Shown piece after piece: positions 1 to 64,000 of a DNA stretch of 64,000 bases. Both the position numbers and the translations under genes were made by a program. Every line of letters begins with the position of its first letter. Positions within the stretch are counted from its first letter, which is position 1. Origin of the DNA: Flavobacterium sp. 123 (GTDB lineage Bacteria; Bacteroidota; Bacteroidia; Flavobacteriales; Flavobacteriaceae); the NCBI RefSeq assembly GCF_003634825.1, contig NZ_RBXD01000001.1:1076501-1140500 (forward strand), written 5' to 3'. The notes beneath the pieces were generated by a model that ran no database searches, was not told the DNA's origin, and saw only the letters and a program-made list of their open reading frames with translations.

Positions 1-834
1 ATAAACATTAGTACTTTTTATAATTATGTAAGTTGGAAAACATACATTGAAACTAAAATTATTCCTAAAACAGAAAGTATTTGGGAGCTTTCAAAAACTG
101 TTGTTGAACCAAAATTTAATTACACATTCAATCTCAACAACAAGTTGTATTCTGTCTACAATATGACAACCGCAATGGTTTCTTTGAAATGGAATCCTTT
201 CAGCGATTATATGCAAACCCCAAACGGAAGAATTGAAGTCGAAAAACGATTTCCTAAATTCACTTTTCAGTTTACAAAATCGTTGCCTAAAATTGCTCAA
301 AATGATTTTGATTTTGGCAAAATAGACTTTAGGACAGAGTATGAAAAAAAATATTTAAACGGTCAAAAAACAAGCTTGCTTTTTGAAGGCGGATACGCTT
401 TTGGCGATCTTCCTTTGACGCATTTATACAATACTTCGCCAAATAACATCACGAAAGAAACTATAATTCAAAGAATCACTTTCTCCGGAAAAAACAGTTT
501 TGAAACGATGTTTTTTAATGAATTCTTTTCAAGTGAGTATGCTTATTTTCAATTCAAACATGGTTTCAGCCGAGTAACTTTGTTCAAAAAAATAAAACCT
601 TCGTTAGTACTGGTTTCTCGAATGGCTTGGGGAAATTTACAAAAGCCAGAACAACATATTGGACTAGATTACAAAACCCTCAACAAAGGTTATTTTGAAT
701 CTGGTGTTGAACTGAATCAAATTTACAAGGGATTAGGCCTAAGCGGATTTTATCGTTATGGTCCGAATCAACTGCTTAAATTTCAAAATAATATCGCCGT
801 AAAAATAAGTTTTGTTCTAGATTTAGGTCTTTAA
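1..834 (+). CDS. DUF5686-family outer-membrane protein, C-terminal part (5' truncated by window)
   Basis: The frame is open from base 1 to the stop at 832-834, so this is the last 277 residues of a longer protein whose start lies outside the window. The visible part consists of alternating short hydrophobic/aromatic segments separated by polar turns and ends in the strand-like FVLDLGL, as expected for the C-terminal beta-barrel of DUF5686/carboxypeptidase-regulatory-like outer-membrane proteins, which are common in Flavobacteriaceae. The family assignment is from overall resemblance rather than a diagnostic motif. It converges directly, with no gap, on the antiporter gene. No specific substrate can be proposed. 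Confidence 0.6.
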   Translation: MNISTFYNYVSWKTYIETKIIPKTESIWELSKTVVEPKFNYTFNLNNKLYSVYNMTTAMVSLKWNPFSDYMQTPNGRIEVEKRFPKFTFQFTKSLPKIAQNDFDFGKIDFRTEYEKKYLNGQKTSLLFEGGYAFGDLPLTHLYNTSPNNITKETIIQRITFSGKNSFETMFFNEFFSSEYAYFQFKHGFSRVTLFKKIKPSLVLVSRMAWGNLQKPEQHIGLDYKTLNKGYFESGVELNQIYKGLGLSGFYRYGPNQLLKFQNNIAVKISFVLDLGL

Positions 835-3105
835 CTACGGTTTAAATATCAATACAGAAGGAACTCTACTCAGCCAAATACTTCTTGAATCGACCAAAGT
901 CTTCCAACTTTCTAGACTGATAATCATTAAATCCTGATTAGATAAAAATTCCTTTTTAACTATTCTATCCTGCATCAAGGAAATGTTTTTTGGATATTTT
1001 TTAAGTAAGGATTCTATTGAACTTTTAATAACAAAAGTCGAATTCACATGATTATTTACGTCCAAAACAACAACTTTAGAATCATTGTTATAAATTAATT
1101 TTTGAATGTAATCAATCAAAAATGCGTCTTCGGCATTAAAAATAGGAATGAATACTTGATTAACACCTTGCAAATCTTTATCGATTAAAATTCCTAAAGG
1201 CATTTTAGTTCTAGAAATAATTTGTCTTGTTCGCTCATCAAAAGGAGAGTTTTCAAACAGACCTTCTTTTCCCGTAAACTTATCAATCAAACGGTCTGGA
1301 TTAATAATTCTAGTGGTAAAACCTATCACTTTCCCTAATATTGTCCCTTCAAAAATTGATTTACCTAGACCTACTAAAAGCAAATCATAATCACCTTCAT
1401 TCGCAATTTCAGCAATCTCTGTTTCAATGTCAATGGTAGCTTTAAAAATAGTAGTGATTTCCTGATTTAGAAGTCGAGATTCTTCTACAATAGGAACAAA
1501 ACTAGCTTTTTCTTTATCCTCCATATTAAAAGAATGCATTTCATCACTCAAGGACAAATGCATTGCCGTTATACTTGCCGTATCTTGTTGTTTTTTCACC
1601 AAACTATTCGCTAATCGCAACAACGACTTTCCTTTTTCGTTATTTCCAAAAGAAATTAAGATTCTGTATTTATCAATATTAGTTACAATTTCTGGAGTAA
1701 TTGCGTCTTTATTTTTGAAGATATAATTGATTAAATCTAAGGCTGGACCAGTCATGAATGTGGTTACTAATGCCATAATAACCATCATGGTAAAGACTTC
1801 GGGAGTTAAAACTTTCAACTCTAAACCAATGTTCAAAACAATTAGTTCCATCAATCCTCTGGTGTTCATCAAAGCCCCAATAGTAAAACTATCACGCCAA
1901 CTTTGCCCAACAAATTTTGCTGCCAAAGCACTTCCTAAAAATTTCCCAACCACCGCAACCAGAATAATAAATCCAGTTACTTTCCATAAATAAGGATCGT
2001 TAATAAGCCCTATTTCTGTTTTTAAACCTGTAAAAACAAAGAACAAAGGCAATAAAAGAATCAGCGAAACATCTTCAACTTTTTCAATAAATATAGTTCT
2101 GAATTTAGCTGCATCGGGCATAATAGCTCCGGTCATAAAAGCACCAAATAATGCATGTATCCCAATTACCTCCGTAGCATAAGACGAGATAATCAATGTA
2201 AGAAAAAAGATAGCCACAACTGGCTTAACAATTGTGTCTTTTGAACCATATAATTCCCCTATTCGTTTCAAAAAAGGTTTCACGACAAACAACATAGCGA
2301 GCACATAAACCAAGGCTAAACCTATAATATATAGCGAACTAACAAAAGTTCCTGCTTTTACAATTGCAATTACAACTGCTAATATGCACCAAGCCGTAAT
2401 ATCATCTGCAGCGGCACATGTTATTACAATAGCGCCTAATTTAGTTTTATGAATGCCTCGTTCTTGAACAATTCGTGCCAAAACTGGAAAAGCAGTAATA
2501 CTCATAGCAATCCCCATGAACAAACTAAAGGAAAGAAATTTTACCCCATCAGGAGCAAACCTGTTATATACAAAATAAGCGAGCCCAATTCCTAATGCAA
2601 AAGGAATAACAATACTAGCATGACTGATAACAACGGCTTCATTAGCTTTGTTTTTCAATACTTTTAAATCCAGTTCCATTCCTATGACAAACATGAAAAG
2701 TATTAATCCAATCTGGCTTAAAAACTTTAAATTCCCTAGTGATTCTACAGGAAACAAAGCTGCTGAGAATTCAGGAAAATACATCCCTAACAAAGAAGGT
2801 CCAAGAACAATCCCGGCGATAATCTCACCTATTACTGATGGTTGTCCTATTTTTTTGAATAACCAACCAAAAAAACGAGCTACAAAAATTATCGTAATAA
2901 TTTGCGCAAGCAAAATAGCCAACGGATCCTGAAAATTATGTTGCATGGAAGCCAAAAAGTCATTCCAAGAACCATTTTCAATTTCGGTTTTTGCAATGGT
3001 TTTAGCGGATTCCAGATATTTTCCTTTATTTATAATCCAATACGTTAAAGCAGCGAAACCACCCGTTACACCAATATAAAATAAACCGTTTTTATAATTC
3101 TTCAT
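835..3105 (-). CDS. Cation:proton antiporter, CPA2 family, with C-terminal USP-like domain
   Basis: 756 aa. Residues about 55-460 form a multi-pass membrane domain with CPA2 hallmarks: QPSVIGEIIAGIVLGPSLLG (89-108), the unwound-helix region SITAFPVLARI (202-212) and the ion-binding Asp pair in AAADDITAW (D234, D235). These proteins exchange Na+ or K+ for H+ across the inner membrane. An extra N-terminal helix (about 8-25) precedes the core. The soluble C-terminal 290 residues resemble tandem universal-stress-protein-like domains rather than a RCK/TrkA domain. It is convergent with the DUF5686 gene and divergent from the RND exporter; the 198-bp upstream region contains CATCTTTG on the minus strand, a near match to the -7 element. 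Ion specificity cannot be read from sequence. Confidence 0.85.
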   Translation of the reverse strand: MKNYKNGLFYIGVTGGFAALTYWIINKGKYLESAKTIAKTEIENGSWNDFLASMQHNFQDPLAILLAQIITIIFVARFFGWLFKKIGQPSVIGEIIAGIVLGPSLLGMYFPEFSAALFPVESLGNLKFLSQIGLILFMFVIGMELDLKVLKNKANEAVVISHASIVIPFALGIGLAYFVYNRFAPDGVKFLSFSLFMGIAMSITAFPVLARIVQERGIHKTKLGAIVITCAAADDITAWCILAVVIAIVKAGTFVSSLYIIGLALVYVLAMLFVVKPFLKRIGELYGSKDTIVKPVVAIFFLTLIISSYATEVIGIHALFGAFMTGAIMPDAAKFRTIFIEKVEDVSLILLLPLFFVFTGLKTEIGLINDPYLWKVTGFIILVAVVGKFLGSALAAKFVGQSWRDSFTIGALMNTRGLMELIVLNIGLELKVLTPEVFTMMVIMALVTTFMTGPALDLINYIFKNKDAITPEIVTNIDKYRILISFGNNEKGKSLLRLANSLVKKQQDTASITAMHLSLSDEMHSFNMEDKEKASFVPIVEESRLLNQEITTIFKATIDIETEIAEIANEGDYDLLLVGLGKSIFEGTILGKVIGFTTRIINPDRLIDKFTGKEGLFENSPFDERTRQIISRTKMPLGILIDKDLQGVNQVFIPIFNAEDAFLIDYIQKLIYNNDSKVVVLDVNNHVNSTFVIKSSIESLLKKYPKNISLMQDRIVKKEFLSNQDLMIISLESWKTLVDSRSIWLSRVPSVLIFKP

Positions 3106-3303
3106 ACTTATATTTAAGTCGTAATTATCCCATCTAAATATCGCAAAGATGAGAAAACCAAATATATGAATTATTATAGCACTAAAAATAGTAACCTAAA
3201 TTTAATCTCGACGAAATTTTAACCTTTTAAAAAAGAAATCTACTCTTCAAAAGCTTAAAAATAACCAAGCTTTATATACCTTTACCGCCTGTAAATATAA
3301 AAT

Positions 3304-5718
3304 ATGGTCAAGTGGTTTAGTTTAGGATTCTGGGAATTAATTGCCCGAATCGTACTTAGAAATAGAATTTTAATGTTATCTATAATTGTTGGGATAACAG
3401 CTCTTTTGGCAATGCAATGGAAGAACATCCATTTCACCTTTACGGAGGCTAATATGTTGCCCGATGATAATATTGCTAATGTAGAATACAATGCTTTCCT
3501 AAATAAATTTGGCGAAGAGGGTAACTTGATTATCATTGGTGTAAAAGACAAAACTTTTTTTACGCCAAAAGCATATGCTGCTTGGAGCAAATTAATGAAT
3601 GGCCTGAAAAAAGACAAAGCCATTGATTTAGTAATTTCTTTAAACGATTTAAAGAAGCTACAAAAAAATGATTCTCTTGAAAAATTTGAATTAGTTCCTT
3701 TTGTTGACCAAAGCAAAACAATTGATAAATCCTATTTAGAGAAAATAAAAAAGGAGCTCTTTAATGATTTGCCTTTTTACGAAGGATTACTTTTCAATAA
3801 AAGATCTGGGAGTATTCGTTCTGCTATTTACATGGATAAAAAAATTGTAAATACTAAAGCTCGAAAAGAATTCATCCTAGAAAAATTAGTTCCAGCAGTT
3901 GAAAAATTTGAAAAAGAAACCAATATTGACCTGCGCGTTTCTGGAATGCCCTATATCAGAACGCTAAACGCAAAAACCATTGTTGACGAAATAAGCATCT
4001 TCATTGGAGCTTCATTATTAGTAACTTCATTGTTGTTTTTCTTCTTTTTTAGAAGTTTTAGAGCCACCTTGATTTCGATGGTTATTGTAATTATTGGCGT
4101 AATGTGGTCCTTTGGATTCTTAGGTTTATTAAATTACGAAATCACTGTTTTAACCGCTTTGGTTCCTTCTTTGATTATTGTAATTGGGATTCCAAATTGC
4201 ATTTTCCTAACTAATAAATACCATCAGGAATACAAAGTGCACCGAAACAAAGCCAAAGCGCTGCAACGCGTAACTACCAAAGTAGGAATGGCTACACTGA
4301 TGACTAATGTAACTACAGCCATTGGTTTTGCAACATTTGTAGCGTCTAATAATGACTTATTGTTAGAATTTGGAGTGGTAACCGCCATTAATATCATAGC
4401 GTTATTCTTTTTATGCATCATTGTAATTCCTATTTTCCATAGTTATATTCCTGCACCAAAAGATCGTCATATTGAGCATTTAGACAGAGGTTCTGTAAAA
4501 AAATTCATGGATTGGATTTTACATACAGTAAAAACTAACCGTTTTTCTATTTACGTGGTGGCCGTTTCCTTGCTTGTTATCAGTATTATTGGGATTTACA
4601 AAATGCGAATTTCAGGAAGTTTGATTGAGGACATGCCTAAAAAAGAAGCCTTTTTCCAAGATATTGTTTTCTTCGAAAAAGAATTTGATGGGGTTATGCC
4701 GTTAGAAATTATGATTGACACCAAACGTAAAAAAGGCGTTATGAAATTGTCAACGCTGAGACGAATGGAAGAATTAGAAACTACTATTGACGAAATTCCA
4801 GAATTGTCAAAACCGATTTCAATTGTCAACTTGGTTAAGTATTCTAAACAAGCATATTATAACGGAAATCCGGATTATTACGAATTGCCAACATCACAAG
4901 AGCAAGCATTTATTTTGTCTTATGCCAAAAATGCTACAAAAGACACCAAAGGCAATCTGATGAAAAGCTATGTGGATTCAACGGGTCAATTTGCCCGAAT
5001 TACCACTTTTATGCGAGATGAAAGCGGTGATAATATGCCTAAAATTGAAGCTGAAATTCGTAAAAAAGCGGATAAGCTTTTCCCTCCAGACCGTTTTCAT
5101 GTAACAATTACTGGGAAAGCATTAGTGTTCCAGAAAGGAACTGGATATTTGCTGGATAATTTACTTTCTTCGTTGATTTTTGCCTTTTTCCTAACTGCGC
5201 TTTTAGTTGCTTTTATGTTCCGTTCGTTCAAAATGGTATTGGTTTCTATTATTCCAAATCTATTGCCGTTGTTGCTAACTGCAGGAATTATGGGCTTTTT
5301 AGACATTCCATTAAAACCATCAACGATATTAGTTTTCGGAATTGCTTTTGGACTTTCGGTGGATGATACCGTTCGATTCCTAGCGCAATATCGAGAAGAA
5401 TTGAAGAAAAACCATTGGAAAATACGCAAATCTGTTTACGCTACTTTTAATGATGCTGGTTTGAGTATGTTTTATACTTCAATTGTATTATTCTTTGGGT
5501 TTTCGGTATTTATGTTGTCTAGTTTTGGCGGAACCATTGCGCTTGGCGGCTTAATATCTTTGACCTTGTTATTTGGAATGTTGTCCAATTTAATGTTATT
5601 ACCTGCTTTGGTTTTGACTTTGAATAAAACATTGGCCAACGAGCAGGAATTCATTGAACCAAAAATTGACATCATCGAACACAGCGACGAAGAGATTGAC
5701 GCGTTAGAAAAAGAATAA
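3304..5718 (+). CDS. RND-superfamily exporter (MMPL/SSD type)
   Basis: 804 aa in two homologous halves, each starting with one transmembrane helix, then a large periplasmic domain, then five clustered helices. The first helix bundle spans roughly residues 225-390 and the second 610-790. The sequence VFGIAFGLSVDDTVRFLAQYREE in the second bundle carries the acidic residues typical of proton-driven RND transporters, and FTEANMLPDDN lies early in the first periplasmic domain, as in COG1033 predicted exporters. Such proteins move lipids or hydrophobic molecules across or out of the inner membrane, often as trimers; the substrate here is unknown. A single gene with no adaptor or outer-membrane factor nearby. 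TACCTTTA just before the start is close to the -7 consensus. Confidence 0.85.
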   Translation: MVKWFSLGFWELIARIVLRNRILMLSIIVGITALLAMQWKNIHFTFTEANMLPDDNIANVEYNAFLNKFGEEGNLIIIGVKDKTFFTPKAYAAWSKLMNGLKKDKAIDLVISLNDLKKLQKNDSLEKFELVPFVDQSKTIDKSYLEKIKKELFNDLPFYEGLLFNKRSGSIRSAIYMDKKIVNTKARKEFILEKLVPAVEKFEKETNIDLRVSGMPYIRTLNAKTIVDEISIFIGASLLVTSLLFFFFFRSFRATLISMVIVIIGVMWSFGFLGLLNYEITVLTALVPSLIIVIGIPNCIFLTNKYHQEYKVHRNKAKALQRVTTKVGMATLMTNVTTAIGFATFVASNNDLLLEFGVVTAINIIALFFLCIIVIPIFHSYIPAPKDRHIEHLDRGSVKKFMDWILHTVKTNRFSIYVVAVSLLVISIIGIYKMRISGSLIEDMPKKEAFFQDIVFFEKEFDGVMPLEIMIDTKRKKGVMKLSTLRRMEELETTIDEIPELSKPISIVNLVKYSKQAYYNGNPDYYELPTSQEQAFILSYAKNATKDTKGNLMKSYVDSTGQFARITTFMRDESGDNMPKIEAEIRKKADKLFPPDRFHVTITGKALVFQKGTGYLLDNLLSSLIFAFFLTALLVAFMFRSFKMVLVSIIPNLLPLLLTAGIMGFLDIPLKPSTILVFGIAFGLSVDDTVRFLAQYREELKKNHWKIRKSVYATFNDAGLSMFYTSIVLFFGFSVFMLSSFGGTIALGGLISLTLLFGMLSNLMLLPALVLTLNKTLANEQEFIEPKIDIIEHSDEEIDALEKE

Positions 5719-5745
5719 ATTAATTTTTAGATTCTACGGTTTTTT

Positions 5746-5830
5746 AGCCCTGATTGCAGGTGATATCCTTTTAAGAGGCAATTTTTCATTGCCTCTTAAA
5801 AGATAAAACCGAAAAGCAGGAAATAGCTCC
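5746..5830 (+). repeat. Interspersed hairpin element, copy A (Flavo-1-like)
   Basis: Starts AGCCCTGAT, continues to a long stem (CCTTTTAAGAGGCAAT pairing with ATTGCCTCTTAAAAG around 5767-5803) and closes with AGCAGGAAATAGCTCC. Copy B at 52599-52684 has the same head and tail with a different but complementary stem. I recall this consensus as abundant in Flavobacteria and possibly equal to the Flavo-1 RNA motif, which is not verified here. It lies between the exporter gene and asnS, upstream of the likely asnS promoter. Confidence 0.7.
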
Positions 5831-5873
5831 TGATTAGACCATTTGTCACAATGGCATTTCCAAACAAATCAAT

Positions 5874-5881
5874 TATATTTG
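5874..5881 (+). promoter_or_regulatory. Probable asnS -7 element
   Basis: TATATTTG fits the Bacteroidota -7 consensus TAnnTTTG and lies 43 bp before the asnS start. A TTTG at 5842-5845 is 28 nt upstream, longer than the usual 17-23 nt, so the -33 part is uncertain. Confidence 0.5.
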
Positions 5882-5924
5882 TATTTCGATAAAATACTAT
5901 TTCTCAATATCAATTATATCTAAA

Positions 5925-7358
5925 ATGAAACATACAAAAGTTAAAGACTTACTAAACAGCAGCACGATGCTTCATGAGGTAAATGCAAAAGGATGGGTGA
6001 GGACTTTTAGAAACAATCAATTTATTGCTTTGAATGATGGTTCTACCATCAATAATATACAATGTGTTGTCGATTTTGAGAACACTCCCGAAGAAACTTT
6101 GAAAAGAATCACAACTGGGGCTTCGGTTTCAGTAATTGGAACTTTGGTTGAAAGTAAAGGTGCGGGTCAAAAATATGAAATTCAGGTTTCTAAATTGGAA
6201 ATTCTGGGCGACTCAGATCCAGAGAAATTTCCAATGCAACCTAAGAAACACTCGCTTGAATTCTTGCGTGAAAATGCACACTTGAGAGTTCGTACAAATG
6301 CTTTTGGGGCAATTATGCGTGTGCGTTCGGTATTGTCATTTGCAGTTCATAACTATTTTCAGGAAAAAGGATTTGTGTATGTTAATACGCCAATTATAAC
6401 TGGTTCTGATGCTGAAGGCGCTGGTGAGATGTTCAAAATTACAGCTTTGCCTTTTGACAATACCCCAAGAAACGACGAAGGGAAAGTTGATTATAAAAAA
6501 GATTTTTTTGGTAAAGAAACCCATTTAACGGTTTCTGGACAATTAGAAGGAGAAACTTTTGCCATGGCTTTGGGACAAATTTATACGTTTGGACCAACGT
6601 TTAGAGCAGAGAACTCGAATACTTCTCGTCACTTGGCGGAATTCTGGATGATTGAACCTGAAGTGGCTTTCAATGATTTAGATGACAACATGGACTTGGC
6701 GGAAGATTTCATTCAATACGTAATCAAATATGTATTGGAAAAATGTCCCGAAGATTTGAAATTTCTAGAAGGACGTTTACTTGAAGAAGAAAAATCAAAA
6801 CCACAAGCGGACAGAAGCGAAATGGCTTTGTTAGAAAAACTAAACTTTGTTTTGGAAAACAACTTCAAACGCGTTTCGTACACCGAAGCAATTGAAATTT
6901 TGAGAAATTGTACGCCAAATAAAAAGAAAAAATTCAATTATATCATTGACGAATGGGGTGCTGATTTACAATCAGAGCACGAACGCTTCCTTGTAGAAAA
7001 ACACTTTAAATGTCCTGTGATTTTGTATGATTATCCAGCAAACATTAAAGCATTTTATATGCGTTTGAACGAAGACGGAAAAACAGTTCGCGCTATGGAC
7101 ATTCTTTTCCCTGGAATTGGAGAAATTGTAGGTGGTTCTCAAAGAGAAGAACGCTATGATGTTTTAGTCGAAAAGATGAAAGCTTTAGGAATTGATGAAG
7201 AAGAATTATGGTGGTATTTAGATACCCGCCGATTTGGTTCAGCGGTTCATTCTGGTTTCGGTCTTGGATTTGAAAGATTGGTATTGTTTGTAACTGGTAT
7301 GACTAATATTCGTGACGTAATTCCTTTCCCTAGAACGCCAATGAACGCAGAATTCTAA
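5925..7358 (+). CDS. asnS: Asparaginyl-tRNA synthetase
   Basis: 477 aa, full length. Charges tRNA-Asn with asparagine in the cytoplasm. An N-terminal OB-fold anticodon-binding domain (about 10-115) is followed by the class II catalytic core: motif 2 in [20 protein letters not shown] and motif 3 in [18 protein letters not shown] close to the end, finishing with the typical [17 protein letters not shown]. These features separate it from AspRS and LysRS. The start [10 protein letters not shown] gives a normal-length family member. It is followed after 78 bp by rpoN. Interspersed repeat copy A lies in its upstream region. Confidence 0.97.
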
Positions 7359-7436
7359 AAATTTGTTTCCCGTTTAAAAGTTTCAAGTTCAACAACCTGA
7401 AGCTTTAAACATTAAACAAAAACAACAAAATATAAA

Positions 7437-8903
7437 ATGCTAAAGCAATTTCTAAATCTAAAATTATCCCAAAAATTATCTCCTCAACAAATCCAGTTGA
7501 TGAAGCTAATTCAATTGCCTACCCAAGCATTTGAACAACGTTTGTTAGAAGAAATGAACGAAAATCCAGCACTAGAAGCCGGAAAAGAAGAAGAGGAATA
7601 CGAAAAAGATGAGTTCGACAACGAAGATTATGATGACTATGATGATGCCGAATCCGAAAGAATCGATGCTGAAGACATTAACATAGATGAATATTTAAGC
7701 AACGACGACACTCCGGAATATAAAACTCAAGCAAACAATTACAGTGATGACGATGATGATCACGATGCTCCTTTTGCAGCGCCTATAAGTTTTCATCAAG
7801 ATTTAATCAATCAATTAAACACCTTCATTTTAAGTGATGAAGACCGCGAAATCGCAGAATTTCTCGTTGGTAGTATTGATGATATGGGGTACATCCGCAG
7901 AAGCATTCCTGATATGGTAGATGATATGGCGTTTACTCAAGGGATTTATACGGATGAAAAAACAGTGGATCGCATGCTACAAGTTATCCATGAACTGGAA
8001 CCATCTGGAGTTGGTGCGCGCGATTTACAGGAATGTTTACTCTTGCAGTTAAAACACAAAACGCCTACGGAGTATGTTGCATTAGCAACTGATATCATCG
8101 AAAATCAGTTTGATGCTTTCACTAAAAAACATTACGACAAGCTTTTACAGAAATACAATGTTTCGAATGAGCAACTCAAAAAAGCCATTCATGAAATCGA
8201 AAAACTAAATCCAAAACCTGGAGGTTCCTTTACCGGAAACAATAAAGTTACCGAAAATGTAGTTCCTGATTTTGCTATTAGAATTGTAGACGGCGAATTA
8301 GAATTGACCTTAAACGGCCGAAATGCTCCTTCCTTACATGTCTCAAAAGACTATCAGGAAATGATGCAAACCTATAAAGATTCCCGTGATAAATCTGCTC
8401 AACAAAAAGATGCTGTACAATTTATCAAACAAAAACTGGATTCCGCAAAATGGTTTATTGATGCCATTCGTCAACGTCAGGAAACGCTTTTTGTAACTAT
8501 GAATGCTATTATGCATTATCAGAAAGAATATTTTCTGGAAGGCGATGAAACTAAATTGAAACCGATGATTCTGAAAGACATTGCTGACATGGTAGGTCTT
8601 GATATTTCAACGATTTCACGCGTGGCCAATAGCAAATATGTAGAAACTCCTTATGGCACCAAATTAATCAAAGAATTCTTCTCAGAAGCCATGAAAAATG
8701 ATCAGGGAGAAGATGTTTCCACTCTTGAAATTAAAAAAATTCTAAAAAATACCATCGAAGAAGAAGACAAACACAAACCGCTTCCAGATGATCAATTAGC
8801 TGAAATTCTTAAAGAAAAAGGCTATCCAATTGCCCGAAGAACAATTGCAAAATACAGAGAACAACTCGATATTCCTGTAGCAAGAATGAGAAAGAAAATG
8901 TAA
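7437..8903 (+). CDS. rpoN: RNA polymerase sigma-54 factor
   Basis: 488 aa. Region I (LKLSQKLSPQQIQLMKLIQLP, residues about 8-28) is the Gln/Leu-rich activator-interacting segment. Region II (about 50-118) is strongly acidic with runs of D/E. The core-binding and HTH parts follow, and the RpoN box ARRTIAKYRE at 466-475 matches the diagnostic DNA-binding signature. It directs transcription from -24/-12 promoters with AAA+ activators; none is encoded in this window. Co-oriented with asnS and ended by a strong hairpin shared with the convergent tdk gene. Confidence 0.97.
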   Translation: MLKQFLNLKLSQKLSPQQIQLMKLIQLPTQAFEQRLLEEMNENPALEAGKEEEEYEKDEFDNEDYDDYDDAESERIDAEDINIDEYLSNDDTPEYKTQANNYSDDDDDHDAPFAAPISFHQDLINQLNTFILSDEDREIAEFLVGSIDDMGYIRRSIPDMVDDMAFTQGIYTDEKTVDRMLQVIHELEPSGVGARDLQECLLLQLKHKTPTEYVALATDIIENQFDAFTKKHYDKLLQKYNVSNEQLKKAIHEIEKLNPKPGGSFTGNNKVTENVVPDFAIRIVDGELELTLNGRNAPSLHVSKDYQEMMQTYKDSRDKSAQQKDAVQFIKQKLDSAKWFIDAIRQRQETLFVTMNAIMHYQKEYFLEGDETKLKPMILKDIADMVGLDISTISRVANSKYVETPYGTKLIKEFFSEAMKNDQGEDVSTLEIKKILKNTIEEEDKHKPLPDDQLAEILKEKGYPIARRTIAKYREQLDIPVARMRKKM

Positions 8904-8921
8904 AATGGAATTTTAATATAT

Positions 8922-8960
8922 AAAAAGGGGAAATATGTTTTAAACAAATTTCCCCTTTTT
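8922..8960. terminator. Bidirectional terminator between rpoN and tdk
   Basis: AAAAAGGGGAAAT (8922-8934) pairs perfectly with ATTTCCCCTTTTT (8948-8960), giving U-tracts in both directions. The 3' arm reaches the tdk stop codon. Confidence 0.9.
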
Positions 8961-9568
8961 TATTTCTTCTCTTGATCTTTCTTCTCCTCATCCTTCCGCA
9001 TCGCGTGATAATAAGCAGCACGACTTAGTGGCTCGTATTCTTCGGTTTCCCCTAACATCACGAGTTTATCATTGTCCGTTTTTCGAAAACTATAATTGGC
9101 AAGATTTCCGGTACGAGTGCACACCGCATGCACTTTAGTAACATATTCGGCGGTTGCCATAAGTGCAGGCATTGGGCCAAAAGGATTTCCTTTAAAATCC
9201 ATATCGAGTCCTGCAACAATTACACGAATCCCTTGGTTTGCTAAATCATTACAAACCGTAACAATTTCGTCGTCAAAAAACTGTGCTTCGTCAATACCAA
9301 CCACATCACAGCCTTGCGCCAAAATTGCAATATTAGCTGCTGCAGGAACTGGCGTAGAACGAATTTCGTTAGCATCATGTGAAATAACCATTTCATCATG
9401 ATAACGCGTATCGATGGCAGGCTTGAAAATTTCAACTTTCTGCTTGGCAAATTGTGCTCGTTTTAGTCGGCGAATAAGTTCTTCGGTTTTGCCCGAAAAC
9501 ATCGAACCGCAAATGACTTCAATCCAACCAAATTGTTCTTTATGATTTACTGTATTTTCGAGAAACAT
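8960..9568 (-). CDS. tdk: Thymidine kinase, type II
   Basis: 202 aa. Phosphorylates thymidine to dTMP in the salvage pathway. Walker A GSMFSGKT at 21-28; [10 protein letters not shown] at 91-100 holds the catalytic Glu94; the lasso region near [16 protein letters not shown] follows. In many type II kinases four cysteines bind a structural zinc; here only the Cys of AVCT remains in the lasso and the C-terminal pair is absent (LSRAAYYHA), so zinc binding is probably lost. The extreme C-terminus is a charged tail ([10 protein letters not shown]). The family and length fit the start [10 protein letters not shown]. Confidence 0.95.
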
Positions 9569-9765
9569 TTTGTATTTTTCAACTTTAAAAATGAATAGTT
9601 TTTATTACTTTGTAATCGTAATAAATCAACCTAAAAAATTTAATACTTTTACGTTTTTCAAAAGTAGATATTTTTTATTAAAGGTGACTTCTTCCTTGGG
9701 TTAAATAAAAAATAAAGAAGCTTTAAACATAAAGACACGCCTAATTCACTATAATTTCAAACGAT

Positions 9766-10662
9766 ATGAAAAAAAGATTGGAAGCCGATTTAATCAGCAT
9801 TGCACACAGAATTTTACAATTAAAAAACAAATCTGACATCAATCAACTCTATCTAGAAACCCAAAAATTATATGAAAAATTAGCGGTACTACGATTTGTC
9901 GATGCTCAATTTGGCGATATAAAACCTACTATCGGTCAGGCCGAAATAGAAAAACAGATTGAAGAAGTTTTTGAAACAATTGAAAATTCCCCAATTGCAA
10001 GTGTCGTTATTGAAGAAATTATAGAAATTCCTGAAGCAACAACAGAAACTACCAATTCAGAAGTTGAAGCGGAAAAAGAAGAAATTATTATAGAAGAAAT
10101 TGTTGAAGAACCTGTTGCTGAAGAAGAAATAGTAGCTGAGGAAGCGGCACCATCTGAAGATCTATCTTTCCACCCTTCTTTCGAATTAACTGAGGAAGAA
10201 CCAGAAGAAGTAGAAGTAGAAGAAATAAAAAAACCAGAAGTTGTTCAAATTTCTTTTGAGGACTTATTAGGTGGAAATTATGATGAAGCACAATTTGTAA
10301 AAGTGCATCCAGTAGAAAACATTCCAACCGCAATTGCTATTGATTTTGAAGAAAAAGAACTAATTCCTATTCCAGAAATCAACATTGAAGAACCGGAAGA
10401 ACCAAAAGCAATAACACTTAATGAGAAATTAGCTAAAGGAATTAATATTGATTTGAATGATAGAATTGCCTTTACAAAACAACTATTTGGCAATAGCAGC
10501 GAAGATTACAACCGCGTTTTGAATCAATTAATTACCTATGACAGCTTTGAAGAAACAAAAGATTTCATTGAAGATATGGTCAAACCAGATTACAACAACT
10601 GGGAAGGAAAAGAAGAATATGTACAACGTTTTATGGAAATTATAGAGAAAAAATTCTCTTAA
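9766..10662 (+). CDS. Acidic protein of unknown function
   Basis: 298 aa, not recognised as any named family. Three parts can be seen: an N-terminal helical segment (1-75; ADLISIAHRILQLKNK and LYLETQKLYEKLAVL), a low-complexity Glu-rich linker (about 76-220, many EE, EV and EI steps with several PE pairs) and a conserved-looking C-terminal helical domain (about 225-298; LNDRIAFTKQLFGNSSEDYNR). No signal peptide or membrane segment, so likely cytoplasmic. The C-terminal domain with its KQLFGNS motif is the part most likely to define a family. Separated from rsmI by a hairpin terminator, so probably monocistronic. Confidence 0.8.
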   Translation: MKKRLEADLISIAHRILQLKNKSDINQLYLETQKLYEKLAVLRFVDAQFGDIKPTIGQAEIEKQIEEVFETIENSPIASVVIEEIIEIPEATTETTNSEVEAEKEEIIIEEIVEEPVAEEEIVAEEAAPSEDLSFHPSFELTEEEPEEVEVEEIKKPEVVQISFEDLLGGNYDEAQFVKVHPVENIPTAIAIDFEEKELIPIPEINIEEPEEPKAITLNEKLAKGINIDLNDRIAFTKQLFGNSSEDYNRVLNQLITYDSFEETKDFIEDMVKPDYNNWEGKEEYVQRFMEIIEKKFS

Positions 10663-10700
10663 ACAACTGTACAATCACTAAATAAAATTCAAATAAACAC

Positions 10701-10725
10701 AAATCCCGATAAACCGTCGGGATTT
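10701..10725 (+). terminator. Hairpin terminator after the acidic protein gene
   Basis: AAATCCCGA (10701-10709) pairs with TCGGGATTT (10717-10725), loop of 7 nt, followed by a T-rich stretch. It lies 39 bp after the stop and 20 bp before rsmI. Confidence 0.65.
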
Positions 10726-10744
10726 ATGTTTCACACTTATAGCT

Positions 10745-11458
10745 ATGTCAAAATTATATATTGTTCCTACTCCTATTGGCAATCTCGAAGACATGACTTT
10801 TCGCGCCATTCGTATTCTGAAAGAAGTCGATTTGATTTTGGCAGAAGACACGCGAACCAGCGGGAAATTGCTAAAACACTTTGAGATAAGCACACACATG
10901 TATAGCCACCACATGCACAACGAACATAAAACAGTCGAAAATTTAATTTCTCGATTGAAAGCGGGCGAAAATATAGCTTTGATTTCAGATGCAGGAACTC
11001 CTGCCATTTCGGATCCTGGTTTTTTGTTAACCCGTGCTTGTGTCGAAAATGGTGTGGAAGTTGAGTGTTTGCCTGGTGCAACAGCCTTTGTTCCTGCCTT
11101 AGTAAATAGTGGTTTACCCAATGATAAATTTGTTTTCGAAGGGTTTTTGCCTGACAAAAAAGGAAGACAAACTCGTTATTTGGCATTGGCCGAAGAAACC
11201 CGAACCATGATTTTATATGTTTCCCCACATAAATTAGTCAAAACCTTAATTGAATTTATTACTTATTTTGGCGAAGACAGACCTATTTGTGTTTCTAGAG
11301 AATTGTCAAAATTGCATGAAGAAAACGTACGCGGTAGTGTTCGAGAAGTATTAACTCATTTCGAAAAAACGGCACCTAGAGGAGAAATTGTAGTTGTTGT
11401 AGGAGGAAAAACGCTAACTAAAGAACCTAAAAAAAATAAATTTTCAGACGAAGAATAA
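10745..11458 (+). CDS. rsmI: 16S rRNA (cytidine1402-2'-O)-methyltransferase
   Basis: 237 aa. SAM-dependent tetrapyrrole-methylase fold enzyme that methylates C1402 in the decoding centre of 16S rRNA. N-terminal MSKLYIVPTPIGNLEDMT, the motif ISDAGTPAISDPG (about 80-92) and the CLPGATAFVPALVNSGL segment are the diagnostic family features. It is a little shorter than the E. coli enzyme, ending soon after the second subdomain with a Lys-rich tail. Eight bases separate it from the hopJ-family gene, so the two probably form an operon. Confidence 0.95.
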   Translation: MSKLYIVPTPIGNLEDMTFRAIRILKEVDLILAEDTRTSGKLLKHFEISTHMYSHHMHNEHKTVENLISRLKAGENIALISDAGTPAISDPGFLLTRACVENGVEVECLPGATAFVPALVNSGLPNDKFVFEGFLPDKKGRQTRYLALAEETRTMILYVSPHKLVKTLIEFITYFGEDRPICVSRELSKLHEENVRGSVREVLTHFEKTAPRGEIVVVVGGKTLTKEPKKNKFSDEE

Positions 11459-11466
11459 AATAATAT

Positions 11467-11811
11467 ATGAGTACAACATCCTTTTTAGAAAAATTAAAAA
11501 GCACGCCAGAAGCGGTAACCTTTGCAGAAACTATTGCCGTAATTGAGGAAAATTACACTTTTACACCAACCGCTTTTCAAAACGGATTACAACATAATGA
11601 TGCAGGTGAAAATTCAGGTTCTTGCAAATTATTTGCTTTTGCAAAAGTACTACAGCTAACAGAAACGGAAACATTAGCGTGTTTTGGGGCCTATTATTCT
11701 GAAGAAGTTTTGGGAGATCCTAGCGGAACAAATCATCAAAACATTCGCAATTTTATGAAAACAGGCTGGAGCGGAATTCAGTTTGAAGGCGAAGCTTTAC
11801 AGTTGAAATAA
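11467..11811 (+). CDS. HopJ-family small protein
   Basis: 114 aa, matching the HopJ 'type III effector' family by features such as FxDTIAVIEENYxFTPTAFxNG-like text near residues 18-40, the NDAGENSGSCKLFAFAKV stretch (45-62) and DPSGTNHQNIRNFM (about 87-100). The family is widespread in free-living bacteria without type III secretion, so the effector label should not be transferred; real function unknown, probably cytoplasmic. No secretion signal is seen. Probably co-transcribed with rsmI and followed by a strong 17-bp inverted repeat. Confidence 0.85.
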   Translation: MSTTSFLEKLKSTPEAVTFAETIAVIEENYTFTPTAFQNGLQHNDAGENSGSCKLFAFAKVLQLTETETLACFGAYYSEEVLGDPSGTNHQNIRNFMKTGWSGIQFEGEALQLK

Positions 11812-11831
11812 AAGTTACTATTCGGTGTCAG

Positions 11832-11877
11832 GTCGAGCGCAGTCGAGACCAATTGATGTATCTCGACTGCGCTCGAC
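11832..11877. repeat. 17-bp perfect inverted repeat (REP-like)
   Basis: GTCGAGCGCAGTCGAGA (11832-11848) is the exact reverse complement of TCTCGACTGCGCTCGAC (11861-11877), with a 12-nt spacer. It is GC-rich in an AT-rich setting, lies between the hopJ-family gene and recJ, and has no clear T-run. It looks like a dispersed REP-type palindrome that may also attenuate read-through. Confidence 0.75.
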
Positions 11878-11919
11878 TTGACAAAATCCTTACTGAAAAT
11901 CCTATAATCCCAAGTCAAT

Positions 11920-13608
11920 ATGCGTTGGACAATCAAACCAAAACCTTCTGAAGAAAAAATAAAACAATTGGCGCAAGCCTTGAATGTGGAGGATTTTGTG
12001 GCAACTTTATTGGTTCAACGAGGGATTGAAACTTATGAAGACGCCAAACGTTTTTTCCGTCCTACGCTGAATGATTTAAACGATCCGTATCTGATGAAAG
12101 ATATGGACAAAGCTGTCGAGCGAATTGAAACTGCCATTGCCAATCAAGAAAACATATTAGTTTTTGGAGATTACGATGTGGATGGAACAACTGCTGTATC
12201 ACTAGTTTCATCGTATTTAAAAACCTACTATCCAAATGTTGCCACCTATATTCCTGACCGATATGATGAAGGCTACGGAATTTCATTTAAAGGAATTGAC
12301 TTTGCTGATGACAATGGTTTTTCTTTAATTATTGCCTTGGATTGCGGCATTAAATCTATTGACCATATTGCTTATGCGAAAGAGCGAAATATTGATTTTA
12401 TCATTTGTGACCACCACCGTCCAGGTGAATTTTTGCCAGAAGCTGTTGCTATTTTAGATCCCAAAAGAAACGATTGCAACTATCCCTATGACGAATTATG
12501 CGGATGCGGAATAGGTTTTAAATTAATTCAAGCTTTGGGCACAAATAGAAATCAGACTATTGATGATTTAATTCCCTATTTAGATTTGGTAGCAGCCGCA
12601 ATTGCTGCAGATATCGTTCCAATGACAGGAGAAAACAGAGTGTTAGCCTATTTTGGATTACAAGTTATCAATTCAGAACCAAGACCTGGAATTAAAGCAT
12701 TAATTTTTCAATTAAAAAAACAAACCCTAGATATAACTGATGTAGTTTTTATCATAGCTCCTAGAATAAATGCTGCAGGACGCATCAAACACGGGAATCA
12801 TGCCGTTGAATTATTAACAGAATTTGACTTTGAGCAAGCCCAACAATTTGCTTCCGAAATTGAAGCATACAACTCCGAACGTAAAGATCTAGACAAGCAA
12901 ATCACCAAAGAAGCGCTACAGCAAATTGAGGAAAATAAAGAGCAAAAACGATTTACTTCGGTGGTTTTTCAAGAAACTTGGCACAAAGGCGTCATTGGAA
13001 TCGTAGCTTCAAGATTGATTGAAACCTACTATCGTCCAACCTTAGTTTTTACCAAAAGTGGGGATAAATATGCAGCTTCAGCTCGTTCCGTAAAAGGATT
13101 TGATATATATAATGCACTCGAAGCCTGCTCCGAATACTTAGAGCAATTTGGCGGTCACATGTATGCCGCAGGAATGACATTAAAAGAAGAAAATTACCAA
13201 CTCTTCAAAGATGCTTTCGAAAAGGAAGTCGAAAAAACCATTCATCCTGATATGCTGACCCAAGAAATTTCAGTTGATGCTGAAATTAATTTTACTGATA
13301 TTACCCCAAAACTAACCCGAATCTTAAAGCAATTTGAACCTTTTGGCCCACAAAATATGACTCCCGTTTTCTTGACAAAAAACATAAAAGATACTGGCTA
13401 TGGAAAACCAATGGGACAAGAAGAAGAACATTTAAAACTTTTTGTCAAGCAAAATAATTCGGAAGGAATTCCCGCAATTGGTTTTGGATTAGGCAATAAA
13501 TTTGATGTAACAACCCATCAAAAACCTTTTCAAGCTGTGTATTCTATTGATGAAAATGAATGGAAAGGACAACTGAGTTTACAATTGCGATTAAAAGACA
13601 TTCAATAA
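11920..13608 (+). CDS. recJ: Single-stranded-DNA-specific exonuclease RecJ
   Basis: 562 aa, normal length. 5'-3' ssDNA exonuclease of the DHH superfamily used in recombination and mismatch repair. Motif I VFGDYDVDGTTA (D84, D86, D88), ALDCG at about 140 and the DHH motif CDHHRPGE (164-166) are all present; the DHHA1 part includes QFGGHMYAAGM (about 415-425), and a C-terminal OB-fold follows. All expected metal ligands seem intact. Ten bases separate it from the MFS gene, suggesting co-transcription. Confidence 0.96.
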   Translation: MRWTIKPKPSEEKIKQLAQALNVEDFVATLLVQRGIETYEDAKRFFRPTLNDLNDPYLMKDMDKAVERIETAIANQENILVFGDYDVDGTTAVSLVSSYLKTYYPNVATYIPDRYDEGYGISFKGIDFADDNGFSLIIALDCGIKSIDHIAYAKERNIDFIICDHHRPGEFLPEAVAILDPKRNDCNYPYDELCGCGIGFKLIQALGTNRNQTIDDLIPYLDLVAAAIAADIVPMTGENRVLAYFGLQVINSEPRPGIKALIFQLKKQTLDITDVVFIIAPRINAAGRIKHGNHAVELLTEFDFEQAQQFASEIEAYNSERKDLDKQITKEALQQIEENKEQKRFTSVVFQETWHKGVIGIVASRLIETYYRPTLVFTKSGDKYAASARSVKGFDIYNALEACSEYLEQFGGHMYAAGMTLKEENYQLFKDAFEKEVEKTIHPDMLTQEISVDAEINFTDITPKLTRILKQFEPFGPQNMTPVFLTKNIKDTGYGKPMGQEEEHLKLFVKQNNSEGIPAIGFGLGNKFDVTTHQKPFQAVYSIDENEWKGQLSLQLRLKDIQ

Positions 13609-13617
13609 ACTGAAAAT

Positions 13618-14886
13618 ATGAAAAAGAACGACCCTTACGAAGCCTTACGATATAGAGAATTCAATATTTTTTTATTGTTGCGCTTTGCCATGGTTTTTGC
13701 TTGGTCTATGCAATTTATCGTCATAGAGTGGGAAGTTTACAGTTTGACAAAAAATCCACTTTCCCTTGGAATAATTGGCTTGATGGAAATAATTCCAGCC
13801 ATTTCGATGGCATTATTTGCAGGACATATTGTAGATCAAAATGAAAAAAAAGGCCTGCTTTTAAAATGTATTTTAGGATTCTCCGTAATTAGTCTTGGCT
13901 TATTTTTATTAACATGGCCGCCTTTTATAGGGGATTTTTCTAAAAAAATAATTTTATATTCTATATACTTTCTTGTCTTTTTAGGCGGATTAGTAAGAGC
14001 ATTTCTTGGGCCAACAATATTTTCTCTTTTATCTTTGATTGTCCCTAAAAAAGCTTACCCAAATGCCGCCACTTGGAGCAGTTCGGTTTGGCAAATAGGC
14101 TCTGTTTTGGGTCCTGCAATAGCTGGTTTTTCTATTAATTGGATTGGTGTTCACTGGTCTATGTGTATTGTGTTAGGGTTTTCTGTTTTTGCTTTAATGG
14201 CTTTATCACAAATAGCCGTTAAACCAATATTAAATCCAAAAATCGGGGAACCTATTATGGAAAGTTTGAAAGAAGGGGTGAAATTTGTCTTCCATAATAA
14301 AACAATTTTAGGTGCTTTGTCATTAGATATGATAGCCGTACTTTTTGGCGGAGCTGTTGCGTTACTCCCAGTTTTTGCTCAAGATATTTTAAAAGTGGGT
14401 CCTGAAGGATTTGGTGTATTAAGAGCCGCTCCTGCTGTTGGTGCCTTTTTGACAATGTTCATATCCGCTTATGTTCCTTTAAATAAAAATGCAGGAATGA
14501 AACTCTTGGGAGCTATTTTTGGTTTTGGAATTTGTATTATTGTATTTGGCGTTTCTTCTATTTTTTGGGTGTCTGTTATAGCCTTATTTTTAAGTGGAAT
14601 TCTCGATGGAATTTCAGTGGTTATCCGACAAACTATTTTACAACTTAAAACTCCTGATCACATGCGAGGTCGTGTAGCGGCAGTAAACTCCATATTTGTT
14701 GGTTCTTCAAATGAGTTGGGCGCTTTTGAAAGTGGGCTAACCGCTAAATTAATGGGAACTGTAACTGCGGTAGTTTTTGGCGGAAGCATGACTCTTTTAA
14801 CAGTACTAATAACTGGAATAAAATCGCCTACTTTTAGAAATTTAGATTTACAAAAAGAATTAGATGAACACCGAAATCAAGAATAA
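13618..14886 (+). CDS. MFS transporter (EntS/drug-efflux-like)
   Basis: 422 aa with about 12 predicted transmembrane helices. The cytoplasmic loop 2-3 signature is visible as AGHIVDQNEKKGLLLK, and the second half contains the equivalent MRGRVAAVNSIFVGSSNELGAFESG, characteristic of the EntS/MFS_3 exporters for siderophores or drugs. Inner-membrane location. Substrate cannot be inferred because neither siderophore biosynthesis nor iron genes are nearby. Immediately downstream of recJ and abutting the convergent lpxH gene without a gap. Confidence 0.85.
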   Translation: MKKNDPYEALRYREFNIFLLLRFAMVFAWSMQFIVIEWEVYSLTKNPLSLGIIGLMEIIPAISMALFAGHIVDQNEKKGLLLKCILGFSVISLGLFLLTWPPFIGDFSKKIILYSIYFLVFLGGLVRAFLGPTIFSLLSLIVPKKAYPNAATWSSSVWQIGSVLGPAIAGFSINWIGVHWSMCIVLGFSVFALMALSQIAVKPILNPKIGEPIMESLKEGVKFVFHNKTILGALSLDMIAVLFGGAVALLPVFAQDILKVGPEGFGVLRAAPAVGAFLTMFISAYVPLNKNAGMKLLGAIFGFGICIIVFGVSSIFWVSVIALFLSGILDGISVVIRQTILQLKTPDHMRGRVAAVNSIFVGSSNELGAFESGLTAKLMGTVTAVVFGGSMTLLTVLITGIKSPTFRNLDLQKELDEHRNQE

Positions 14887-15639
14887 TTAGTACTTTTTGA
14901 TTTCGAAATTTTCACCGTCAAAAACACCATAAGTAAAATACGTAATCCAATCTCCAAGATTAACATATTCGGCATTTTCGCCTACAGGAATTTTCATAGG
15001 CAAATGTCTGTGACCAAAAACGAGGTAATTGTAATGCTTAGTTTCTAATTTTCTTTTGGAATAAAGAATAAGCCATTCGTTTTCTTCGCCAAGAAATTTC
15101 ACGTCTTCATCACCAGAAATAAGCTTGTTTTTCACCGAAAGGTATTGTGCTAAACCAACTCCAATATCTGGATGAAGCCATCTGAAAAGCCATTTTGAAA
15201 ACGGATTAGTAAACACTTTTTTCATTCGTTTATAACCCATATCGCCTGGTCCTTTTCCGTCACCGTGACCTATTAGGAAAGTTTTATCTCCAAAAGTAAA
15301 TTCCTGATTATCATGATATACTGGAATGTTCAATTCCTTTTGGAAATAATCGTTCATCCATAAATCGTGGTTTCCTACGAAAAAATAAATAGGAATCCCG
15401 CTATCGCGAATTTCGGCTAGTTTGCCTAAAACTCTAATAAATCCTTTAGGAACAACTGTTTTATATTCGAACCAAAAATCAAACAAATCACCCAATAAAA
15501 AAATTGCTTCTGCGTCAACTTTAACCTCATCAAGCCAAGCCACAAATCGCTGTTCTCTAGGAAAACTTAATGCAGGAGTTGGTGCTCCAAAATGTTGGTC
15601 TGAAGCAAAATATATTTTTTTGTCGTTGAGTAATTGCAT
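14887..15639 (-). CDS. lpxH: UDP-2,3-diacylglucosamine diphosphatase (LpxH-like metallophosphoesterase)
   Basis: 250 aa calcineurin-like phosphoesterase. Metal-binding motifs in order: SDQHFGAP (D14, H16), GDLFDFWFE (about 46-54), GNHDLW (about 95-100), GHGDGKG and GHRHLPM. The GDLFDFW pattern is specific for the LpxH group, which cleaves UDP-2,3-diacylglucosamine to lipid X in lipid A synthesis at the inner face of the membrane. Followed in the same direction upstream by queD (23-bp gap). Substrate assignment is by family; the related Bacteroidota phosphoesterases are not all tested. Confidence 0.85.
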   Translation of the reverse strand: MQLLNDKKIYFASDQHFGAPTPALSFPREQRFVAWLDEVKVDAEAIFLLGDLFDFWFEYKTVVPKGFIRVLGKLAEIRDSGIPIYFFVGNHDLWMNDYFQKELNIPVYHDNQEFTFGDKTFLIGHGDGKGPGDMGYKRMKKVFTNPFSKWLFRWLHPDIGVGLAQYLSVKNKLISGDEDVKFLGEENEWLILYSKRKLETKHYNYLVFGHRHLPMKIPVGENAEYVNLGDWITYFTYGVFDGENFEIKKY

Positions 15640-15662
15640 GCCGCTAAAGTAAGAATTTAGAG

Positions 15663-16115
15663 TTACAAATTATCGCTTGCAAACCATTCCGCAAAGGAAG
15701 AATCTGTTTCTTGTAATTTTAAAGAAAAAAGTTTGATTCCGTCAGGCAATCTTCCCATAATTCTGTTTGAAAAATCGACAACCATATTTTCGCTTGTTGG
15801 CTGATAATCAACTAAAATCACGTGATGCCCTCTGTCTTTTAACTCTTTTGCTAATTCTATATGAGGAGTAGTTTCATTAAAAACGGTAGCATGATCAAAC
15901 TGATCTACAATTTCTTCTTTTACAATTTTTTTCAAATCAGTAAAATCGATAACCATACCAAATTTCACATCATTCCGATTTGTAATTGGGGTTCCTATTA
16001 CAGTAACCGACAATTTATAACTATGTCCATGAACATTTTTACATTTTCCATCGTACCCATATAAGGCGTGTCCGGTCTCGAAACTAAATTGCTTTGTAAT
16101 TCTGATATTGCTCAT
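15663..16115 (-). CDS. queD: 6-carboxytetrahydropterin synthase family protein
   Basis: 150 aa. Zinc-binding histidines H16 (FETGHALYG), H29 and H31 (NVHGHSYKL) and the nearby C25 in DGKCKNVHGH give the QueD/PTPS signature; QFDHATVFNE and the Glu of LQETDSS complete the active site. QueD makes 6-carboxy-5,6,7,8-tetrahydropterin for queuosine synthesis. No other queuosine gene is in the window, so a pterin role is not excluded. In a run of minus-strand genes from enoyl-CoA hydratase to lpxH. Confidence 0.9.
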   Translation of the reverse strand: MSNIRITKQFSFETGHALYGYDGKCKNVHGHSYKLSVTVIGTPITNRNDVKFGMVIDFTDLKKIVKEEIVDQFDHATVFNETTPHIELAKELKDRGHHVILVDYQPTSENMVVDFSNRIMGRLPDGIKLFSLKLQETDSSFAEWFASDNL

Positions 16116-16149
16116 CGGAGTTTAATTTTGGTTGCAAATTTACAAATAA

Positions 16150-16323
16150 TTAACCGTTTTCATCTCTTTTTTTGGCTCTGTTATACATCCAATACGCAAG
16201 ACCTACAAGAATTACAAATGGAATAAAGGAACCAATTATTACACCAGTTTGATAATTGCTATCGATGGCGTTTTTGAGTTTTTCCTCAATATTTACTTGT
16301 TGTATTAAAGATATAATGCCCAT
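16150..16323 (-). CDS. 57-aa single-pass membrane protein
   Basis: A short gene from ATG at 16321-16323 to TAA at 16150-16152. The product begins MGIISLIQQVNIEEKLKNAI, has one hydrophobic helix (GVIIGSFIPFVILVGLAYWM, about 27-46) and ends with the basic/polar tail YNRAKKRDENG, so it should insert N-out/C-in. It starts 8 nt after the enoyl-CoA hydratase stop, and GGAG lies just before the ATG, a rare SD-like sequence in this genome type. The positive-inside pattern and operon position support a real gene. Function unknown. Confidence 0.7.
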   Translation of the reverse strand: MGIISLIQQVNIEEKLKNAIDSNYQTGVIIGSFIPFVILVGLAYWMYNRAKKRDENG

Positions 16324-16330
16324 TACTCCT

Positions 16331-17098
16331 TTATTTTTTAAATTGATTTAAAGCTTTTTTAGTAAAATCAGACAATACTAATCTCCCGGAAATTGCGGCA
16401 CGTTCTTTTAATAATTCGTCCCAATGATCTGTTCCTTCCCAAAGAACTTTTTTAATTTCAAACAAGGCCTCAGGATTAAAACTTGCCAATCTGGAACTGA
16501 ATTCAATCAAAGCTTCATCTAATAATTCTATGGTTTCAAATGTATTGGCATACAATCCTTTTTCTTTAGCCCAATCTGCTGTTTTCCATTCGTGAGCGGC
16601 CAAAGTCATTTCGGCCAAAGCAGTTTTTCCAATTTTTCTAGAAACAGCAGGCTCAATTACAAACGGACCAATTCCTATTGCTAATTCTGATAATTTTATT
16701 GATGCCTGTTTCGTTGCTAATGTATAATCACAAGCGGCAGCAATACCCACTCCTCCTCCTACGGCTTTGCCTTGAATGCGTCCAATAATTAGTTTAGGAC
16801 ATTTTCGCATAGCATTAATTAGGTTTGCAAATCCAGCAAAAAATGCTTCTCCCTCCTTTTGATTTGTAATAGCCATAAGCTCATCAAAAGAAGCTCCTGC
16901 ACAAAAAACACCAGTTCCTTGACTTTTAATAACAAGAACTAAAACATCAGGGCGAGTACTTAAAGAGGTGATTTCGTTTGTAAGATTGTGCAATAATTGA
17001 GCAGGGAAAGCATTACTCGCCGGATGACTAAATTCCAGTGTAGCAATTTTGTTTTCAATTGAAGTAAGCAATAAACCAGCTTGATTTTCTGTTGGCAT
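16331..17098 (-). CDS. Enoyl-CoA hydratase/isomerase family protein
   Basis: 255 aa crotonase-fold protein. The oxyanion-hole segments are visible as VFCAGASFDEL (about 69-79) and IQGKAVGGGVGIAAACDYTLA (about 108-128); the ELAIGIGPFVIEPAVSRKIG region follows. The crotonase family hydrates or isomerises acyl-CoA thioesters; which reaction applies here is open. It begins a minus-strand run with the 57-aa membrane protein, queD and lpxH. No other beta-oxidation gene is close. Confidence 0.88.
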   Translation of the reverse strand: MPTENQAGLLLTSIENKIATLEFSHPASNAFPAQLLHNLTNEITSLSTRPDVLVLVIKSQGTGVFCAGASFDELMAITNQKEGEAFFAGFANLINAMRKCPKLIIGRIQGKAVGGGVGIAAACDYTLATKQASIKLSELAIGIGPFVIEPAVSRKIGKTALAEMTLAAHEWKTADWAKEKGLYANTFETIELLDEALIEFSSRLASFNPEALFEIKKVLWEGTDHWDELLKERAAISGRLVLSDFTKKALNQFKK

Positions 17099-17221
17099 AA
17101 AACGAATTTTAATGTAAAGTTAAAACTATTACTGCTAGTTTCTTCTTTTTTTTAAATAAGTGATATGTTTTTTTCAAATTCTCTTTTTGAAACTTAATTG
17201 TACTATATTTGCTACCGAAAC

Positions 17222-17298
17222 GGGGATGTAGCTCAGTTGGCTAGAGTGCTTGACTGGCAGTCAAGAGGTCGTGGGTTCGAGCCCCATCTTCTCCACCA
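17222..17298 (+). tRNA. tRNA-Ala (GGC)
   Basis: 77 nt with encoded CCA. Acceptor GGGGATG pairs with CTTCTCC, including the G3-U70 pair that identifies alanine tRNAs; there is one T6-T67 mismatch. Anticodon arm CTTGA-CTGGCAG-TCAAG places GGC at positions 34-36. The T arm is GTGGG-TTCGAGC-CCCAT. The last 10 bases plus the terminator are duplicated at 18050-18102. Confidence 0.95.
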
Positions 17299-17340
17299 GT
17301 AATACCAAGCCTTACAGTAATGTGAGGCTTTTTTTATGGA
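17289..17340 (+). repeat. Left direct repeat (tRNA-Ala tail plus terminator), att-like
   Basis: 52 bp beginning TTCTCCACCAG in the 3' end of tRNA-Ala and running through the terminator to ATGGA. The same sequence recurs at 18050-18102 with a single length difference in the T-run (7 versus 8). Duplication of a tRNA 3' end is the usual mark of site-specific integration. Confidence 0.85.
17307..17335 (+). terminator. tRNA-Ala terminator
   Basis: AAGCCTTACA (17307-17316) pairs with TGTGAGGCTT (17321-17330), one G-U wobble, loop GTAA, then seven T. A second copy with eight T is at 18068-18097. Confidence 0.85.
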
Positions 17341-17668
17341 GGTTGAGTGTGCTTTTTGGGTGGCTTTTTGAAATTCCAAGTGTTAAAATGAAGCTCTACT
17401 TATGAGTGCTTAAACCTTTTTTTGGTTACTAATTCTTATAATCTTTACTGATTCTCTTTTATCATAATCTCATTAAGCATAAGTATCTAATAAAAAATGC
17501 CTTTTTGATAATTTACAAGTATTTTTATTCTATTTTTGAGAGGATAAATGAAGTAAAACTAGCTTTTACAATCTACTCATAATTGGGCGTATAGACAAAG
17601 TCTTTTGCACATATAAAAGTTAGAGACAATACAAATACCATCTTGATTGACAATTAAAAATATAAATA
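17341..17668. other. Non-coding upstream region of the CMD-like gene inside the repeat-bounded segment
   Basis: No open frame of note, tRNA or strong hairpin is seen. It is very AT-rich and presumably contains the promoter of the gene at 17669; no clean TAnnTTTG element was found. It could be decayed sequence of an earlier, longer integrated element. Confidence 0.5.
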
Positions 17669-17998
17669 ATGGATAAGGAAGAAAAAATATCAGCTGCACA
17701 AAAAATGTTAGGTGACTTTGCACCAAAACTTTTGGGCTATACTGACAATATACTATTTGGTGACTTATGGGAAGGCAAAGAGCTATCCAGGCGTGAAAGA
17801 AGTTTAATTACTGTTGCCGCTTTGGTCGCTGGAGAACATTCTGGGCAACTTAAATTTCACTTAAATTATGCAAAAGAACACGGATTGACCGAAGAAGAAC
17901 TTAAAGAAGTCATTACTCATTTAGCTTTCTATACAGGCTGGCCTAAAGCTATGACTGCGATAATGATAGCAAAAGAGGCATTTGAAAATGAAAAATAA
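17669..17998 (+). CDS. Carboxymuconolactone decarboxylase (CMD) family protein
   Basis: 109 aa, all-helical CMD/AhpD fold of typical single-domain length. The recognisable core is LWEGKELSRRERSLITVAALVAGEHSGQLKFHLNYAKEHGLTEEEL..ITHLAFYTGWPKAM. The CxxC pair of AhpD-type peroxidases is absent, so it belongs to the gamma-carboxymuconolactone-decarboxylase-like branch; in such stand-alone proteins the substrate is generally unknown. It is the only gene in the 761-bp segment bounded by duplicated tRNA-Ala ends, so it may have arrived with an integrated element. Confidence 0.85.
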   Translation: MDKEEKISAAQKMLGDFAPKLLGYTDNILFGDLWEGKELSRRERSLITVAALVAGEHSGQLKFHLNYAKEHGLTEEELKEVITHLAFYTGWPKAMTAIMIAKEAFENEK

Positions 17999-18049
17999 TA
18001 GCAATCAAAGATTGTAATAGCCTTTGTCGTCTTTAGCAATATAGCGATA

Positions 18050-18102
18050 TTCTCCACCAGTAATACCAAGCCTTACAGTAATGTGAGGCTTTTTTTTATG
18101 GA
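18050..18102 (+). repeat. Right direct repeat of tRNA-Ala tail, att-like
   Basis: 53 bp repeating 17289-17340 (one extra T in the T-run). Only the last bases of the tRNA (TTCTCCACCA) are present and the preceding sequence is unrelated, so this is not a second tRNA. It now lies 34 bp from the 3' end of the convergent MBL-hydrolase gene. Confidence 0.85.
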
Positions 18103-18136
18103 ATCATACGGTAATTTTACTGTCGGATATTGATTT

Positions 18137-19045
18137 TTATTTAACCAAGCGTTTTAAAACATAAGGTTCTCCCGGTGCAAGAACAAATACTCGTTCTGGA
18201 TTAACAACTTGTGCTTTTAATTTTTCAGGATCTGCATTGAATGGTGCAAAATCAGGAGCATCAACTGAACCCCAATGACTTAATAATAATGGAGTATTTG
18301 GATAAGCATTTGCAATTTTCAAAGCTCCTTCAAAAGTAAAATGCCATTCACTATCGGAAAAATCAAATAAAATAGCATCTGGAGTTTTCATTTGCAAATG
18401 TTCATTCATTAGACGAGAATCTCCTTGAGCCCAAATCGAACCGTCTGGAGTATCGATCCAAAAACCACAAGCATCTTCATTCTTAAAATGTCTTTTACTC
18501 ATTCCAGGATAAGCATTTTGATACGCATGATCAGCAGGTGTTAATCTGACTTTTATATTCCCAAAACGAAATTTTCCTCCAATAATGTGCCCAAAAGAAG
18601 GAAACCCTTCATTTGTCATTAATGAATCAACATAAATAGTAGAGTGAAAAGCCTTAGTAACAGGCAATAAATCTTTATTAGTTGGCAAACTAAAATGATC
18701 ATTATCTGCATGTGAAATTAATATTGCGTCCAAATGAGGTATTTCTTTAGGCGTTATTGGAAACTCGATCATGACAGGCATATCGAAACCTTCTAACACG
18801 GGATCAAACATCATAGTGGTTCCACGACTATTAATAAAAAAACCTCCCATTCCTAACCATCTAATAACCGTTTGATTCGTAGGTTTAAATGCTTCAGCAC
18901 CAAAAAATTGTGTTGGCGGAGCTTTAGCTTGATATTTTTTAATTACAATATTATTTTCTCCTGTATTTTCTTGAGTAGTTTGAGCCTTTAGAGCAACAGT
19001 AAGTGTTAACATTATTAACCCTAGGAATACTTTTTTTAGGTGCAT
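18137..19045 (-). CDS. Secreted MBL-fold metallo-hydrolase (UlaG-like)
   Basis: 302 aa from ATG at 19043-19045; an upstream in-frame TTG exists but the ATG begins a clear signal peptide (MHLKKVFLGLIMLTLTVALKAQ). Metallo-beta-lactamase motifs: LISHADNDHFSLP (HxxxDH), PADHAYQ, IWAQGDSRL and a late LLSHWGS. This arrangement is typical of UlaG/L-ascorbate-6-phosphate-lactonase-like and NAPE-PLD-like members. Export to the periplasm or outside is predicted; the substrate is unknown. Divergent from an AraC-type regulator, with phased direct repeats between them, so it may be regulated by that protein. Confidence 0.85.
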   Translation of the reverse strand: MHLKKVFLGLIMLTLTVALKAQTTQENTGENNIVIKKYQAKAPPTQFFGAEAFKPTNQTVIRWLGMGGFFINSRGTTMMFDPVLEGFDMPVMIEFPITPKEIPHLDAILISHADNDHFSLPTNKDLLPVTKAFHSTIYVDSLMTNEGFPSFGHIIGGKFRFGNIKVRLTPADHAYQNAYPGMSKRHFKNEDACGFWIDTPDGSIWAQGDSRLMNEHLQMKTPDAILFDFSDSEWHFTFEGALKIANAYPNTPLLLSHWGSVDAPDFAPFNADPEKLKAQVVNPERVFVLAPGEPYVLKRLVK

Positions 19046-19118
19046 GATATCGCTATTTAATGATTGCAAATTATATAATACAAATTTCTATCTAACTGAT
19101 CAATTAACACTTATACAA

Positions 19119-19151
19119 ATTACAGATTCTCATACCATTATTACAGATTCT
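19119..19151. promoter_or_regulatory. Candidate AraC-family operator (21-bp-phased direct repeat)
   Basis: ATTACAGATTCT occurs at 19119-19130 and again, identical, at 19140-19151. The start-to-start distance of 21 bp places both copies on one face of the helix, as for AraC-family half-sites. It sits in the divergent region between the MBL hydrolase and the regulator. Confidence 0.55.
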
Positions 19152-19211
19152 AGATTGGAAAGGATGATTATTGGAAATCTTGTTCTAATTTTGATTCATA
19201 CAAACGGAAAT

Positions 19212-20114
19212 ATGTTAGAGCAAAAAAAACTATTAAGTGTTAATCAGTTCATTACAGAAAGAGGACAAGATACTTTACATCCATTAGTATCTGTAATCGA
19301 TCAGGCTTTATCAGGGCCAGTAAAAGTAGCGCATTATACTTCAGCTATTTATATCATTTTTTTAAAAGATTTGAAATGCGAAGAATTGTCTTATGGGCGA
19401 AACAAATATGATTATCAAGATGACTCTTTATTATTTATTGCTCCTGGAAAAAGTTTTGGTTACGAAGCGAAAGATAAAATAGTACAACCAAATGGTTGGG
19501 CTTTGGCATTTGATCCTGAATTAATAAAAGGGACTTCGCTTGGGAAAAAAATCAAAGAATACTCTTTCTTTGCCTACGATGCTAATGAAGCACTACATTT
19601 ATCTAAAGCTGAAAAGCAAGTTGTGCTTGAATGTTTTTCAAAAATTTTACACGAACTAAATCATGCTATTGACAAGTATAGCAAGGATTTAATAGTAAAC
19701 AATATCGAATTATTTTTGAATTATTGCTCTCGTTTTTATGACCGTCAATTTATCACAAGGGAAAATTTAAACAAAGCTCAATTGGCTAAATTTGAATATC
19801 TAATTGATGATTATTTTGAAACAAAAAAATCAAAAGAATTAGGATTGCCATTAGTGAGTTATTTTGCTGAAAAACTGCATCTCTCTGCAAATTATTTTGG
19901 AGATTTAGTAAAAAAACACTCTGGTAAATCTGCGCAAGAATTTATACAAGATAAAACAATCGAGTTAGCTAAAGAAAAAATACTTGATTTAAATAAATCT
20001 ATAAGTGATGTTTCTTATGAAATGGGCTTTAAATATCCGCAACATTTTACCCGATTATTTAAACAAAGAGTTGGTATTCCCCCAAATGAATATAGAGCAT
20101 TGAATCATCAATAA
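19212..20114 (+). CDS. AraC-family transcriptional regulator
   Basis: 300 aa from ATG at 19212. A longer frame runs back to 19044 but would overlap the start of the divergent gene and the phased repeats, and MLEQKKLLSVNQFI is the usual beginning of this flavobacterial family. The C-terminal 100 residues form the double HTH: LSANYFGDLVKKHSGKSAQEFI and SISDVSYEMGFKYPQHFTRLFKQRVGIPPNEYR. The N-terminal part resembles a cupin-like effector domain with LLFIAPGKSFGYE. Likely controls itself and/or the MBL hydrolase. Confidence 0.88.
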   Translation: MLEQKKLLSVNQFITERGQDTLHPLVSVIDQALSGPVKVAHYTSAIYIIFLKDLKCEELSYGRNKYDYQDDSLLFIAPGKSFGYEAKDKIVQPNGWALAFDPELIKGTSLGKKIKEYSFFAYDANEALHLSKAEKQVVLECFSKILHELNHAIDKYSKDLIVNNIELFLNYCSRFYDRQFITRENLNKAQLAKFEYLIDDYFETKKSKELGLPLVSYFAEKLHLSANYFGDLVKKHSGKSAQEFIQDKTIELAKEKILDLNKSISDVSYEMGFKYPQHFTRLFKQRVGIPPNEYRALNHQ

Positions 20115-20160
20115 ACAATCACAATCTTGTTTTGAATTAGAGCGTTGTGATTGTATTGTT

Positions 20161-20898
20161 TTAATATTTAATCCTACCAATATGTCGCATAACGCGAACA
20201 ATTCTAGCCTTTCTGTTGTTAATATAAGAAGAAGAACCTGTTGCTTTGTATTTACGCGGATTAGGTAAAATAGCCGCTATTCCAGCCGCTTGCATCATGG
20301 TTAAACTCGATGCATCTTTTCTGTACCAATATTGTGTGGCTGCCTGAGCACCATAAATACCGTCACCCATTTCAATACTGTTCAAATAGACTTCCATAAT
20401 ACGCTCTTTACCCCAGACAAGCTCTATCAAAACAGTAAAATAAGCTTCTAATCCTTTTCTGAAATAACTTCTTCCTTGCCAAAGAAAAACATTCTTAGCC
20501 GTTTGTTGTGATATGGTACTGCCGCCTTTGATGCGTCGGCCTCTTTCGTTATTTACATACGCTTTTTGCAAGGCATTAAAATCAAAACCGTGATGTGTCA
20601 AAAAAGTTCCATCTTCACTTGCTATCACCGCTTTTTGTAAATTGTTTGATATGTGTTCAATAGGCACCCAATCATGTCCAAAATAAATTTCCTTACCTGA
20701 AGTCTTGTTTTCAATGATACGAATGACCATTAATGGCGTGAATGGAACCGGAACAAACTTAAAAAAAACGACCAAAAAAATTGAGATTCCAAAGAACCAC
20801 AGCATTACTTTGACTAAAAATCGTTTTAATTTGCCCATAAAATTCCCTTCTTTTTTTTCAGGTTGTTTTGTTTTTTTTGCTGTTATTTTTGTTGCCAT
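20161..20898 (-). CDS. mtgA: Monofunctional peptidoglycan glycosyltransferase
   Basis: 245 aa starting at the ATG that overlaps the upstream gene's stop (TAATG); a longer open frame to 20973 is just overlap with that gene. A short Lys-rich cytoplasmic tail, one transmembrane helix (about 26-46, VMLWFFGISIFLVVFF) and a GT51 domain follow. Catalytic motif ASEDGTFLTHHGFD carries the essential Glu, and KGGSTISQQTAKNVFL is motif 2. It polymerises lipid II into glycan strands at the outer face of the inner membrane. No transpeptidase domain is present. Translationally coupled to the FAD oxidoreductase gene. Confidence 0.93.
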   Translation of the reverse strand: MATKITAKKTKQPEKKEGNFMGKLKRFLVKVMLWFFGISIFLVVFFKFVPVPFTPLMVIRIIENKTSGKEIYFGHDWVPIEHISNNLQKAVIASEDGTFLTHHGFDFNALQKAYVNNERGRRIKGGSTISQQTAKNVFLWQGRSYFRKGLEAYFTVLIELVWGKERIMEVYLNSIEMGDGIYGAQAATQYWYRKDASSLTMMQAAGIAAILPNPRKYKATGSSSYINNRKARIVRVMRHIGRIKY

Positions 20899-22010
20899 TA
20901 CAATAAATCTGCTAATTCCTGACCTATTAAACTTCCTATTGCTACTCCCATTCCTCCTAATCGCACCCCACAATAAACATTGTCAGATAGTTGTGAAACA
21001 ATAGGATTCTTGCTATTTCCTAAACCCATAATTCCGCTCCAGCGGTGGGCTATTTGAAACTCTTGCTTAGGCAAAATTACTTCTTTTAACAATTGCTCCA
21101 GTTTTTTTTGTACTATTTCTGTCTGTCCAAAATCAGTTGTGGTTTCTGCATCAAAATCTAAATTTCTGCCCCCACCTAACAAAATTCTATCGCCAATATT
21201 TCTAAAATAATAATATCCCCTATCAATATGAAATGTCCCTTTTATATCTAAATTAGGAATAGGATCTGTAATCAAAACTTGCGCTCTTGCGGGTTTAACA
21301 GCACCTTTTGTAAGCGAATTAGCAAAACCATTGGTTGCGAAAAATAATTTTTTAGTCCCAAAAGAGAAATCACCCATAGCAACTTGAACTCCTTTATCCG
21401 TATCAAGATAAGAGGTTACCGTTTGCTGATTCAAAATCAAAATATTTGCTGCAATGGCTTGTTTTAACAGAGCCTGCATCATATTTCCAGTGTCAATTTG
21501 CCCCTCGAACGGATTAAAAATTAAATATTCTTTAATTCCGTTGAAACCAAATCGGTCTACTTCTTTTGCAAAAACATCTGCTTTAAATAACGGTTTTAGA
21601 ATTTCGTTTATAAATGGCAACTTGTTTACACACTCATTGTAACAACTTTCATCGGCATTCAAAAACAATTCATATCCACCGTAAGGTTTAAAATCTATAG
21701 CCGAATCTCCTAAACGTTTTCTCAACAATTGCAATCCTTTCCAACGTTTTTGAACCAAACTTACCACCTCTTCTTCTGAATGCGATTTCAAGTCATCAAT
21801 AATTTCAGAAATACTTCCAAAGCAAGCAAAACCAGCATTTTTTGTACTGGCTCCTTGAGGCAACATTCCTTTTTCTAAAACTAATATTTTACTGCTTGGG
21901 AATTTTTCGCGCAAGCGCAATGCCGCATGAAGACCTACAATACCACTGCCTACAATTGTATAATCAACATCCGTAAACCAATTTTTTAATTCCCAATAAC
22001 TTAGTTGCAT
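20898..22010 (-). CDS. FAD-dependent oxidoreductase (DAO family)
   Basis: 370 aa. N-terminal Rossmann FAD motif YTIVGSGIVGLHAALRLRE (about 17-36), then VLEKGMLPQGASTKNAGFACFGS, which is the DAO-family signature where flavin meets substrate, and a C-terminal GVRLGGMGVAIGSLIGQELA that closes the FAD site. The family oxidises amino acids or amines such as glycine, sarcosine or D-amino acids; specificity is unknown. Translationally coupled (TAATG) to mtgA, though a functional link is not evident. Confidence 0.88.
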   Translation of the reverse strand: MQLSYWELKNWFTDVDYTIVGSGIVGLHAALRLREKFPSSKILVLEKGMLPQGASTKNAGFACFGSISEIIDDLKSHSEEEVVSLVQKRWKGLQLLRKRLGDSAIDFKPYGGYELFLNADESCYNECVNKLPFINEILKPLFKADVFAKEVDRFGFNGIKEYLIFNPFEGQIDTGNMMQALLKQAIAANILILNQQTVTSYLDTDKGVQVAMGDFSFGTKKLFFATNGFANSLTKGAVKPARAQVLITDPIPNLDIKGTFHIDRGYYYFRNIGDRILLGGGRNLDFDAETTTDFGQTEIVQKKLEQLLKEVILPKQEFQIAHRWSGIMGLGNSKNPIVSQLSDNVYCGVRLGGMGVAIGSLIGQELADLL

Positions 22011-22104
22011 CTGAATATTTTCTATAAAAATAATATTTTTTTGGAGCTATTTCCAGCTGTACACTATATCTTTTCTTTTTTGCAAGAAAAAAGAAAAGGA
22101 TGTC

Positions 22105-22120
22105 TCCCGAAGGTTCGGGA
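22105..22120. repeat. 16-bp palindrome family member
   Basis: TCCCGAAGGTTCGGGA. Same family as sequences at 28029, 45095, 52722 and 55657 (consensus TCCCGAARYTTCGGGA). Lies between the divergent FAD oxidoreductase and S9 peptidase genes. Confidence 0.7.
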
Positions 22121-22201
22121 CCCTCTGGGCTAAAACCACAATTGAAATCAAAAAACATCAAATAAAATAGTTATTTTTATACTCTAAAATACTCTTTCAC
22201 T

Positions 22202-24103
22202 ATGAAAAAAACACTCATTTTAACCTTAACACTCATAAGTTTGAATGCAATGGCACAAAACGTAATGACCCCAGAATTACTTTGGAAACTTGGCAGAATA
22301 AGCCCATTAGGAATTTCTAAAGATGAAAAACACATTGTTTATAAAGTAACAACCCCTTCAATAGAAGAAAACAAATCCGATTCAAAATTCTTTATTTTAC
22401 CTATTAACGGAGGAAATCCTACGGAAGTAAAAGACACAAAAGCCATTTTGACGGATAAAAATATTTCTCCTGACGGAAAATATAGGGTGTATAATGAAGA
22501 GGTAAAAGTTGATAAAATTCATGGTAAAGATTTTTATCCAGAACTAACAAAATCCGATGTTCAAATCTATAATGGTTTAGATTATCGCCATTGGGACACA
22601 TGGAATGACGGGAGATTCAACCATGTTTTTTATAAAGAAAACAAAGACGAAGCAACAGGAATTGACATTCTGAAAGGGGAGAATTTTGACAGCCCTCAAA
22701 AACCTTCTGGTGGAGACGAAGATTATATTTGGTCACCAGATAGCAAAAGCATTCTATATGTTTGCAAGAAAAAAGCTGGAACTCAGTATGCTATTTCTAC
22801 AAATACAAATATTTACGAATACAATCTTGAAACTGGAAAAACCATCAATAGAACCGAAGGAAATGAAGGTTACGACACCGCGCCACAGTTTTCACCAACA
22901 GGGAATTTAACTTGGTTGCAAATGAAACGTGATGGATATGAAGCGGATAAAAATGACCTAATTGTTAGTTTTAAAGGCATGAATATCAACCTAACGGCAA
23001 ACTGGGATGGGACTGTAGATCATTTCAAATGGAGTGCTGATGGTAAAAAAGTATATTTCATAGCACCAATCGATGGGACAAAACAACTCTTTGAAGTTAA
23101 TTTTCCGGGCCTAACCAGAATTGCTATTCAAGTGCACCAAATTACAAATGGCGATTTTGATGTAAATGACATCGTTGGTTATTCGGGAGATACTATTATT
23201 ATAACTAGAGCTGATATGAATCATGCTACTGAGATTTTTTCTTTCCATTTAAAGAAAAAAACTTGGAAACAATTATCAAATGTAAATACAGAAACCTACA
23301 ATTCACTGGCATTAAGCAAAACCGAAAGACGCTATGTAACTACAACCGACGGCAAAAAAATGTTAGTTTGGGTTATTCTTCCTCCAAATTTTGATGCTTC
23401 AAAAAAATATCCAACCTTATTGTATTGTCAAGGTGGACCACAAAGTGCCTTGACTCAGTTTTATTCTTTCCGATGGAATTTTCAGTTAATGGCCGCTAAC
23501 GGATATATTGTAGTAGCACCAAATCGTCGTGGAATGCAAGGACATGGCGTAGAATGGAACGAGCAAATTAGTAAAGATTGGGGTGGACAAGTTATGGATG
23601 ATTACCTGTCTGCTATTGATGACGTTGCTAAAGAAAGTTATGTTGACAAAACCAGATTAGGATGTGTTGGCGCGAGTTATGGCGGCTATTCTGTGTTTTA
23701 TCTAGCAGGAATTCACAACAACAGATTCAAGACTTTTATTGCTCATGACGGTGTTTACAATACCCAAAGTATGTTTGGCACTACCGAAGAAGTTTTCTTC
23801 AATAATTGGGACTTTGGAGGAGCATATTGGGAAAAAGATAATGCGGCGGCTCAAAAAGCATACACTACTTTCAATCCTATGAATGCGGTGGAGAAATGGA
23901 ATACTCCAATCTTAATTATTCAAGGAGGAAAAGATTTTAGAGTACCGATAGGGCAAGGGCAAGAAGCTTTTCAAGCGGCACAATTGCGCGGAATAAAAAG
24001 TAGATTCCTTTATTTTCCAGAAGAGAATCACTGGGTTTTAAAACCTCAAAATGCTCAAGTTTGGCAAAGAGAATTTTACAAATGGCTGAAAGAAACCTTA
24101 TAA
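22202..24103 (+). CDS. Secreted S9-family peptidase (acylaminoacyl/dipeptidyl peptidase-like)
   Basis: 633 aa. Signal peptide MKKTLILTLTLISLNAMAQ (1-19). Residues about 30-370 are a WD40/beta-propeller-like domain with repeated xSPDGK and WSPDSKS motifs; the C-terminal alpha/beta-hydrolase domain holds GASYGGYS with nucleophile Ser492, the Asp in QGGKDFRVPIG and the His in EENHWVL. These prolyl-oligopeptidase-family enzymes release dipeptides or acyl residues from peptides in the periplasm. Ended by a strong bidirectional terminator shared with accC. Confidence 0.92.
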   Translation: MKKTLILTLTLISLNAMAQNVMTPELLWKLGRISPLGISKDEKHIVYKVTTPSIEENKSDSKFFILPINGGNPTEVKDTKAILTDKNISPDGKYRVYNEEVKVDKIHGKDFYPELTKSDVQIYNGLDYRHWDTWNDGRFNHVFYKENKDEATGIDILKGENFDSPQKPSGGDEDYIWSPDSKSILYVCKKKAGTQYAISTNTNIYEYNLETGKTINRTEGNEGYDTAPQFSPTGNLTWLQMKRDGYEADKNDLIVSFKGMNINLTANWDGTVDHFKWSADGKKVYFIAPIDGTKQLFEVNFPGLTRIAIQVHQITNGDFDVNDIVGYSGDTIIITRADMNHATEIFSFHLKKKTWKQLSNVNTETYNSLALSKTERRYVTTTDGKKMLVWVILPPNFDASKKYPTLLYCQGGPQSALTQFYSFRWNFQLMAANGYIVVAPNRRGMQGHGVEWNEQISKDWGGQVMDDYLSAIDDVAKESYVDKTRLGCVGASYGGYSVFYLAGIHNNRFKTFIAHDGVYNTQSMFGTTEEVFFNNWDFGGAYWEKDNAAAQKAYTTFNPMNAVEKWNTPILIIQGGKDFRVPIGQGQEAFQAAQLRGIKSRFLYFPEENHWVLKPQNAQVWQREFYKWLKETL

Positions 24104-24112
24104 TTACCCATA

Positions 24113-24142
24113 AAAAAACCTCACTTTTCAGTGAGGTTTTTT
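24113..24142. terminator. Bidirectional terminator between S9 peptidase and accC
   Basis: AAAAAACCTCACT (24113-24125) pairs with AGTGAGGTTTTTT (24130-24142), loop TTTC. T-tracts in both directions. Confidence 0.9.
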
Positions 24143-24157
24143 GTATTCTAGAATTTT

Positions 24158-25504
24158 TTATTCTGGATCATTCATTTTAAAATCATCCATAAAAGCAGTT
24201 GTATAATCTCCTGCTATATAACGAGGATCATCCATCAACTGTCTGTGAAATGGAATAGTAGTTTTGACTCCTTCTATAACGAATTCATCTAAAGCTCTAC
24301 GCATTTTGCTAATTGCTTCTTCACGAGATTGAGCAGTTGTTATCAACTTAGCAATCATAGAATCATAATTAGGTGGAATTGTATATCCAGAATACACGTG
24401 TGTATCTAAACGAACTCCGTGACCACCTGGCATATGAAGCGTAGTGATTTTTCCTGGTGAAGGACGGAAATCATTGTATGGATCTTCTGCATTAATACGA
24501 CATTCGATTGCGTGCATTTGAGGTAAATAATTTTTACCTGAAATTGGCACACCAGCAGCAACTAAAATCTGCTCCCGAATTAAATCATAATCTATAACTT
24601 GTTCTGTAATTGGGTGCTCAACTTGGATACGAGTATTCATTTCCATGAAGTAGAAATTACGGTGTTTGTCCACCAAAAATTCTACAGTTCCTGCGCCTTC
24701 GTACTTAATATATTCAGCAGCTTTTACAGCAGCTTCTCCCATTTTAGCACGTAATTCATCAGTCATAAATGGCGAAGGTGTTTCTTCGGTCAATTTTTGG
24801 TGACGACGTTGTACAGAACAATCTCTTTCAGAAAGGTGACATGCTTTTCCGTAAGAATCTCCAACAACTTGAATTTCGATATGACGAGGTTCTTCAATTA
24901 ATTTTTCAAGATACATTCCGTCATTTCCAAAAGCAGCAGCCGATTCTTGACGTGCACTTTCCCATGATTTCAATAATTCATCTTCTTTCCAAACGGCACG
25001 CATTCCTTTTCCACCACCACCAGCAGTTGCTTTTAGCATTACTGGAAAACCAAAATCTCTGGCTAATTGAAGTGCTTGCTCATAGGATTCTAAAATTCCT
25101 ACTGAACCTGGAACACAAGGAACACCTGCTTCAATCATGGTTGCTTTAGCCGAAGCTTTATCTCCCATTCTGTCAATCATTTCAGGTGAAGCACCAATAA
25201 ATTTGATTCCGTGTTCTTGACAAATTTTAGAAAACTTAGCGTTTTCAGAAAGAAATCCATATCCTGGATGAATTGCATCTGCATTTGTTATTTCAGCAGC
25301 AGCAATAATATTTGACATTTTCAAATAGGATAAATTACTTGGAGCCGGACCTATACAAACCGCCTCATCAGCAAACTTTACATGAAGACTTTCTGCATCG
25401 GCAGTTGAATAAACAGCCACAGTTTTAATCCCCATTTCCTTGCAGGTTCTGATTACACGAAGTGCAATTTCTCCCCTATTTGCAATTAATATTTTTTTAA
25501 ACAT
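24158..25504 (-). CDS. accC: Acetyl-CoA carboxylase biotin carboxylase subunit
   Basis: 448 aa from ATG at 25502-25504 ([20 protein letters not shown]); the 22 residues upstream in frame are non-conserved leader. Biotin-carboxylase N-domain (1-115), ATP-grasp with the glycine-rich loop [15 protein letters not shown], the biotin-site residues in [14 protein letters not shown], and the C-terminal domain. ATP-dependently carboxylates biotin on AccB, the first step of malonyl-CoA synthesis. 86 bp downstream of accB in an accB-accC pair with fabH upstream. Confidence 0.97.
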
Positions 25505-25590
25505 CTTTTGAAATTTTAAATTATAAATAAATTTTAAATTAGTTGAATGACAATAAAATGCATCATTCAAAATTCATCATTCAAAATTTC

Positions 25591-26073
25591 TTATGATGGA
25601 TCTACTAAGAATAAAGGTTGGTCAAATTCTACTGGAGACATATCGTCTACTAATATTTTGACAATTTTACCTGAAACTTCAGATTCAATTTCGTTGAATA
25701 ATTTCATTGCTTCAATTACACAAAGAACATCACCTTTAGCGATAGTACTTCCTACCTCAACAAAAACAGATTTGTCCGGAGAAGGTTTTCTATAGAAAGT
25801 TCCAATAATTGGAGATTTTATTGTGATATATTTTGATTCTTCGGAGGCTGCTGGTGTTTCAGAACTAGTTGCTGCAGGAGCAATTTGTTGAGGAGCTACA
25901 GCTTGCTGAAGAACTGGTTGAGCTGGCATTTGTTGTACATACGTGGTCTCTGTAACATTGCCTTCTAACGTTGTTCTAATGGTGATTTTAACATCATCCA
26001 TCTCCAATTTAACTTCAGCAACACCTGAGTTTGCTACAAATTTGATTAGGTTTTGAATTTCTTTTAAATCCAT
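25591..26073 (-). CDS. accB: Acetyl-CoA carboxylase biotin carboxyl carrier protein
   Basis: 160 aa. N-terminal dimerisation helix [17 protein letters not shown], a Pro/Ala/Gln-rich flexible linker (about 45-80) and the biotinyl domain with the biotinylated Lys in [13 protein letters not shown] (about 120-132). Carries carboxybiotin between AccC and the carboxyltransferase. 22 bp after fabH, so fabH-accB-accC likely form one fatty-acid-initiation operon. Confidence 0.97.
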
Positions 26074-26095
26074 AATTATTTGTTTTTAGTTTAAT

Positions 26096-27094
26096 TTATT
26101 TTTTATCGTAGGCCCATTTCAAGTAAATAGATCCCCATGTGAATCCACCTCCAAAAGCGGCTAATATAATAGTATCTCCTTTTTTAAACAAATGTTCAAA
26201 ATCATTAAGAACTAATGGTAATGTTGCAGAAGTTGTATTTCCGTAACGCTCAATATTCATTAATACTTTTGACTCCTCTAGATTCATTCTATTTGCTGTT
26301 GCATCAATGATTCTTTTATTTGCTTGATGAGGAACTAACCAATCTACATCTTCATTAGTTAGACTATTTCTTTTTAAAATCTGCTCACTTGCATCAGCCA
26401 TATTAGTCACTGCATATTTAAAAACAGTTTTCCCGTCTTGAATGATATTATGTCTGTTTTCTTTTACTGTTTCTAAAGATGTAGGAACTAAAGAACCACC
26501 TGCAGGAATTTTTAAAAAATCACGACCAATACCGTCACTTCTTAAATATTCGTCAATTAGTCCTAGTCCTTCATAGTTAGGCTCAAACAACGCAGCTCCA
26601 GCTCCATCACCAAAGATAATACAAGTTGATCTATCTGTATAGTCTACTATAGAAGACATTTTGTCCGCTCCAATAAGTAATACTTTTTTATATCTACCTG
26701 ATTGTATGTATGCAGCAGCAGTTGACATTCCGTATAAAAAACTAGAACATGCTGCTTGCAAATCGTATGCAAAAGCATTTGTTGCGCCTATTTCGGTAGC
26801 TACGTAAACTCCCGTTGATGCTACTGGCATATCTGCTGTAGCGGTTGCCATTATTAACAAATCTATCTCTAAGGGATCAATATTTGCTTTAGCAATTAAA
26901 TCTTGAGCGGCTTTTATAGCAAGGTATGAAGTTCCTTTGCTATCATCTTTAAGAATTCTTCTTTCTTTAATTCCTGTACGAGTGATAATCCATTCGTCAT
27001 TGGTGTCTACCATAGTTTCAAGAACTTTGTTTGAAAGAACAAAGTCTGGAACATACGCTCCAACAGCGGTAATTGCGGCTGTAATTGTACTCAT
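26096..27094 (-). CDS. fabH: 3-oxoacyl-ACP synthase III
   Basis: 332 aa thiolase-fold enzyme starting fatty-acid synthesis by condensing an acyl-CoA with malonyl-ACP. The catalytic triad is present: Cys in LQAACSSFLYG (about 113), His in WLVPHQANKRI (about 254) and Asn in ERYGNTTSATLP (about 284). C-terminal GGGFTWGSIYLKW closes the fold. First gene of the fabH-accB-accC cluster. The 5' region contains an 18-bp near-palindrome 18 bp before the start (27113-27130). Confidence 0.96.
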   Translation of the reverse strand: MSTITAAITAVGAYVPDFVLSNKVLETMVDTNDEWIITRTGIKERRILKDDSKGTSYLAIKAAQDLIAKANIDPLEIDLLIMATATADMPVASTGVYVATEIGATNAFAYDLQAACSSFLYGMSTAAAYIQSGRYKKVLLIGADKMSSIVDYTDRSTCIIFGDGAGAALFEPNYEGLGLIDEYLRSDGIGRDFLKIPAGGSLVPTSLETVKENRHNIIQDGKTVFKYAVTNMADASEQILKRNSLTNEDVDWLVPHQANKRIIDATANRMNLEESKVLMNIERYGNTTSATLPLVLNDFEHLFKKGDTIILAAFGGGFTWGSIYLKWAYDKK

Positions 27095-27112
27095 TATATT
27101 CGATTATTTCTA

Positions 27113-27130
27113 TCAAATGCGAGCATTTGA
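27113..27130. promoter_or_regulatory. Near-palindrome in the fabH leader, candidate operator
   Basis: TCAAATGC-GA-GCATTTGA: 8-bp perfect arms around a 2-nt centre, 18 bp upstream of the fabH ATG. Symmetry fits a dimeric repressor, or a small hairpin at the mRNA 5' end. No regulator is identified. Confidence 0.45.
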
Positions 27131-27222
27131 AAAATTTTTAAAAGACTTGAAAATTACAAAAAAAAATCTAAACCTGTTGTTTTAGAACTTCTTATTTAAC
27201 GAAAATTATAAACAACAAAAAA

Positions 27223-27243
27223 AACTCTCACATAGTGAGAGTT
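27223..27243 (-). terminator. Terminator after rpmF
   Basis: On the minus strand AACTCTCAC and GTGAGAGTT pair across a 3-nt loop and are followed by a run of T. It ends the DUF177-rpmF unit and separates it from fabH. Confidence 0.8.
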
Positions 27244-27266
27244 CTCATATTATTTACTAAAATGTA

Positions 27267-27461
27267 TTAAGCAACAGCTACAGATTTATCTATAACAACT
27301 TGCCCTCTGTAGTACATTTTTCCTTCGTGCCAGTAAGCTCTGTGGTATAAATGTGCTTCTCCAGTAATTGGACAAGTAGCGATTTGCGCTACAGTAGCTT
27401 TATAATGTGTTCTTCTTTTATCTCTTCTTGTTTTCGAGATTTTTCTCTTAGGATGTGCCAT
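27267..27461 (-). CDS. rpmF: 50S ribosomal protein L32
   Basis: 64 aa, [20 protein letters not shown] is the classic L32 start. The C-terminal half keeps [15 protein letters not shown] with one cysteine; the four-Cys zinc ribbon of some L32 forms is absent. Nine bases downstream of the DUF177 gene, an arrangement conserved in many bacteria, and just ahead of the fabH lipid cluster, also a common neighbourhood. Confidence 0.97.
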
Positions 27462-27470
27462 TTTACTATA

Positions 27471-28013
27471 TTATTTATCCGTTAATAGTTGCTTTAATTT
27501 GTCCCAACGCGGGTCAATATTTTCTTCTTCTTTCTTCTCTTCTTTTTTTTCTTTGACTGCTAGTTCTTTCAGTTTTGTAAGTGCTTCCGTTTTCAAACTT
27601 CCGTCCTTAACTCCTGGATGAACTCGTCTTAGAGGCACAGAAAGCACAATCATTTCATAAATATATTGTGCAATATCTATTTCAAATTCTCCATGTGGCA
27701 AAATGAGCAATTCTTCATTGTCATTATTAAAAGCTTCTCCAAATCTAACAATTAGATTCATTTTACCTTTTATAGGCAAATCAAAATCTTCACTTGTAAG
27801 ATCACAAGGCACATTTACTGTTCCTTTGTGCTTGAATGCCAGCTCCAACATGGTGCTTTTTTTCTCTAAAACTAAATTTACTTTGATATCCGAATTTTGA
27901 AATTCGTTATAATCAAAGATTTCAAAGAACTTGTTATTTATTTGATATTCAAAATGATGTTTTCCTAGCTTTAATCCTATAAAAGGAATTAAATATTCTT
28001 TTGTCTTATTCAT
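27471..28013 (-). CDS. DUF177 / YceD-family protein
   Basis: 180 aa from ATG at 28011-28013 (MNKTKEYLIPFIGLKLGKH); a 12-residue in-frame extension upstream contains the 16-bp palindrome and is unlikely to be coding. YceD proteins are linked to 23S rRNA accumulation and sit next to rpmF. Visible family features: KGTVNVPCDLTSEDFDLPI (about 75-93), PHGEFEIDIAQYIYEMIVLSVPLRRVHPG (about 120-150), and a Lys/Glu-rich tail before the terminal PRWDKLKQLL. Confidence 0.9.
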   Translation of the reverse strand: MNKTKEYLIPFIGLKLGKHHFEYQINNKFFEIFDYNEFQNSDIKVNLVLEKKSTMLELAFKHKGTVNVPCDLTSEDFDLPIKGKMNLIVRFGEAFNNDNEELLILPHGEFEIDIAQYIYEMIVLSVPLRRVHPGVKDGSLKTEALTKLKELAVKEKKEEKKEEENIDPRWDKLKQLLTDK

Positions 28014-28028
28014 TTCAACAACAATTTG

Positions 28029-28042
28029 CCCGAAACTTCGGG
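28029..28042. repeat. Palindrome family member in the DUF177-rpmF leader
   Basis: CCCGAAACTTCGGG, 6-bp arms. It lies between the -7 element and the start codon, so the mRNA would begin with or close to this hairpin. Confidence 0.65.
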
Positions 28043-28046
28043 AGTG

Positions 28047-28054
28047 CAAAGATA
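28047..28054 (-). promoter_or_regulatory. DUF177-rpmF -7 element
   Basis: TATCTTTG on the minus strand is a perfect TAnnTTTG, 34 bp before the start codon. No clear -33 TTG at the normal distance. Confidence 0.55.
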
Positions 28055-28097
28055 TAAAATTATTATAAATCTAATAATGTTATTCACCTTTTTTTGT

Positions 28098-29144
28098 TTA
28101 TAACTGTTTTTCTTTTGTTTTCAAGGGTTTAAGGCTGATTTCCGCATATTGACTTCTAGAATTATAAATGTCAATTGCCAGATAAACAGCTTCTTTAAAC
28201 GAATTATAATCTGCAATTCCTTTTCCTGCTATATCGTAAGCCGTTCCATGATCTGGAGAAGTTCTAATTTTATTTAAACCTGCCGTATAATTCACTCCTT
28301 TCCCAAAGGACAAAGTCTTAAATGGAATCAGTCCTTGATCGTGATATGTAGCTATAATAGCATCATATTTATCATATTGATTGCTTCCAAAAAACCCATC
28401 GGCTGCGAATGGTCCAAATACCAAAGTTCCTTTTTCAAATATTTTTTTCAAAGTGGGTTTCAAAACAGCATCTTCTTCTCCTCCAATTACACCGCCATCT
28501 CCACAATGTGGATTCAATCCTAAAACTGCTATTCTAGGTTTATTTATACTAAAATCTTGAATCAAAGATTGTTTTACAGTCTCTATTTTTTTGATAATCA
28601 ATTCTTCGGTAAGATGTGATGCCACTTCGCTTAACGGAATATGATCTGTTAGCAATCCTACTCGCAAATTGTCTTGCACCATCAACATAAGCGCATTCCC
28701 TTCTAACTCTTGCTCTAAGTAATCCGTATGCCCTGGAAATTTAAACGATTCGGATTGAATGTTATATTTATTTATTGGTGCTGTAACTAATACATCTATC
28801 AACCCTTCTTTAAGGGCTTTGGTTGCGGCAACAAAAGATTTAATAGCATATTCGCCTACTTTATCATCATTGGCACCCAAATTCAAATCAACCCCTTCTT
28901 TCCAAACATTCAAAACATTGATTTTTCCCAGTACAACTTGGTCCAATCTGTCTATGCCATGCAATGCAACAGTGGATTCAAAAGTCTTTTTGACAAAAGA
29001 CATAATCTTTACATTAGCAAAAATAACCGGAGTGCATAACTCTAACATGCGAGAATCCTCAAATGTTTTTAGAACAACTTCGCTTCCAATACCGTTTAAA
29101 TCTCCTATCGAAATTCCAACTATTATATTTTCTGCTTTTTTCAT
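28098..29144 (-). CDS. pdxA: 4-hydroxythreonine-4-phosphate dehydrogenase
   Basis: 348 aa. NAD-dependent oxidation in pyridoxal-5'-phosphate synthesis. Metal-binding and active-site motifs: TAPINKYNIQ, FPGHTDYLEQ (H about 138), ATYHDQGLIPFK and SPDHGTAYDIAGKG. N-terminal IVGISIGDLNGIGSEV is typical. Divergent from ribE, and convergent in orientation with no gene upstream on its strand. No pdxJ in the window. Confidence 0.96.
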   Translation of the reverse strand: MKKAENIIVGISIGDLNGIGSEVVLKTFEDSRMLELCTPVIFANVKIMSFVKKTFESTVALHGIDRLDQVVLGKINVLNVWKEGVDLNLGANDDKVGEYAIKSFVAATKALKEGLIDVLVTAPINKYNIQSESFKFPGHTDYLEQELEGNALMLMVQDNLRVGLLTDHIPLSEVASHLTEELIIKKIETVKQSLIQDFSINKPRIAVLGLNPHCGDGGVIGGEEDAVLKPTLKKIFEKGTLVFGPFAADGFFGSNQYDKYDAIIATYHDQGLIPFKTLSFGKGVNYTAGLNKIRTSPDHGTAYDIAGKGIADYNSFKEAVYLAIDIYNSRSQYAEISLKPLKTKEKQL

Positions 29145-29167
29145 AATGACCTCACGTTATTTATTAC

Positions 29168-29175
29168 TAATTTTG
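29168..29175 (+). promoter_or_regulatory. ribE -7 element
   Basis: TAATTTTG is a perfect TAnnTTTG 30 bp before the ribE start, in the short divergent region shared with pdxA. Confidence 0.5.
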
Positions 29176-29205
29176 ATGTGCAAATTTAGTAAAATAAAAC
29201 AAGAA

Positions 29206-29793
29206 ATGTTTACAGGAATAATAGAAACACTTGGCACCATCCAAGAAATAAAAAAAGACAAAGACAACATTCATATTACTATAGATTCCGCTATTACTAG
29301 CGAACTCAAAATTGATCAAAGCGTAGCTCATAATGGAATCTGCCTGACTGTAGTTGACATAAAAGACTCTCTTTACACCGTTACTGCAATAGGCGAAACG
29401 ATAAAAAAGACAACAATTTCACATTGGGAAAAGGGCGACAGCGTAAATCTTGAAAGAGCCATGAAATTAGGCGACCGTCTTGACGGACATATTGTACAAG
29501 GACATGTGGATCAAACTGGGACTTGCATTGCAACCCATGAAACAAATGGAAGTTGGTCTTATACTTTTCAATATGACGACTCACTTAACAACATCACTAT
29601 AGAAAAAGGTTCAATTACTGTAAATGGAGTAAGCCTCACCATAGTGGATTCAAAGAAAAATGAATTTGGTGTCGCTATAATTCCCTATACCTTTGAGCAT
29701 ACAAATTTTCACGACTTTAAAGTTGGAACAAAAATAAATTTAGAGTTTGACGTAATTGGCAAATATGTTTCCCGATTATATAGCAACAAATGA
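29206..29793 (+). CDS. ribE: Riboflavin synthase alpha chain
   Basis: 195 aa from ATG at 29206. The frame is open much further upstream but that part is antisense to pdxA; MFTGIIETLGTIQEI is the invariant family start. Two homologous lumazine-binding barrels: the first has NGICLTVVDI, the second VNGVSLTIVDS. Dismutates two 6,7-dimethyl-8-ribityllumazine molecules to riboflavin. No other rib gene is adjacent. Ended by a hairpin terminator. Confidence 0.96.
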   Translation: MFTGIIETLGTIQEIKKDKDNIHITIDSAITSELKIDQSVAHNGICLTVVDIKDSLYTVTAIGETIKKTTISHWEKGDSVNLERAMKLGDRLDGHIVQGHVDQTGTCIATHETNGSWSYTFQYDDSLNNITIEKGSITVNGVSLTIVDSKKNEFGVAIIPYTFEHTNFHDFKVGTKINLEFDVIGKYVSRLYSNK

Positions 29794-29816
29794 TATTCTT
29801 AATTTATTAAAAAAAC

Positions 29817-29844
29817 AAAAGCTGCAATTTAAATTGCAGCTTTT
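29817..29844. terminator. Bidirectional terminator, palindrome overlapping the 29829 gene end
   Basis: AAAAGCTGCAATTT (29817-29830) and AAATTGCAGCTTTT (29831-29844) form a perfect 28-bp palindrome with T-runs on both sides. It serves ribE and the convergent small gene, whose stop codon lies at its centre. Confidence 0.85.
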
Positions 29845-30065
29845 GTTTTTTGCTTATAACTATAAATGAAATAGCACCCCATTATTATTGCCAATACAAA
29901 TAGTATGATTAGATTTTCGTCTATTGGCAAAGGTGGCGGTGGCGGTGGAGCCGCTTTCCTGCCTGTAGGACTACTCGAAGGAGAAGGAGGATTTCCTGCC
30001 CACACAAGTAAAGGACCTATAAGTAAGACAAAAAAAATAAAATTTTTATAATAAAAAGACCTCAT
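29829..30065 (-). CDS. Small proline-rich membrane protein
   Basis: 78 aa. A signal-like N-terminus (MRSFYYKNFIFFVLLIGPLLVWAG), then a Pro/Ser-rich segment with six consecutive prolines (about 38-47), then a hydrophobic helix LIILFVLAIIMGCYFIYSY (about 52-70) and a basic tail KQKTKAAI. Topology suggests a periplasmic Pro-rich loop held by a C-terminal membrane anchor. Similar short 'signal peptide-PPP-TM' proteins are common in Flavobacterium; no function is known. Its last codons are inside the terminator hairpin. Confidence 0.75.
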   Translation of the reverse strand: MRSFYYKNFIFFVLLIGPLLVWAGNPPSPSSSPTGRKAAPPPPPPLPIDENLIILFVLAIIMGCYFIYSYKQKTKAAI

Positions 30066-30236
30066 ATTTTTGAAACTAATAACTCAATTGCTTCTTAAAA
30101 ATAACCTACTAATCATTTAATCACAACAACTAGCTGTAAAACAAATGCATAAATAAATATTATTTTTTACAAAAACAATAAAATTACTACAAAAATACGT
30201 TTTATATAACAAACCTAACTAACAAAAGGCACTATT

Positions 30237-31121
30237 TTATTTTGAAGGAATAATTATATGTGACTCTTCTTTTTTTCCAGCTAAAATATCATTCAAAAAT
30301 TCTAATACATAATGTGGTTCCTTCTGAAAAAGATATCCTGAAAACTCATGTCCTCCACCATCAAAAGTAATCAGCTTAACCTCTTTATGCAAGGAAATCA
30401 AATGATTATAAACAGCATTTGACCCAAAAAGAATTAACCAACCAGATGCATTTGTTGAGCAAGATCGATGTGGTCCAACTGAATATGGAACTAATTTATC
30501 TTGATTTCCGTGCCCAAGCAACATTGGAATCGCATTCTCTGAAGTAATCAAATTAACATCCATAATAGCCCCTGAACCTCCAATAAAACCAGCATACTTA
30601 AAGCTTTCAGGCAAGTTGTTTTGATATAAATTCATAAGCTTATAGTCCCAAAATGAAGCGTGAAACCCTATTTCGGCTCCAGCACTAATTCCAGATATAA
30701 AAATTTTAGAGCTGTCAAGGTTATATTTGTCCGCATTCTTAATTAAATATGAAGTCGCTTGCCACATATCACTAACCCCAATTTGTATGGCTTTAATTTT
30801 CTCTGTTAAAGTTCCTCCGCATCCAAAATCTTTATCTTTCATATATAATGAATAGGAAATATTAGCGACAGCGAATCCATTCTGAGCAAGGTAGATGGCA
30901 AAATCTCTTTCAGTTGTTCTATTCCCTCCCGAAAACCCACCTCCAAAAGCAAAAATGACAAGCGGTGTTTTTTTATCTGCCTTTTTTTGAGGCAAGTACA
31001 AATCCAAATCTAATGCAATTGTATCATTTTGAAAATACGTCATCGTTTTGACTTCTTGTGCATCAACAAAATTCAGGGTCAGACAGATGAAAATTGATAA
31101 TTGAAAAATGGTTTTTTTCAT
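30237..31121 (-). CDS. Secreted alpha/beta-hydrolase (carboxylesterase-like)
   Basis: 294 aa from ATG at 31119-31121, which gives a clean signal peptide (MKKTIFQLSIFICLTLNFVDAQ). The oxyanion-hole motif FAFGGGFSGG, nucleophile elbow GISAGAEIG, Asp in GHGNQDKLVP and His in GGGHEFSG indicate an intact Ser-Asp-His triad of an esterase/lipase-type hydrolase (BD-FAE-like). Exported; substrate unknown. About 105 bp downstream of the sugar isomerase-like gene in the same orientation, so a carbohydrate-ester role is possible but unproven. Confidence 0.85.
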   Translation of the reverse strand: MKKTIFQLSIFICLTLNFVDAQEVKTMTYFQNDTIALDLDLYLPQKKADKKTPLVIFAFGGGFSGGNRTTERDFAIYLAQNGFAVANISYSLYMKDKDFGCGGTLTEKIKAIQIGVSDMWQATSYLIKNADKYNLDSSKIFISGISAGAEIGFHASFWDYKLMNLYQNNLPESFKYAGFIGGSGAIMDVNLITSENAIPMLLGHGNQDKLVPYSVGPHRSCSTNASGWLILFGSNAVYNHLISLHKEVKLITFDGGGHEFSGYLFQKEPHYVLEFLNDILAGKKEESHIIIPSK

Positions 31122-31225
31122 GAAGAAAATATTTTTTGTTTTTAAAAAATGAAACTCTTTGGACACAAAAAAGTTTCAAAACTAAATGCTTTGAAACCTT
31201 TCTGATGCTATGCTTTAAATTTCTA

Positions 31226-32179
31226 TTATAACGACTTCAAATAATCAGCACTTTTTTTCAACGCAATTTCAGGAGACTGCACCATATCTTGTTCCACAAA
31301 GAAATGATCAACCCCGTTTTGTTTTGCCGCAGTAAGTATTTTAGGTAAATCAAACACCCCTTCTCCGCAAGAAGTCATATATGGGAAAAGACTAATCCAT
31401 TGTGACGGATCACCTCCGTCACCTGCAAATCTTTTAGACTCTTTCATATCCTTTGCGTGTATCATTTTATACCTTCCTTTGTGTTTTTCGAATAATTGAA
31501 CTGGATCAGCACCACCAGCCATAGTCCAATACACATCCATTTCAAAATAAACCAAACTAGGATCCGTTTGGTCAAAAATAATATCTAAAGGCATAACTCC
31601 ATTTACCTTATTTAAACCATATCCGTGATTATGATATGCAAAACGAATTCCTTCTTTCTTAGCTGCATCACCAATTATATTGAATTTATCTGCAACTTTT
31701 TTATAATCATCCAAGGTTTTTCTTTCTTCATAAGGAATAGATGGAAGCACTACATATTTCGCCCCAATTAAGTTAGCCGTTTCAGCTAATGGCCCCATAT
31801 TAGTTAACAATGTGTCTAAATCAGTATGCATCGAAGGAATAGTTATTCCGTTTGATTTTGCAGCTTTTAAAAAATCATTAGCAGACTTATTAAAGAAACC
31901 ACTTCCTTTGAATCCTAATTGAGGAGTAACCGCATTCCAGGAAGCTTTTGCTTTATCAGTACTAAATTCATATGGTCCAAAACATTCTACTTCTTCATAT
32001 CCCATTTTAGCTAAAAGAGTAAAAGCGGTTTCAAAATCATTCTCTAATAATTTAGGTACGGAAAACAAACCCAAACCTACTTTATCAATTAACGGGGTTT
32101 TAGTAAATAGGCCGTTAGCATTTACTAAAGATGCTACTGAAAACAGTGCCGTACTTTGAAGAAATTGACGTCTTTTCAT
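31226..32179 (-). CDS. Exported sugar-phosphate isomerase/epimerase-like TIM-barrel protein
   Basis: 317 aa. The N-terminus MKRRQFLQSTALFSVASLVNA carries a twin-arginine-like RRQFL motif and hydrophobic stretch, so Tat export is likely. The rest is a xylose-isomerase-like (AP endonuclease 2 family) TIM barrel with metal-ligand candidates in GYEEVECFGP, FAYHNHGYG, YFEMDVYWT and MIHAKDMK and a C-terminal HFFVEQDM. Such proteins often act on keto-sugars, but the substrate is unknown. Possible two-gene unit with the downstream hydrolase. Confidence 0.85.
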   Translation of the reverse strand: MKRRQFLQSTALFSVASLVNANGLFTKTPLIDKVGLGLFSVPKLLENDFETAFTLLAKMGYEEVECFGPYEFSTDKAKASWNAVTPQLGFKGSGFFNKSANDFLKAAKSNGITIPSMHTDLDTLLTNMGPLAETANLIGAKYVVLPSIPYEERKTLDDYKKVADKFNIIGDAAKKEGIRFAYHNHGYGLNKVNGVMPLDIIFDQTDPSLVYFEMDVYWTMAGGADPVQLFEKHKGRYKMIHAKDMKESKRFAGDGGDPSQWISLFPYMTSCGEGVFDLPKILTAAKQNGVDHFFVEQDMVQSPEIALKKSADYLKSL

Positions 32180-32254
32180 AAATAATAATTTTTAGCTTCT
32201 AAGTTATTATTTATTTTGAAATAAAAAAAATTGCTTTACTCTTTTGCATAAAAA

Positions 32255-32280
32255 AAGCCTCTCAATTACTTGAAAGGCTT
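32255..32280 (-). terminator. Terminator after tRNA(CAU)
   Basis: AAGCCT (32255-32260) pairs with AGGCTT (32275-32280), extended by inner pairs TCAA/TTGA around a 4-nt loop; a T-run follows on the minus strand. Confidence 0.8.
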
Positions 32281-32287
32281 AAAATTG

Positions 32288-32361
32288 TGGTCCCACCTGG
32301 GCTCGAACCAGGGACCACCTGATTATGAGTCAGGTGCTCTAACCAACTGAGCTATAGGACC
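32288..32361 (-). tRNA. tRNA with CAU anticodon (elongator Met or Ile2)
   Basis: 74 nt, no encoded CCA. Acceptor GGTCCTA pairs with TGGGACC (one T-G), anticodon arm CCTGA-CTCATAA-TCAGG puts CAT at 34-36, T arm CCTGG-TTCGAGC-CCAGG. The 1-72 base pair and D arm exclude initiator tRNA. Whether it is Met or Ile2 (lysidine-modified) cannot be settled by eye. Confidence 0.9.
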
Positions 32362-32502
32362 GGTTAAGAGTTTGCAATATTACTACTATTTTTTATTTGC
32401 CGCAACTATTTTTTAATTAGATTTTTTGATAATGGCCATTATTAACATTTCAAAAAACAAATGCTCTGATTATTAAGATTCTATTCCAATCTTTCCTTAA
32501 AA

Positions 32503-32907
32503 TTATTGTTTTATTTCTTGACATAATTCTATCAGAACCCCATTTGTGGTTTTAGGATGTAAAAAAGCAACCAACTTATTATCTGCGCCTTTTTTAGGAA
32601 TTTCATTCAAAACAACAAATCCTTCATTTTTTAATCGCGCTATTTCCGAAACAATATCTTCAACATCAAAAGCGACATGATGGATTCCTTCTCCTTTTTT
32701 TTCAATAAATTTAGCTATTGGACTTTCTGGATTTGTTGCCGCCAAAAGTTCAATTTTATTTGGCCCAGTTTGAAAAAAAGACGTCGTTACTCCCTCGCTT
32801 TCAACAGCTTCAAATTTATATGCGGCAACTCCTAATAATTTTTCAAATAATGCATTTGAAGTTTCTAAATCCTTAACCGCTATTCCTATGTGTTCAATTT
32901 TTTTCAT
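32503..32907 (-). CDS. mce: Methylmalonyl-CoA epimerase
   Basis: 134 aa from ATG at 32905-32907 (MKKIEHIGIAVKDL); upstream in-frame residues are not conserved-looking. Vicinal-oxygen-chelate fold with metal ligands H6 (EHIGIAV), the His in EGIHHVAFDV and the Glu of VLIELCQ at the C-terminus. Interconverts (R)- and (S)-methylmalonyl-CoA in propionate/succinyl-CoA metabolism. The mutase genes are not in this window. Confidence 0.92.
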   Translation of the reverse strand: MKKIEHIGIAVKDLETSNALFEKLLGVAAYKFEAVESEGVTTSFFQTGPNKIELLAATNPESPIAKFIEKKGEGIHHVAFDVEDIVSEIARLKNEGFVVLNEIPKKGADNKLVAFLHPKTTNGVLIELCQEIKQ

Positions 32908-33125
32908 TTTAATCAGCCGAGTTAAATACAAATATTTTTGTTTAAAATTAAACATTACAAACTAAATACATCTAAAGAACAAGCAAAATATTCTGAAATT
33001 ATAAAATTAAAACACCTCTCATCAAACCTCTAGGAACACCCTTAAACTCCTCATAATATTTCAATAAAAGTTTCGATTACAATAAATATAATTGTTATTT
33101 TGTGGAATCTAATTTTTGATTCGTT

Positions 33126-34787
33126 ATGTTGAAAAACAATTTTAAATATATCTATTTTTTATTATTGCTAGTTGTTGTTAGTTGCGCTAAAAGAGGCAGC
33201 ATAACTGGCGGATTAAAAGACACTATTGCCCCAGTTTTAAAGGCAAGTTTTCCAAAAAATTTCAGCACAAACTTTAAAGAAAACGAAATTAAATTGACTT
33301 TTGATGAATACATCAAACTAAAAGATTTGAAGAAACAACTCATTATTTCACCACCAATGAAAAATGAGCCACTGATTTCGCCTTTGACTTCAAGTAAATA
33401 TATTACGATAAAAATCAATGATACCTTAAAACCTAACACTACCTATAGTTTTAACTTTGGTCAAAGTGTCGCTGATAATAACGAAGGAAATACTTTAAAC
33501 CAATTCAAATACATATTTTCAACAGGAAATAACATAGACTCTTTGGCCATTGGCGGAAAAATAAAAGATGCTTACAACAAGGAAGTTGAGTCTTTTGTTT
33601 CCGTAATGTTGTATGAGGTGAATGACACTTACAAAGATTCCATAGTATATAATGAAACTCCCAGATATGTAACCAATACATTAGACAGTTTAAAAACATT
33701 TAGATTAGAAAACATTAAAGCTGGAAAATACCTTCTGGTTGCCATGAAAGACTACAATAACAATAACAAATACAATCCTAAAAAAGACAAAATAGGCTTT
33801 CGCAAAGAATTCATCACCATCCCAAACGACACCATTTACGAACTAGAATTATTCAAAGAAACATTACCTTTCAAAGCATTCAAACCAAATCAGGTTTCTG
33901 GAAACAGATTAGTTATGCCTTATGAAGGGAATCTACATTCAGCAAATGAAAGACCAAAGATTGTCTTAAAAAACAAGGACGAAATCATCCCTACAATACT
34001 AACGCAATTACCAAAAAAAGATTCCTTACAGATATGGTACAAACCTATAAAAGCAGATTCTCTGAGTATAGAAGTCAACAAAGACAAATACACTGGAACG
34101 TTTAATTTTAAAATTAAAGATCAGAAAAAAGACAGCTTAAGTATTGTTGCTAAACCAAATGCGATATTAAATTTCAGAGATCGCTTTACTTTAGAAACTG
34201 CAACTCCATTAGTAAATTTTGACAAATCAAAAATAAAAATACTAACTAAAGATTCGGTTGATGTTCCGTTTACTACCGAATACGATGAGTTTAATCAAAA
34301 ATTATATCTTGATTTCAAAAAAGAGCCTTCCGAAAAATACAATTTCACCTTATTACCTGGTGCTCTAACTGATTTTTATGAAAAATCAAACGATACTTTA
34401 CGCTATAAGCTAGACACAAAAAGCACTACTGAGTACGGAAATCTTAATGTCACTTTGGAAAATGTCAAACATTTTCCAGTACTAGTTGAATTGACTAATG
34501 CAAAAGGAGAAGTAATAACATCTCAATATACTGAAAGCAATCCTGTAATCACTTTTAGTCTATTAGAGCCCGCTTTGTTTTCACTAAGAGCTATTTACGA
34601 CGAAAATAAAAACAAAACATACGATCCTGGAAATTTTTTAGAAAAAAAATATGCCGAAGAAGTTATTTATTTTTCAAAAGAAATAGATGTTCGAGCAAAT
34701 TGGGATGTGGAACAACCTTTTGACTTAAGCATTCCGTACATTCCAGAGAAAAAACCAAAAAAGAAAACGGAGAAAAAGAAACCCTAA
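33126..34787 (+). CDS. Lipoprotein with N-terminal Ig-like domain
   Basis: 553 aa. Signal peptide with lipobox VVSC (Cys about 20), so predicted lipid-anchored in the outer or inner membrane. The first domain after the anchor (about 30-130; LTFDEYIKLKDLKKQLIISPP, NTTYSFNFGQSVADNNEGN) is a SbsA-like Ig domain, and a second carboxypeptidase-like beta-sandwich (SFVSVMLYEV, VAMKDYNNNNKYNPKKDK) follows. The C-terminus is very Lys/Pro-rich. Conserved in Bacteroidota with unknown role, probably in the cell envelope. Convergent with the nitrilase gene. Confidence 0.8.
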   Translation: MLKNNFKYIYFLLLLVVVSCAKRGSITGGLKDTIAPVLKASFPKNFSTNFKENEIKLTFDEYIKLKDLKKQLIISPPMKNEPLISPLTSSKYITIKINDTLKPNTTYSFNFGQSVADNNEGNTLNQFKYIFSTGNNIDSLAIGGKIKDAYNKEVESFVSVMLYEVNDTYKDSIVYNETPRYVTNTLDSLKTFRLENIKAGKYLLVAMKDYNNNNKYNPKKDKIGFRKEFITIPNDTIYELELFKETLPFKAFKPNQVSGNRLVMPYEGNLHSANERPKIVLKNKDEIIPTILTQLPKKDSLQIWYKPIKADSLSIEVNKDKYTGTFNFKIKDQKKDSLSIVAKPNAILNFRDRFTLETATPLVNFDKSKIKILTKDSVDVPFTTEYDEFNQKLYLDFKKEPSEKYNFTLLPGALTDFYEKSNDTLRYKLDTKSTTEYGNLNVTLENVKHFPVLVELTNAKGEVITSQYTESNPVITFSLLEPALFSLRAIYDENKNKTYDPGNFLEKKYAEEVIYFSKEIDVRANWDVEQPFDLSIPYIPEKKPKKKTEKKKP

Positions 34788-34794
34788 CTCAAGA

Positions 34795-35565
34795 CTATAA
34801 ATTCTTTATTTCAAAAGAATCTAAATCGTTTAGGAAACCTAATTTTTTTCTGGTTTCAAGCATTTTATCTTTGTTTAATTCTACTATAAAAACGGCTTCT
34901 GATTCCTGAGGTTCTAAAATAGAATTACCAAGATAATCAACAACTTGCGAATGTCCAATATATTCTAAATTATTACTGTCAAGACCAACTCTATTTACTC
35001 CAATTGTATAGCACATGTTTTCGACAGATCTGGCTTTTATTAAAATATCCCAAGCATTAATTCTTGGCTTTGGCCAATTGGCAACATATAATAGCAAATC
35101 ATAATTTTCAGTATTTCGAGCAAAAACAGGAAAACGCAAATCATAACATACCAGCGGACAAATTTTCCAACCTAAATAATCTACAATTAATTTTTCTTTA
35201 CCAGAAGTATAGACTTTGTCTTCTCCAGCAAGCGTAAACAAATGTCGTTTATCATAAAACTGCAACTCGCCATTTGGAAATATAAAAACCAATCTATTAA
35301 AGAAATTTTTGCCTTCTTTAATAATCAAACTTCCTGTTATGGCACATTTTTTGGCTTTCGCCAAAGATTGCAACCATTGCATTGTTTCCCCTTGCATTGT
35401 TTCGGCAACGGCAGAAGGATTCATTGTAAAACCAGTAGTAAACATTTCGGGAAGAACAATTAAATCTACTTGTTCCGTAAGGGCATGGATTTTTTTCTCG
35501 TAAAAATTACGATTGGATTTTGGGTTTTCCCAAACAATTGACGATTGAACTAATGCTACTTTCAT
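34795..35565 (-). CDS. Nitrilase-family amidohydrolase (omega-amidase YafV-like)
   Basis: 256 aa with the Glu-Lys-Cys triad: Glu in VLPEMFTTGF (about 42), Lys in YDKRHLFTLAG (about 108) and Cys in PLVCYDLRFP (about 142). The LPEMFTTGF and YDKRHLF wording is typical of the YafV/Nit2-like group that hydrolyses alpha-ketoglutaramate, a repair or salvage reaction. Cytoplasmic. A terminator hairpin lies upstream, between it and sdhB. Confidence 0.87.
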   Translation of the reverse strand: MKVALVQSSIVWENPKSNRNFYEKKIHALTEQVDLIVLPEMFTTGFTMNPSAVAETMQGETMQWLQSLAKAKKCAITGSLIIKEGKNFFNRLVFIFPNGELQFYDKRHLFTLAGEDKVYTSGKEKLIVDYLGWKICPLVCYDLRFPVFARNTENYDLLLYVANWPKPRINAWDILIKARSVENMCYTIGVNRVGLDSNNLEYIGHSQVVDYLGNSILEPQESEAVFIVELNKDKMLETRKKLGFLNDLDSFEIKNL

Positions 35566-35603
35566 TTTATAAAATTACAAATTTTCGGGCGATTTAATAA
35601 AAC

Positions 35604-35636
35604 AAAAAACGCATTCAAATTAATGAATGCGTTTTT
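35604..35636. terminator. Bidirectional terminator after the sdh operon
   Basis: AAAAAACGCATTC (35604-35616) pairs with GAATGCGTTTTT (35625-35636). It separates sdhB from the nitrilase gene. Confidence 0.85.
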
Positions 35637-35669
35637 ACTATTGCCTTTTGGCTAATGCCTAAAAAACTA

Positions 35670-36431
35670 TTATTTCAAACTTGCAGATAAAAATTCTCTG
35701 TTCATACGAGCAATGTTCTCCAAAGAAATTCCTTTTGGGCATTCTACTTCACAAGCACCAGTATTGGTACAGTTACCAAAACCTTCTTCATCCATTTGAC
35801 GAACCATATTCAAAACACGGTCTGTAGCTTCAATTCTACCTTGTGGCAACAAAGCATATTGAGATACTTTAGCCCCAACGAATAACATAGCTGAACCATT
35901 TTTACAAGTTGCTACACAAGCACCACAACCAATACATGCTGCTGCTTCAAAAGCTTTATCAGCATCTTGTTTATTAATTGGAGTTGCATTCGCATCGATA
36001 GTATTTCCAGAAGTATTCACAGAAACGAAACCTCCTGCTTGTTGAATTCTATCAAAAGATGTTCTGTCTACAATTAAATCTTTAATTACAGGAAAAGCTG
36101 CCGAACGCCAAGGCTCGATAACGATTGTATCTCCATCATTAAACATTCTCATGTGCAATTGACAAGTGGTGATTCCAGTATCAGGTCCATGTGCACGTCC
36201 GTTGATATACAATGAACACATTCCGCAAATCCCTTCACGACAGTCGTGGTCAAATGCGATAGGTTCTTTTCTTTCGTTTACTAATTGTTCATTCAATTGG
36301 TCTAACATTTCCAAAAATGAACTTGCCGTAGAGACATCGTTCAATTTGTATGTTTCCATTTTTCCTTTTTCTTTTGAGTTTTTTTGACGCCAAATTTGAA
36401 GGCTTATATTTATATTTTTTGCTGCGCTCAT
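35670..36431 (-). CDS. sdhB: Succinate dehydrogenase iron-sulfur subunit
   Basis: 253 aa. N-terminal ferredoxin domain with the [2Fe-2S] cysteines in [19 protein letters not shown] and TTCQLH; C-terminal domain with [15 protein letters not shown] and the distal [15 protein letters not shown], covering the [4Fe-4S] and [3Fe-4S] clusters. Passes electrons from SdhA to the membrane quinone site in the cytochrome b subunit. The cluster text and 253-aa length match the Bacteroidota B-type SDH/fumarate reductase. Last gene of sdhCAB, 7 bp after sdhA. Confidence 0.97.
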
Positions 36432-36438
36432 AATCCTA

Positions 36439-38448
36439 TTATTTGTAATTTCTAGCTGCGATTTTAATAAACTCGTATTTCAATTCTTCTTTGTGAAGTT
36501 CCGATTTTGTAACATCGTATCCTTTGTTTTCCCAAGCTCCTACGAACGAGAAGTTTTCGTCATCACGAAGTGTTTCTCCTTCTGAATCTTGATATTCTTC
36601 ACGGAAGTGACCTCCACAAGATTCTTTACGTTGCAAAGCATCCATAGCCATTAATTGTCCTAATTCGATGAAATCGGCAACACGAAGTGCTTTTTCTAAT
36701 TCAGGATTCAATTCGTCTGAACTTCCAGGAACATAAACTTCTTTATAGAATTCTTCTTTTAAAGCAGCAATTTCGGCAATGGCTTCTGTCAAACCTTTTT
36801 CATTACGCCCCATTCCTACTTTATTCCACATAATATGACCTAAACGTTTGTGGAAATGATCCACAGTTTTAGTTCCATTGTTAGACAAGAATTTATTGAT
36901 TTGCTCTTTTACATTATTTTCGGCAGCTACGAATTCTGGCAAATCTGTAGAGATTTTTCCAGTACGAATATCATCAGCTAAATAATTAGAAACGGTGTAA
37001 GGCAATACAAAATATCCATCGGCCAAACCTTGCATCAAGGCCGAAGCTCCTAAACGGTTCGCTCCGTGGTCAGAGAAGTTAGCTTCTCCTGCAACGAAAC
37101 AACCTGGAATAGTCGATTGTAAGTTATAATCAACCCAAACTCCACCCATTGTATAGTGAACTGCAGGGTAAATTTTCATTGGAGTTTCATAAGGATTCTC
37201 ATCCGTTATTTTTTGGTACATCGTAAACAAGTTACCGTATTTTTCTTCCAACCATTTTTTTCCTAAAGTAAGAATTTCTTCTTGAGAAGGATTGTGATTT
37301 CCTTTGGCGAAAGCCGTTTGTTTTCCTTTGGATTGAATCTCTGTAGAGAAATCAAGGTAAACGCCTTCGTTAGTGTCATTAGCCTCAATTCCGCGACCTT
37401 CGTCACAAACTTCTTTTCCTGCTCTTGAAGCCACATCGCGAGGAACTAAGTTACCAAATGCTGGATATTTTCTTTCTAAGTAATAATCTCTATCTTCTTC
37501 CGCAATTTGTGTTGGTTTCATTTTACCAGCACGAATCGCTTCTGCATCTTCTTTTTTCTTTGGAACCCAAATACGTCCTGAGTTTCTTAACGACTCAGAC
37601 ATTAATGTCAATTTAGATTGATTGGTACCGTGAACTGGAATACAAGTTGGGTGAATCTGTACGTAACAAGGATTTGCGAACAAAGCTCCTTGTTTGTGAA
37701 TTTTCCAACCAGCAGTTACATTCGATCCCATTGCATTAGTAGAAAGAAAATAAACGTTTCCGTATCCTCCAGTAGCAATAATCACGGCGTGTGCTGAATG
37801 TCTTTCTAATTCACCTGTGATCAAATTACGAGCAATGATTCCACGAGCTTTTCCGTCTACTTTTACCAATTCCAACATTTCATGACGGTTGTACATATCG
37901 ATTTTTCCTAAACCGATTTGTCTTGATAAAGAAGAATAAGCTCCTAATAATAATTGTTGTCCTGTTTGTCCAGCGGCATAAAAAGTACGTTGTACTTGTG
38001 TACCACCAAAAGAACGATTGTCCAACATTCCACCATAATCACGGGCAAAAGGAACTCCTTGGGCCACACATTGGTCGATGATATTTCCAGAAACTTCCGC
38101 TAAACGATGAACGTTTGCTTCACGTGCTCTGTAATCTCCACCTTTAATTGTATCATAAAACAAACGGAAAGTACTATCTCCGTCATTTTGATAATTTTTT
38201 GCAGCATTAATACCTCCTTGTGCTGCGATTGAGTGCGCACGACGTGGAGAATCTTGGTAACAAAATGCTTTTACATTATAACCCATTTCGGCAAAAGATG
38301 CTGCTGCCGAAGCACCAGCCAATCCAGTTCCTACTACGATAATATCTATTTTTGGTCGGTTGTTTGGAGCAACTAACTTTAAGTGATCTTTATAATCAGT
38401 CCATTTTTGTGAAATGTGACCTTCTGGTATTTTAGAATCTAGTTTCAT
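36439..38448 (-). CDS. sdhA: Succinate dehydrogenase/fumarate reductase flavoprotein
   Basis: 669 aa. FAD Rossmann motif [22 protein letters not shown] (about 34-55), the covalent-flavin His in [14 protein letters not shown] region and the substrate site HPTCIP (about 267), with the catalytic Arg in the capping segment. The capping domain and a C-terminal helical part follow. It interconverts succinate and fumarate at the cytoplasmic side of the membrane. Middle gene of sdhCAB; 12 bp after sdhC. Confidence 0.97.
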
Positions 38449-38460
38449 TATAGATTGATG

Positions 38461-39126
38461 TTAATTATTAAAATGATGAAATAGTGCAATGAAAATAAAT
38501 CCAAAAGGAACTATAATTGCAAAAGCATAACATATTTTATGCAACGACCTTCCGATTTTATTATCGAAACCAATTGATTGTAAAGAGGATGTAAATCCAT
38601 GCCACAAGTGAACTGATAATAATAAAAACGCAACACTATACAATCCTGTACGAATAGGGCTTTCAAATTTAGCAACTAATTCTGTATAATATCTTGATTC
38701 TTCGATAGCATTTACCTCTACATATTTGTAAATCATTTCGTGAACCCAGAAATCATAAAAATGTAATCCTAAAAATGCTAAAACCACTAAGCCTGAAATA
38801 ATCATATTTCTTGACGCCCATGATGCATTAGCAGCTCCATTGTATTTTGCATAAGCAATTGGTCTTGCACTTCTGTTTTTCAACTCTAAAACAAATCCCA
38901 TAACAAAGTGAAAAACAACACCTACAATTAAAATAGGCTGCATAACAAATTGGATTAAAGGATTATACCCCATAAAATGAGACATTTCGTTGAAAGCATC
39001 AGCACTAAAAACCGAAACCATGTTAATAAAAAAATGTAATGATAGAAACATAATCAAAAAAAGTCCAGAAAGAGCCATTGCAACTTTTTTAGCAATGGAT
39101 GACTTTAATAATGTAGATTTTGCCAT
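38461..39126 (-). CDS. sdhC: Succinate dehydrogenase cytochrome b subunit
   Basis: 221 aa with five hydrophobic helices. Histidines suitable for two haems are seen in LSLHFFINM, FHFVMGFVLE, GLHFYDFWVHE and LLSVHLWHGF. This is the single, five-helix cytochrome b of B-type SDH/QFR, which reduces menaquinone in Bacteroidota, so no separate sdhD is expected or found. First gene of the operon, preceded by a good promoter on the minus strand. Confidence 0.95.
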   Translation of the reverse strand: MAKSTLLKSSIAKKVAMALSGLFLIMFLSLHFFINMVSVFSADAFNEMSHFMGYNPLIQFVMQPILIVGVVFHFVMGFVLELKNRSARPIAYAKYNGAANASWASRNMIISGLVVLAFLGLHFYDFWVHEMIYKYVEVNAIEESRYYTELVAKFESPIRTGLYSVAFLLLSVHLWHGFTSSLQSIGFDNKIGRSLHKICYAFAIIVPFGFIFIALFHHFNN

Positions 39127-39157
39127 AAGAATTTGAATAAAATTTATAAAAGTTATG

Positions 39158-39188
39158 CAAAAATAAATGAATTAGGAAGAAACTACAA
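39158..39188 (-). promoter_or_regulatory. sdhCAB promoter
   Basis: On the minus strand TTG (39186-39188), 20 nt, then TATTTTTG (39158-39165). This is a full Bacteroidota-type promoter; transcription would start about 25 bp before sdhC. Confidence 0.7.
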
Positions 39189-39496
39189 CCTTTTCGTGGC
39201 TATTTATAATCATTTTAAAGTGTTATAGCACATCATCAAACAAACCCTTAAAAAACAACGCATAACACATTAATTATCTGTATTTTAGTTAAACAAAAGT
39301 GAAGGTATTTTATCTTTTTGATTTGTGAATTTAATTGTTTTTATAGTTGTTTTTACTTCAAAATTATGTAATCCGTAATTTTAACTAATTATTTGTTTGT
39401 AATCCGTAAAAACATTAAAAACCATATTTTTTATCTGTCTAAAATAATTGGAATTTGAGTTGGTAATTTTAACTTTACCAGTTAAAAAATTAGTAC
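39189..39496. other. Divergent regulatory region between sdhC and HMG-CoA synthase
   Basis: About 300 bp without a gene. It holds two exact direct repeats: GTAATCCGTAA at 39368 and 39399 (31 bp apart, three helical turns) and GTAATTTTAACT at 39375 and 39463. They could be operators for the gene at 39497. No hairpin RNA is evident. Confidence 0.4.
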
Positions 39497-40858
39497 ATGA
39501 AAATCGGAATTGACGCAATCGCTTTTGACGTTGCCAAAATACATTTACCTATAAAAACTTTGGCGAAAGCCCGAAATATAGAACCTGATAAACTAGAAAA
39601 AGGTTTAGGTTTAATCAAAATGACTTTGCCAGACACACACCAAGATACTGTTGTTTTTGGGGCCAATGCATTAACAAAGCTTATCGTTGAAAATGATATT
39701 AATTTAAACGAAATCTCAAGAATATATGTTGGAACTGAAAGTGCTATTGACAGCTCCAAACCTATAGCATCTTACTTGATTAACTTAATAGAACAAAAAT
39801 TCGGAGAAGACCTTTTATCGGAATGCGACGTTGTTGACTTCACATTTGCCTGTATAGGAGGTGTTGATGCCCTACAAAATTGCATTGATTTTGTAACTTT
39901 AAACCCTACCAAAAAAGCAATTGTCGTTACTACTGACTTTGCAAAATACGACTTAAATTCTACAGGAGAATATACGCAAGGTGCTGGAGCGTTAGCCATG
40001 CTTATTAGTACAAATCCAAGAATCATTGCTTTTGAAAACAATTGGGCAACAAGCACTAAAGGAGTTTTTGATTTTTTCAAACCTTATCGTACGATTTCTA
40101 AAAACGAATTAACAGGCGATGAAAATAATTTACCTTGGTTTGAAAATTTAGAAAGTGAAATAGAAATCCACAAAGACCAACCTGTATTTGACGGACAATA
40201 TTCAAATCAATGCTACATGGATAGAACCAAAGCAGCCTATTTTTCATTCAAGAAAATTAAAAATACATCCGAAACTGTTTATAATTCATGGAGAAGCATC
40301 ATCATGCATTTGCCGTATTCTTTCCAAGGCAGACGCATGTTATCAGAGATTTACGCTCTAGATGCGAGTTCGAAAATTATTTCTGGTGATGAATCTATTT
40401 CTGATTATCAAAACAAACTGAAGGAAGTAAGTAAATCCGATGATTACAGAAATTTTGTTAATCAAAAACTACAGCCTGCCGAAATTGCTTCTTCTTTAAT
40501 TGGAAACTTATACACTGGTTCTATTTTTATGGGATTGCTTTCAACATTAGCTCATTTTTATAATACAAAAGCTGAAATTTCGGGAGAAAAATTTGGATTT
40601 TTAGCTTACGGAAGCGGTTCAAAATCAAAGGTTTTTGAAGGTACAATACAACCTGATTGGAGAACCGCAATTGCTACTGTAGATTTATTTGAGACCTTAG
40701 AAAAAAGTCATGAAATCGATTTTGAAACCTATGAAAAACTTCATAAGAAAGAACAAAAGAATAGTGTTCAACTTCCAAAAAACGAATGGGTTTTAGACCG
40801 AATAGAAAAAGAAAGTCCAAACTTAATTGGAGCTAGATATTACAAGTGGGTTGATTAA
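39497..40858 (+). CDS. Hydroxymethylglutaryl-CoA synthase
   Basis: 453 aa thiolase-fold protein. MKIGIDAIAFDVAKIHLPI is a typical HMGS start; the catalytic Cys is in VDFTFACIGGVDALQN (about 113), and the Glu (ESAI) and His of the triad are in expected places. HMGS makes HMG-CoA from acetyl-CoA and acetoacetyl-CoA, the committed step to mevalonate, the route many Flavobacteriaceae use for isoprenoids. No PKS beta-branching genes are nearby, which argues against a PksG-type role. Monocistronic with its own terminator. Confidence 0.9.
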   Translation: MKIGIDAIAFDVAKIHLPIKTLAKARNIEPDKLEKGLGLIKMTLPDTHQDTVVFGANALTKLIVENDINLNEISRIYVGTESAIDSSKPIASYLINLIEQKFGEDLLSECDVVDFTFACIGGVDALQNCIDFVTLNPTKKAIVVTTDFAKYDLNSTGEYTQGAGALAMLISTNPRIIAFENNWATSTKGVFDFFKPYRTISKNELTGDENNLPWFENLESEIEIHKDQPVFDGQYSNQCYMDRTKAAYFSFKKIKNTSETVYNSWRSIIMHLPYSFQGRRMLSEIYALDASSKIISGDESISDYQNKLKEVSKSDDYRNFVNQKLQPAEIASSLIGNLYTGSIFMGLLSTLAHFYNTKAEISGEKFGFLAYGSGSKSKVFEGTIQPDWRTAIATVDLFETLEKSHEIDFETYEKLHKKEQKNSVQLPKNEWVLDRIEKESPNLIGARYYKWVD

Positions 40859-40880
40859 ATTCATGCAACACTTCTCAATT

Positions 40881-40929
40881 AAGCACAAAATAGAAACAAA
40901 GCCAATTTGTTATATTTTGTGCTTTTTAT
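40881..40929 (+). terminator. Terminator after HMG-CoA synthase
   Basis: AAGCACAAAATA (40881-40892) pairs with TATTTTGTGCTT (40913-40924), followed by T-rich sequence. Confidence 0.8.
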
Positions 40930-40972
40930 TTAAAATTTACCCTATTCATAACAAAAAACAATTTAATCTTAG

Positions 40973-40980
40973 TATTTTTG
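40973..40980 (+). promoter_or_regulatory. pepP -7 element
   Basis: TATTTTTG, perfect TAnnTTTG, 28 bp before the pepP ATG. Confidence 0.5.
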
Positions 40981-41008
40981 AGTACTTATAAATACAACTC
41001 TAATTGTT

Positions 41009-42301
41009 ATGAAATACCATCAAATTGACCGAAATTTATTTATAAAAAATCGTGATAAATTCATGGCTCAAATGAAGCCTAAAAGTGTTGCGGTTTTTAA
41101 TTCTAATGACATATATCCTATTAGTGCGGACAGCACAATGCCTTTTGCACAACACCGTGATATTTTTTATTTAAGCGGAGTAGATCAAGAAGAAAGCATT
41201 TTATTGCTTTTCCCTGATGCACCATACGAACACCAAAGAGAAATGTTATTCCTAAAAGAAACTAGCGAACACATTGCCATTTGGGAAGGGGAAAAACTAA
41301 CCAAAGAACGTGCTTTTGAAGTTTCAGGCATCAAAACAGTTTATTGGTTACAAGATTTTAAAAAAATTCTGTTTGAAATGATGACTCATTCAGATACTAT
41401 TTATATCAATACAAATGAACATTACAGAGCTACAATAGAAACGGAAACACGTGAAGCTCGATTTGTAAAATGGTGGAAAGAAAATTATCCGGCACATTCA
41501 GTAGCCAAAAGTAATCCCATTTTACAACGCTTGCGTTCTGTAAAAGAAAGCGAAGAATTAGATTTAATCCAAAACGCCTGTAATATTACCGAAAAAGGTT
41601 TTAGAAGATTACTTTCTTTTGTAAAGCCAAATGTTACCGAATACGAAATCGAAGCAGAACTAGTTCACGAGTTTATTCGGAACCGTTCCAAAGGTTTTGC
41701 TTATACTCCAATTATTGCTTCTGGAAATAATGCAAACGTATTACACTATATAGAAAACAACCAACAATGCAAAGCAGGCGACTTAGTTTTACTTGATGTT
41801 GCCGCTGAATATGCAAATTATTCTAGTGATATGACTCGAATGATTCCTGTTTCAGGGAAATTTTCTGATAGACAAAAAGCGGTTTACAATGCTGTTCTAC
41901 GCGTAAAAAATGAAGCTACAAAAATGTTGGTTCCAGGCACATTATGGAAACAATATCATTTTGAAGTAGGAAAAATTATGACTTCGGAATTATTAGGATT
42001 AGGACTTTTGGACAAAACCGACATACAAAATGAAAACCCAGAATGGCCAGCTTACAAAAAATACTTTATGCATGGAACCTCTCATCACATGGGATTAGAC
42101 ACTCATGATTATGGAATATTAACAGAACCGATGCAGGCTAATATGGTTTTCACCGTAGAACCTGGAATTTATATTCCTGCCGAAGGATTTGGAATTCGAC
42201 TAGAAGATAATGTTGTGGTTCAGGAAAGCGGAGAACCGTTTAACCTAATGCGTAATATTCCAATTGAAGTTGACGAAATTGAGAATTTAATGAATTCTTA
42301 A
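41009..42301 (+). CDS. pepP: Xaa-Pro aminopeptidase (aminopeptidase P)
   Basis: 430 aa. N-terminal creatinase-like domain (1-165) and a pita-bread metallopeptidase domain. Dinuclear-metal ligands can be traced: Asp in LLDVAAEYANYSSDMTRMIP, His in MHGTSHHMGLDTHD, Glu in TVEPGIYIP and Glu in IRLEDNVVV. It removes N-terminal residues preceding proline. Cytoplasmic; no signal peptide. Followed by a clear terminator. Confidence 0.94.
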   Translation: MKYHQIDRNLFIKNRDKFMAQMKPKSVAVFNSNDIYPISADSTMPFAQHRDIFYLSGVDQEESILLLFPDAPYEHQREMLFLKETSEHIAIWEGEKLTKERAFEVSGIKTVYWLQDFKKILFEMMTHSDTIYINTNEHYRATIETETREARFVKWWKENYPAHSVAKSNPILQRLRSVKESEELDLIQNACNITEKGFRRLLSFVKPNVTEYEIEAELVHEFIRNRSKGFAYTPIIASGNNANVLHYIENNQQCKAGDLVLLDVAAEYANYSSDMTRMIPVSGKFSDRQKAVYNAVLRVKNEATKMLVPGTLWKQYHFEVGKIMTSELLGLGLLDKTDIQNENPEWPAYKKYFMHGTSHHMGLDTHDYGILTEPMQANMVFTVEPGIYIPAEGFGIRLEDNVVVQESGEPFNLMRNIPIEVDEIENLMNS

Positions 42302-42332
42302 ATTACAGAAAAGAATCAAGATAAGGGAACAG

Positions 42333-42362
42333 ACGGTTTGCAGAAATGTGAACCGTTTTTTT
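42333..42362 (+). terminator. Terminator after pepP
   Basis: ACGGTTTGCA (42333-42342), loop GAAA, TGTGAACCGT (42347-42356) with two G-U pairs, then seven T. Confidence 0.8.
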
Positions 42363-42426
42363 ATTTACGATGTCAGTCCATAAGAAAAACTTAAATGACA
42401 TATATGATTCAAAAAAATAAAAATCC

Positions 42427-42434
42427 TATTTTTG
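42427..42434 (+). promoter_or_regulatory. -7 element of the alpha/beta hydrolase gene
   Basis: TATTTTTG, perfect TAnnTTTG, 17 bp before the start at 42451, giving a very short leader. Confidence 0.5.
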
Positions 42435-42450
42435 CTCCAAGTTTAAAACG

Positions 42451-43233
42451 ATGAATCAAATTTTCTACAAAAACACCAAAATATCTTATTCCGACATTGG
42501 AAAAGGAACCACCATTGTTTTACTTCATGGATTTTTGGAAAACAAAAATATGTGGCAAAAATTTGTCACTGATTTAAGTCCAAAATACCGCGTTATAACA
42601 ATCGACTTATTGGGTCATGGGGAATCCGAATGCCTAGGATATGTACATTCCATGGAAGATAATGCTGATGTTGTTCACGCTGTTTTATCAGAATTGCGTA
42701 TTCGAAAAGCTATTTTTGTTGGGCATTCTATGGGTGGTTATGTAGCTTTGGCTTTCGCCGAATTATACCCTCAAAACACAAAAGGATTAGTTTTATTAAA
42801 TTCAACCGCAAGAGCCGATAGCGAGGAACGAAAAGCAAATCGAGATCGCGCTATTAAAGCCGTAAAACAATCCTTTATAAATTTTGTCTCGCTATCCATT
42901 GCCAATTTATTCAGCGAATCTAATCGAGAAAGGCTTTTCTCAGAAATTGAAAAAGTAAAAAAAGAAGCTTTAAAAACACCGCTTCAAGGAATCGTTGCTT
43001 CACTTGAAGGAATGAAAATAAGAAAAGACCGAGAGGTTTTATTACACCTTACACCTTATCCTAAATTATTAATTTTAGGAGAAAAAGATCCCGTATTAAA
43101 TTACGAAGAAACTAAAGAACAAATAGAGAACACAGCCGTAAAACTAGTCACTTTCCCAGACGGACACATGAGTCATATTGAGAATCAAGACCAATTATTG
43201 ATCGTATTGTTGGCTTTTTTCAAAAGTATTTAA
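42451..43233 (+). CDS. Alpha/beta-fold hydrolase
   Basis: 260 aa, cytoplasmic. HGFLENKNMW (oxyanion loop, about 25-34), the nucleophile elbow VGHSMGGYVAL (Ser about 93), Asp in LGEKDPVLNYEE and His in DGHMSHIENQ give a complete triad. The family includes esterases, haloperoxidases and MenH-like hydrolases; nothing here fixes the substrate. It overlaps the convergent AddB-like gene by 4 bp at the 3' ends. Confidence 0.88.
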   Translation: MNQIFYKNTKISYSDIGKGTTIVLLHGFLENKNMWQKFVTDLSPKYRVITIDLLGHGESECLGYVHSMEDNADVVHAVLSELRIRKAIFVGHSMGGYVALAFAELYPQNTKGLVLLNSTARADSEERKANRDRAIKAVKQSFINFVSLSIANLFSESNRERLFSEIEKVKKEALKTPLQGIVASLEGMKIRKDREVLLHLTPYPKLLILGEKDPVLNYEETKEQIENTAVKLVTFPDGHMSHIENQDQLLIVLLAFFKSI

Positions 43234-46007
43234 ATCATTTTCTCTTCAAAAGGAATGCTTTCATCTAAAATTTCGCTCAATAAAAGAACCATTTGTTCTA
43301 AATAATTATTCAAAATTTCTTCATTTATAATTGAATTGACCTCTTTGTCTTCTTTAAAATTAAACGGAAGAAAACCTGCTTTTAAATTCTTGAAAGAAAT
43401 AATTCCCGCTTCAATTGACTTTCCTTTAGCTTCATGCTCATACATAAACGCATAAGCCAGAACCTGAATGATTTTGTCGCTTTTAATATCTTCCGTTAAT
43501 CCTTTCCAAGATTTCAAAGTGACACTTGCCTTTTCAACTTTACCCGTTTTGTAATCGATAATTCTAATAATTCCGTTACGCTCTTCAATTCTATCTACGT
43601 TTCCTTTTATCAATACTGGAAAAGGCAAATTAGGATGATTTAAAGTGCGTTCGAAAGTTTGTTCCAAAGCAATTATTTTTATTGCCTCATCATTTTTAAT
43701 ACTTTCTAATTCTACATTCAAGAAATTTAAAACATTTCGTTTTGCCACTTCAAAAGCCAAAAGATTTCTTCCTTTTTTGATTTCGCCTTCTTTGTAAACC
43801 AATTTGAACTGCTTCAAAACCTCAGCGTCAATTTGTTTGAAACAATTTAAAATATCATTTTCCGAAATAAATTTACCAATAAAAGGTTCGTATAAAGCTT
43901 TCAATGTTTCATGAATAATCGTTCCTAATGTATTCAAAGCAATGTTTTCCTCTACTTCTTCGACTTCACTAATGCGTAAAATCTTCTGGAAATAAAACTG
44001 AATCGGATTCCGAATATAACTCGTCAAGGCAGATGGAGAAAATCCTTTTTCGGCAATTTCTTTCAATCTTACCATCACACTTTCTGACTTAGGAATTACC
44101 ATTGGCTGATAAGCCGTTTCAGGCAAAACCGCATTGTAAATTTCGTGTGTCAACGTATGATTTTTTTGCTTTTCGACCTCTAATTGAGTTATGAATCTGC
44201 TCTTTTCACCAGCATCAAGACCATCGCCCTCGGTATTATAAAGCAAGTAAATATTTTTAGCTCGTTGTAATAAATGGTAGAAATGATAGGTATAAATGGC
44301 GTCTTTTTCTTTGAATGTTGGCAAACCTAATTCACGTTTCACATCATATGGAATAAAAGAATTTTGTGATTTACCTGCCGGAAATTTTCCTTCATTCATT
44401 GAAGTAACAATAACAGTATCAAAATCCAATACGCGACTTTCTAATACTCCCATAATCTGCAAACCATTCAAAGGTTCCCCTTCAAAAGAAACTTCTGCCA
44501 AATCAATGACTTGTTTATAAATAGCATACAGCGTTTCGATTTTATCGATATGTTCGTGTTTTGAATAGTAATTAATCAGCTTATTAATCACTTTAAAAAT
44601 AGCAAAAACAAAAGACTTGGTTATTTTCTCTTCTTCGTTATCATTGCTTAAATTATTCTTTATGGTTTGTAATAATCTAGAAATAGTCTCCAATACTGGT
44701 ATTGAACCTTTTTCCCATTTTTGAAATAACAACAAAAATAAGTCTGATGGATTTGCATTCAATTCCATCAATTTATAATGCGCAATAAAGGTGTAATTAT
44801 TTTGATTGATGGTATTTACAAGTGCGCTAGTTTTTGCATACGGCTCGACTAAAGGGTGCGTCAAAATATCCAAAACATCTTTATAATACAAAACGTAACT
44901 TTTGTTATTTCTAGACAATGCATTAGTGTGCATTTTGAATAATTTAGCTATCAAAATCTGAGCTGGATTATTTTTACTCGAATAACCCATAGTAATATTC
45001 AAAGCACCAACAGTTGATGGCAACGAATATAAAAGTGGAACCAAAAGATTTTCTTCACCAAGAACAACCGCTACCTTATCAAGCTTGCCTTCTATCCCGA
45101 GACTTCGGGATTCATGGATAACATTTTCAATAATACTCCCGGCAATTTTGGCTTGACCAATAGTTTTTGGAGTCCCAATAACTTGAATGTTTTTAGTTTG
45201 AGAAAAATCATTCACAATCCATTCAAAAGGATGTGATTTATAATGTTTCCAACTCTCTTTAAAACGGCGTACAAACAACCCCGCATCATGATATGGATCA
45301 TTTAGAAAAGTTTGGTCTACATCCCAATATATTTTTGCTTGGTCTGAAGCAATGAGGTGCTGAATTATTTTTTCTTCAGCAGCATTTAGTGCATTAAATC
45401 CCGCAAAAAGAAATTGTTTATTTTGTATTGAATTCGAAAAATGGTTTAAATTATTTACCGCTTCACGATAAATTAACCCTTGGTATCCAATTCCTTTATT
45501 CAGTAAATGAGTATAAAGGGATTGATAATAATTAGGAAGTAATTTCCAAAAATCAACATACTTCTCTAATAATACCGTTTTATTTTCGACTTCGATTCCC
45601 CATTTTTTGATATCTTCTATGTCTTTCAAGTAGGAAAGAACATGAGAGGGCTCTAATAAATACCTGTCAATTTCATTGAAATCCTGCAAAAGTGTTTTGG
45701 CCCAATTAGCAAACAATTCAAATGATTGTTGATTTGCTTTATCAGTAACCGACAAATAGACTTCATAAAACTCAAACAACAACTCTATTGGATCAATCGT
45801 ACGAATCCCTGCTATATTTTGGATAAAATCCTCTATACTTATAATTTCAGGAGAAAGTATATTTGTTGTCACTTGATTTTTTAGCGCTTCAATCAAAAAT
45901 ATTTTTGCTCGTTTGTTTGGTAAAACTACAATTGTATCCGAAAGATTTTCGGAATAGTTTTCAATTAGAACTGAGGCTATTTTATCTAAAAAAGAAGTGT
46001 TTGTCAT
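43230..46007 (-). CDS. addB: AddB-like PD-(D/E)XK nuclease subunit of a helicase-nuclease
   Basis: 925 aa. N-terminal helicase-like region without a convincing Walker A motif, then middle region (MGVLESRVLDFDTVIVTSMNEGKFP, about 520-545, a UvrD-like motif) and a C-terminal RecB-family nuclease domain with RIIDYKTGKV (Asp-Tyr-Lys). The four iron-sulfur cysteines of AddB are missing. This is the AddB-type partner of the AddA-like protein at 48854-52483 in double-strand-break repair. The two genes are separated by ompA and kbl. A 16-bp palindrome is inserted in frame near residue 300. Confidence 0.85.
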   Translation of the reverse strand: MTNTSFLDKIASVLIENYSENLSDTIVVLPNKRAKIFLIEALKNQVTTNILSPEIISIEDFIQNIAGIRTIDPIELLFEFYEVYLSVTDKANQQSFELFANWAKTLLQDFNEIDRYLLEPSHVLSYLKDIEDIKKWGIEVENKTVLLEKYVDFWKLLPNYYQSLYTHLLNKGIGYQGLIYREAVNNLNHFSNSIQNKQFLFAGFNALNAAEEKIIQHLIASDQAKIYWDVDQTFLNDPYHDAGLFVRRFKESWKHYKSHPFEWIVNDFSQTKNIQVIGTPKTIGQAKIAGSIIENVIHESRSLGIEGKLDKVAVVLGEENLLVPLLYSLPSTVGALNITMGYSSKNNPAQILIAKLFKMHTNALSRNNKSYVLYYKDVLDILTHPLVEPYAKTSALVNTINQNNYTFIAHYKLMELNANPSDLFLLLFQKWEKGSIPVLETISRLLQTIKNNLSNDNEEEKITKSFVFAIFKVINKLINYYSKHEHIDKIETLYAIYKQVIDLAEVSFEGEPLNGLQIMGVLESRVLDFDTVIVTSMNEGKFPAGKSQNSFIPYDVKRELGLPTFKEKDAIYTYHFYHLLQRAKNIYLLYNTEGDGLDAGEKSRFITQLEVEKQKNHTLTHEIYNAVLPETAYQPMVIPKSESVMVRLKEIAEKGFSPSALTSYIRNPIQFYFQKILRISEVEEVEENIALNTLGTIIHETLKALYEPFIGKFISENDILNCFKQIDAEVLKQFKLVYKEGEIKKGRNLLAFEVAKRNVLNFLNVELESIKNDEAIKIIALEQTFERTLNHPNLPFPVLIKGNVDRIEERNGIIRIIDYKTGKVEKASVTLKSWKGLTEDIKSDKIIQVLAYAFMYEHEAKGKSIEAGIISFKNLKAGFLPFNFKEDKEVNSIINEEILNNYLEQMVLLLSEILDESIPFEEKMI
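45095..45110. repeat. 16-bp palindrome inside the AddB-like coding sequence
   Basis: TCCCGAGACTTCGGGA, one mismatch from the family consensus. It encodes SRSLGI in the AddB-like protein (from residue 300), between HE and EGKLDKV, without breaking the frame. Confidence 0.65.
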
Positions 46008-46021
46008 TTTATAAAAATAAA

Positions 46022-46048
46022 AAAACGCCTCGATAAATCGAGGCGTTT
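46022..46048. terminator. Bidirectional terminator after ompA
   Basis: AAAACGCCTCGA pairs with TCGAGGCGTTTT around a TAAA loop. Ends ompA on the minus strand and lies upstream of the AddB-like gene. Confidence 0.85.
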
Positions 46049-46069
46049 TCTAAAATATTTTAAAGGAAA

Positions 46070-47503
46070 TTATTTTTGTAATTTCACTTCAGTTCTTCTG
46101 TTTTCAGCTTTACCTTTAGCAGTTTTGTTAGATGCAACTGGAGAAGTTTCACCAAAACCAACAGCATTAATATTGCTTGGGTTGATACCTCTTTCAATTA
46201 AAGCATTTTTAACAACATTAGCTCTAGCTTCAGAAAGTTTTTGGTTGAACGCATCTGAACCATCGCTATCTGTGTGTCCTTCAATGCTAAATTTAGCATT
46301 TGGATAATTTTTAAGAATAGAAGCCATTGCGTCTAATCTAGCAGGAACATCAGCAGATTTGAAAGTAGATTTACCTGAGTTAAAGTAAACTGCTCTTGCT
46401 TGAATTTTAAGATTATCTAAAGCTTCAGTAGTAACTTCAGGACATCCTTTGTTGCTAGCTGGACCAGCTACAGTAGGACAAGCATCATCTTTATCAATAA
46501 CTGAATCTCCATCAGTATCTGGCCAAGGACAACCTGCGTTATCTTTAGGACCTGCAACAGTAGGACATTTGTCGTCTTTATCAGCAATTCCGTCTCCGTC
46601 TGTATCAGGACAACCTTTTAATGATTTAGGACCAGCAACTTCTGGACAAGCATCATCTTTATCAGCAATTCCGTCTCCGTCAGTATCAGGACATCCGTTT
46701 AAAGCAGCTAAACCAGCAACTTCTGGACAAGCATCACTTGCATCAACAATTCCGTCACCGTCAGTATCAGGACATCCGTTGAATTGTTTTAAACCAGCAA
46801 CTTCTGGACAAGCATCATCTTTGTCATAGATACCATCACCATCAGTATCTTTACCTCCAAATTTGAAGATAAGACCAAGTGTGTGTTGGAAATGAGAAGG
46901 AGAATCAATTACTCCATAATAATCTACTCTGTCTCCAAATGATTTTTTGTATTTAGTAGCAAGCTCTAAACCAACACCTTCAGTTAACCATAAAGTTAAT
47001 CCAGCACCTGGGTTTACAGTTCCGTAGCTATCTTTTCCAAGAAATACATAACCTCCACCTAAAGTTAGGGATGGATCAATAATTTTAGATTTGATTAAAT
47101 TCATGAAACTGTATTTTACAGTTGCATCAATTCCATAATACATCAAATCTCCTGGATTAGTTACGATATAACCTCTAGAATCATGACCTACAGCAGTTGG
47201 AGCAAAATATACAGCTTTGTTAATTTTGTTTACAGAACCAGAGATTCCAAAAGAAAAATTATCACCAACATATTTAGATACACTTAAATAAGATACAGAA
47301 GGAAGGACATTCCAATTGTCTTTAGTAGCGAATGGTTGAGAAAAATGACGATCTAGCCAATTATTTCCTCCACCAGCACTAGTTTTAGTGTCAACGGCAT
47401 TAACTCCAAAAGAGATAGCCCATGGGTTGTTACTGTCTTGTGCGTGAGATGTTAATCCCATTACCATCATTACAGCAACTAAAAGTTTGTTAAGATGTTT
47501 CAT
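46070..47503 (-). CDS. OmpA-family outer-membrane protein with thrombospondin type-3 repeats
   Basis: 477 aa. Signal peptide [22 protein letters not shown], an N-terminal eight-stranded-type beta-barrel (about 25-215), five calcium-binding TSP3 repeats (219-355, each near [19 protein letters not shown]) and a C-terminal peptidoglycan-binding OmpA domain (about 370-477) with YFNSGKSTF and [22 protein letters not shown]. It ties the outer membrane to peptidoglycan and is a major flavobacterial envelope protein. A textbook promoter precedes it, consistent with high expression. Confidence 0.95.
46439..46849 (-). repeat. Tandem TSP3-coding repeats in ompA
   Basis: Five imperfect units, each encoding a DTDGDGI-containing calcium-binding repeat (residues 219-355 of the OmpA protein). 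The shared third-position similarity makes the DNA itself repetitive. Confidence 0.8.
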
Positions 47504-47540
47504 ACTTAATTTTTTTAATTACAATTTAGTTAATTATCCA

Positions 47541-47571
47541 CAAAAGTAACATGTAAATTCATAACGACAAA
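47541..47571 (-). promoter_or_regulatory. ompA promoter
   Basis: On the minus strand TTTG (47568-47571), 19 nt, TACTTTTG (47541-47548), exactly the Bacteroidota consensus TTTG-N17-23-TAnnTTTG. Leader of about 30 nt. Confidence 0.8.
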
Positions 47572-47614
47572 ATGAAATGATAAAAAAACTTACAAAAATC
47601 ACCAATTTCAGGTA

Positions 47615-48808
47615 TTAAATAACCCCTAAATCATGACCTACTTCAATAAATGCGCTTATTGCTTTGTCTAAATGTGCCTTAGAATGAGCCGCTGATAGTT
47701 GTACTCTAATTCTCGCTTTATTCTTAGGAACTACCGGAAAAAAGAAGCCAATCACATAAATCCCTTTTTTTAAGAGCTCATTTGCCATCGTTTGTGAGAG
47801 TTTTGCATCATACAGCATTACAGGAACTATTGCCGAATCTCCGTCAATGATATCAAAACCGGCTTTTTTCATTCCTTCTTTGAAATAATTTGTATTCCAT
47901 TCCAGTTTATCTCGCAATGTGGTATCTCTTTCTAATATTTCAAAAACTTTTATAGAAGCTCCAACAATAGCGGGAGCCAAAGAATTAGAAAATAAATACG
48001 GTCTAGAACGCTGACGTAATATTTCTATAATTTCTTTTTTGGCGGTTGTATATCCTCCCATAGCTCCTCCGAGTGCCTTCCCTAATGTTCCGGTAATTAT
48101 ATCTACTCTTCCCATTACCCCTTTTGCTTCAAGCGTTCCTTTTCCTGTAGCACCAATGAATCCAGCAGCATGACATTCGTCAACCATAACCATAGCATCA
48201 TATTTATCTGCCAAATCACAAATTTTATCTAAAGGAGCCACTACTCCGTCCATAGAGAAAACACCATCAGTCACAATTAATTTAAAACGAGCTCCTGCTT
48301 CACTTGCTTTAATGAGCTGTTGTTCCAAATCTTCCATATTGCTATTTTCATAACGATAGCGTGCCGCTTTGCACAAACGTACCCCATCTATAATGGAAGC
48401 GTGGTTCAAACTGTCTGAAATTATAGCGTCATTTTCACCTAATAAAGGTTCGAAAACACCTCCGTTAGCATCAAAAGCTGCAGCATAAAGAATAGTATCT
48501 TCTGTTCCATAAAACTCAGAAATTTTCTTTTCTAAGGTTTTATGAATATCTTGAGTTCCACAAATAAAACGTACCGAAGACATTCCAAACCCATGAGAAT
48601 CTAATGCATCTTTAGCGGCCTGAATTACTTCTGGGTGTGATGACAATCCAAGATAATTATTGGCACAAAAATTCAAAACTTTCTCGCCGGTAGAAATCGT
48701 AATTTCCGCTCCTTGAGGTGAAGTGATAATTCTTTCTTTTTTGAAAATTCCGTTATCTTCAATAGTTTGCAATTCTGACTGTAAGTATTCTTTGATTTTT
48801 CCGTACAT
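47615..48808 (-). CDS. kbl: Glycine C-acetyltransferase (2-amino-3-ketobutyrate CoA ligase)
   Basis: 397 aa PLP enzyme of the alpha-oxoamine synthase family. [19 protein letters not shown] (about 51-69), [16 protein letters not shown] (the PLP-contacting Asp and His) and the Schiff-base Lys in [14 protein letters not shown] fit KBL closely. With threonine dehydrogenase it cleaves threonine to glycine and acetyl-CoA; a tdh gene is not in the window. BioF is the closest alternative, but no other biotin gene is adjacent. TAAATTTG lies about 49 bp upstream. Confidence 0.93.
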
Positions 48809-48853
48809 TTTAAAAGTTTATTAAAACCGTTATTTATTCTTTTTAATAATTGC

Positions 48854-51800
48854 TTACAAATTTACTATATCGATTTCTTTCCCTATGTATACCAATGCCT
48901 TTTTAACTACTTTGTATCCCATTTTCTCAATAGCATCTTGATAATTTTCCAATTGTTGTTGGTATTTAACATTATGCGTTCCAGTTTTGTAATCCAATAA
49001 TAAAACTTCTTTGTTTTTAGTCAAAACCATTCGGTCAGGTTTTACGGTTTTACCTTCTTTTTGAATAATCGTTTGCTCATTCAAAACCTCATTACCTTCA
49101 GCAAAACAAATTGAAAGTTCTGGATGACTGACAATTTCTTGAATCGTTTTATAAACTAATTCTTTTTGGCTTAAGGTAATTAATCCGTTTTCAATAGCCT
49201 TTGTGATTGCCAAATCAACATCTCCTTTAGTTTTCACAAAAGATAAAATTTCGTGAATAACGTTCCCATATTCTATAGCTTCTTGTTGGAGTGTTCCCCA
49301 CATTAAAGCTTCTCGTTGTGCAATTTTTATATTCTTTGGGTTTAAAATTTCAGAAACTAATGGAATCGTTTTAGACGTATCAATATGCTTTTTCTCAACA
49401 GACAGTTTCAATGGATTACCAAATTCATATTCGAATTTATTTTCATCGAAATCACCTTTATTAGCTAAATAATTAATAAAAAAGGCGCACATATTATTTT
49501 TTGGAACTTCTCCTTTATTAGACAAATTCATATTCGAAATAACATACAATTGCTCTTCGGCTCGTGTTAAAGCAACGTACAAAACATTTATATTGTCTAA
49601 TAATTCTTCCTGCTTTTTCTGATTGTAAACTTCCGCTGCCGCTTCTCCAAAACCTTCCACAGCGCTACTATTATCTATTAAAACTTTTGGCAATCCAAAA
49701 TCTTCTTCTTCGGCTTGAATCCATAATTTTGGTTTTGGATCTTTACTGTATTCATTTTCTGCAAAAGGCATTATTACTACCGGAAATTCCAATCCTTTAG
49801 AAGTATGAATGGTCATAATTCGCACAGCGTTTTTACCTTCTGGTGATGGGATACTGAATTTTTCTGAGTTTTTGTCCCAGAAATTCAAGAAATCCGAAAT
49901 CCCCGCTTGATTGCGAATATCTCGTTCGAGAACGATATCCATAAAATACTGAACATAAGAATTCCCCTCCCCGACCCTCCCCGAATGGGATGGAGCCTTT
50001 ACTTGCATATTGGAGTTTTGAAAATTTTCTTGGTTTACTAATTCACTTTTTATTTTATTTAAAACATAATTAATATTTGTTAAAACTTCATTATTTGTAA
50101 ATCGAATTACTTTATATCCTAATTCATTTAAGATGATTGTTCGTTCATTATCTAATTGAATTTGCTCTTCGGTAAAATGATAATCACCATCAACTTCAAT
50201 TATTAATTTTCTTGACAAACAGACAAAGTCAACTATAAAATCATTTATCAAATGCTGGTGCCTAAATTTGTAATCTAACGCTTTTGATCTCAACTCGGAC
50301 CATACTATTTTTTCAGCATCTGTTGGAGTTTTTCGCATTCCCTGAGCTTTTTCTATCAACAAATGAGAATATTTCCCGCCAGTCATATATCCCAACTTTC
50401 GGGTTTCGTCTCCTCCTCCTTTGGAGGAGGCTGGGAGGAGGAATTTAGAAACTATAACCTCAACCGCTTCATACAAGGATTTTTTTCTGATGTTTTGAAA
50501 AGACAAACTCACGTTAAAACTCTCAAGCCAGGTCTCAAATTCCTTTTCATTTACATGTCCCATTCCTTGTGCAATAAAATCATTAATAGGCAATTTATCT
50601 TGTCTGTTTTGGGCTAAATAATATAGGAAGTTGGCTTTTGACTCTTTGTCAGAATTGTTTTTTAGATATTTTAATAAATGAATAATAAATCGAACTTCAG
50701 TGGCGTTTTTTATCATCAAAGTTTCTGATGACAAAAGTGGAATTCCTTGTTCTGTCAAATAATTAGCAACGGCAATTCCTTGACTACGTTTTCTAGTCAA
50801 AATAACAATATCCTTATATTCGAAACCTTGTTTTACTACTTTCTGAATGGTATTCAACGTTGCTAAAACATATAAATCCGTTTTATCCAAAGCTTCTTCT
50901 TCTCCCGAAGCTTCAGAATTATCGTCTGTTTTTTCGACTTTTGGAATGAAAGAAATATTAACATAACCTCCCGTTTTATCATTTGGTTTTTGATGACTGT
51001 GATTTTCATACAGATCTTTATAGTCCAAATGCTGGAATTCATTCGACAACAATTTAAAGAAATCATTGTTAAATTCGATTATTTGAGAATAGGAACGGTA
51101 ATTTTTATCTAAATGCTCTAACTTTTTATCAGGATTACTGAATGGATTTTGGTCTTTACTCAACTCGATAAACTGTTCGGCTTTCCCACCACGCCAGCGG
51201 TAAATAGATTGTTTTGGATCGCCCACAATCATCAAAGTTCCTTTTACTCCAAAATCATCCTGACCAGAAAGCGCATTGTCAATCAGTGGAATCAGGTTTT
51301 GCCATTGCATTTCGGAAGTGTCCTGAAATTCATCAATAAAAAAATGTCGGTAGCGTTCCCCCAATCGTTCGTAAATAAAAGGCGCTGGCTGATTCTGGAT
51401 TTCCCGATGGATAATCGCATTAAATTCTGAAATCGAAAGCACATTTTGTTCTTCCTGAATTTTGGCTAATTCGTTACTGACCGTATTTAATAGTGACAAA
51501 GGCGTAATGTTTTTCAAGAACGCTTTATAGAAAAATATCTTTTCGAAAGTTTTGTAAACTTTAGTTAGAAGTTGCAACAAATCAGGAATTATGCCTTCAA
51601 TAATAGCGCTATCTTTGGCTGTTTTATTGATAGCAACATCATCAAATTTGCGAAAAGTTTTATTCTTTGGATTGAATTTACCTTGTTGAATACTCGTAAT
51701 ATGATTAGGAAAAGTACCTCGGGAAAAAGACTTTAGATCAATTCCATTTTTTTCGATTAACGCATAGGCCTCGTCTGCTAACTCAACTGTTTCTTTCTCT

Positions 51801-52483
51801 AAAACCTTGCAGATTTCGGCTAATTTATTTTTTATTTCAACAAATTCTGCAATGGATTTGTCTTGAAAATGTGTGATTTCATTTCGGTTATTTTCATTCA
51901 AAACTAAACGACCCGTTTCGAAAATTTCACGAGAAATATCCCAGGACTTATCATCGTCAGTTTTTTCCATAGTGAAATCAATGAGCAACTTAGTCAAGGT
52001 TTCGTCTTCTCCAGCTTGAACAATAATGGCATCTACCGCTTCAATCAACAAGTTTTCCGTATCCAAAGTAACTTCAAAAGTCATAGGTAAATTCAAATCA
52101 TGTGCAAAAGCCCGAATCACTTTATGCGTGAATTTATCAATAGTCGAAATATCAAAAGCAGCATAATTATGAATAATATGCTTGATGATTTGCTGTGATT
52201 TGGTTTTGATTTGGATTATAGACAATTCCGTGTCAATGGATAAATCCCGCATCAAATCCTGCGCTTTCTCATTAGGTTCCTCTTTTGCAAATTCAGAAAG
52301 ATTGCCTACGATTCGGCTTTTCATTTCATGAACCGCTTTGTTTGTAAACGTAATAGCGAGAATGTTGCGATAAGCATCATTTTTTGGCGCTACTAATATA
52401 ATTTTCAAGTATTCTTTAACGAGTGCATAGGTTTTTCCGGAGCCTGCCGATGCGTCGTATATGGAGAATGAATGTCTTTGCAT
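48854..52483 (-). CDS. addA: AddA-like UvrD helicase/nuclease with in-frame DUF559 insertion
   Basis: 1209 aa. Walker A ASAGSGKTYAL (11-21), motif Ia LAITFTNKAVHEMK, motif II FFIDEFQDTSEMQW, motif III VGDPKQSIYRWRGGK, motif V MTIHTSKGLEFPVVI, motif VI LYVALTRAEEQLYV, and a C-terminal RecB-type nuclease with LLDYKTG. It would process double-strand ends together with the AddB-like protein. Residues 682-840 are foreign to the family: a GC-rich inverted-repeat-bounded element encoding a DUF559 endonuclease-like domain, placed between VSKF and NSYVQYF, upstream of motif V. All helicase motifs remain in frame, so the protein may still be made as a three-part fusion. Confidence 0.9.
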   Translation of the reverse strand: MQRHSFSIYDASAGSGKTYALVKEYLKIILVAPKNDAYRNILAITFTNKAVHEMKSRIVGNLSEFAKEEPNEKAQDLMRDLSIDTELSIIQIKTKSQQIIKHIIHNYAAFDISTIDKFTHKVIRAFAHDLNLPMTFEVTLDTENLLIEAVDAIIVQAGEDETLTKLLIDFTMEKTDDDKSWDISREIFETGRLVLNENNRNEITHFQDKSIAEFVEIKNKLAEICKVLEKETVELADEAYALIEKNGIDLKSFSRGTFPNHITSIQQGKFNPKNKTFRKFDDVAINKTAKDSAIIEGIIPDLLQLLTKVYKTFEKIFFYKAFLKNITPLSLLNTVSNELAKIQEEQNVLSISEFNAIIHREIQNQPAPFIYERLGERYRHFFIDEFQDTSEMQWQNLIPLIDNALSGQDDFGVKGTLMIVGDPKQSIYRWRGGKAEQFIELSKDQNPFSNPDKKLEHLDKNYRSYSQIIEFNNDFFKLLSNEFQHLDYKDLYENHSHQKPNDKTGGYVNISFIPKVEKTDDNSEASGEEEALDKTDLYVLATLNTIQKVVKQGFEYKDIVILTRKRSQGIAVANYLTEQGIPLLSSETLMIKNATEVRFIIHLLKYLKNNSDKESKANFLYYLAQNRQDKLPINDFIAQGMGHVNEKEFETWLESFNVSLSFQNIRKKSLYEAVEVIVSKFLLPASSKGGGDETRKLGYMTGGKYSHLLIEKAQGMRKTPTDAEKIVWSELRSKALDYKFRHQHLINDFIVDFVCLSRKLIIEVDGDYHFTEEQIQLDNERTIILNELGYKVIRFTNNEVLTNINYVLNKIKSELVNQENFQNSNMQVKAPSHSGRVGEGNSYVQYFMDIVLERDIRNQAGISDFLNFWDKNSEKFSIPSPEGKNAVRIMTIHTSKGLEFPVVIMPFAENEYSKDPKPKLWIQAEEEDFGLPKVLIDNSSAVEGFGEAAAEVYNQKKQEELLDNINVLYVALTRAEEQLYVISNMNLSNKGEVPKNNMCAFFINYLANKGDFDENKFEYEFGNPLKLSVEKKHIDTSKTIPLVSEILNPKNIKIAQREALMWGTLQQEAIEYGNVIHEILSFVKTKGDVDLAITKAIENGLITLSQKELVYKTIQEIVSHPELSICFAEGNEVLNEQTIIQKEGKTVKPDRMVLTKNKEVLLLDYKTGTHNVKYQQQLENYQDAIEKMGYKVVKKALVYIGKEIDIVNL
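48857..48864 (-). promoter_or_regulatory. kbl -7 element
   Basis: TAAATTTG on the minus strand, a perfect TAnnTTTG, overlapping the last codons of the AddA-like gene. Confidence 0.45.
49964..50440 (-). mobile_element. 477-bp inverted-repeat element encoding a DUF559 domain, inserted in frame in the AddA-like gene
   Basis: The ends are imperfect inverted repeats of about 31 bp: minus-sense CTCCTCCCAGCCTCCTCC at the upper end against CCCCTCCCCGACCCTCCCC read inward from the lower end. Each end also folds as its own hairpin (e.g. CTCCTCC-AAA-GGAGGAG). Length 477 = 159 codons with no stop. The encoded part includes an internal Met (50384-50386, MTGGKYSHLLIEKAQGM) and a DUF559 domain with MRKTPTDAEKIVWSELR, FRHQHLINDFIVDFVC and the PD-(D/E)XK/Vsr-like IIEVDGDYH. 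AATTC flanks both ends, but those words are 482 bp apart, not a multiple of 3. DUF559-coding sequences are recalled as recurring in Flavobacterium genomes. Confidence 0.75.
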
Positions 52484-52598
52484 TTTGATATTTTTTTGGA
52501 CAAAATAGATTTTAAACCATATAAGTCATTTAAGAAAAAAATTTAGAATATTCGGATTTCACAACTTATTGTAAATGATGTTAATTCCAGAAAACCCT

Positions 52599-52684
52599 AG
52601 CCCTGATGGAAACGGCATCCTTTTTATAAGATGATTTTTCATCACCTTATAAAAAGATATAGTGAACAGCAGGAAATAGCTTCT
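52599..52684 (+). repeat. Interspersed hairpin element, copy B
   Basis: AGCCCTGATGGAAACGGCAT head, stem CCTTTTTATAAG.ATGA pairing with TCAT.CTTATAAAAAG, then AGATATAGTGAACAGCAGG and AAATAGCTTCT tail. Same family as 5746-5830, located between the AddA-like gene and rbfA. Confidence 0.7.
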
Positions 52685-52721
52685 AAAAACACCCCTATTA
52701 ATAGGTTACTTTTAAAATATG

Positions 52722-52737
52722 TCCCGAAACTTCGGGA
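52722..52737. repeat. 16-bp palindrome upstream of rbfA
   Basis: TCCCGAAACTTCGGGA, exact family consensus, 16 bp upstream of the rbfA -7 element and thus over the expected -33 region. Confidence 0.7.
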
Positions 52738-52753
52738 TAAAACTTAAAAGTAG

Positions 52754-52761
52754 TATTTTTG
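52754..52761 (+). promoter_or_regulatory. rbfA -7 element (leaderless start predicted)
   Basis: TATTTTTG ends 4 nt before the rbfA ATG at 52766. As transcription usually starts about 4-8 nt after this element, the mRNA would begin at or next to the start codon. Confidence 0.5.
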
Positions 52762-52765
52762 CAGC

Positions 52766-53158
52766 ATGGAAACAAATAGACAGAAAAAAATAGGTGGGGT
52801 TATCCAAAAAGATTTGGTTGACATTCTACAAGGTGAAGTGAGAAAAAACGGACTTACAAATTTGATAATTTCGGTATCCAAGGTTGTTGTAACATCAGAT
52901 TTATCTGTGGCAACTGTACATTTAAGCATTTTTCCTCAGGATAAAGCGAAGGAAACTCTAGCGGCAATTAAGACTAATACGACTCTAATCAAACATGATT
53001 TATCACAAAGAGTGCGTTTGCAATTACGAAAAGTACCAAATTTGGTTTTCTTTATTGATGACTCTTTGGACTATATTGAAAAAATTGATAATGCCTTGAA
53101 AAATCAAGAAAATCCTATTGAAAATAGAGATCTTCTAGAAAAACGTAGACATTCATAA
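52766..53158 (+). CDS. rbfA: Ribosome-binding factor A
   Basis: 130 aa. N-terminal ETNRQKKIGGVIQKDLVDIL and the KH-like fold text ISVSKVVVTSDLSVATVHLSIFP, then LRQVRLQLRKVPNLVFFIDDSLDY, match RbfA, a 30S maturation and cold-adaptation factor acting near the 5' end of 16S rRNA. It ends 2 bp before the TTG start of the permease gene, so the two are translated from one mRNA. The C-terminal tail (NPIENRDLLEKRRHS) is variable in the family. Confidence 0.95.
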   Translation: METNRQKKIGGVIQKDLVDILQGEVRKNGLTNLIISVSKVVVTSDLSVATVHLSIFPQDKAKETLAAIKTNTTLIKHDLSQRVRLQLRKVPNLVFFIDDSLDYIEKIDNALKNQENPIENRDLLEKRRHS

Positions 53159-53160
53159 AC

Positions 53161-54360
53161 TTGAATTTCCCCCTTTACATAGCCAAACGCTATATTCTTA
53201 GCAATAGTAAAAACAATGCGATTAATATCATCAATCGGATTGCGAGCTTAGGAATTATTGTTGGAGCTTTGGCTTTGTTCGTCGTTTTATCCGTTTTTAG
53301 TGGATTGAAAAATTTTAGTCTTTCATTTACAAATGAAATTGATCCGGATTTAAAAGCGAGTTCCACTCTTGGAAAATCTTTTTTTATTTCTCCCTCACAA
53401 GAAAACCAAATCAAAGAAATTGACGGCATCGCCTCCTATTCTAAAATAATTGAGGAACGTGTTTTATTTACTTTTAACGGAAAACAGGAAGTTACGTACT
53501 TAAAAGGTGTTGACCCCAACTTTAGGAAAGTAAATGCTATTGAAAAAAAACTTTTTAACGGACAATGGATCAAACCTGATACCTATCAAGTAGTGGTTGG
53601 TTACGGAATTGCTCAGAAATTCTCGATGGGTTTGCTTGATTTCAATCATCAATTGGAAGTTTTAGTTCCAAAACCGGGAAAAGGAGCTATTGAAAATCCG
53701 GAACAAGCTTTCAATAAAACGGACATAATTCCTGTGGGTATTTATGCTATTAGTGAAGATTTAGATTCAAAATATGTTTTTGCCGATTTAGGTTTAGCCC
53801 AAGAATTATTAGAATACAAAACAAATCAGGTTTCTGGAGTTGAATTTAAGCTAAAAAAAGGAGCTGATGAAGCAGTAGTAAAAGACAAACTACAAGCTAT
53901 TTTCAACAATAAATTGACCCTAAAAAATAGAGCACAACTCAACGAATCACTTTATAAAATGTTGAATACCGAGAATATTGCGGTGTATTTAATTTTTACT
54001 TTAGTCATTGTTGTGGCGCTTTTCAACTTGATTGGCGCACTAATTATGATGATTTTGGATAAAAAAGGAAATTTAAAAACTTTATTCAATCTAGGAACTG
54101 AAATCAAAGATTTGCGCAAAATATTCCTGCTTCAAGGCACTCTACTCAGTGTTATTGGTGGAATTATTGGTTTGGTTTTAGGAATTATCATTGTGCTATT
54201 GCAGCAGCAATTTCAATGGATTATGATTACACCTACACTGGCGTATCCTGTGGTTTTCTCTCTAGAAAACGTATTGATTGTTATGGGAACTATTGTCTCA
54301 CTTGGTTTTATGGCATCTTTGATTGCAAGTAGTCGCGTGAGTAAGAAGTTGTTGGATTAA
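53161..54360 (+). CDS. LolC/E-like ABC transporter permease
   Basis: 399 aa from a TTG start at 53161; the product then begins MNFPLYIAKRYILSNSKNNAIN, the conserved family start, and no ATG gives a better one. One N-terminal transmembrane helix (about 27-50, IVGALALFVVLSVFSGL), a large periplasmic MacB-like domain, and three C-terminal FtsX helices (about 275-395). Lol-type permeases release lipoproteins from the inner membrane for outer-membrane transport. The cognate ATPase (LolD) is not in the window. Co-transcribed with rbfA. Confidence 0.87.
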   Translation: MNFPLYIAKRYILSNSKNNAINIINRIASLGIIVGALALFVVLSVFSGLKNFSLSFTNEIDPDLKASSTLGKSFFISPSQENQIKEIDGIASYSKIIEERVLFTFNGKQEVTYLKGVDPNFRKVNAIEKKLFNGQWIKPDTYQVVVGYGIAQKFSMGLLDFNHQLEVLVPKPGKGAIENPEQAFNKTDIIPVGIYAISEDLDSKYVFADLGLAQELLEYKTNQVSGVEFKLKKGADEAVVKDKLQAIFNNKLTLKNRAQLNESLYKMLNTENIAVYLIFTLVIVVALFNLIGALIMMILDKKGNLKTLFNLGTEIKDLRKIFLLQGTLLSVIGGIIGLVLGIIIVLLQQQFQWIMITPTLAYPVVFSLENVLIVMGTIVSLGFMASLIASSRVSKKLLD

Positions 54361-54411
54361 ATCAAAAAATCGCGAATTCACGATTTTTGCTTTTCTTTTA
54401 TACTATAAAAT

Positions 54412-55404
54412 TTAAACCACTTCGTAACCTGCATACGCTTCTTCAATCTCATGCAAAGCGGCGAACAATTCATCAGGATGATCTAGCGTTACTAGTTTTT
54501 GTTTGTAGGTTTTAAAAGAATGAATTCCTTTAAAATAATTAGTATAATGTGGTCTTGTTTCAACAATTCCAAGTCTTTCACCTTTCCATTCCATTGCCCA
54601 AGTCAAGTGGTTACGAACAGCTTCAACTCTATCTATAACGGTAGGTTTTGCTAAATGTTCGCCAGTATTGAAGTAATGTTTTATTTCGTTAAAAATCCAA
54701 GGATAACCAATGGCTGCACGACCAATCATGATGCCGTCGATGCCATATTCGTTTTTGTATTGCAATGCTTTTTCTGGCGAATCGATATCCCCATTCCCGA
54801 AAATAGGCATCATGATTCTAGGATTGTTTTTGACACGAGCAATATGCGACCAGTCCGAATGGCCTTTGTACATTTGGGCACGAGTTCTAGCATGAATACT
54901 TAAAGCCGCAACACCAATATCTTGCAAACGCTCCGCAACCTCATCAATATTGATAGAATTATCATCCCAACCCAAACGCGTTTTCACCGTTACTGGTAAA
55001 TGTGTGCTATCGATAACGGCTTTTGTCAAACGTATCATTAAATCAACATCTTTCAGCACTCCTGCTCCAGCGCCTTTGCAAACCACTTTCTTTACGGGGC
55101 AACCAAAATTAATGTCAATCAAATCAGGATTTACTGCAGAAACAATCTTTGAAGACATGGCCATAGCTTCTTCATCACCTCCAAAAATCTGGATTCCAAC
55201 GGGGCGCTCGTAATCAAAAATATCTAATTTCATTCGGCTTTTAATAGCGTCACGAATTAATCCTTCGGAAGAAATAAATTCCGAGTACATCAAATCAGCA
55301 CCATGTGATTTACACAACCTGCGAAAAGGCGGATCGCTTACATCTTCCATAGGTGCGAGAAGTAAAGGAAAATCAGGTAATTCTATGTTGCCAATCTTGA
55401 CCAT
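54412..55404 (-). CDS. tRNA-dihydrouridine synthase (DusB-like)
   Basis: 330 aa from ATG at 55402-55404 (MVKIGNIELPDFPLLLAPMEDV); the 23 residues in frame upstream lack conservation. FMN-binding TIM barrel with LAPMEDVSDPPFRRL, the catalytic Cys in DINFGCPVKKVVCKGAGAG, TVKTRLGWD, SIHARTRAQMYKGHSDW and FGNGDIDSPEKA. Reduces specific uridines in tRNA D-loops. DusB is the usual bacterial type with these motifs, but DusA/C cannot be excluded by eye. Divergent from lepA. Confidence 0.93.
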   Translation of the reverse strand: MVKIGNIELPDFPLLLAPMEDVSDPPFRRLCKSHGADLMYSEFISSEGLIRDAIKSRMKLDIFDYERPVGIQIFGGDEEAMAMSSKIVSAVNPDLIDINFGCPVKKVVCKGAGAGVLKDVDLMIRLTKAVIDSTHLPVTVKTRLGWDDNSINIDEVAERLQDIGVAALSIHARTRAQMYKGHSDWSHIARVKNNPRIMMPIFGNGDIDSPEKALQYKNEYGIDGIMIGRAAIGYPWIFNEIKHYFNTGEHLAKPTVIDRVEAVRNHLTWAMEWKGERLGIVETRPHYTNYFKGIHSFKTYKQKLVTLDHPDELFAALHEIEEAYAGYEVV

Positions 55405-55503
55405 CTGCTTAATTTTTTGCAAAATTACACTTTTTAGACGAATGGAAGAAAGGCTAAAGAAGAAAGACTTCACATTAAAGCGATTAGTTTGCTAATTCTA
55501 GAC

Positions 55504-55533
55504 TTTGAAACTGTTTATTTTAGCTTATATTTG
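55504..55533 (+). promoter_or_regulatory. lepA promoter
   Basis: TTTG (55504-55507), 18 nt, TATATTTG (55526-55533). A full consensus promoter. Transcription from about 55540 would give lepA a leader of roughly 160 nt that contains repeat copy C. Confidence 0.75.
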
Positions 55534-55563
55534 CAGATTAAATCTCAATTATTGGGATTTGCG

Positions 55564-55631
55564 TTAGGGATGGAAGCGGCATCCTTTTGTGAAGCGAAGC
55601 GGAACAAAAGATATAGCGGACAGCCCGACCC
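55564..55631 (+). repeat. Interspersed hairpin element, copy C (variant) in the lepA leader
   Basis: GCGTTAGGGATGGAAGCGGC, then ATCC and the stem CTTTTGT-GAAG..GGAACAAAAG, then AGATATAGCGGACAGCCCGA. It shares GAAGCGGCATCC and AGATATAGCGGA-CAGC with copies A and B but has different ends. It is downstream of the predicted lepA promoter and would be transcribed. Confidence 0.65.
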
Positions 55632-55656
55632 GAAGGGAAACGCCCAAACATCGACA

Positions 55657-55672
55657 TCCTGAAGTTTCGGGA
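55657..55672. repeat. 16-bp palindrome (degenerate) before lepA
   Basis: TCCTGAAGTTTCGGGA, one change from perfect symmetry, 30 bp before the lepA ATG. Confidence 0.55.
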
Positions 55673-55702
55673 CGGTACGACATAAAATGATAGAAAACGA
55701 GA

Positions 55703-57499
55703 ATGAAAAATATTAGAAATTTTTGCATTATTGCACACATTGACCACGGAAAAAGTACGCTTGCCGACCGACTTCTTGGTGCTACACAAACGGTAACCGC
55801 TCGTGAAGAGAAGGCGCAATTGCTTGACAACATGGACTTGGAGCGCGAACGTGGGATTACAATTAAGAGTCATGCGATTCAAATGGAGTATAAATATAAA
55901 GGGGAAGATTATATCTTGAACTTGATTGACACTCCGGGTCACGTGGATTTTTCTTATGAAGTTTCTCGCTCAATTGCTGCTTGCGAAGGCGCTCTTTTGA
56001 TTGTAGATGCTGCACAAAGTATTCAGGCGCAAACTATTTCTAATTTATATTTGGCTCTTGAAAACGACTTGGAAATCATCCCTGTTTTGAATAAAGTAGA
56101 TTTGCCAAGTGCCAATCCTGAGGAAGTAAGTGACGATATTATTGATTTATTAGGTTGTAAACTAGAAGATATTATTCATGCATCAGGTAAAACTGGTTTT
56201 GGCGTGGAGAATATTTTAGCAGCTATTATCGAAAAAATCCCTGCTCCAAAAGGAGTTAAAGACGAACCATTACAAGCCTTGATTTTTGATTCTCACTACA
56301 ATCCGTTTCGTGGAATTGAAGTTATTTTCCGTGTAAAAAATGGAGAAATTAAAAAAGGCCAAAAAATAAAATTCATGGCTACCGGCAATGAATATTTTGC
56401 GGATGAAGTAGGAACTTTGAAATTAAATCAAGTTCCAAAGAATGTGATTTCGACGGGTGATGTTGGGTATTTGATTTCAGGAATTAAGGAGGCAAAAGAA
56501 GTAAAAGTAGGTGATACTATTACGGATGCGAAAACGCCTACAACGAATATGATTACTGGATTTGAGGATGTAAAACCAATGGTTTTTGCCGGAATTTACC
56601 CTGTAGACACTGAAGATTATGAAGATTTGCGTTCTTCTATGGAAAAACTGCAATTGAATGACGCTTCATTAGTATTTGTTCCAGAAAGTTCCGCTGCTTT
56701 AGGTTTTGGTTTCCGTTGCGGATTCTTAGGAATGTTGCATATGGAAATTATTCAAGAACGATTAGAACGTGAGTTTGATATGACTGTAATTACTACGGTT
56801 CCTAACGTTTCGTATTTGGCTTACACCAAAAAACATCCTGATACTCCTTTTGTAGTTAACAACCCTTCTGATTTACCTGAACCTTCGCGTTTAGACAGAG
56901 TTGAAGAACCTTATATTAAAGCAACAATCATTACCAAAGCAGATTTTGTTGGGAATGTAATGAGTTTGTGTATTGAAAAACGTGGATTAATCACGAATCA
57001 AACGTATTTGACAACAGAAAGAGTGGAGTTGAATTTTGACATGCCTTTGGCTGAAATTGTATTCGATTTTTACGATCGATTGAAAACAGTTTCTAAAGGA
57101 TATGCTTCATTTGATTATTCTCCAATTGGAATGCGAACTTCAAAATTAGTGCGTTTGGATGTCTTGTTAAATGGACAAACCGTTGATGCCCTTTCTGCCT
57201 TAATTCACGAAGATAATGCGTATAATATAGGTAAGAAAATGACCGAAAAACTACGCGAATTAATTCCGAGACAACAATTTGACATTCCAATTCAAGCTGC
57301 AATTGGGGCTAAGATTATTGCTCGTGAAACTATAAAAGCCTTACGTAAAGACGTTACAGCCAAATGTTATGGTGGAGATATTTCTCGTAAACGTAAATTA
57401 TTGGAAAAACAGAAAAAAGGTAAAAAACGTATGCGCCAAGTAGGAAACGTAGAGATTCCTCAAGAAGCATTTATGGCTGTTTTGAAATTAAACGATTAA
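55703..57499 (+). CDS. lepA: Elongation factor 4
   Basis: 598 aa, normal length. Translational GTPase that acts on ribosomes in stress and in assembly. G1 [18 protein letters not shown] (about 8-25), the switch region [13 protein letters not shown]3 [14 protein letters not shown]4 NKVDLP, domains II-V and the LepA-specific C-terminal domain ending in [27 protein letters not shown]. All domains are complete. Its predicted long leader contains repeat copy C and a palindrome. Confidence 0.97.
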
Positions 57500-57538
57500 T
57501 TTTTCCGGAGAACAGAAAAAAGAGAATAGAATAAAGAC

Positions 57539-57573
57539 AAAACCTGACAATATTAAATTTGTCAGGTTTTTTT
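57539..57573. terminator. Bidirectional terminator between lepA and the pfkB-family gene
   Basis: AAAACCTGACAA (57539-57550) pairs with TTGTCAGGTTTT (57559-57570), loop of about 8 nt. Confidence 0.85.
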
Positions 57574-57578
57574 ATTTT

Positions 57579-58511
57579 TTATTTATCCATTAACCAACCG
57601 AATAATCGCTTCGCATCTTCCCCTTTAAATAATTGCGTTCCCTCATTCATAGTTGCTGCTGAACCACAAGCTACTCCCCAACGAATAACTTCTTTCAGGC
57701 TTTTATTTTGCGAAAGCGCCCAAACCATGCCTCCTACCATACTATCACCAGCACCAACAGTACTTCGTTTGACTACATTAGGAGCTGGAACAAATTCATA
57801 AGTATCTTTAGTAACTAAAACTGCTCCTTGAGGACCAAGGGAAACCACTACAATTTCTGCACCACCTTGAGCAATGATTTTCTTGGCAGCTTCGTTTACT
57901 TCACCTATTTCAAGGGTTTCTACACCTACTAACTTAGCTAATTCGCCAACATTGGGCTTTATCATATAAACTCCTTCTTGGAGCGCATGAGTCAACGCTT
58001 CACCATATGCATCAACTACTACTTTTATACCAGAAATTTTGGCTATTTTGGCTATTTGTTTGTAAAAATCAGGTGGTAAACCTTCATTTAAACTTCCGCT
58101 AATTACTAAATACTTACATTTTAATTTTTGGATTACCTGAATAATTTCGGCTTTTTCAGTTTCATTTATAGCTGCTCCCGTAAAACCAAACCTATATTGG
58201 AGATTTGTATTATCATCCACCGCAACAAAACTTTCTCTTGTCCAACTGCCAATCGCGATAGCTTCAAATGGTATTTTCTCGCTTTCGATGAGTTCCTTTA
58301 ACTTTTCGCCCGTTGCTCCTCCAGAAGTAAAAACAGCTTTTGAAATACCTTCTAAACGCGCAATAGCTTTAGAAACATTGATTCCACCGCCGCCAGCATC
58401 AAAACGTGGTGTTTCGCAACGGATTTTTTGCTCAGGAACTAAACCTTTGAAATGAGAACTTTTATCTAAAGCAGGATTAACTGTAAGGGTAACAATATCG
58501 AATGATTCCAT
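57579..58511 (-). CDS. 1-phosphofructokinase-family hexose kinase
   Basis: 310 aa PfkB/ribokinase-fold sugar kinase. Signature 1 GGGGINVSKAIARL (about 40-53) and signature 2 with the catalytic Asp in STVGAGDSMVGGM (about 246-258). VTLTVNPALDKSSHFKGLVPEQKIR is typical of the 1-phosphofructokinase/tagatose-6-phosphate/6-phosphofructokinase-2 branch, which members use different sugar phosphates; the exact substrate is open. No PTS or fructose genes next to it. Convergent with lepA. Confidence 0.9.
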   Translation of the reverse strand: MESFDIVTLTVNPALDKSSHFKGLVPEQKIRCETPRFDAGGGGINVSKAIARLEGISKAVFTSGGATGEKLKELIESEKIPFEAIAIGSWTRESFVAVDDNTNLQYRFGFTGAAINETEKAEIIQVIQKLKCKYLVISGSLNEGLPPDFYKQIAKIAKISGIKVVVDAYGEALTHALQEGVYMIKPNVGELAKLVGVETLEIGEVNEAAKKIIAQGGAEIVVVSLGPQGAVLVTKDTYEFVPAPNVVKRSTVGAGDSMVGGMVWALSQNKSLKEVIRWGVACGSAATMNEGTQLFKGEDAKRLFGWLMDK

Positions 58512-58616
58512 TGTATGAATATTTATATTATAAAGGTCTGAAAAATTAGTAAATATCCATCTGAATTCCCTGATAAAAACACTAAAAGTTTACGACCAAA
58601 AAAGATTGCAAGTTTG

Positions 58617-58624
58617 TACCTTTG
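58617..58624 (+). promoter_or_regulatory. thiL -7 element
   Basis: TACCTTTG, perfect TAnnTTTG, 25 bp before the thiL ATG. A weak TTTA lies 24 nt upstream. Confidence 0.5.
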
Positions 58625-58649
58625 CGATTCTAAACTTTGGAACTAAAAA

Positions 58650-59696
58650 ATGATTGAAGATAAAAACCCACAACGCACGAGTATTTCACAATTAGGAGAA
58701 TTTGGATTGATTGATCATTTGACAAAAAATTTCGAAATCACACAACCTTCTACTATAAAAGGAATTGGCGATGATGCCGCTGTACTTGATTTTAAGGATA
58801 AAAAAGTTGTGGTTTCAACTGATTTATTGATTGAAGGTGTCCATTTTGACTTGGCATACATGCCGTTAAAGCATTTGGGTTACAAAGCAGTCGTGGTGAA
58901 TGTTTCTGACATTTGCGCTATGAATGCAAAACCAACGCAAATTACGGTTTCTGTTGCTGTTTCTAATCGGTTCCCACTTGAAGCCTTAGAAGAATTATTT
59001 GAAGGAATAACGCACGCTGCTAATGAATATAAAGTAGATGTTATTGGCGGAGACACTACTTCTTCACAAAAAGGATTAATCATCAGTATTACTGCAATTG
59101 GAGAAGCAAATGAAGACGAGATTGTCTACAGAAATGGTGCCAAACAAACGGATTTATTAGTTGTAACAGGAGATATTGGAGCTGCCTATATGGGATTACA
59201 AGTTTTAGAACGTGAGAAACAAGTTTTTCAGGTAAACCCAAATTCACAACCTGATTTAGATGCATACACTTATTTGATAGAACGCCAATTGAAGCCAGAA
59301 GCACGTAAAGATGTTCGTACTTTATTACATGCTTTAGAGATAAAACCAACATCTATGATTGATATTTCGGATGGATTATCATCAGAGATTATGCATTTGT
59401 GCAAACAATCAAAAGTAGGATGTAATTTATACGAAGACAAATTACCTATCGATCCTCAATTTATTAATGTTTGCGAAGAATTTAATATTGATAGTACAAC
59501 AGTTGCCATCAATGGTGGAGAAGATTACGAATTGCTTTTCACAATAGCTATTGAGGATTTTGATAAAATAAAAGGAAATCCAAATTTTTCGATTATCGGT
59601 CATATGACTCACGAGAGCGAAGGCATACATTTAGTCACTAGAGCCAATACTAAAATTGCTTTAAAAGCTAGAGGTTGGGATGCGCTATCAGAATAA
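58650..59696 (+). CDS. thiL: Thiamine-monophosphate kinase
   Basis: 348 aa. Phosphorylates thiamine monophosphate to thiamine pyrophosphate. Motifs: GEFGLIDHLTKNF, GIGDDAAVLDF (about 41-51, metal-binding Asp), STDLLIEGVHFDL, VVVNVSDICAMNAKP, VIGGDTTSS, MIDISDGLSSE and NGGEDYELLFT. The fold is the PurM/AIR-synthase type and all Asp ligands are present. Monocistronic and ended by a strong terminator. Confidence 0.96.
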   Translation: MIEDKNPQRTSISQLGEFGLIDHLTKNFEITQPSTIKGIGDDAAVLDFKDKKVVVSTDLLIEGVHFDLAYMPLKHLGYKAVVVNVSDICAMNAKPTQITVSVAVSNRFPLEALEELFEGITHAANEYKVDVIGGDTTSSQKGLIISITAIGEANEDEIVYRNGAKQTDLLVVTGDIGAAYMGLQVLEREKQVFQVNPNSQPDLDAYTYLIERQLKPEARKDVRTLLHALEIKPTSMIDISDGLSSEIMHLCKQSKVGCNLYEDKLPIDPQFINVCEEFNIDSTTVAINGGEDYELLFTIAIEDFDKIKGNPNFSIIGHMTHESEGIHLVTRANTKIALKARGWDALSE

Positions 59697-59711
59697 CAAT
59701 ACTTTATAACA

Positions 59712-59745
59712 AAAAAAAACGACACTATTAAGTGTCGTTTTTTTT
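59712..59745. terminator. Bidirectional terminator after thiL
   Basis: A-run plus CGACACT pairs with AGTGTCG plus T-run (59712-59726 with 59731-59745), loop ATTA. Serves thiL and the convergent response regulator. Confidence 0.9.
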
Positions 59746-59759
59746 GTTATAAATATTAG

Positions 59760-60455
59760 CTAAAAAAGTAATCCTCTATTTTTAGCTTCTCGAACTAAGT
59801 CAATATCACTGCCTTCTTCTACTTTTAGCAATTCTTTCAGATTTATTTTTCTTCTCTCTATTGCACTTAAAGATATAGGAATGTACTGTGGCATCTCAAT
59901 TGTCTTTGTTCCTTTGGATATATGAAATAATATTTGCTCGTCAAATTGATCGATTTCTATACCATCTTCTTCTGACAGACTCAACATTTTCTTAACGGAT
60001 TCACTATAATAAAATTCATCTTTTAAAATTTTATCAAAAGCAAAAAGCAATTCATCAAAAGTTAAATCATTTTTTATAACCAATCCACTAGGGTTTATTG
60101 TCTTGATAATTGTTTTTATCTTCAACAATTCCGTATACATTGTTAGTAAGATAATTTTACATTTAGGCATGTACTCCATTATTAGCCTAGCTAAATCCTC
60201 CCCTGAAAAAAGATTTTTCTCTTCATAAGCAGGCATACTAATATCTAAAAAAGCGATATCAAAAGGTTCAATATCTGGATTAGTAATTATCTCGTAGGCT
60301 GATTGACAATCCTTAGCTTGTGTAATTGTAAACGCAAATTCACTAGGATTGTACCTTTTAATTGCATTTTTATAACCCTCAATAATAAAAGGATGGTCGT
60401 CAACAATTAATATATTGTTTTCAATTACCGATTTAGCAGACGAATCACTTATCAT
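59760..60455 (-). CDS. Response regulator with degenerate LuxR-type output domain
   Basis: 231 aa. Receiver domain with the acidic pair D19/D20 (ILIVDDHPF), phospho-acceptor D71 (IAFLDISMP), Thr in ILLTMYTE and Lys in VIKNDL. The C-terminal part (about 160-231; DEQILFHISKGTKTIEMPQYIPISLSAIERRKINLKELL) looks like a NarL/LuxR helix-turn-helix but is divergent. It starts 5 bp after the TPR-histidine kinase gene and is its obvious partner. Confidence 0.9.
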   Translation of the reverse strand: MISDSSAKSVIENNILIVDDHPFIIEGYKNAIKRYNPSEFAFTITQAKDCQSAYEIITNPDIEPFDIAFLDISMPAYEEKNLFSGEDLARLIMEYMPKCKIILLTMYTELLKIKTIIKTINPSGLVIKNDLTFDELLFAFDKILKDEFYYSESVKKMLSLSEEDGIEIDQFDEQILFHISKGTKTIEMPQYIPISLSAIERRKINLKELLKVEEGSDIDLVREAKNRGLLF

Positions 60456-60460
60456 TTTTT

Positions 60461-62506
60461 CTAAGTTGTGGATTTATTTTTTTCTTCAATTGGAACTGTT
60501 AATGTAATTATTGTTCCATTATTTTTTTTTGATTGTATGTCAACGATTCCTTCACATTCGTTTGCTCTAAAGAGTATATTTTGCAATCCAATTCCTTTTT
60601 TTGCAGTCTTTACATTAAAACCAACACCGTCATCACTTACTATCAAAATTAGATTATCTTCTTCTTTTTTCAGCTCAACTTTAATGTTATTTGCGTTAGC
60701 ATACTTATTTATGTTCTGTAATGCTTCTTGTATTATTCGATATAAGTTAATTTTAATGGAGTTACTTACTAATTCCCATTTTATAGTCGAATCAACAGTT
60801 ACAGCTAATACTGATTTATAAGTCTTTTTTTGTTCCTCAAATAAATCGTTCACTATAGCCACGAAGTTATTAATTAATTCTGACTTTTCTCTATTCAAAT
60901 CGTGTGAAATTTCACGAATATCTTGTTCGATATTTTTTAATTCTGACAAGTAGCTGTTTCTTTGATCAATTGCCGAATCATTGTTGATTGTATTCAATCC
61001 ATCCAAGTTCATTCGCACCCCAAACATCCTTCCTAGCACACCATCGTGTAACTCCCGAGCCACTCGTTTTTTCTCTTTTATTCTATTAATTTCAATAGTA
61101 TTTTGTTGAGAAATCATTAAGTTATAGATATCCTCATTCGCTTTTTGTTGTTGTTGTTTAAACATAAGCTCTCTATGTTTAGCTTTTTGTGTTTTGATAA
61201 CAAATAACAGCATCCCAAGAATTGTAAGTATACTAAAGAAATAAAGGAGATTTCTATTTTGAGTTACTAGATCCGTATTCTCTCCTTTTATCTCATCTGT
61301 TTCATATTCTATACGAGTAAATTTATCTCCCATTTTACGCTCAGCCTTCTGGAGACTGTCGTTTATATGAATATATTCTTTAGTATATAAAGAAGCATTT
61401 TTGGGTTCTACAACAGCTAATTGTTTAAGTGGCCCTAAAACATTTCTATAGTTTTTAGAAACACGGGCATCTTCAAGAGCTTCTTTTGAATATTGAATTG
61501 CTTTGACAGTATCTTTTTTTGATGCAAAATATTCTGAAAGATGAATTTTATTTAAAATAATCCCTGCTGTCAATTGCAAACTATCTCTCAACTTTAAAGA
61601 TTTATAAAAAAGTTCTGGAAGTCCTTTAGAGTCGTTAATTTTAAATTTGGAGTATGCTAAATTATCCAATAAAATGGCATATAAAGAGGGCTTATAATTT
61701 ATTAAATCTTTTTGCGCCAATCCTTTTTGAAAATAAGGTATAGCTTCTTTTTGTTTATTTAAATTTTGATAAACATATCCAATATTATTCAAAGAAGTAG
61801 CTCTTGGTTGAAAATCTATTGGAATCATTTTATCATCTATACTAACTAATGCTTTCGTATGATATTCTAATGACTTGTCATACTCATCCAGTTCATTATA
61901 AATAGCCCCTAAAAGATTATAAGAATCATATACTATATCACTCGCTTTTTCTTCTTTTATAGCACGTAAAGCATTAAAAACCGCTATTTCACTACCCAAA
62001 AGATCACTTTCGTTGTATTGTAAATTAGCCTTACTTAAACGGGTTCTAGCCAAATTATAAGTGTCATCTAATTTAAGATACATTTTTTCCGCCTTGAAAT
62101 AATACATAAACGCACTATCAGGAACACCTTGCGCACCATAATAATCTCCTAAATAAATATAAGCTTTGGCCATATTTATAGTGTCATTACTGCTTTTAGA
62201 TTTCTCTAAAACTACTCCAACAGTTTTATTAAAACCCTGCCAATCGTTCATATTATAATAACGATTTGCAACTTTAAATAAATTCACTCTATTTAAAGAA
62301 TCATTTGGCTGTTCAATTATAATAGCAAAAGCTTTTTGATTATATTGTTGCTTTTTTATGAGAGGTAATTTTATATCATTTGCTAAAGAAAAATACAAAG
62401 ACAAACTGTCTTTTGTAGAAGAATTAGATGAAATTCCTTCTTTTTCCTTATTACAACCAAAAAAAAGTAATATGAGAAGTAGTGATATTATATGTATATG
62501 TTTCAA
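60461..62506 (-). CDS. TPR-repeat lipoprotein histidine kinase (HisKA_3 type)
   Basis: 681 aa. Lipobox LFFGC with Cys18, then a periplasmic stack of TPRs (about 30-390; e.g. AYIYLGDYYGAQGVPDSAFMYYFKAE), one transmembrane helix (about 419-437), a coiled-coil linker, HisKA_3 with RVARELHDGVLGRMFG (phospho-acceptor His487) and a HATPase_c domain with IQEALQNINKYA (N box) and DDGVGFNV (G1). It would sense an extracytoplasmic ligand or protein through its TPR domain and phosphorylate the adjacent regulator. A lipid-anchored N-terminus plus membrane helix is a common Bacteroidota design. Confidence 0.92.
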   Translation of the reverse strand: MKHIHIISLLLILLFFGCNKEKEGISSNSSTKDSLSLYFSLANDIKLPLIKKQQYNQKAFAIIIEQPNDSLNRVNLFKVANRYYNMNDWQGFNKTVGVVLEKSKSSNDTINMAKAYIYLGDYYGAQGVPDSAFMYYFKAEKMYLKLDDTYNLARTRLSKANLQYNESDLLGSEIAVFNALRAIKEEKASDIVYDSYNLLGAIYNELDEYDKSLEYHTKALVSIDDKMIPIDFQPRATSLNNIGYVYQNLNKQKEAIPYFQKGLAQKDLINYKPSLYAILLDNLAYSKFKINDSKGLPELFYKSLKLRDSLQLTAGIILNKIHLSEYFASKKDTVKAIQYSKEALEDARVSKNYRNVLGPLKQLAVVEPKNASLYTKEYIHINDSLQKAERKMGDKFTRIEYETDEIKGENTDLVTQNRNLLYFFSILTILGMLLFVIKTQKAKHRELMFKQQQQKANEDIYNLMISQQNTIEINRIKEKKRVARELHDGVLGRMFGVRMNLDGLNTINNDSAIDQRNSYLSELKNIEQDIREISHDLNREKSELINNFVAIVNDLFEEQKKTYKSVLAVTVDSTIKWELVSNSIKINLYRIIQEALQNINKYANANNIKVELKKEEDNLILIVSDDGVGFNVKTAKKGIGLQNILFRANECEGIVDIQSKKNNGTIITLTVPIEEKNKSTT

Positions 62507-62561
62507 TAGAATTTCTTTATTTTAATCAAAAATACTAAAATAAAATACTATTAATATAAAA

Positions 62562-62587
62562 AAGGCTACCAAAAAAATGATAGCCTT
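62562..62587 (-). terminator. Terminator between the repeat peptide gene and the kinase
   Basis: On the minus strand AAGGCTATCA and TGGTAGCCTT pair (one wobble) around a T loop and are followed by T6. The kinase-regulator pair therefore probably has its own promoter. Confidence 0.8.
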
Positions 62588-62618
62588 CTTATTATTTAAA
62601 GGAATTATATATTATTAA

Positions 62619-62900
62619 TTAGTCAACTTTTCTATTTCCTCCTACACTACTTCCTCCTACCAAATCAACTTTTCTGTTTCCTCCTACACTGCTTCCTCCC
62701 ACCAAATCAACTTTTCTGTTTCCTCCTACACTGCTTCCTCCTACTAAATCAACTTTTCTATTTCCTCCTACGCTACTTCCACCTACTAAGTCAATTGAAG
62801 AGTTATTATTAGAGCTTACGGTAACTGTTTCAGGGGCAGTAAATGATGTTAATATCATCATTAATGAAAATAATCCGAATGTTAAAATTGCTTTTTTCAT
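62619..62900 (-). CDS. Secreted tandem-repeat peptide, 4 x DLVGGSSVGGNRKV
   Basis: 93 aa. Signal peptide MKKAILTFGLFSLMMILTSFTA (cleavage after about residue 22), a Ser/Asn-rich spacer (27-35), then four identical 14-residue units at 37-50, 51-64, 65-78 and 79-92, and a final Asp. Each unit contains two Gly-Gly pairs and a basic NRK. Trypsin-like cutting at each basic site would release identical short peptides; alternatively the whole chain could be a beta-rich structural or adhesive protein. I do not recognise the family. The gene is between a LytTR regulator and a TPR-histidine kinase, all on one strand. Confidence 0.85.
   Translation of the reverse strand: MKKAILTFGLFSLMMILTSFTAPETVTVSSNNNSSIDLVGGSSVGGNRKVDLVGGSSVGGNRKVDLVGGSSVGGNRKVDLVGGSSVGGNRKVD
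62625..62792 (-). repeat. Four 42-bp tandem repeats in the peptide gene
   Basis: Four in-frame 42-bp units that encode the same 14 residues. Seven codons vary between units (e.g. AAT/AAC, AGT/AGC, GGA/GGT, GTA/GTG, TTG/TTA, GAT/GAC), all synonymously. Confidence 0.9.
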
Positions 62901-62936
62901 AATATTGGGGTTTTATGTTTTTATGTTTCTATCTTA

Positions 62937-62946
62937 CACTTAAGTG
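62937..62946. promoter_or_regulatory. Short palindrome before the repeat peptide gene
   Basis: CACTTAAGTG, a perfect 10-bp palindrome 37 bp upstream of the start codon. Could be chance in AT-rich DNA or a regulator half-site pair. Confidence 0.25.
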
Positions 62947-63020
62947 AATTGTTTCGAGCAAATCACATTGTAAAACTACATAGTGTTCCCAGATTTATAT
63001 CAGAAAATAAGGCGTTTATG

Positions 63021-63071
63021 GTGGAATGATGCCGTTTGATAGTGAATGACTGTCAAATTCAGGTGAATGGA
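63021..63071. promoter_or_regulatory. Three 21-bp-phased repeats, candidate LytTR-type binding sites
   Basis: GTGGAATGA, GTGAATGAC and GTGAATGGA begin at 63021, 63042 and 63063, two exact helical-turn pairs apart. Read in the peptide's direction they are TCATTCCAC, GTCATTCAC and TCCATTCAC. LytTR proteins bind direct repeats of about 9 bp with this spacing. They lie 121-171 bp before the peptide start and just after the LytTR gene. Confidence 0.5.
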
Positions 63072-63077
63072 CCTTTT

Positions 63078-63890
63078 TTAAATTTCTATGTAATTTCCGT
63101 TAGAAAACTCTGAAATCACAAGATCAACATTTGACTTATACGATTTAGAAAACGGTATTTTGACAGTAGTATTTTTAATGTAACATACCGCATTTCCAGT
63201 GTGTATTCTGGAAATATAATTGCGGTTTACTATATAGCTGTTATGAATTCTAATAAAAGGAGCAGAAAGAATACTCTCAAAATGTTTCAATGTTTTGAAA
63301 GCTGTAATCATTTCGCCATTATTCAAGTATATATCCGTTGAATTATTATCGGCTTGAAAATAGCAAACATCTTTAGCGTCGATATACCTATAGTCACCGT
63401 ATGATTTTATGCAGAGAATAAGAGGTTTTTCTTCGCTTTTTGTTTCTACTTCCACAACGGAAATAGGCTTCTCATCAACAACAGCTACTCTAGAAATTGG
63501 CGCTTCCGGTTCTGTATTGGATTTATTTAACTTTAAAATTGACTTGACTAAATCAATTCGATTTAATGGCTTTAATAAATAATCTGCAACTTCATATCCT
63601 ATTGACTCAAATGCTAATTCTTTTTTGCTAGTAGTAACAATAATTCTAGGCACTATTTTCAAATAGCGGTATAGCTCATTGATAAGCAGTAACGATAAAT
63701 TACTTTTTTTATCCGCTGGATCAATTTCTAGGAAAACTAAATTTGGGGTATGTTCCAATATAAGGTTAAGGCCTTCTTCATAATTATGAGCTGTTGCCAA
63801 AAAAGTAAGCTCTGAAAAACTATCAGCTACTGCTTTTGTTTTCAAAACACTTTCTTGATCGTCGTCAATAATAATGTACGAATAATTCAT
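63078..63890 (-). CDS. LytTR-family response regulator with substituted phospho-acceptor
   Basis: 270 aa. Receiver-like domain (1-120) with the acidic cluster IIIDDDQES (D9-D11), Thr in IIVTTSKK and the conserved Lys of LLKPLNR, but the phospho-acceptor strand reads LVFLEIDPAD, with Glu55 where Asp is expected. A variable linker follows, then a LytTR DNA-binding domain (about 165-265; DAKDVCYFQADNNSTDIYL, FIRIHNSYIVNRNYISRI). It may act without phosphorylation. It lies directly upstream of the repeat peptide gene in the same orientation and no kinase of the LytS type is adjacent. Confidence 0.9.
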   Translation of the reverse strand: MNYSYIIIDDDQESVLKTKAVADSFSELTFLATAHNYEEGLNLILEHTPNLVFLEIDPADKKSNLSLLLINELYRYLKIVPRIIVTTSKKELAFESIGYEVADYLLKPLNRIDLVKSILKLNKSNTEPEAPISRVAVVDEKPISVVEVETKSEEKPLILCIKSYGDYRYIDAKDVCYFQADNNSTDIYLNNGEMITAFKTLKHFESILSAPFIRIHNSYIVNRNYISRIHTGNAVCYIKNTTVKIPFSKSYKSNVDLVISEFSNGNYIEI

Positions 63891-64000
63891 CCGCGGCTTT
63901 TCCTATTTGGTTTATTACATCGCAAAATGCTATACTTGCAATTTTCATTGAGGAATTTTATGTGCTTTTTTAGAAAAACTACATACTCAACAAGCTAAAA
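63891..64000. other. Upstream region of the LytTR gene to the window edge
   Basis: No gene. On the minus strand TAGCATTTTG lies about 30 bp before the start, only a partial match to the -7 consensus. Nothing else was recognised. Confidence 0.35.

Follow-up and report, generated by a model that had tools for sequence, protein, structure and literature searches.

A DUF559 nuclease-bearing insertion in frame within an AddA-like gene of Flavobacterium sp. 123, a probable splicing-free homing element

The window analysed here, a 64-kb stretch of the Flavobacterium sp. 123 genome, contains a gene for an AddA/RecB-like UvrD-type helicase-nuclease within which a segment encoding a DUF559 domain is inserted (Table 1). 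In a Pfam scan the match to the domain is strong (E 1.7e-31, 108.7 bits against a gathering score of 20.6), is nested within the span of the UvrD_C match of the host protein, and shares its reading frame with the AddA-like gene. An earlier note had claimed a stop-free, in-frame 477-bp DUF559 insertion at this place, and the open reading frame, the Pfam matches and the empty alleles described below all agree with it. It had also called the segment GC-rich, which is true of the two ends only (64.7% and 71%); the insert as a whole has a GC content of 34.2%, against 33.5% in the flanking parts of the host gene, and its core is at 28.9%. There is no second DUF559 match in the genome of Flavobacterium sp. 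123, nor are there further end palindromes of the exact window kind in the same genome.

Table 1. Features of the interrupted AddA-like gene, in window coordinates.
Feature	Position	Strand	Description
Host gene, AddA/RecB-like UvrD-type helicase-nuclease	48854..52483	-	1209 aa, single ORF spanning the insert
Inserted element	49964..50440	-	477 bp = 159 codons, residues 682-840, in frame, stop-free
DUF559 nuclease domain	50039..50353	-	Residues 711-815, PF04480
5' (coding-strand) end unit	50407..50440	-	GC-rich; C-rich tail, then hairpin CCTCCTCCAAAGGAGGAGG
3' (coding-strand) end unit	49964..49994	-	Imperfect hairpin followed by a G-rich tail; orientation opposite to that of the 5' unit

Comparison with close relatives shows that the inserted segment is missing from otherwise near-identical alleles. 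The AddA protein of the window was used to search 5.8 billion proteins and the best 120 were analysed; the ranking score includes the insert and the rows include near-copies, so the numbers of full and empty forms are not frequencies. Among these best 120, P0091 to P0099 are AddA proteins of 1043-1056 aa without DUF559. P0091, like P0092-P0095 a protein of 1056 aa, shares 1039 of 1050 flank residues (99.0%) with the window protein; for the other four, flank identity is 97.0-97.2%. P0091 has five residues, NPKNS, in place of the insert, such that the net gain is 153 codons, and the junction that reads SKFL-LPASS...VGEG-NSYVQYF in the window is SKFLNPKNSNSYVQYF in the empty allele. Except for three positions in the replaced stretch, there are zero differences between the two proteins in residues 652-682 and 841-925. 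No target-site duplication was identified at the junction, and five host residues are replaced instead. The empty form is taken as the older state because FLNP-like residues recur at the same place in several other species (L093, L104, L107). A single scar-like middle is shared by P0102-P0120 (19 rows among the best 120). Within the genus, an AddA match is present in 146 of 150 genomes, and in 11 of the 146 DUF559 lies within the AddA-like gene. DUF559 is absent from all 28 readable loci among the 30 best-scoring genus AddA loci, which are by nature uninterrupted ones, and several of these have scar-like residues. The alignment with homologues that the earlier note had proposed thus supports it, residues 682-840 being missing from near-identical alleles and the domain not being family-wide.

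The two ends of the insert are tailed, GC-rich palindromes in inverted orientation. Four GC-rich hairpins are present in the window, two of which (49975-49993 and 50412-50430) are the element ends, and the other two (38300 and 46026) have no C/G tail. The fold of the 5' end unit was equalled or bettered by 3 of 200 shuffles, and the 3' end hairpin is weak by itself (36 of 200). Together the ends form an imperfect inverted repeat with a score that was reached by 47 of 1000 dinucleotide shuffles and also in 22.5% of 40 pairings with the ends of other hosts, and the pair is absent from the 17 inverted pairs returned by a gapless repeat scan. The imperfect inverted ends of about 31 bp described in the earlier note are therefore present, but taken alone are marginal, and it is as a family-typical feature that they stand. 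Tailed GC-rich palindromes lie on both sides of 142 of 186 distinct DUF559 loci (including the window element and nine freestanding loci), compared with one of 186 control window pairs taken from the same loci; at least one such side is present at 171 of the loci and 21 of the control pairs, all scanned with the same loose unit scan, which is looser than an earlier strict scan. It is this family-wide recurrence, not the window pair alone, that lifts the ends above chance. The left and right ends of an element match each other in inverted orientation with a median score of 32, compared with 19 when ends are swapped between hosts, and the inverted match beats the direct match in 142 of 187 elements, although in only 31% of the 187 does the element's own pair beat all 40 swapped pairs. 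The RecG elements score no better than swaps (median 17 against 18), and the unit scan finds both ends in 11 of 18 of them. The ends translate as variable PPAPEGG/PPSGAGG-like peptides and their sequences differ between hosts. Three different end types are seen by eye at a single LeuRS loop, which suggests independent insertion there.

Relatives of the element, with ends of the same type, occur in many other genes and genomes, as the earlier note had anticipated. A DUF559 match is present in 80 of 150 genus genomes, and 101 strong matches (78 bits or more, counted by hand) were found in the 150, with 59 in ORFs of at least 300 aa and 42 in shorter ORFs, two of them with internal stops. Recurrent sites in LeuRS, MetH, RecG and the AddA-like gene hold 56 of the 59 long-ORF matches. 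LeuRS accounts for 16 (15 where the editing domain begins and one second copy further in), MetH for 15 at site 1, between the two B12 domains, and six at site 2, RecG for eight, and the AddA-like gene for 11, the window included; three others are in type ISP restriction-modification genes. The siting of the window element in a double-strand-break repair enzyme, which the earlier note had stressed, is correct insofar as the host is AddA-like, but LeuRS and MetH are no less frequent targets, and the choice of this host is therefore probably incidental. No near-identical empty LeuRS was found among the best 120 proteins of a search, all of which have DUF559, with a score that includes the insert.

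The distribution extends across the phylum. A scan of Bacteroidota gave a match in at least 222 of 395 genomes, and 49 of the listed cases with ORFs of at least 297 aa were inspected, with representatives scanned against Pfam. Further hosts include restriction-type proteins (HsdR, HsdM, type ISP and Eco57I-type enzymes), methylmalonyl-CoA mutase, LeuRS at another site, another UvrD-type helicase and an M23 peptidase, and terminal DUF559 fusions are seen with a histidine biosynthesis protein, coproporphyrinogen oxidase, RNase H, HemD and others. Using named genomes, 75 of the best 80 of 574 relatives are in ORFs of at least 291 aa, a proportion biased by a query alignment of mostly in-frame elements. 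These best 80 of 574 come from Flavobacterium, Gillisia, Tenacibaculum, Cellulophaga, Dysgonomonas, Prevotella, Mucilaginibacter and other genera, and LeuRS, RecG and MetH are frequent hosts among them (BLASTP to known hosts). Other hosts are, by their motifs, probably IleRS, ValRS, Gmk, IspF and HutU. Three of 50,697 phage records have a relative at E 1e-5.

The inserts share part of their history with the genes that carry them. On a tree of 217 DUF559 domains (107 columns, with many unresolved forks) the 15 distinct AddA-site inserts form one clade (95*), and the inserts at the LeuRS site (seven changes, at least two of them forced) and at MetH site 1 (four changes, at least three forced) are scattered. 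On a tree of AddA flanks (n=164) the closest grouping of the window is with P0091 (99*), other empty alleles joining next (99*), and the number of changes between full and not full is at least 17 from supported branches and 24 from parsimony. Presence at the AddA site is thus sporadic, with spread between lineages, when set against the single clade of inserts. Pairwise identities of inserts and flanks are correlated (0.48 over 3828 pairs), and much of the descent of the inserts is vertical. Mean identity is 0.68 for inserts and 0.82 for flanks, the insert being the more alike in 65 of the 3828 pairs, and the insert nearest to that of the window is 82% identical. The changes on the AddA tree and these identities together show that inserts at this site are partly inherited along with the host gene and partly gained or lost repeatedly.

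The reading that we prefer, and to which we assign a probability of about two in three, is that the insert is a splicing-free homing element carrying a DUF559 nuclease between inverted palindromic ends and translated inside its host protein. The sequence evidence for it comprises the insertion in frame, the almost identical empty alleles, the return to particular hosts and sites, the end units, purifying selection on the nuclease, patchy presence set against a single insert clade, in-frame derivatives that lack DUF559, and kinship with I-Bth0305I. The host enzyme would be made with the nuclease domain bulging from a tolerant loop, and no intron or intein would be needed because the segment is simply translated through. 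Whether acting as part of the host protein, as a fragment of it or as an internal product, the nuclease would cut or nick an empty allele at the loop, and repair from a filled donor would copy the element into the cut, such that at this one site it could spread from strain to strain and from species to species. Arrival in a new gene would be rare, with survivors only where the insertion is in frame and in permissive loops or termini, and subsequent decay in place, with the nuclease lost and the frame kept, would give short palindrome doublets and scars. The suggestion in the earlier note that an internal Met could give a free endonuclease is possible at the AddA site, where 12 of 15 distinct inserts have an ATG no more than 30 codons upstream of the domain, but it is not general, as this is true of 95 of 190 loci overall. 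We lean, if narrowly, towards the broader proposal of a phylum-wide class of splicing-free homing elements, in which a Vsr-like nuclease domain, always translated within loops of enzymes such as LeuRS, MetH, RecG and AddA, would home to empty alleles of its host gene, jump to new genes with the help of the palindromic ends and leave behind short in-frame palindromes that reshape loops.

Short relatives without DUF559 bear on how such elements move. Five genomes carry a short insert without DUF559 at the AddA loop, in frame in three of them (L233-L235), within a cut contig in another (L237) and out of frame in the last (L236); MetH-type ends are present in four of the five. The MetH-type end pattern is found in 25 of 150 genus genomes, with no occurrence of a reversed control pattern. 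Among 16 regions around copies of these ends, one is a MetH gene with DUF559 and 15 are without listed genus DUF559 places; each has an ORF of at least 90 aa through at least one unit, although at the high coding density some such overlap may be due to chance. MetH-type ends away from DUF559 are in excess in genomes that have DUF559 at a MetH site (7 of 19 such genomes and 7 of the remaining 131; Fisher p 0.0003, hand counts). DUF559-less end units are in frame within genes at L453, L454, L456, L459, L461, L462, L467 and L468, which by eye resemble those for a MeaB-fused mutase, dihydrolipoamide acyltransferase, PurL, TrpG, HemC and a glycosyltransferase. Inverted units of this type are also frequent at freestanding DUF559 genes of the genus, at least one being found by the strict scanner in 17 of 32 loci, and by eye these mostly point inward at freestanding genes and outward in the in-frame elements. 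Several short palindromic units in a row are also seen beside some freestanding DUF559 genes (L028, L031, L026), and the LeuRS of genome G105 (L050) has a second short in-frame palindrome doublet, SPLTPEGG...PPSEGLG, elsewhere in the protein.

The strongest rival to homing draws on these observations. The tailed palindromes would be mobile as doublets, with or without DUF559, by REPIN-like transposition without allele-to-allele homing, the mover being DUF559 itself, through nicking or hairpin processing, or some other transposase, and the in-frame cases would be the survivors. There is a likeness to REP/REPIN-RAYT systems as the cited passages describe them (PMC3733652), in which doublets of an asymmetrically tailed hairpin lie beside a gene for a DNA-processing enzyme; those described systems differ in that their enzyme is a tyrosine transposase, not DUF559, and here the units are inside coding frames. 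The in-frame doublets that have MetH-type ends, both at the AddA loop (L234, L235, and L237 in its cut contig) and in other genes, the extra MetH-type ends away from DUF559, the units at many freestanding genes, and the several end subfamilies at one LeuRS loop are all as this rival would have them. However, 18 of 20 Y1_Tnp tyrosine transposase loci in nine genomes are without a tailed unit and the two hits are chance-like, which counts against that class of transposase and not against DUF559 itself, target-base duplication is not seen, and transposition by itself leaves unexplained the re-occupation of the AddA site by one clade of inserts. We regard this rival as unlikely, although the two processes may coexist, one for entry into new genes and the other for return to old sites.

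A less probable alternative, which we consider doubtful, is that filled alleles spread passively through ordinary homologous recombination and that the nuclease is kept for a host function such as defence. The partial agreement of insert and host histories (the correlation of 0.48) is compatible with this, and the DUF559 protein VsrA of Caulobacter is described in the cited passages as lying behind a DNA damage response and acting on the DNA of its own cell (PMC12907096). Against it, the identity of the window protein and P0091 reaches both junctions except for the replaced stretch, an objection that an unsampled donor of the same species would void. The same nuclease is, moreover, found in metabolic and translation enzymes that lack a common function.

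Ordinary domain fusion, in which DUF559 would be a useful part of the helicase-nuclease and of its other hosts, is very improbable. The nuclease domain is under purifying selection, as a useful part would be; a repair enzyme might plausibly carry a second nuclease, and restriction-modification hosts could use one. It is, however, in the AddA-like gene of only 11 of 146 genus genomes, is lacking from near-identical alleles, and belongs to an element that recurs, with transposon-like ends, in MetH, LeuRS, RecG, coproporphyrinogen oxidase and more. Removal of the segment after all, whether as an intein, an intron or a translational bypass element that escaped recognition, is equally hard to credit. 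An insert in enzymes such as LeuRS would be most easily tolerated if removed, and the ends are palindromic, but the Pfam scan finds no intein family in the insert-bearing protein, positions 49600-50800 give no Rfam match up to E 1, group I and II intron RNA included, the end sequences vary between hosts, and the frame is kept through weakly constrained linkers, including in four copies that have lost conserved residues.

Homing endonucleases are typically found within introns or inteins, since without splicing the insert would usually damage the host gene. The homing element that we propose appears to depend instead on loops tolerant of an entire folded domain, within enzymes that are hard to lose, and such siting would also protect it from deletion. 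The DUF559 domain of the window has all five conserved residues that were checked (E, D, E, D and H). An AlphaFold model of the domain (mean pLDDT 88) matches PDB entries 3hrl, 3r3p and 1cw0, and by sequence and predicted structure the catalytic domain is homologous to that of the EDxHD homing endonuclease I-Bth0305I (3r3p), with which the element also shares sporadic presence at one site. Passages on EDxHD endonucleases place a DUF559 gene among them (PMC3943268, PMC9403480). I-Bth0305I is labelled a mobile intron protein in PDB (3r3p), whereas the nuclease here is in the frame of a host gene with no intron or intein found; the window element is thus not housed in an intron, in an intein or as a freestanding gene, as these enzymes otherwise are, and freestanding DUF559 relatives exist. 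NGO0050 of Neisseria (PDB 3hrl) and Caulobacter VsrA, as described (PMC12907096), belong to the same DUF559/Vsr-like family but are separate proteins, and the cited passages describe no mobility for them.

Two other known systems come close. Rickettsia palindromic elements (RPE) are described as being about 150 bp, encoding a conserved peptide and lying in frame in unrelated protein genes (PMC10969869, PMC3733652), and the likeness, drawn from description alone, is that of a palindromic mobile element in frame in unrelated genes and translated through. The element here is in another phylum and is about 480 bp with a nuclease domain, whereas the cited RPE passages name no enzyme; the full element is not the short, enzyme-free kind, which only the short DUF559-less derivatives resemble. 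The earlier note had pictured a selfish mini-element that is translated through, like RPE but with an enzyme domain, and we judge this a fair description. The ShiLan domain of a phage methylase is described as a homing-type read-through insertion, stop-free and with no splicing element detected, and a lone LAGLIDADG insertion is mentioned for the same methylase (PMC11855218). In that account the HNH endonuclease is in another frame and the phage gene is called not essential, whereas the nuclease of the present element shares the frame of its host, has a Vsr-like fold, and lies between palindromic ends in many bacterial genes. The component pieces are thus already known, but an earlier description of in-frame DUF559 elements was not found in the open-licence PMC literature, where they are apparently undescribed. 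The element would unite two kinds of selfish DNA that have until now stood apart, palindromic elements lying in frame and homing endonucleases, and would provide a likely function for many DUF559 domains. It would also account for odd annotations, such as 'DUF559 domain-containing protein' for tRNA ligases and helicases, and would map the loops of aminoacyl-tRNA synthetases, MetH and helicases that tolerate insertion. Natural filled and empty alleles of one protein, at 99% flank identity, could be used for direct tests.

Among the various other insertions, we note that one LeuRS (L066) has two DUF559 elements, one before the editing domain and one further into it, and that two MetH proteins (L035 and L041) have elements at both sites. 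A LeuRS of 1768 aa (P0204) has DUF559 plus a PF10592 match, perhaps a further insertion. Four DUF559-free LeuRS genes (L146, L149, L151 and L164) have other peptides at the same loop, VIASETKQS-like or QSSEP-like, that are perhaps other palindromic repeats. In the one-contig genome G112, the inserts at the AddA loop (L236) and at MetH site 2 (L039) are both out of frame at the C run of the end unit, which may reflect sequencing error, a pseudogene or phase variation.
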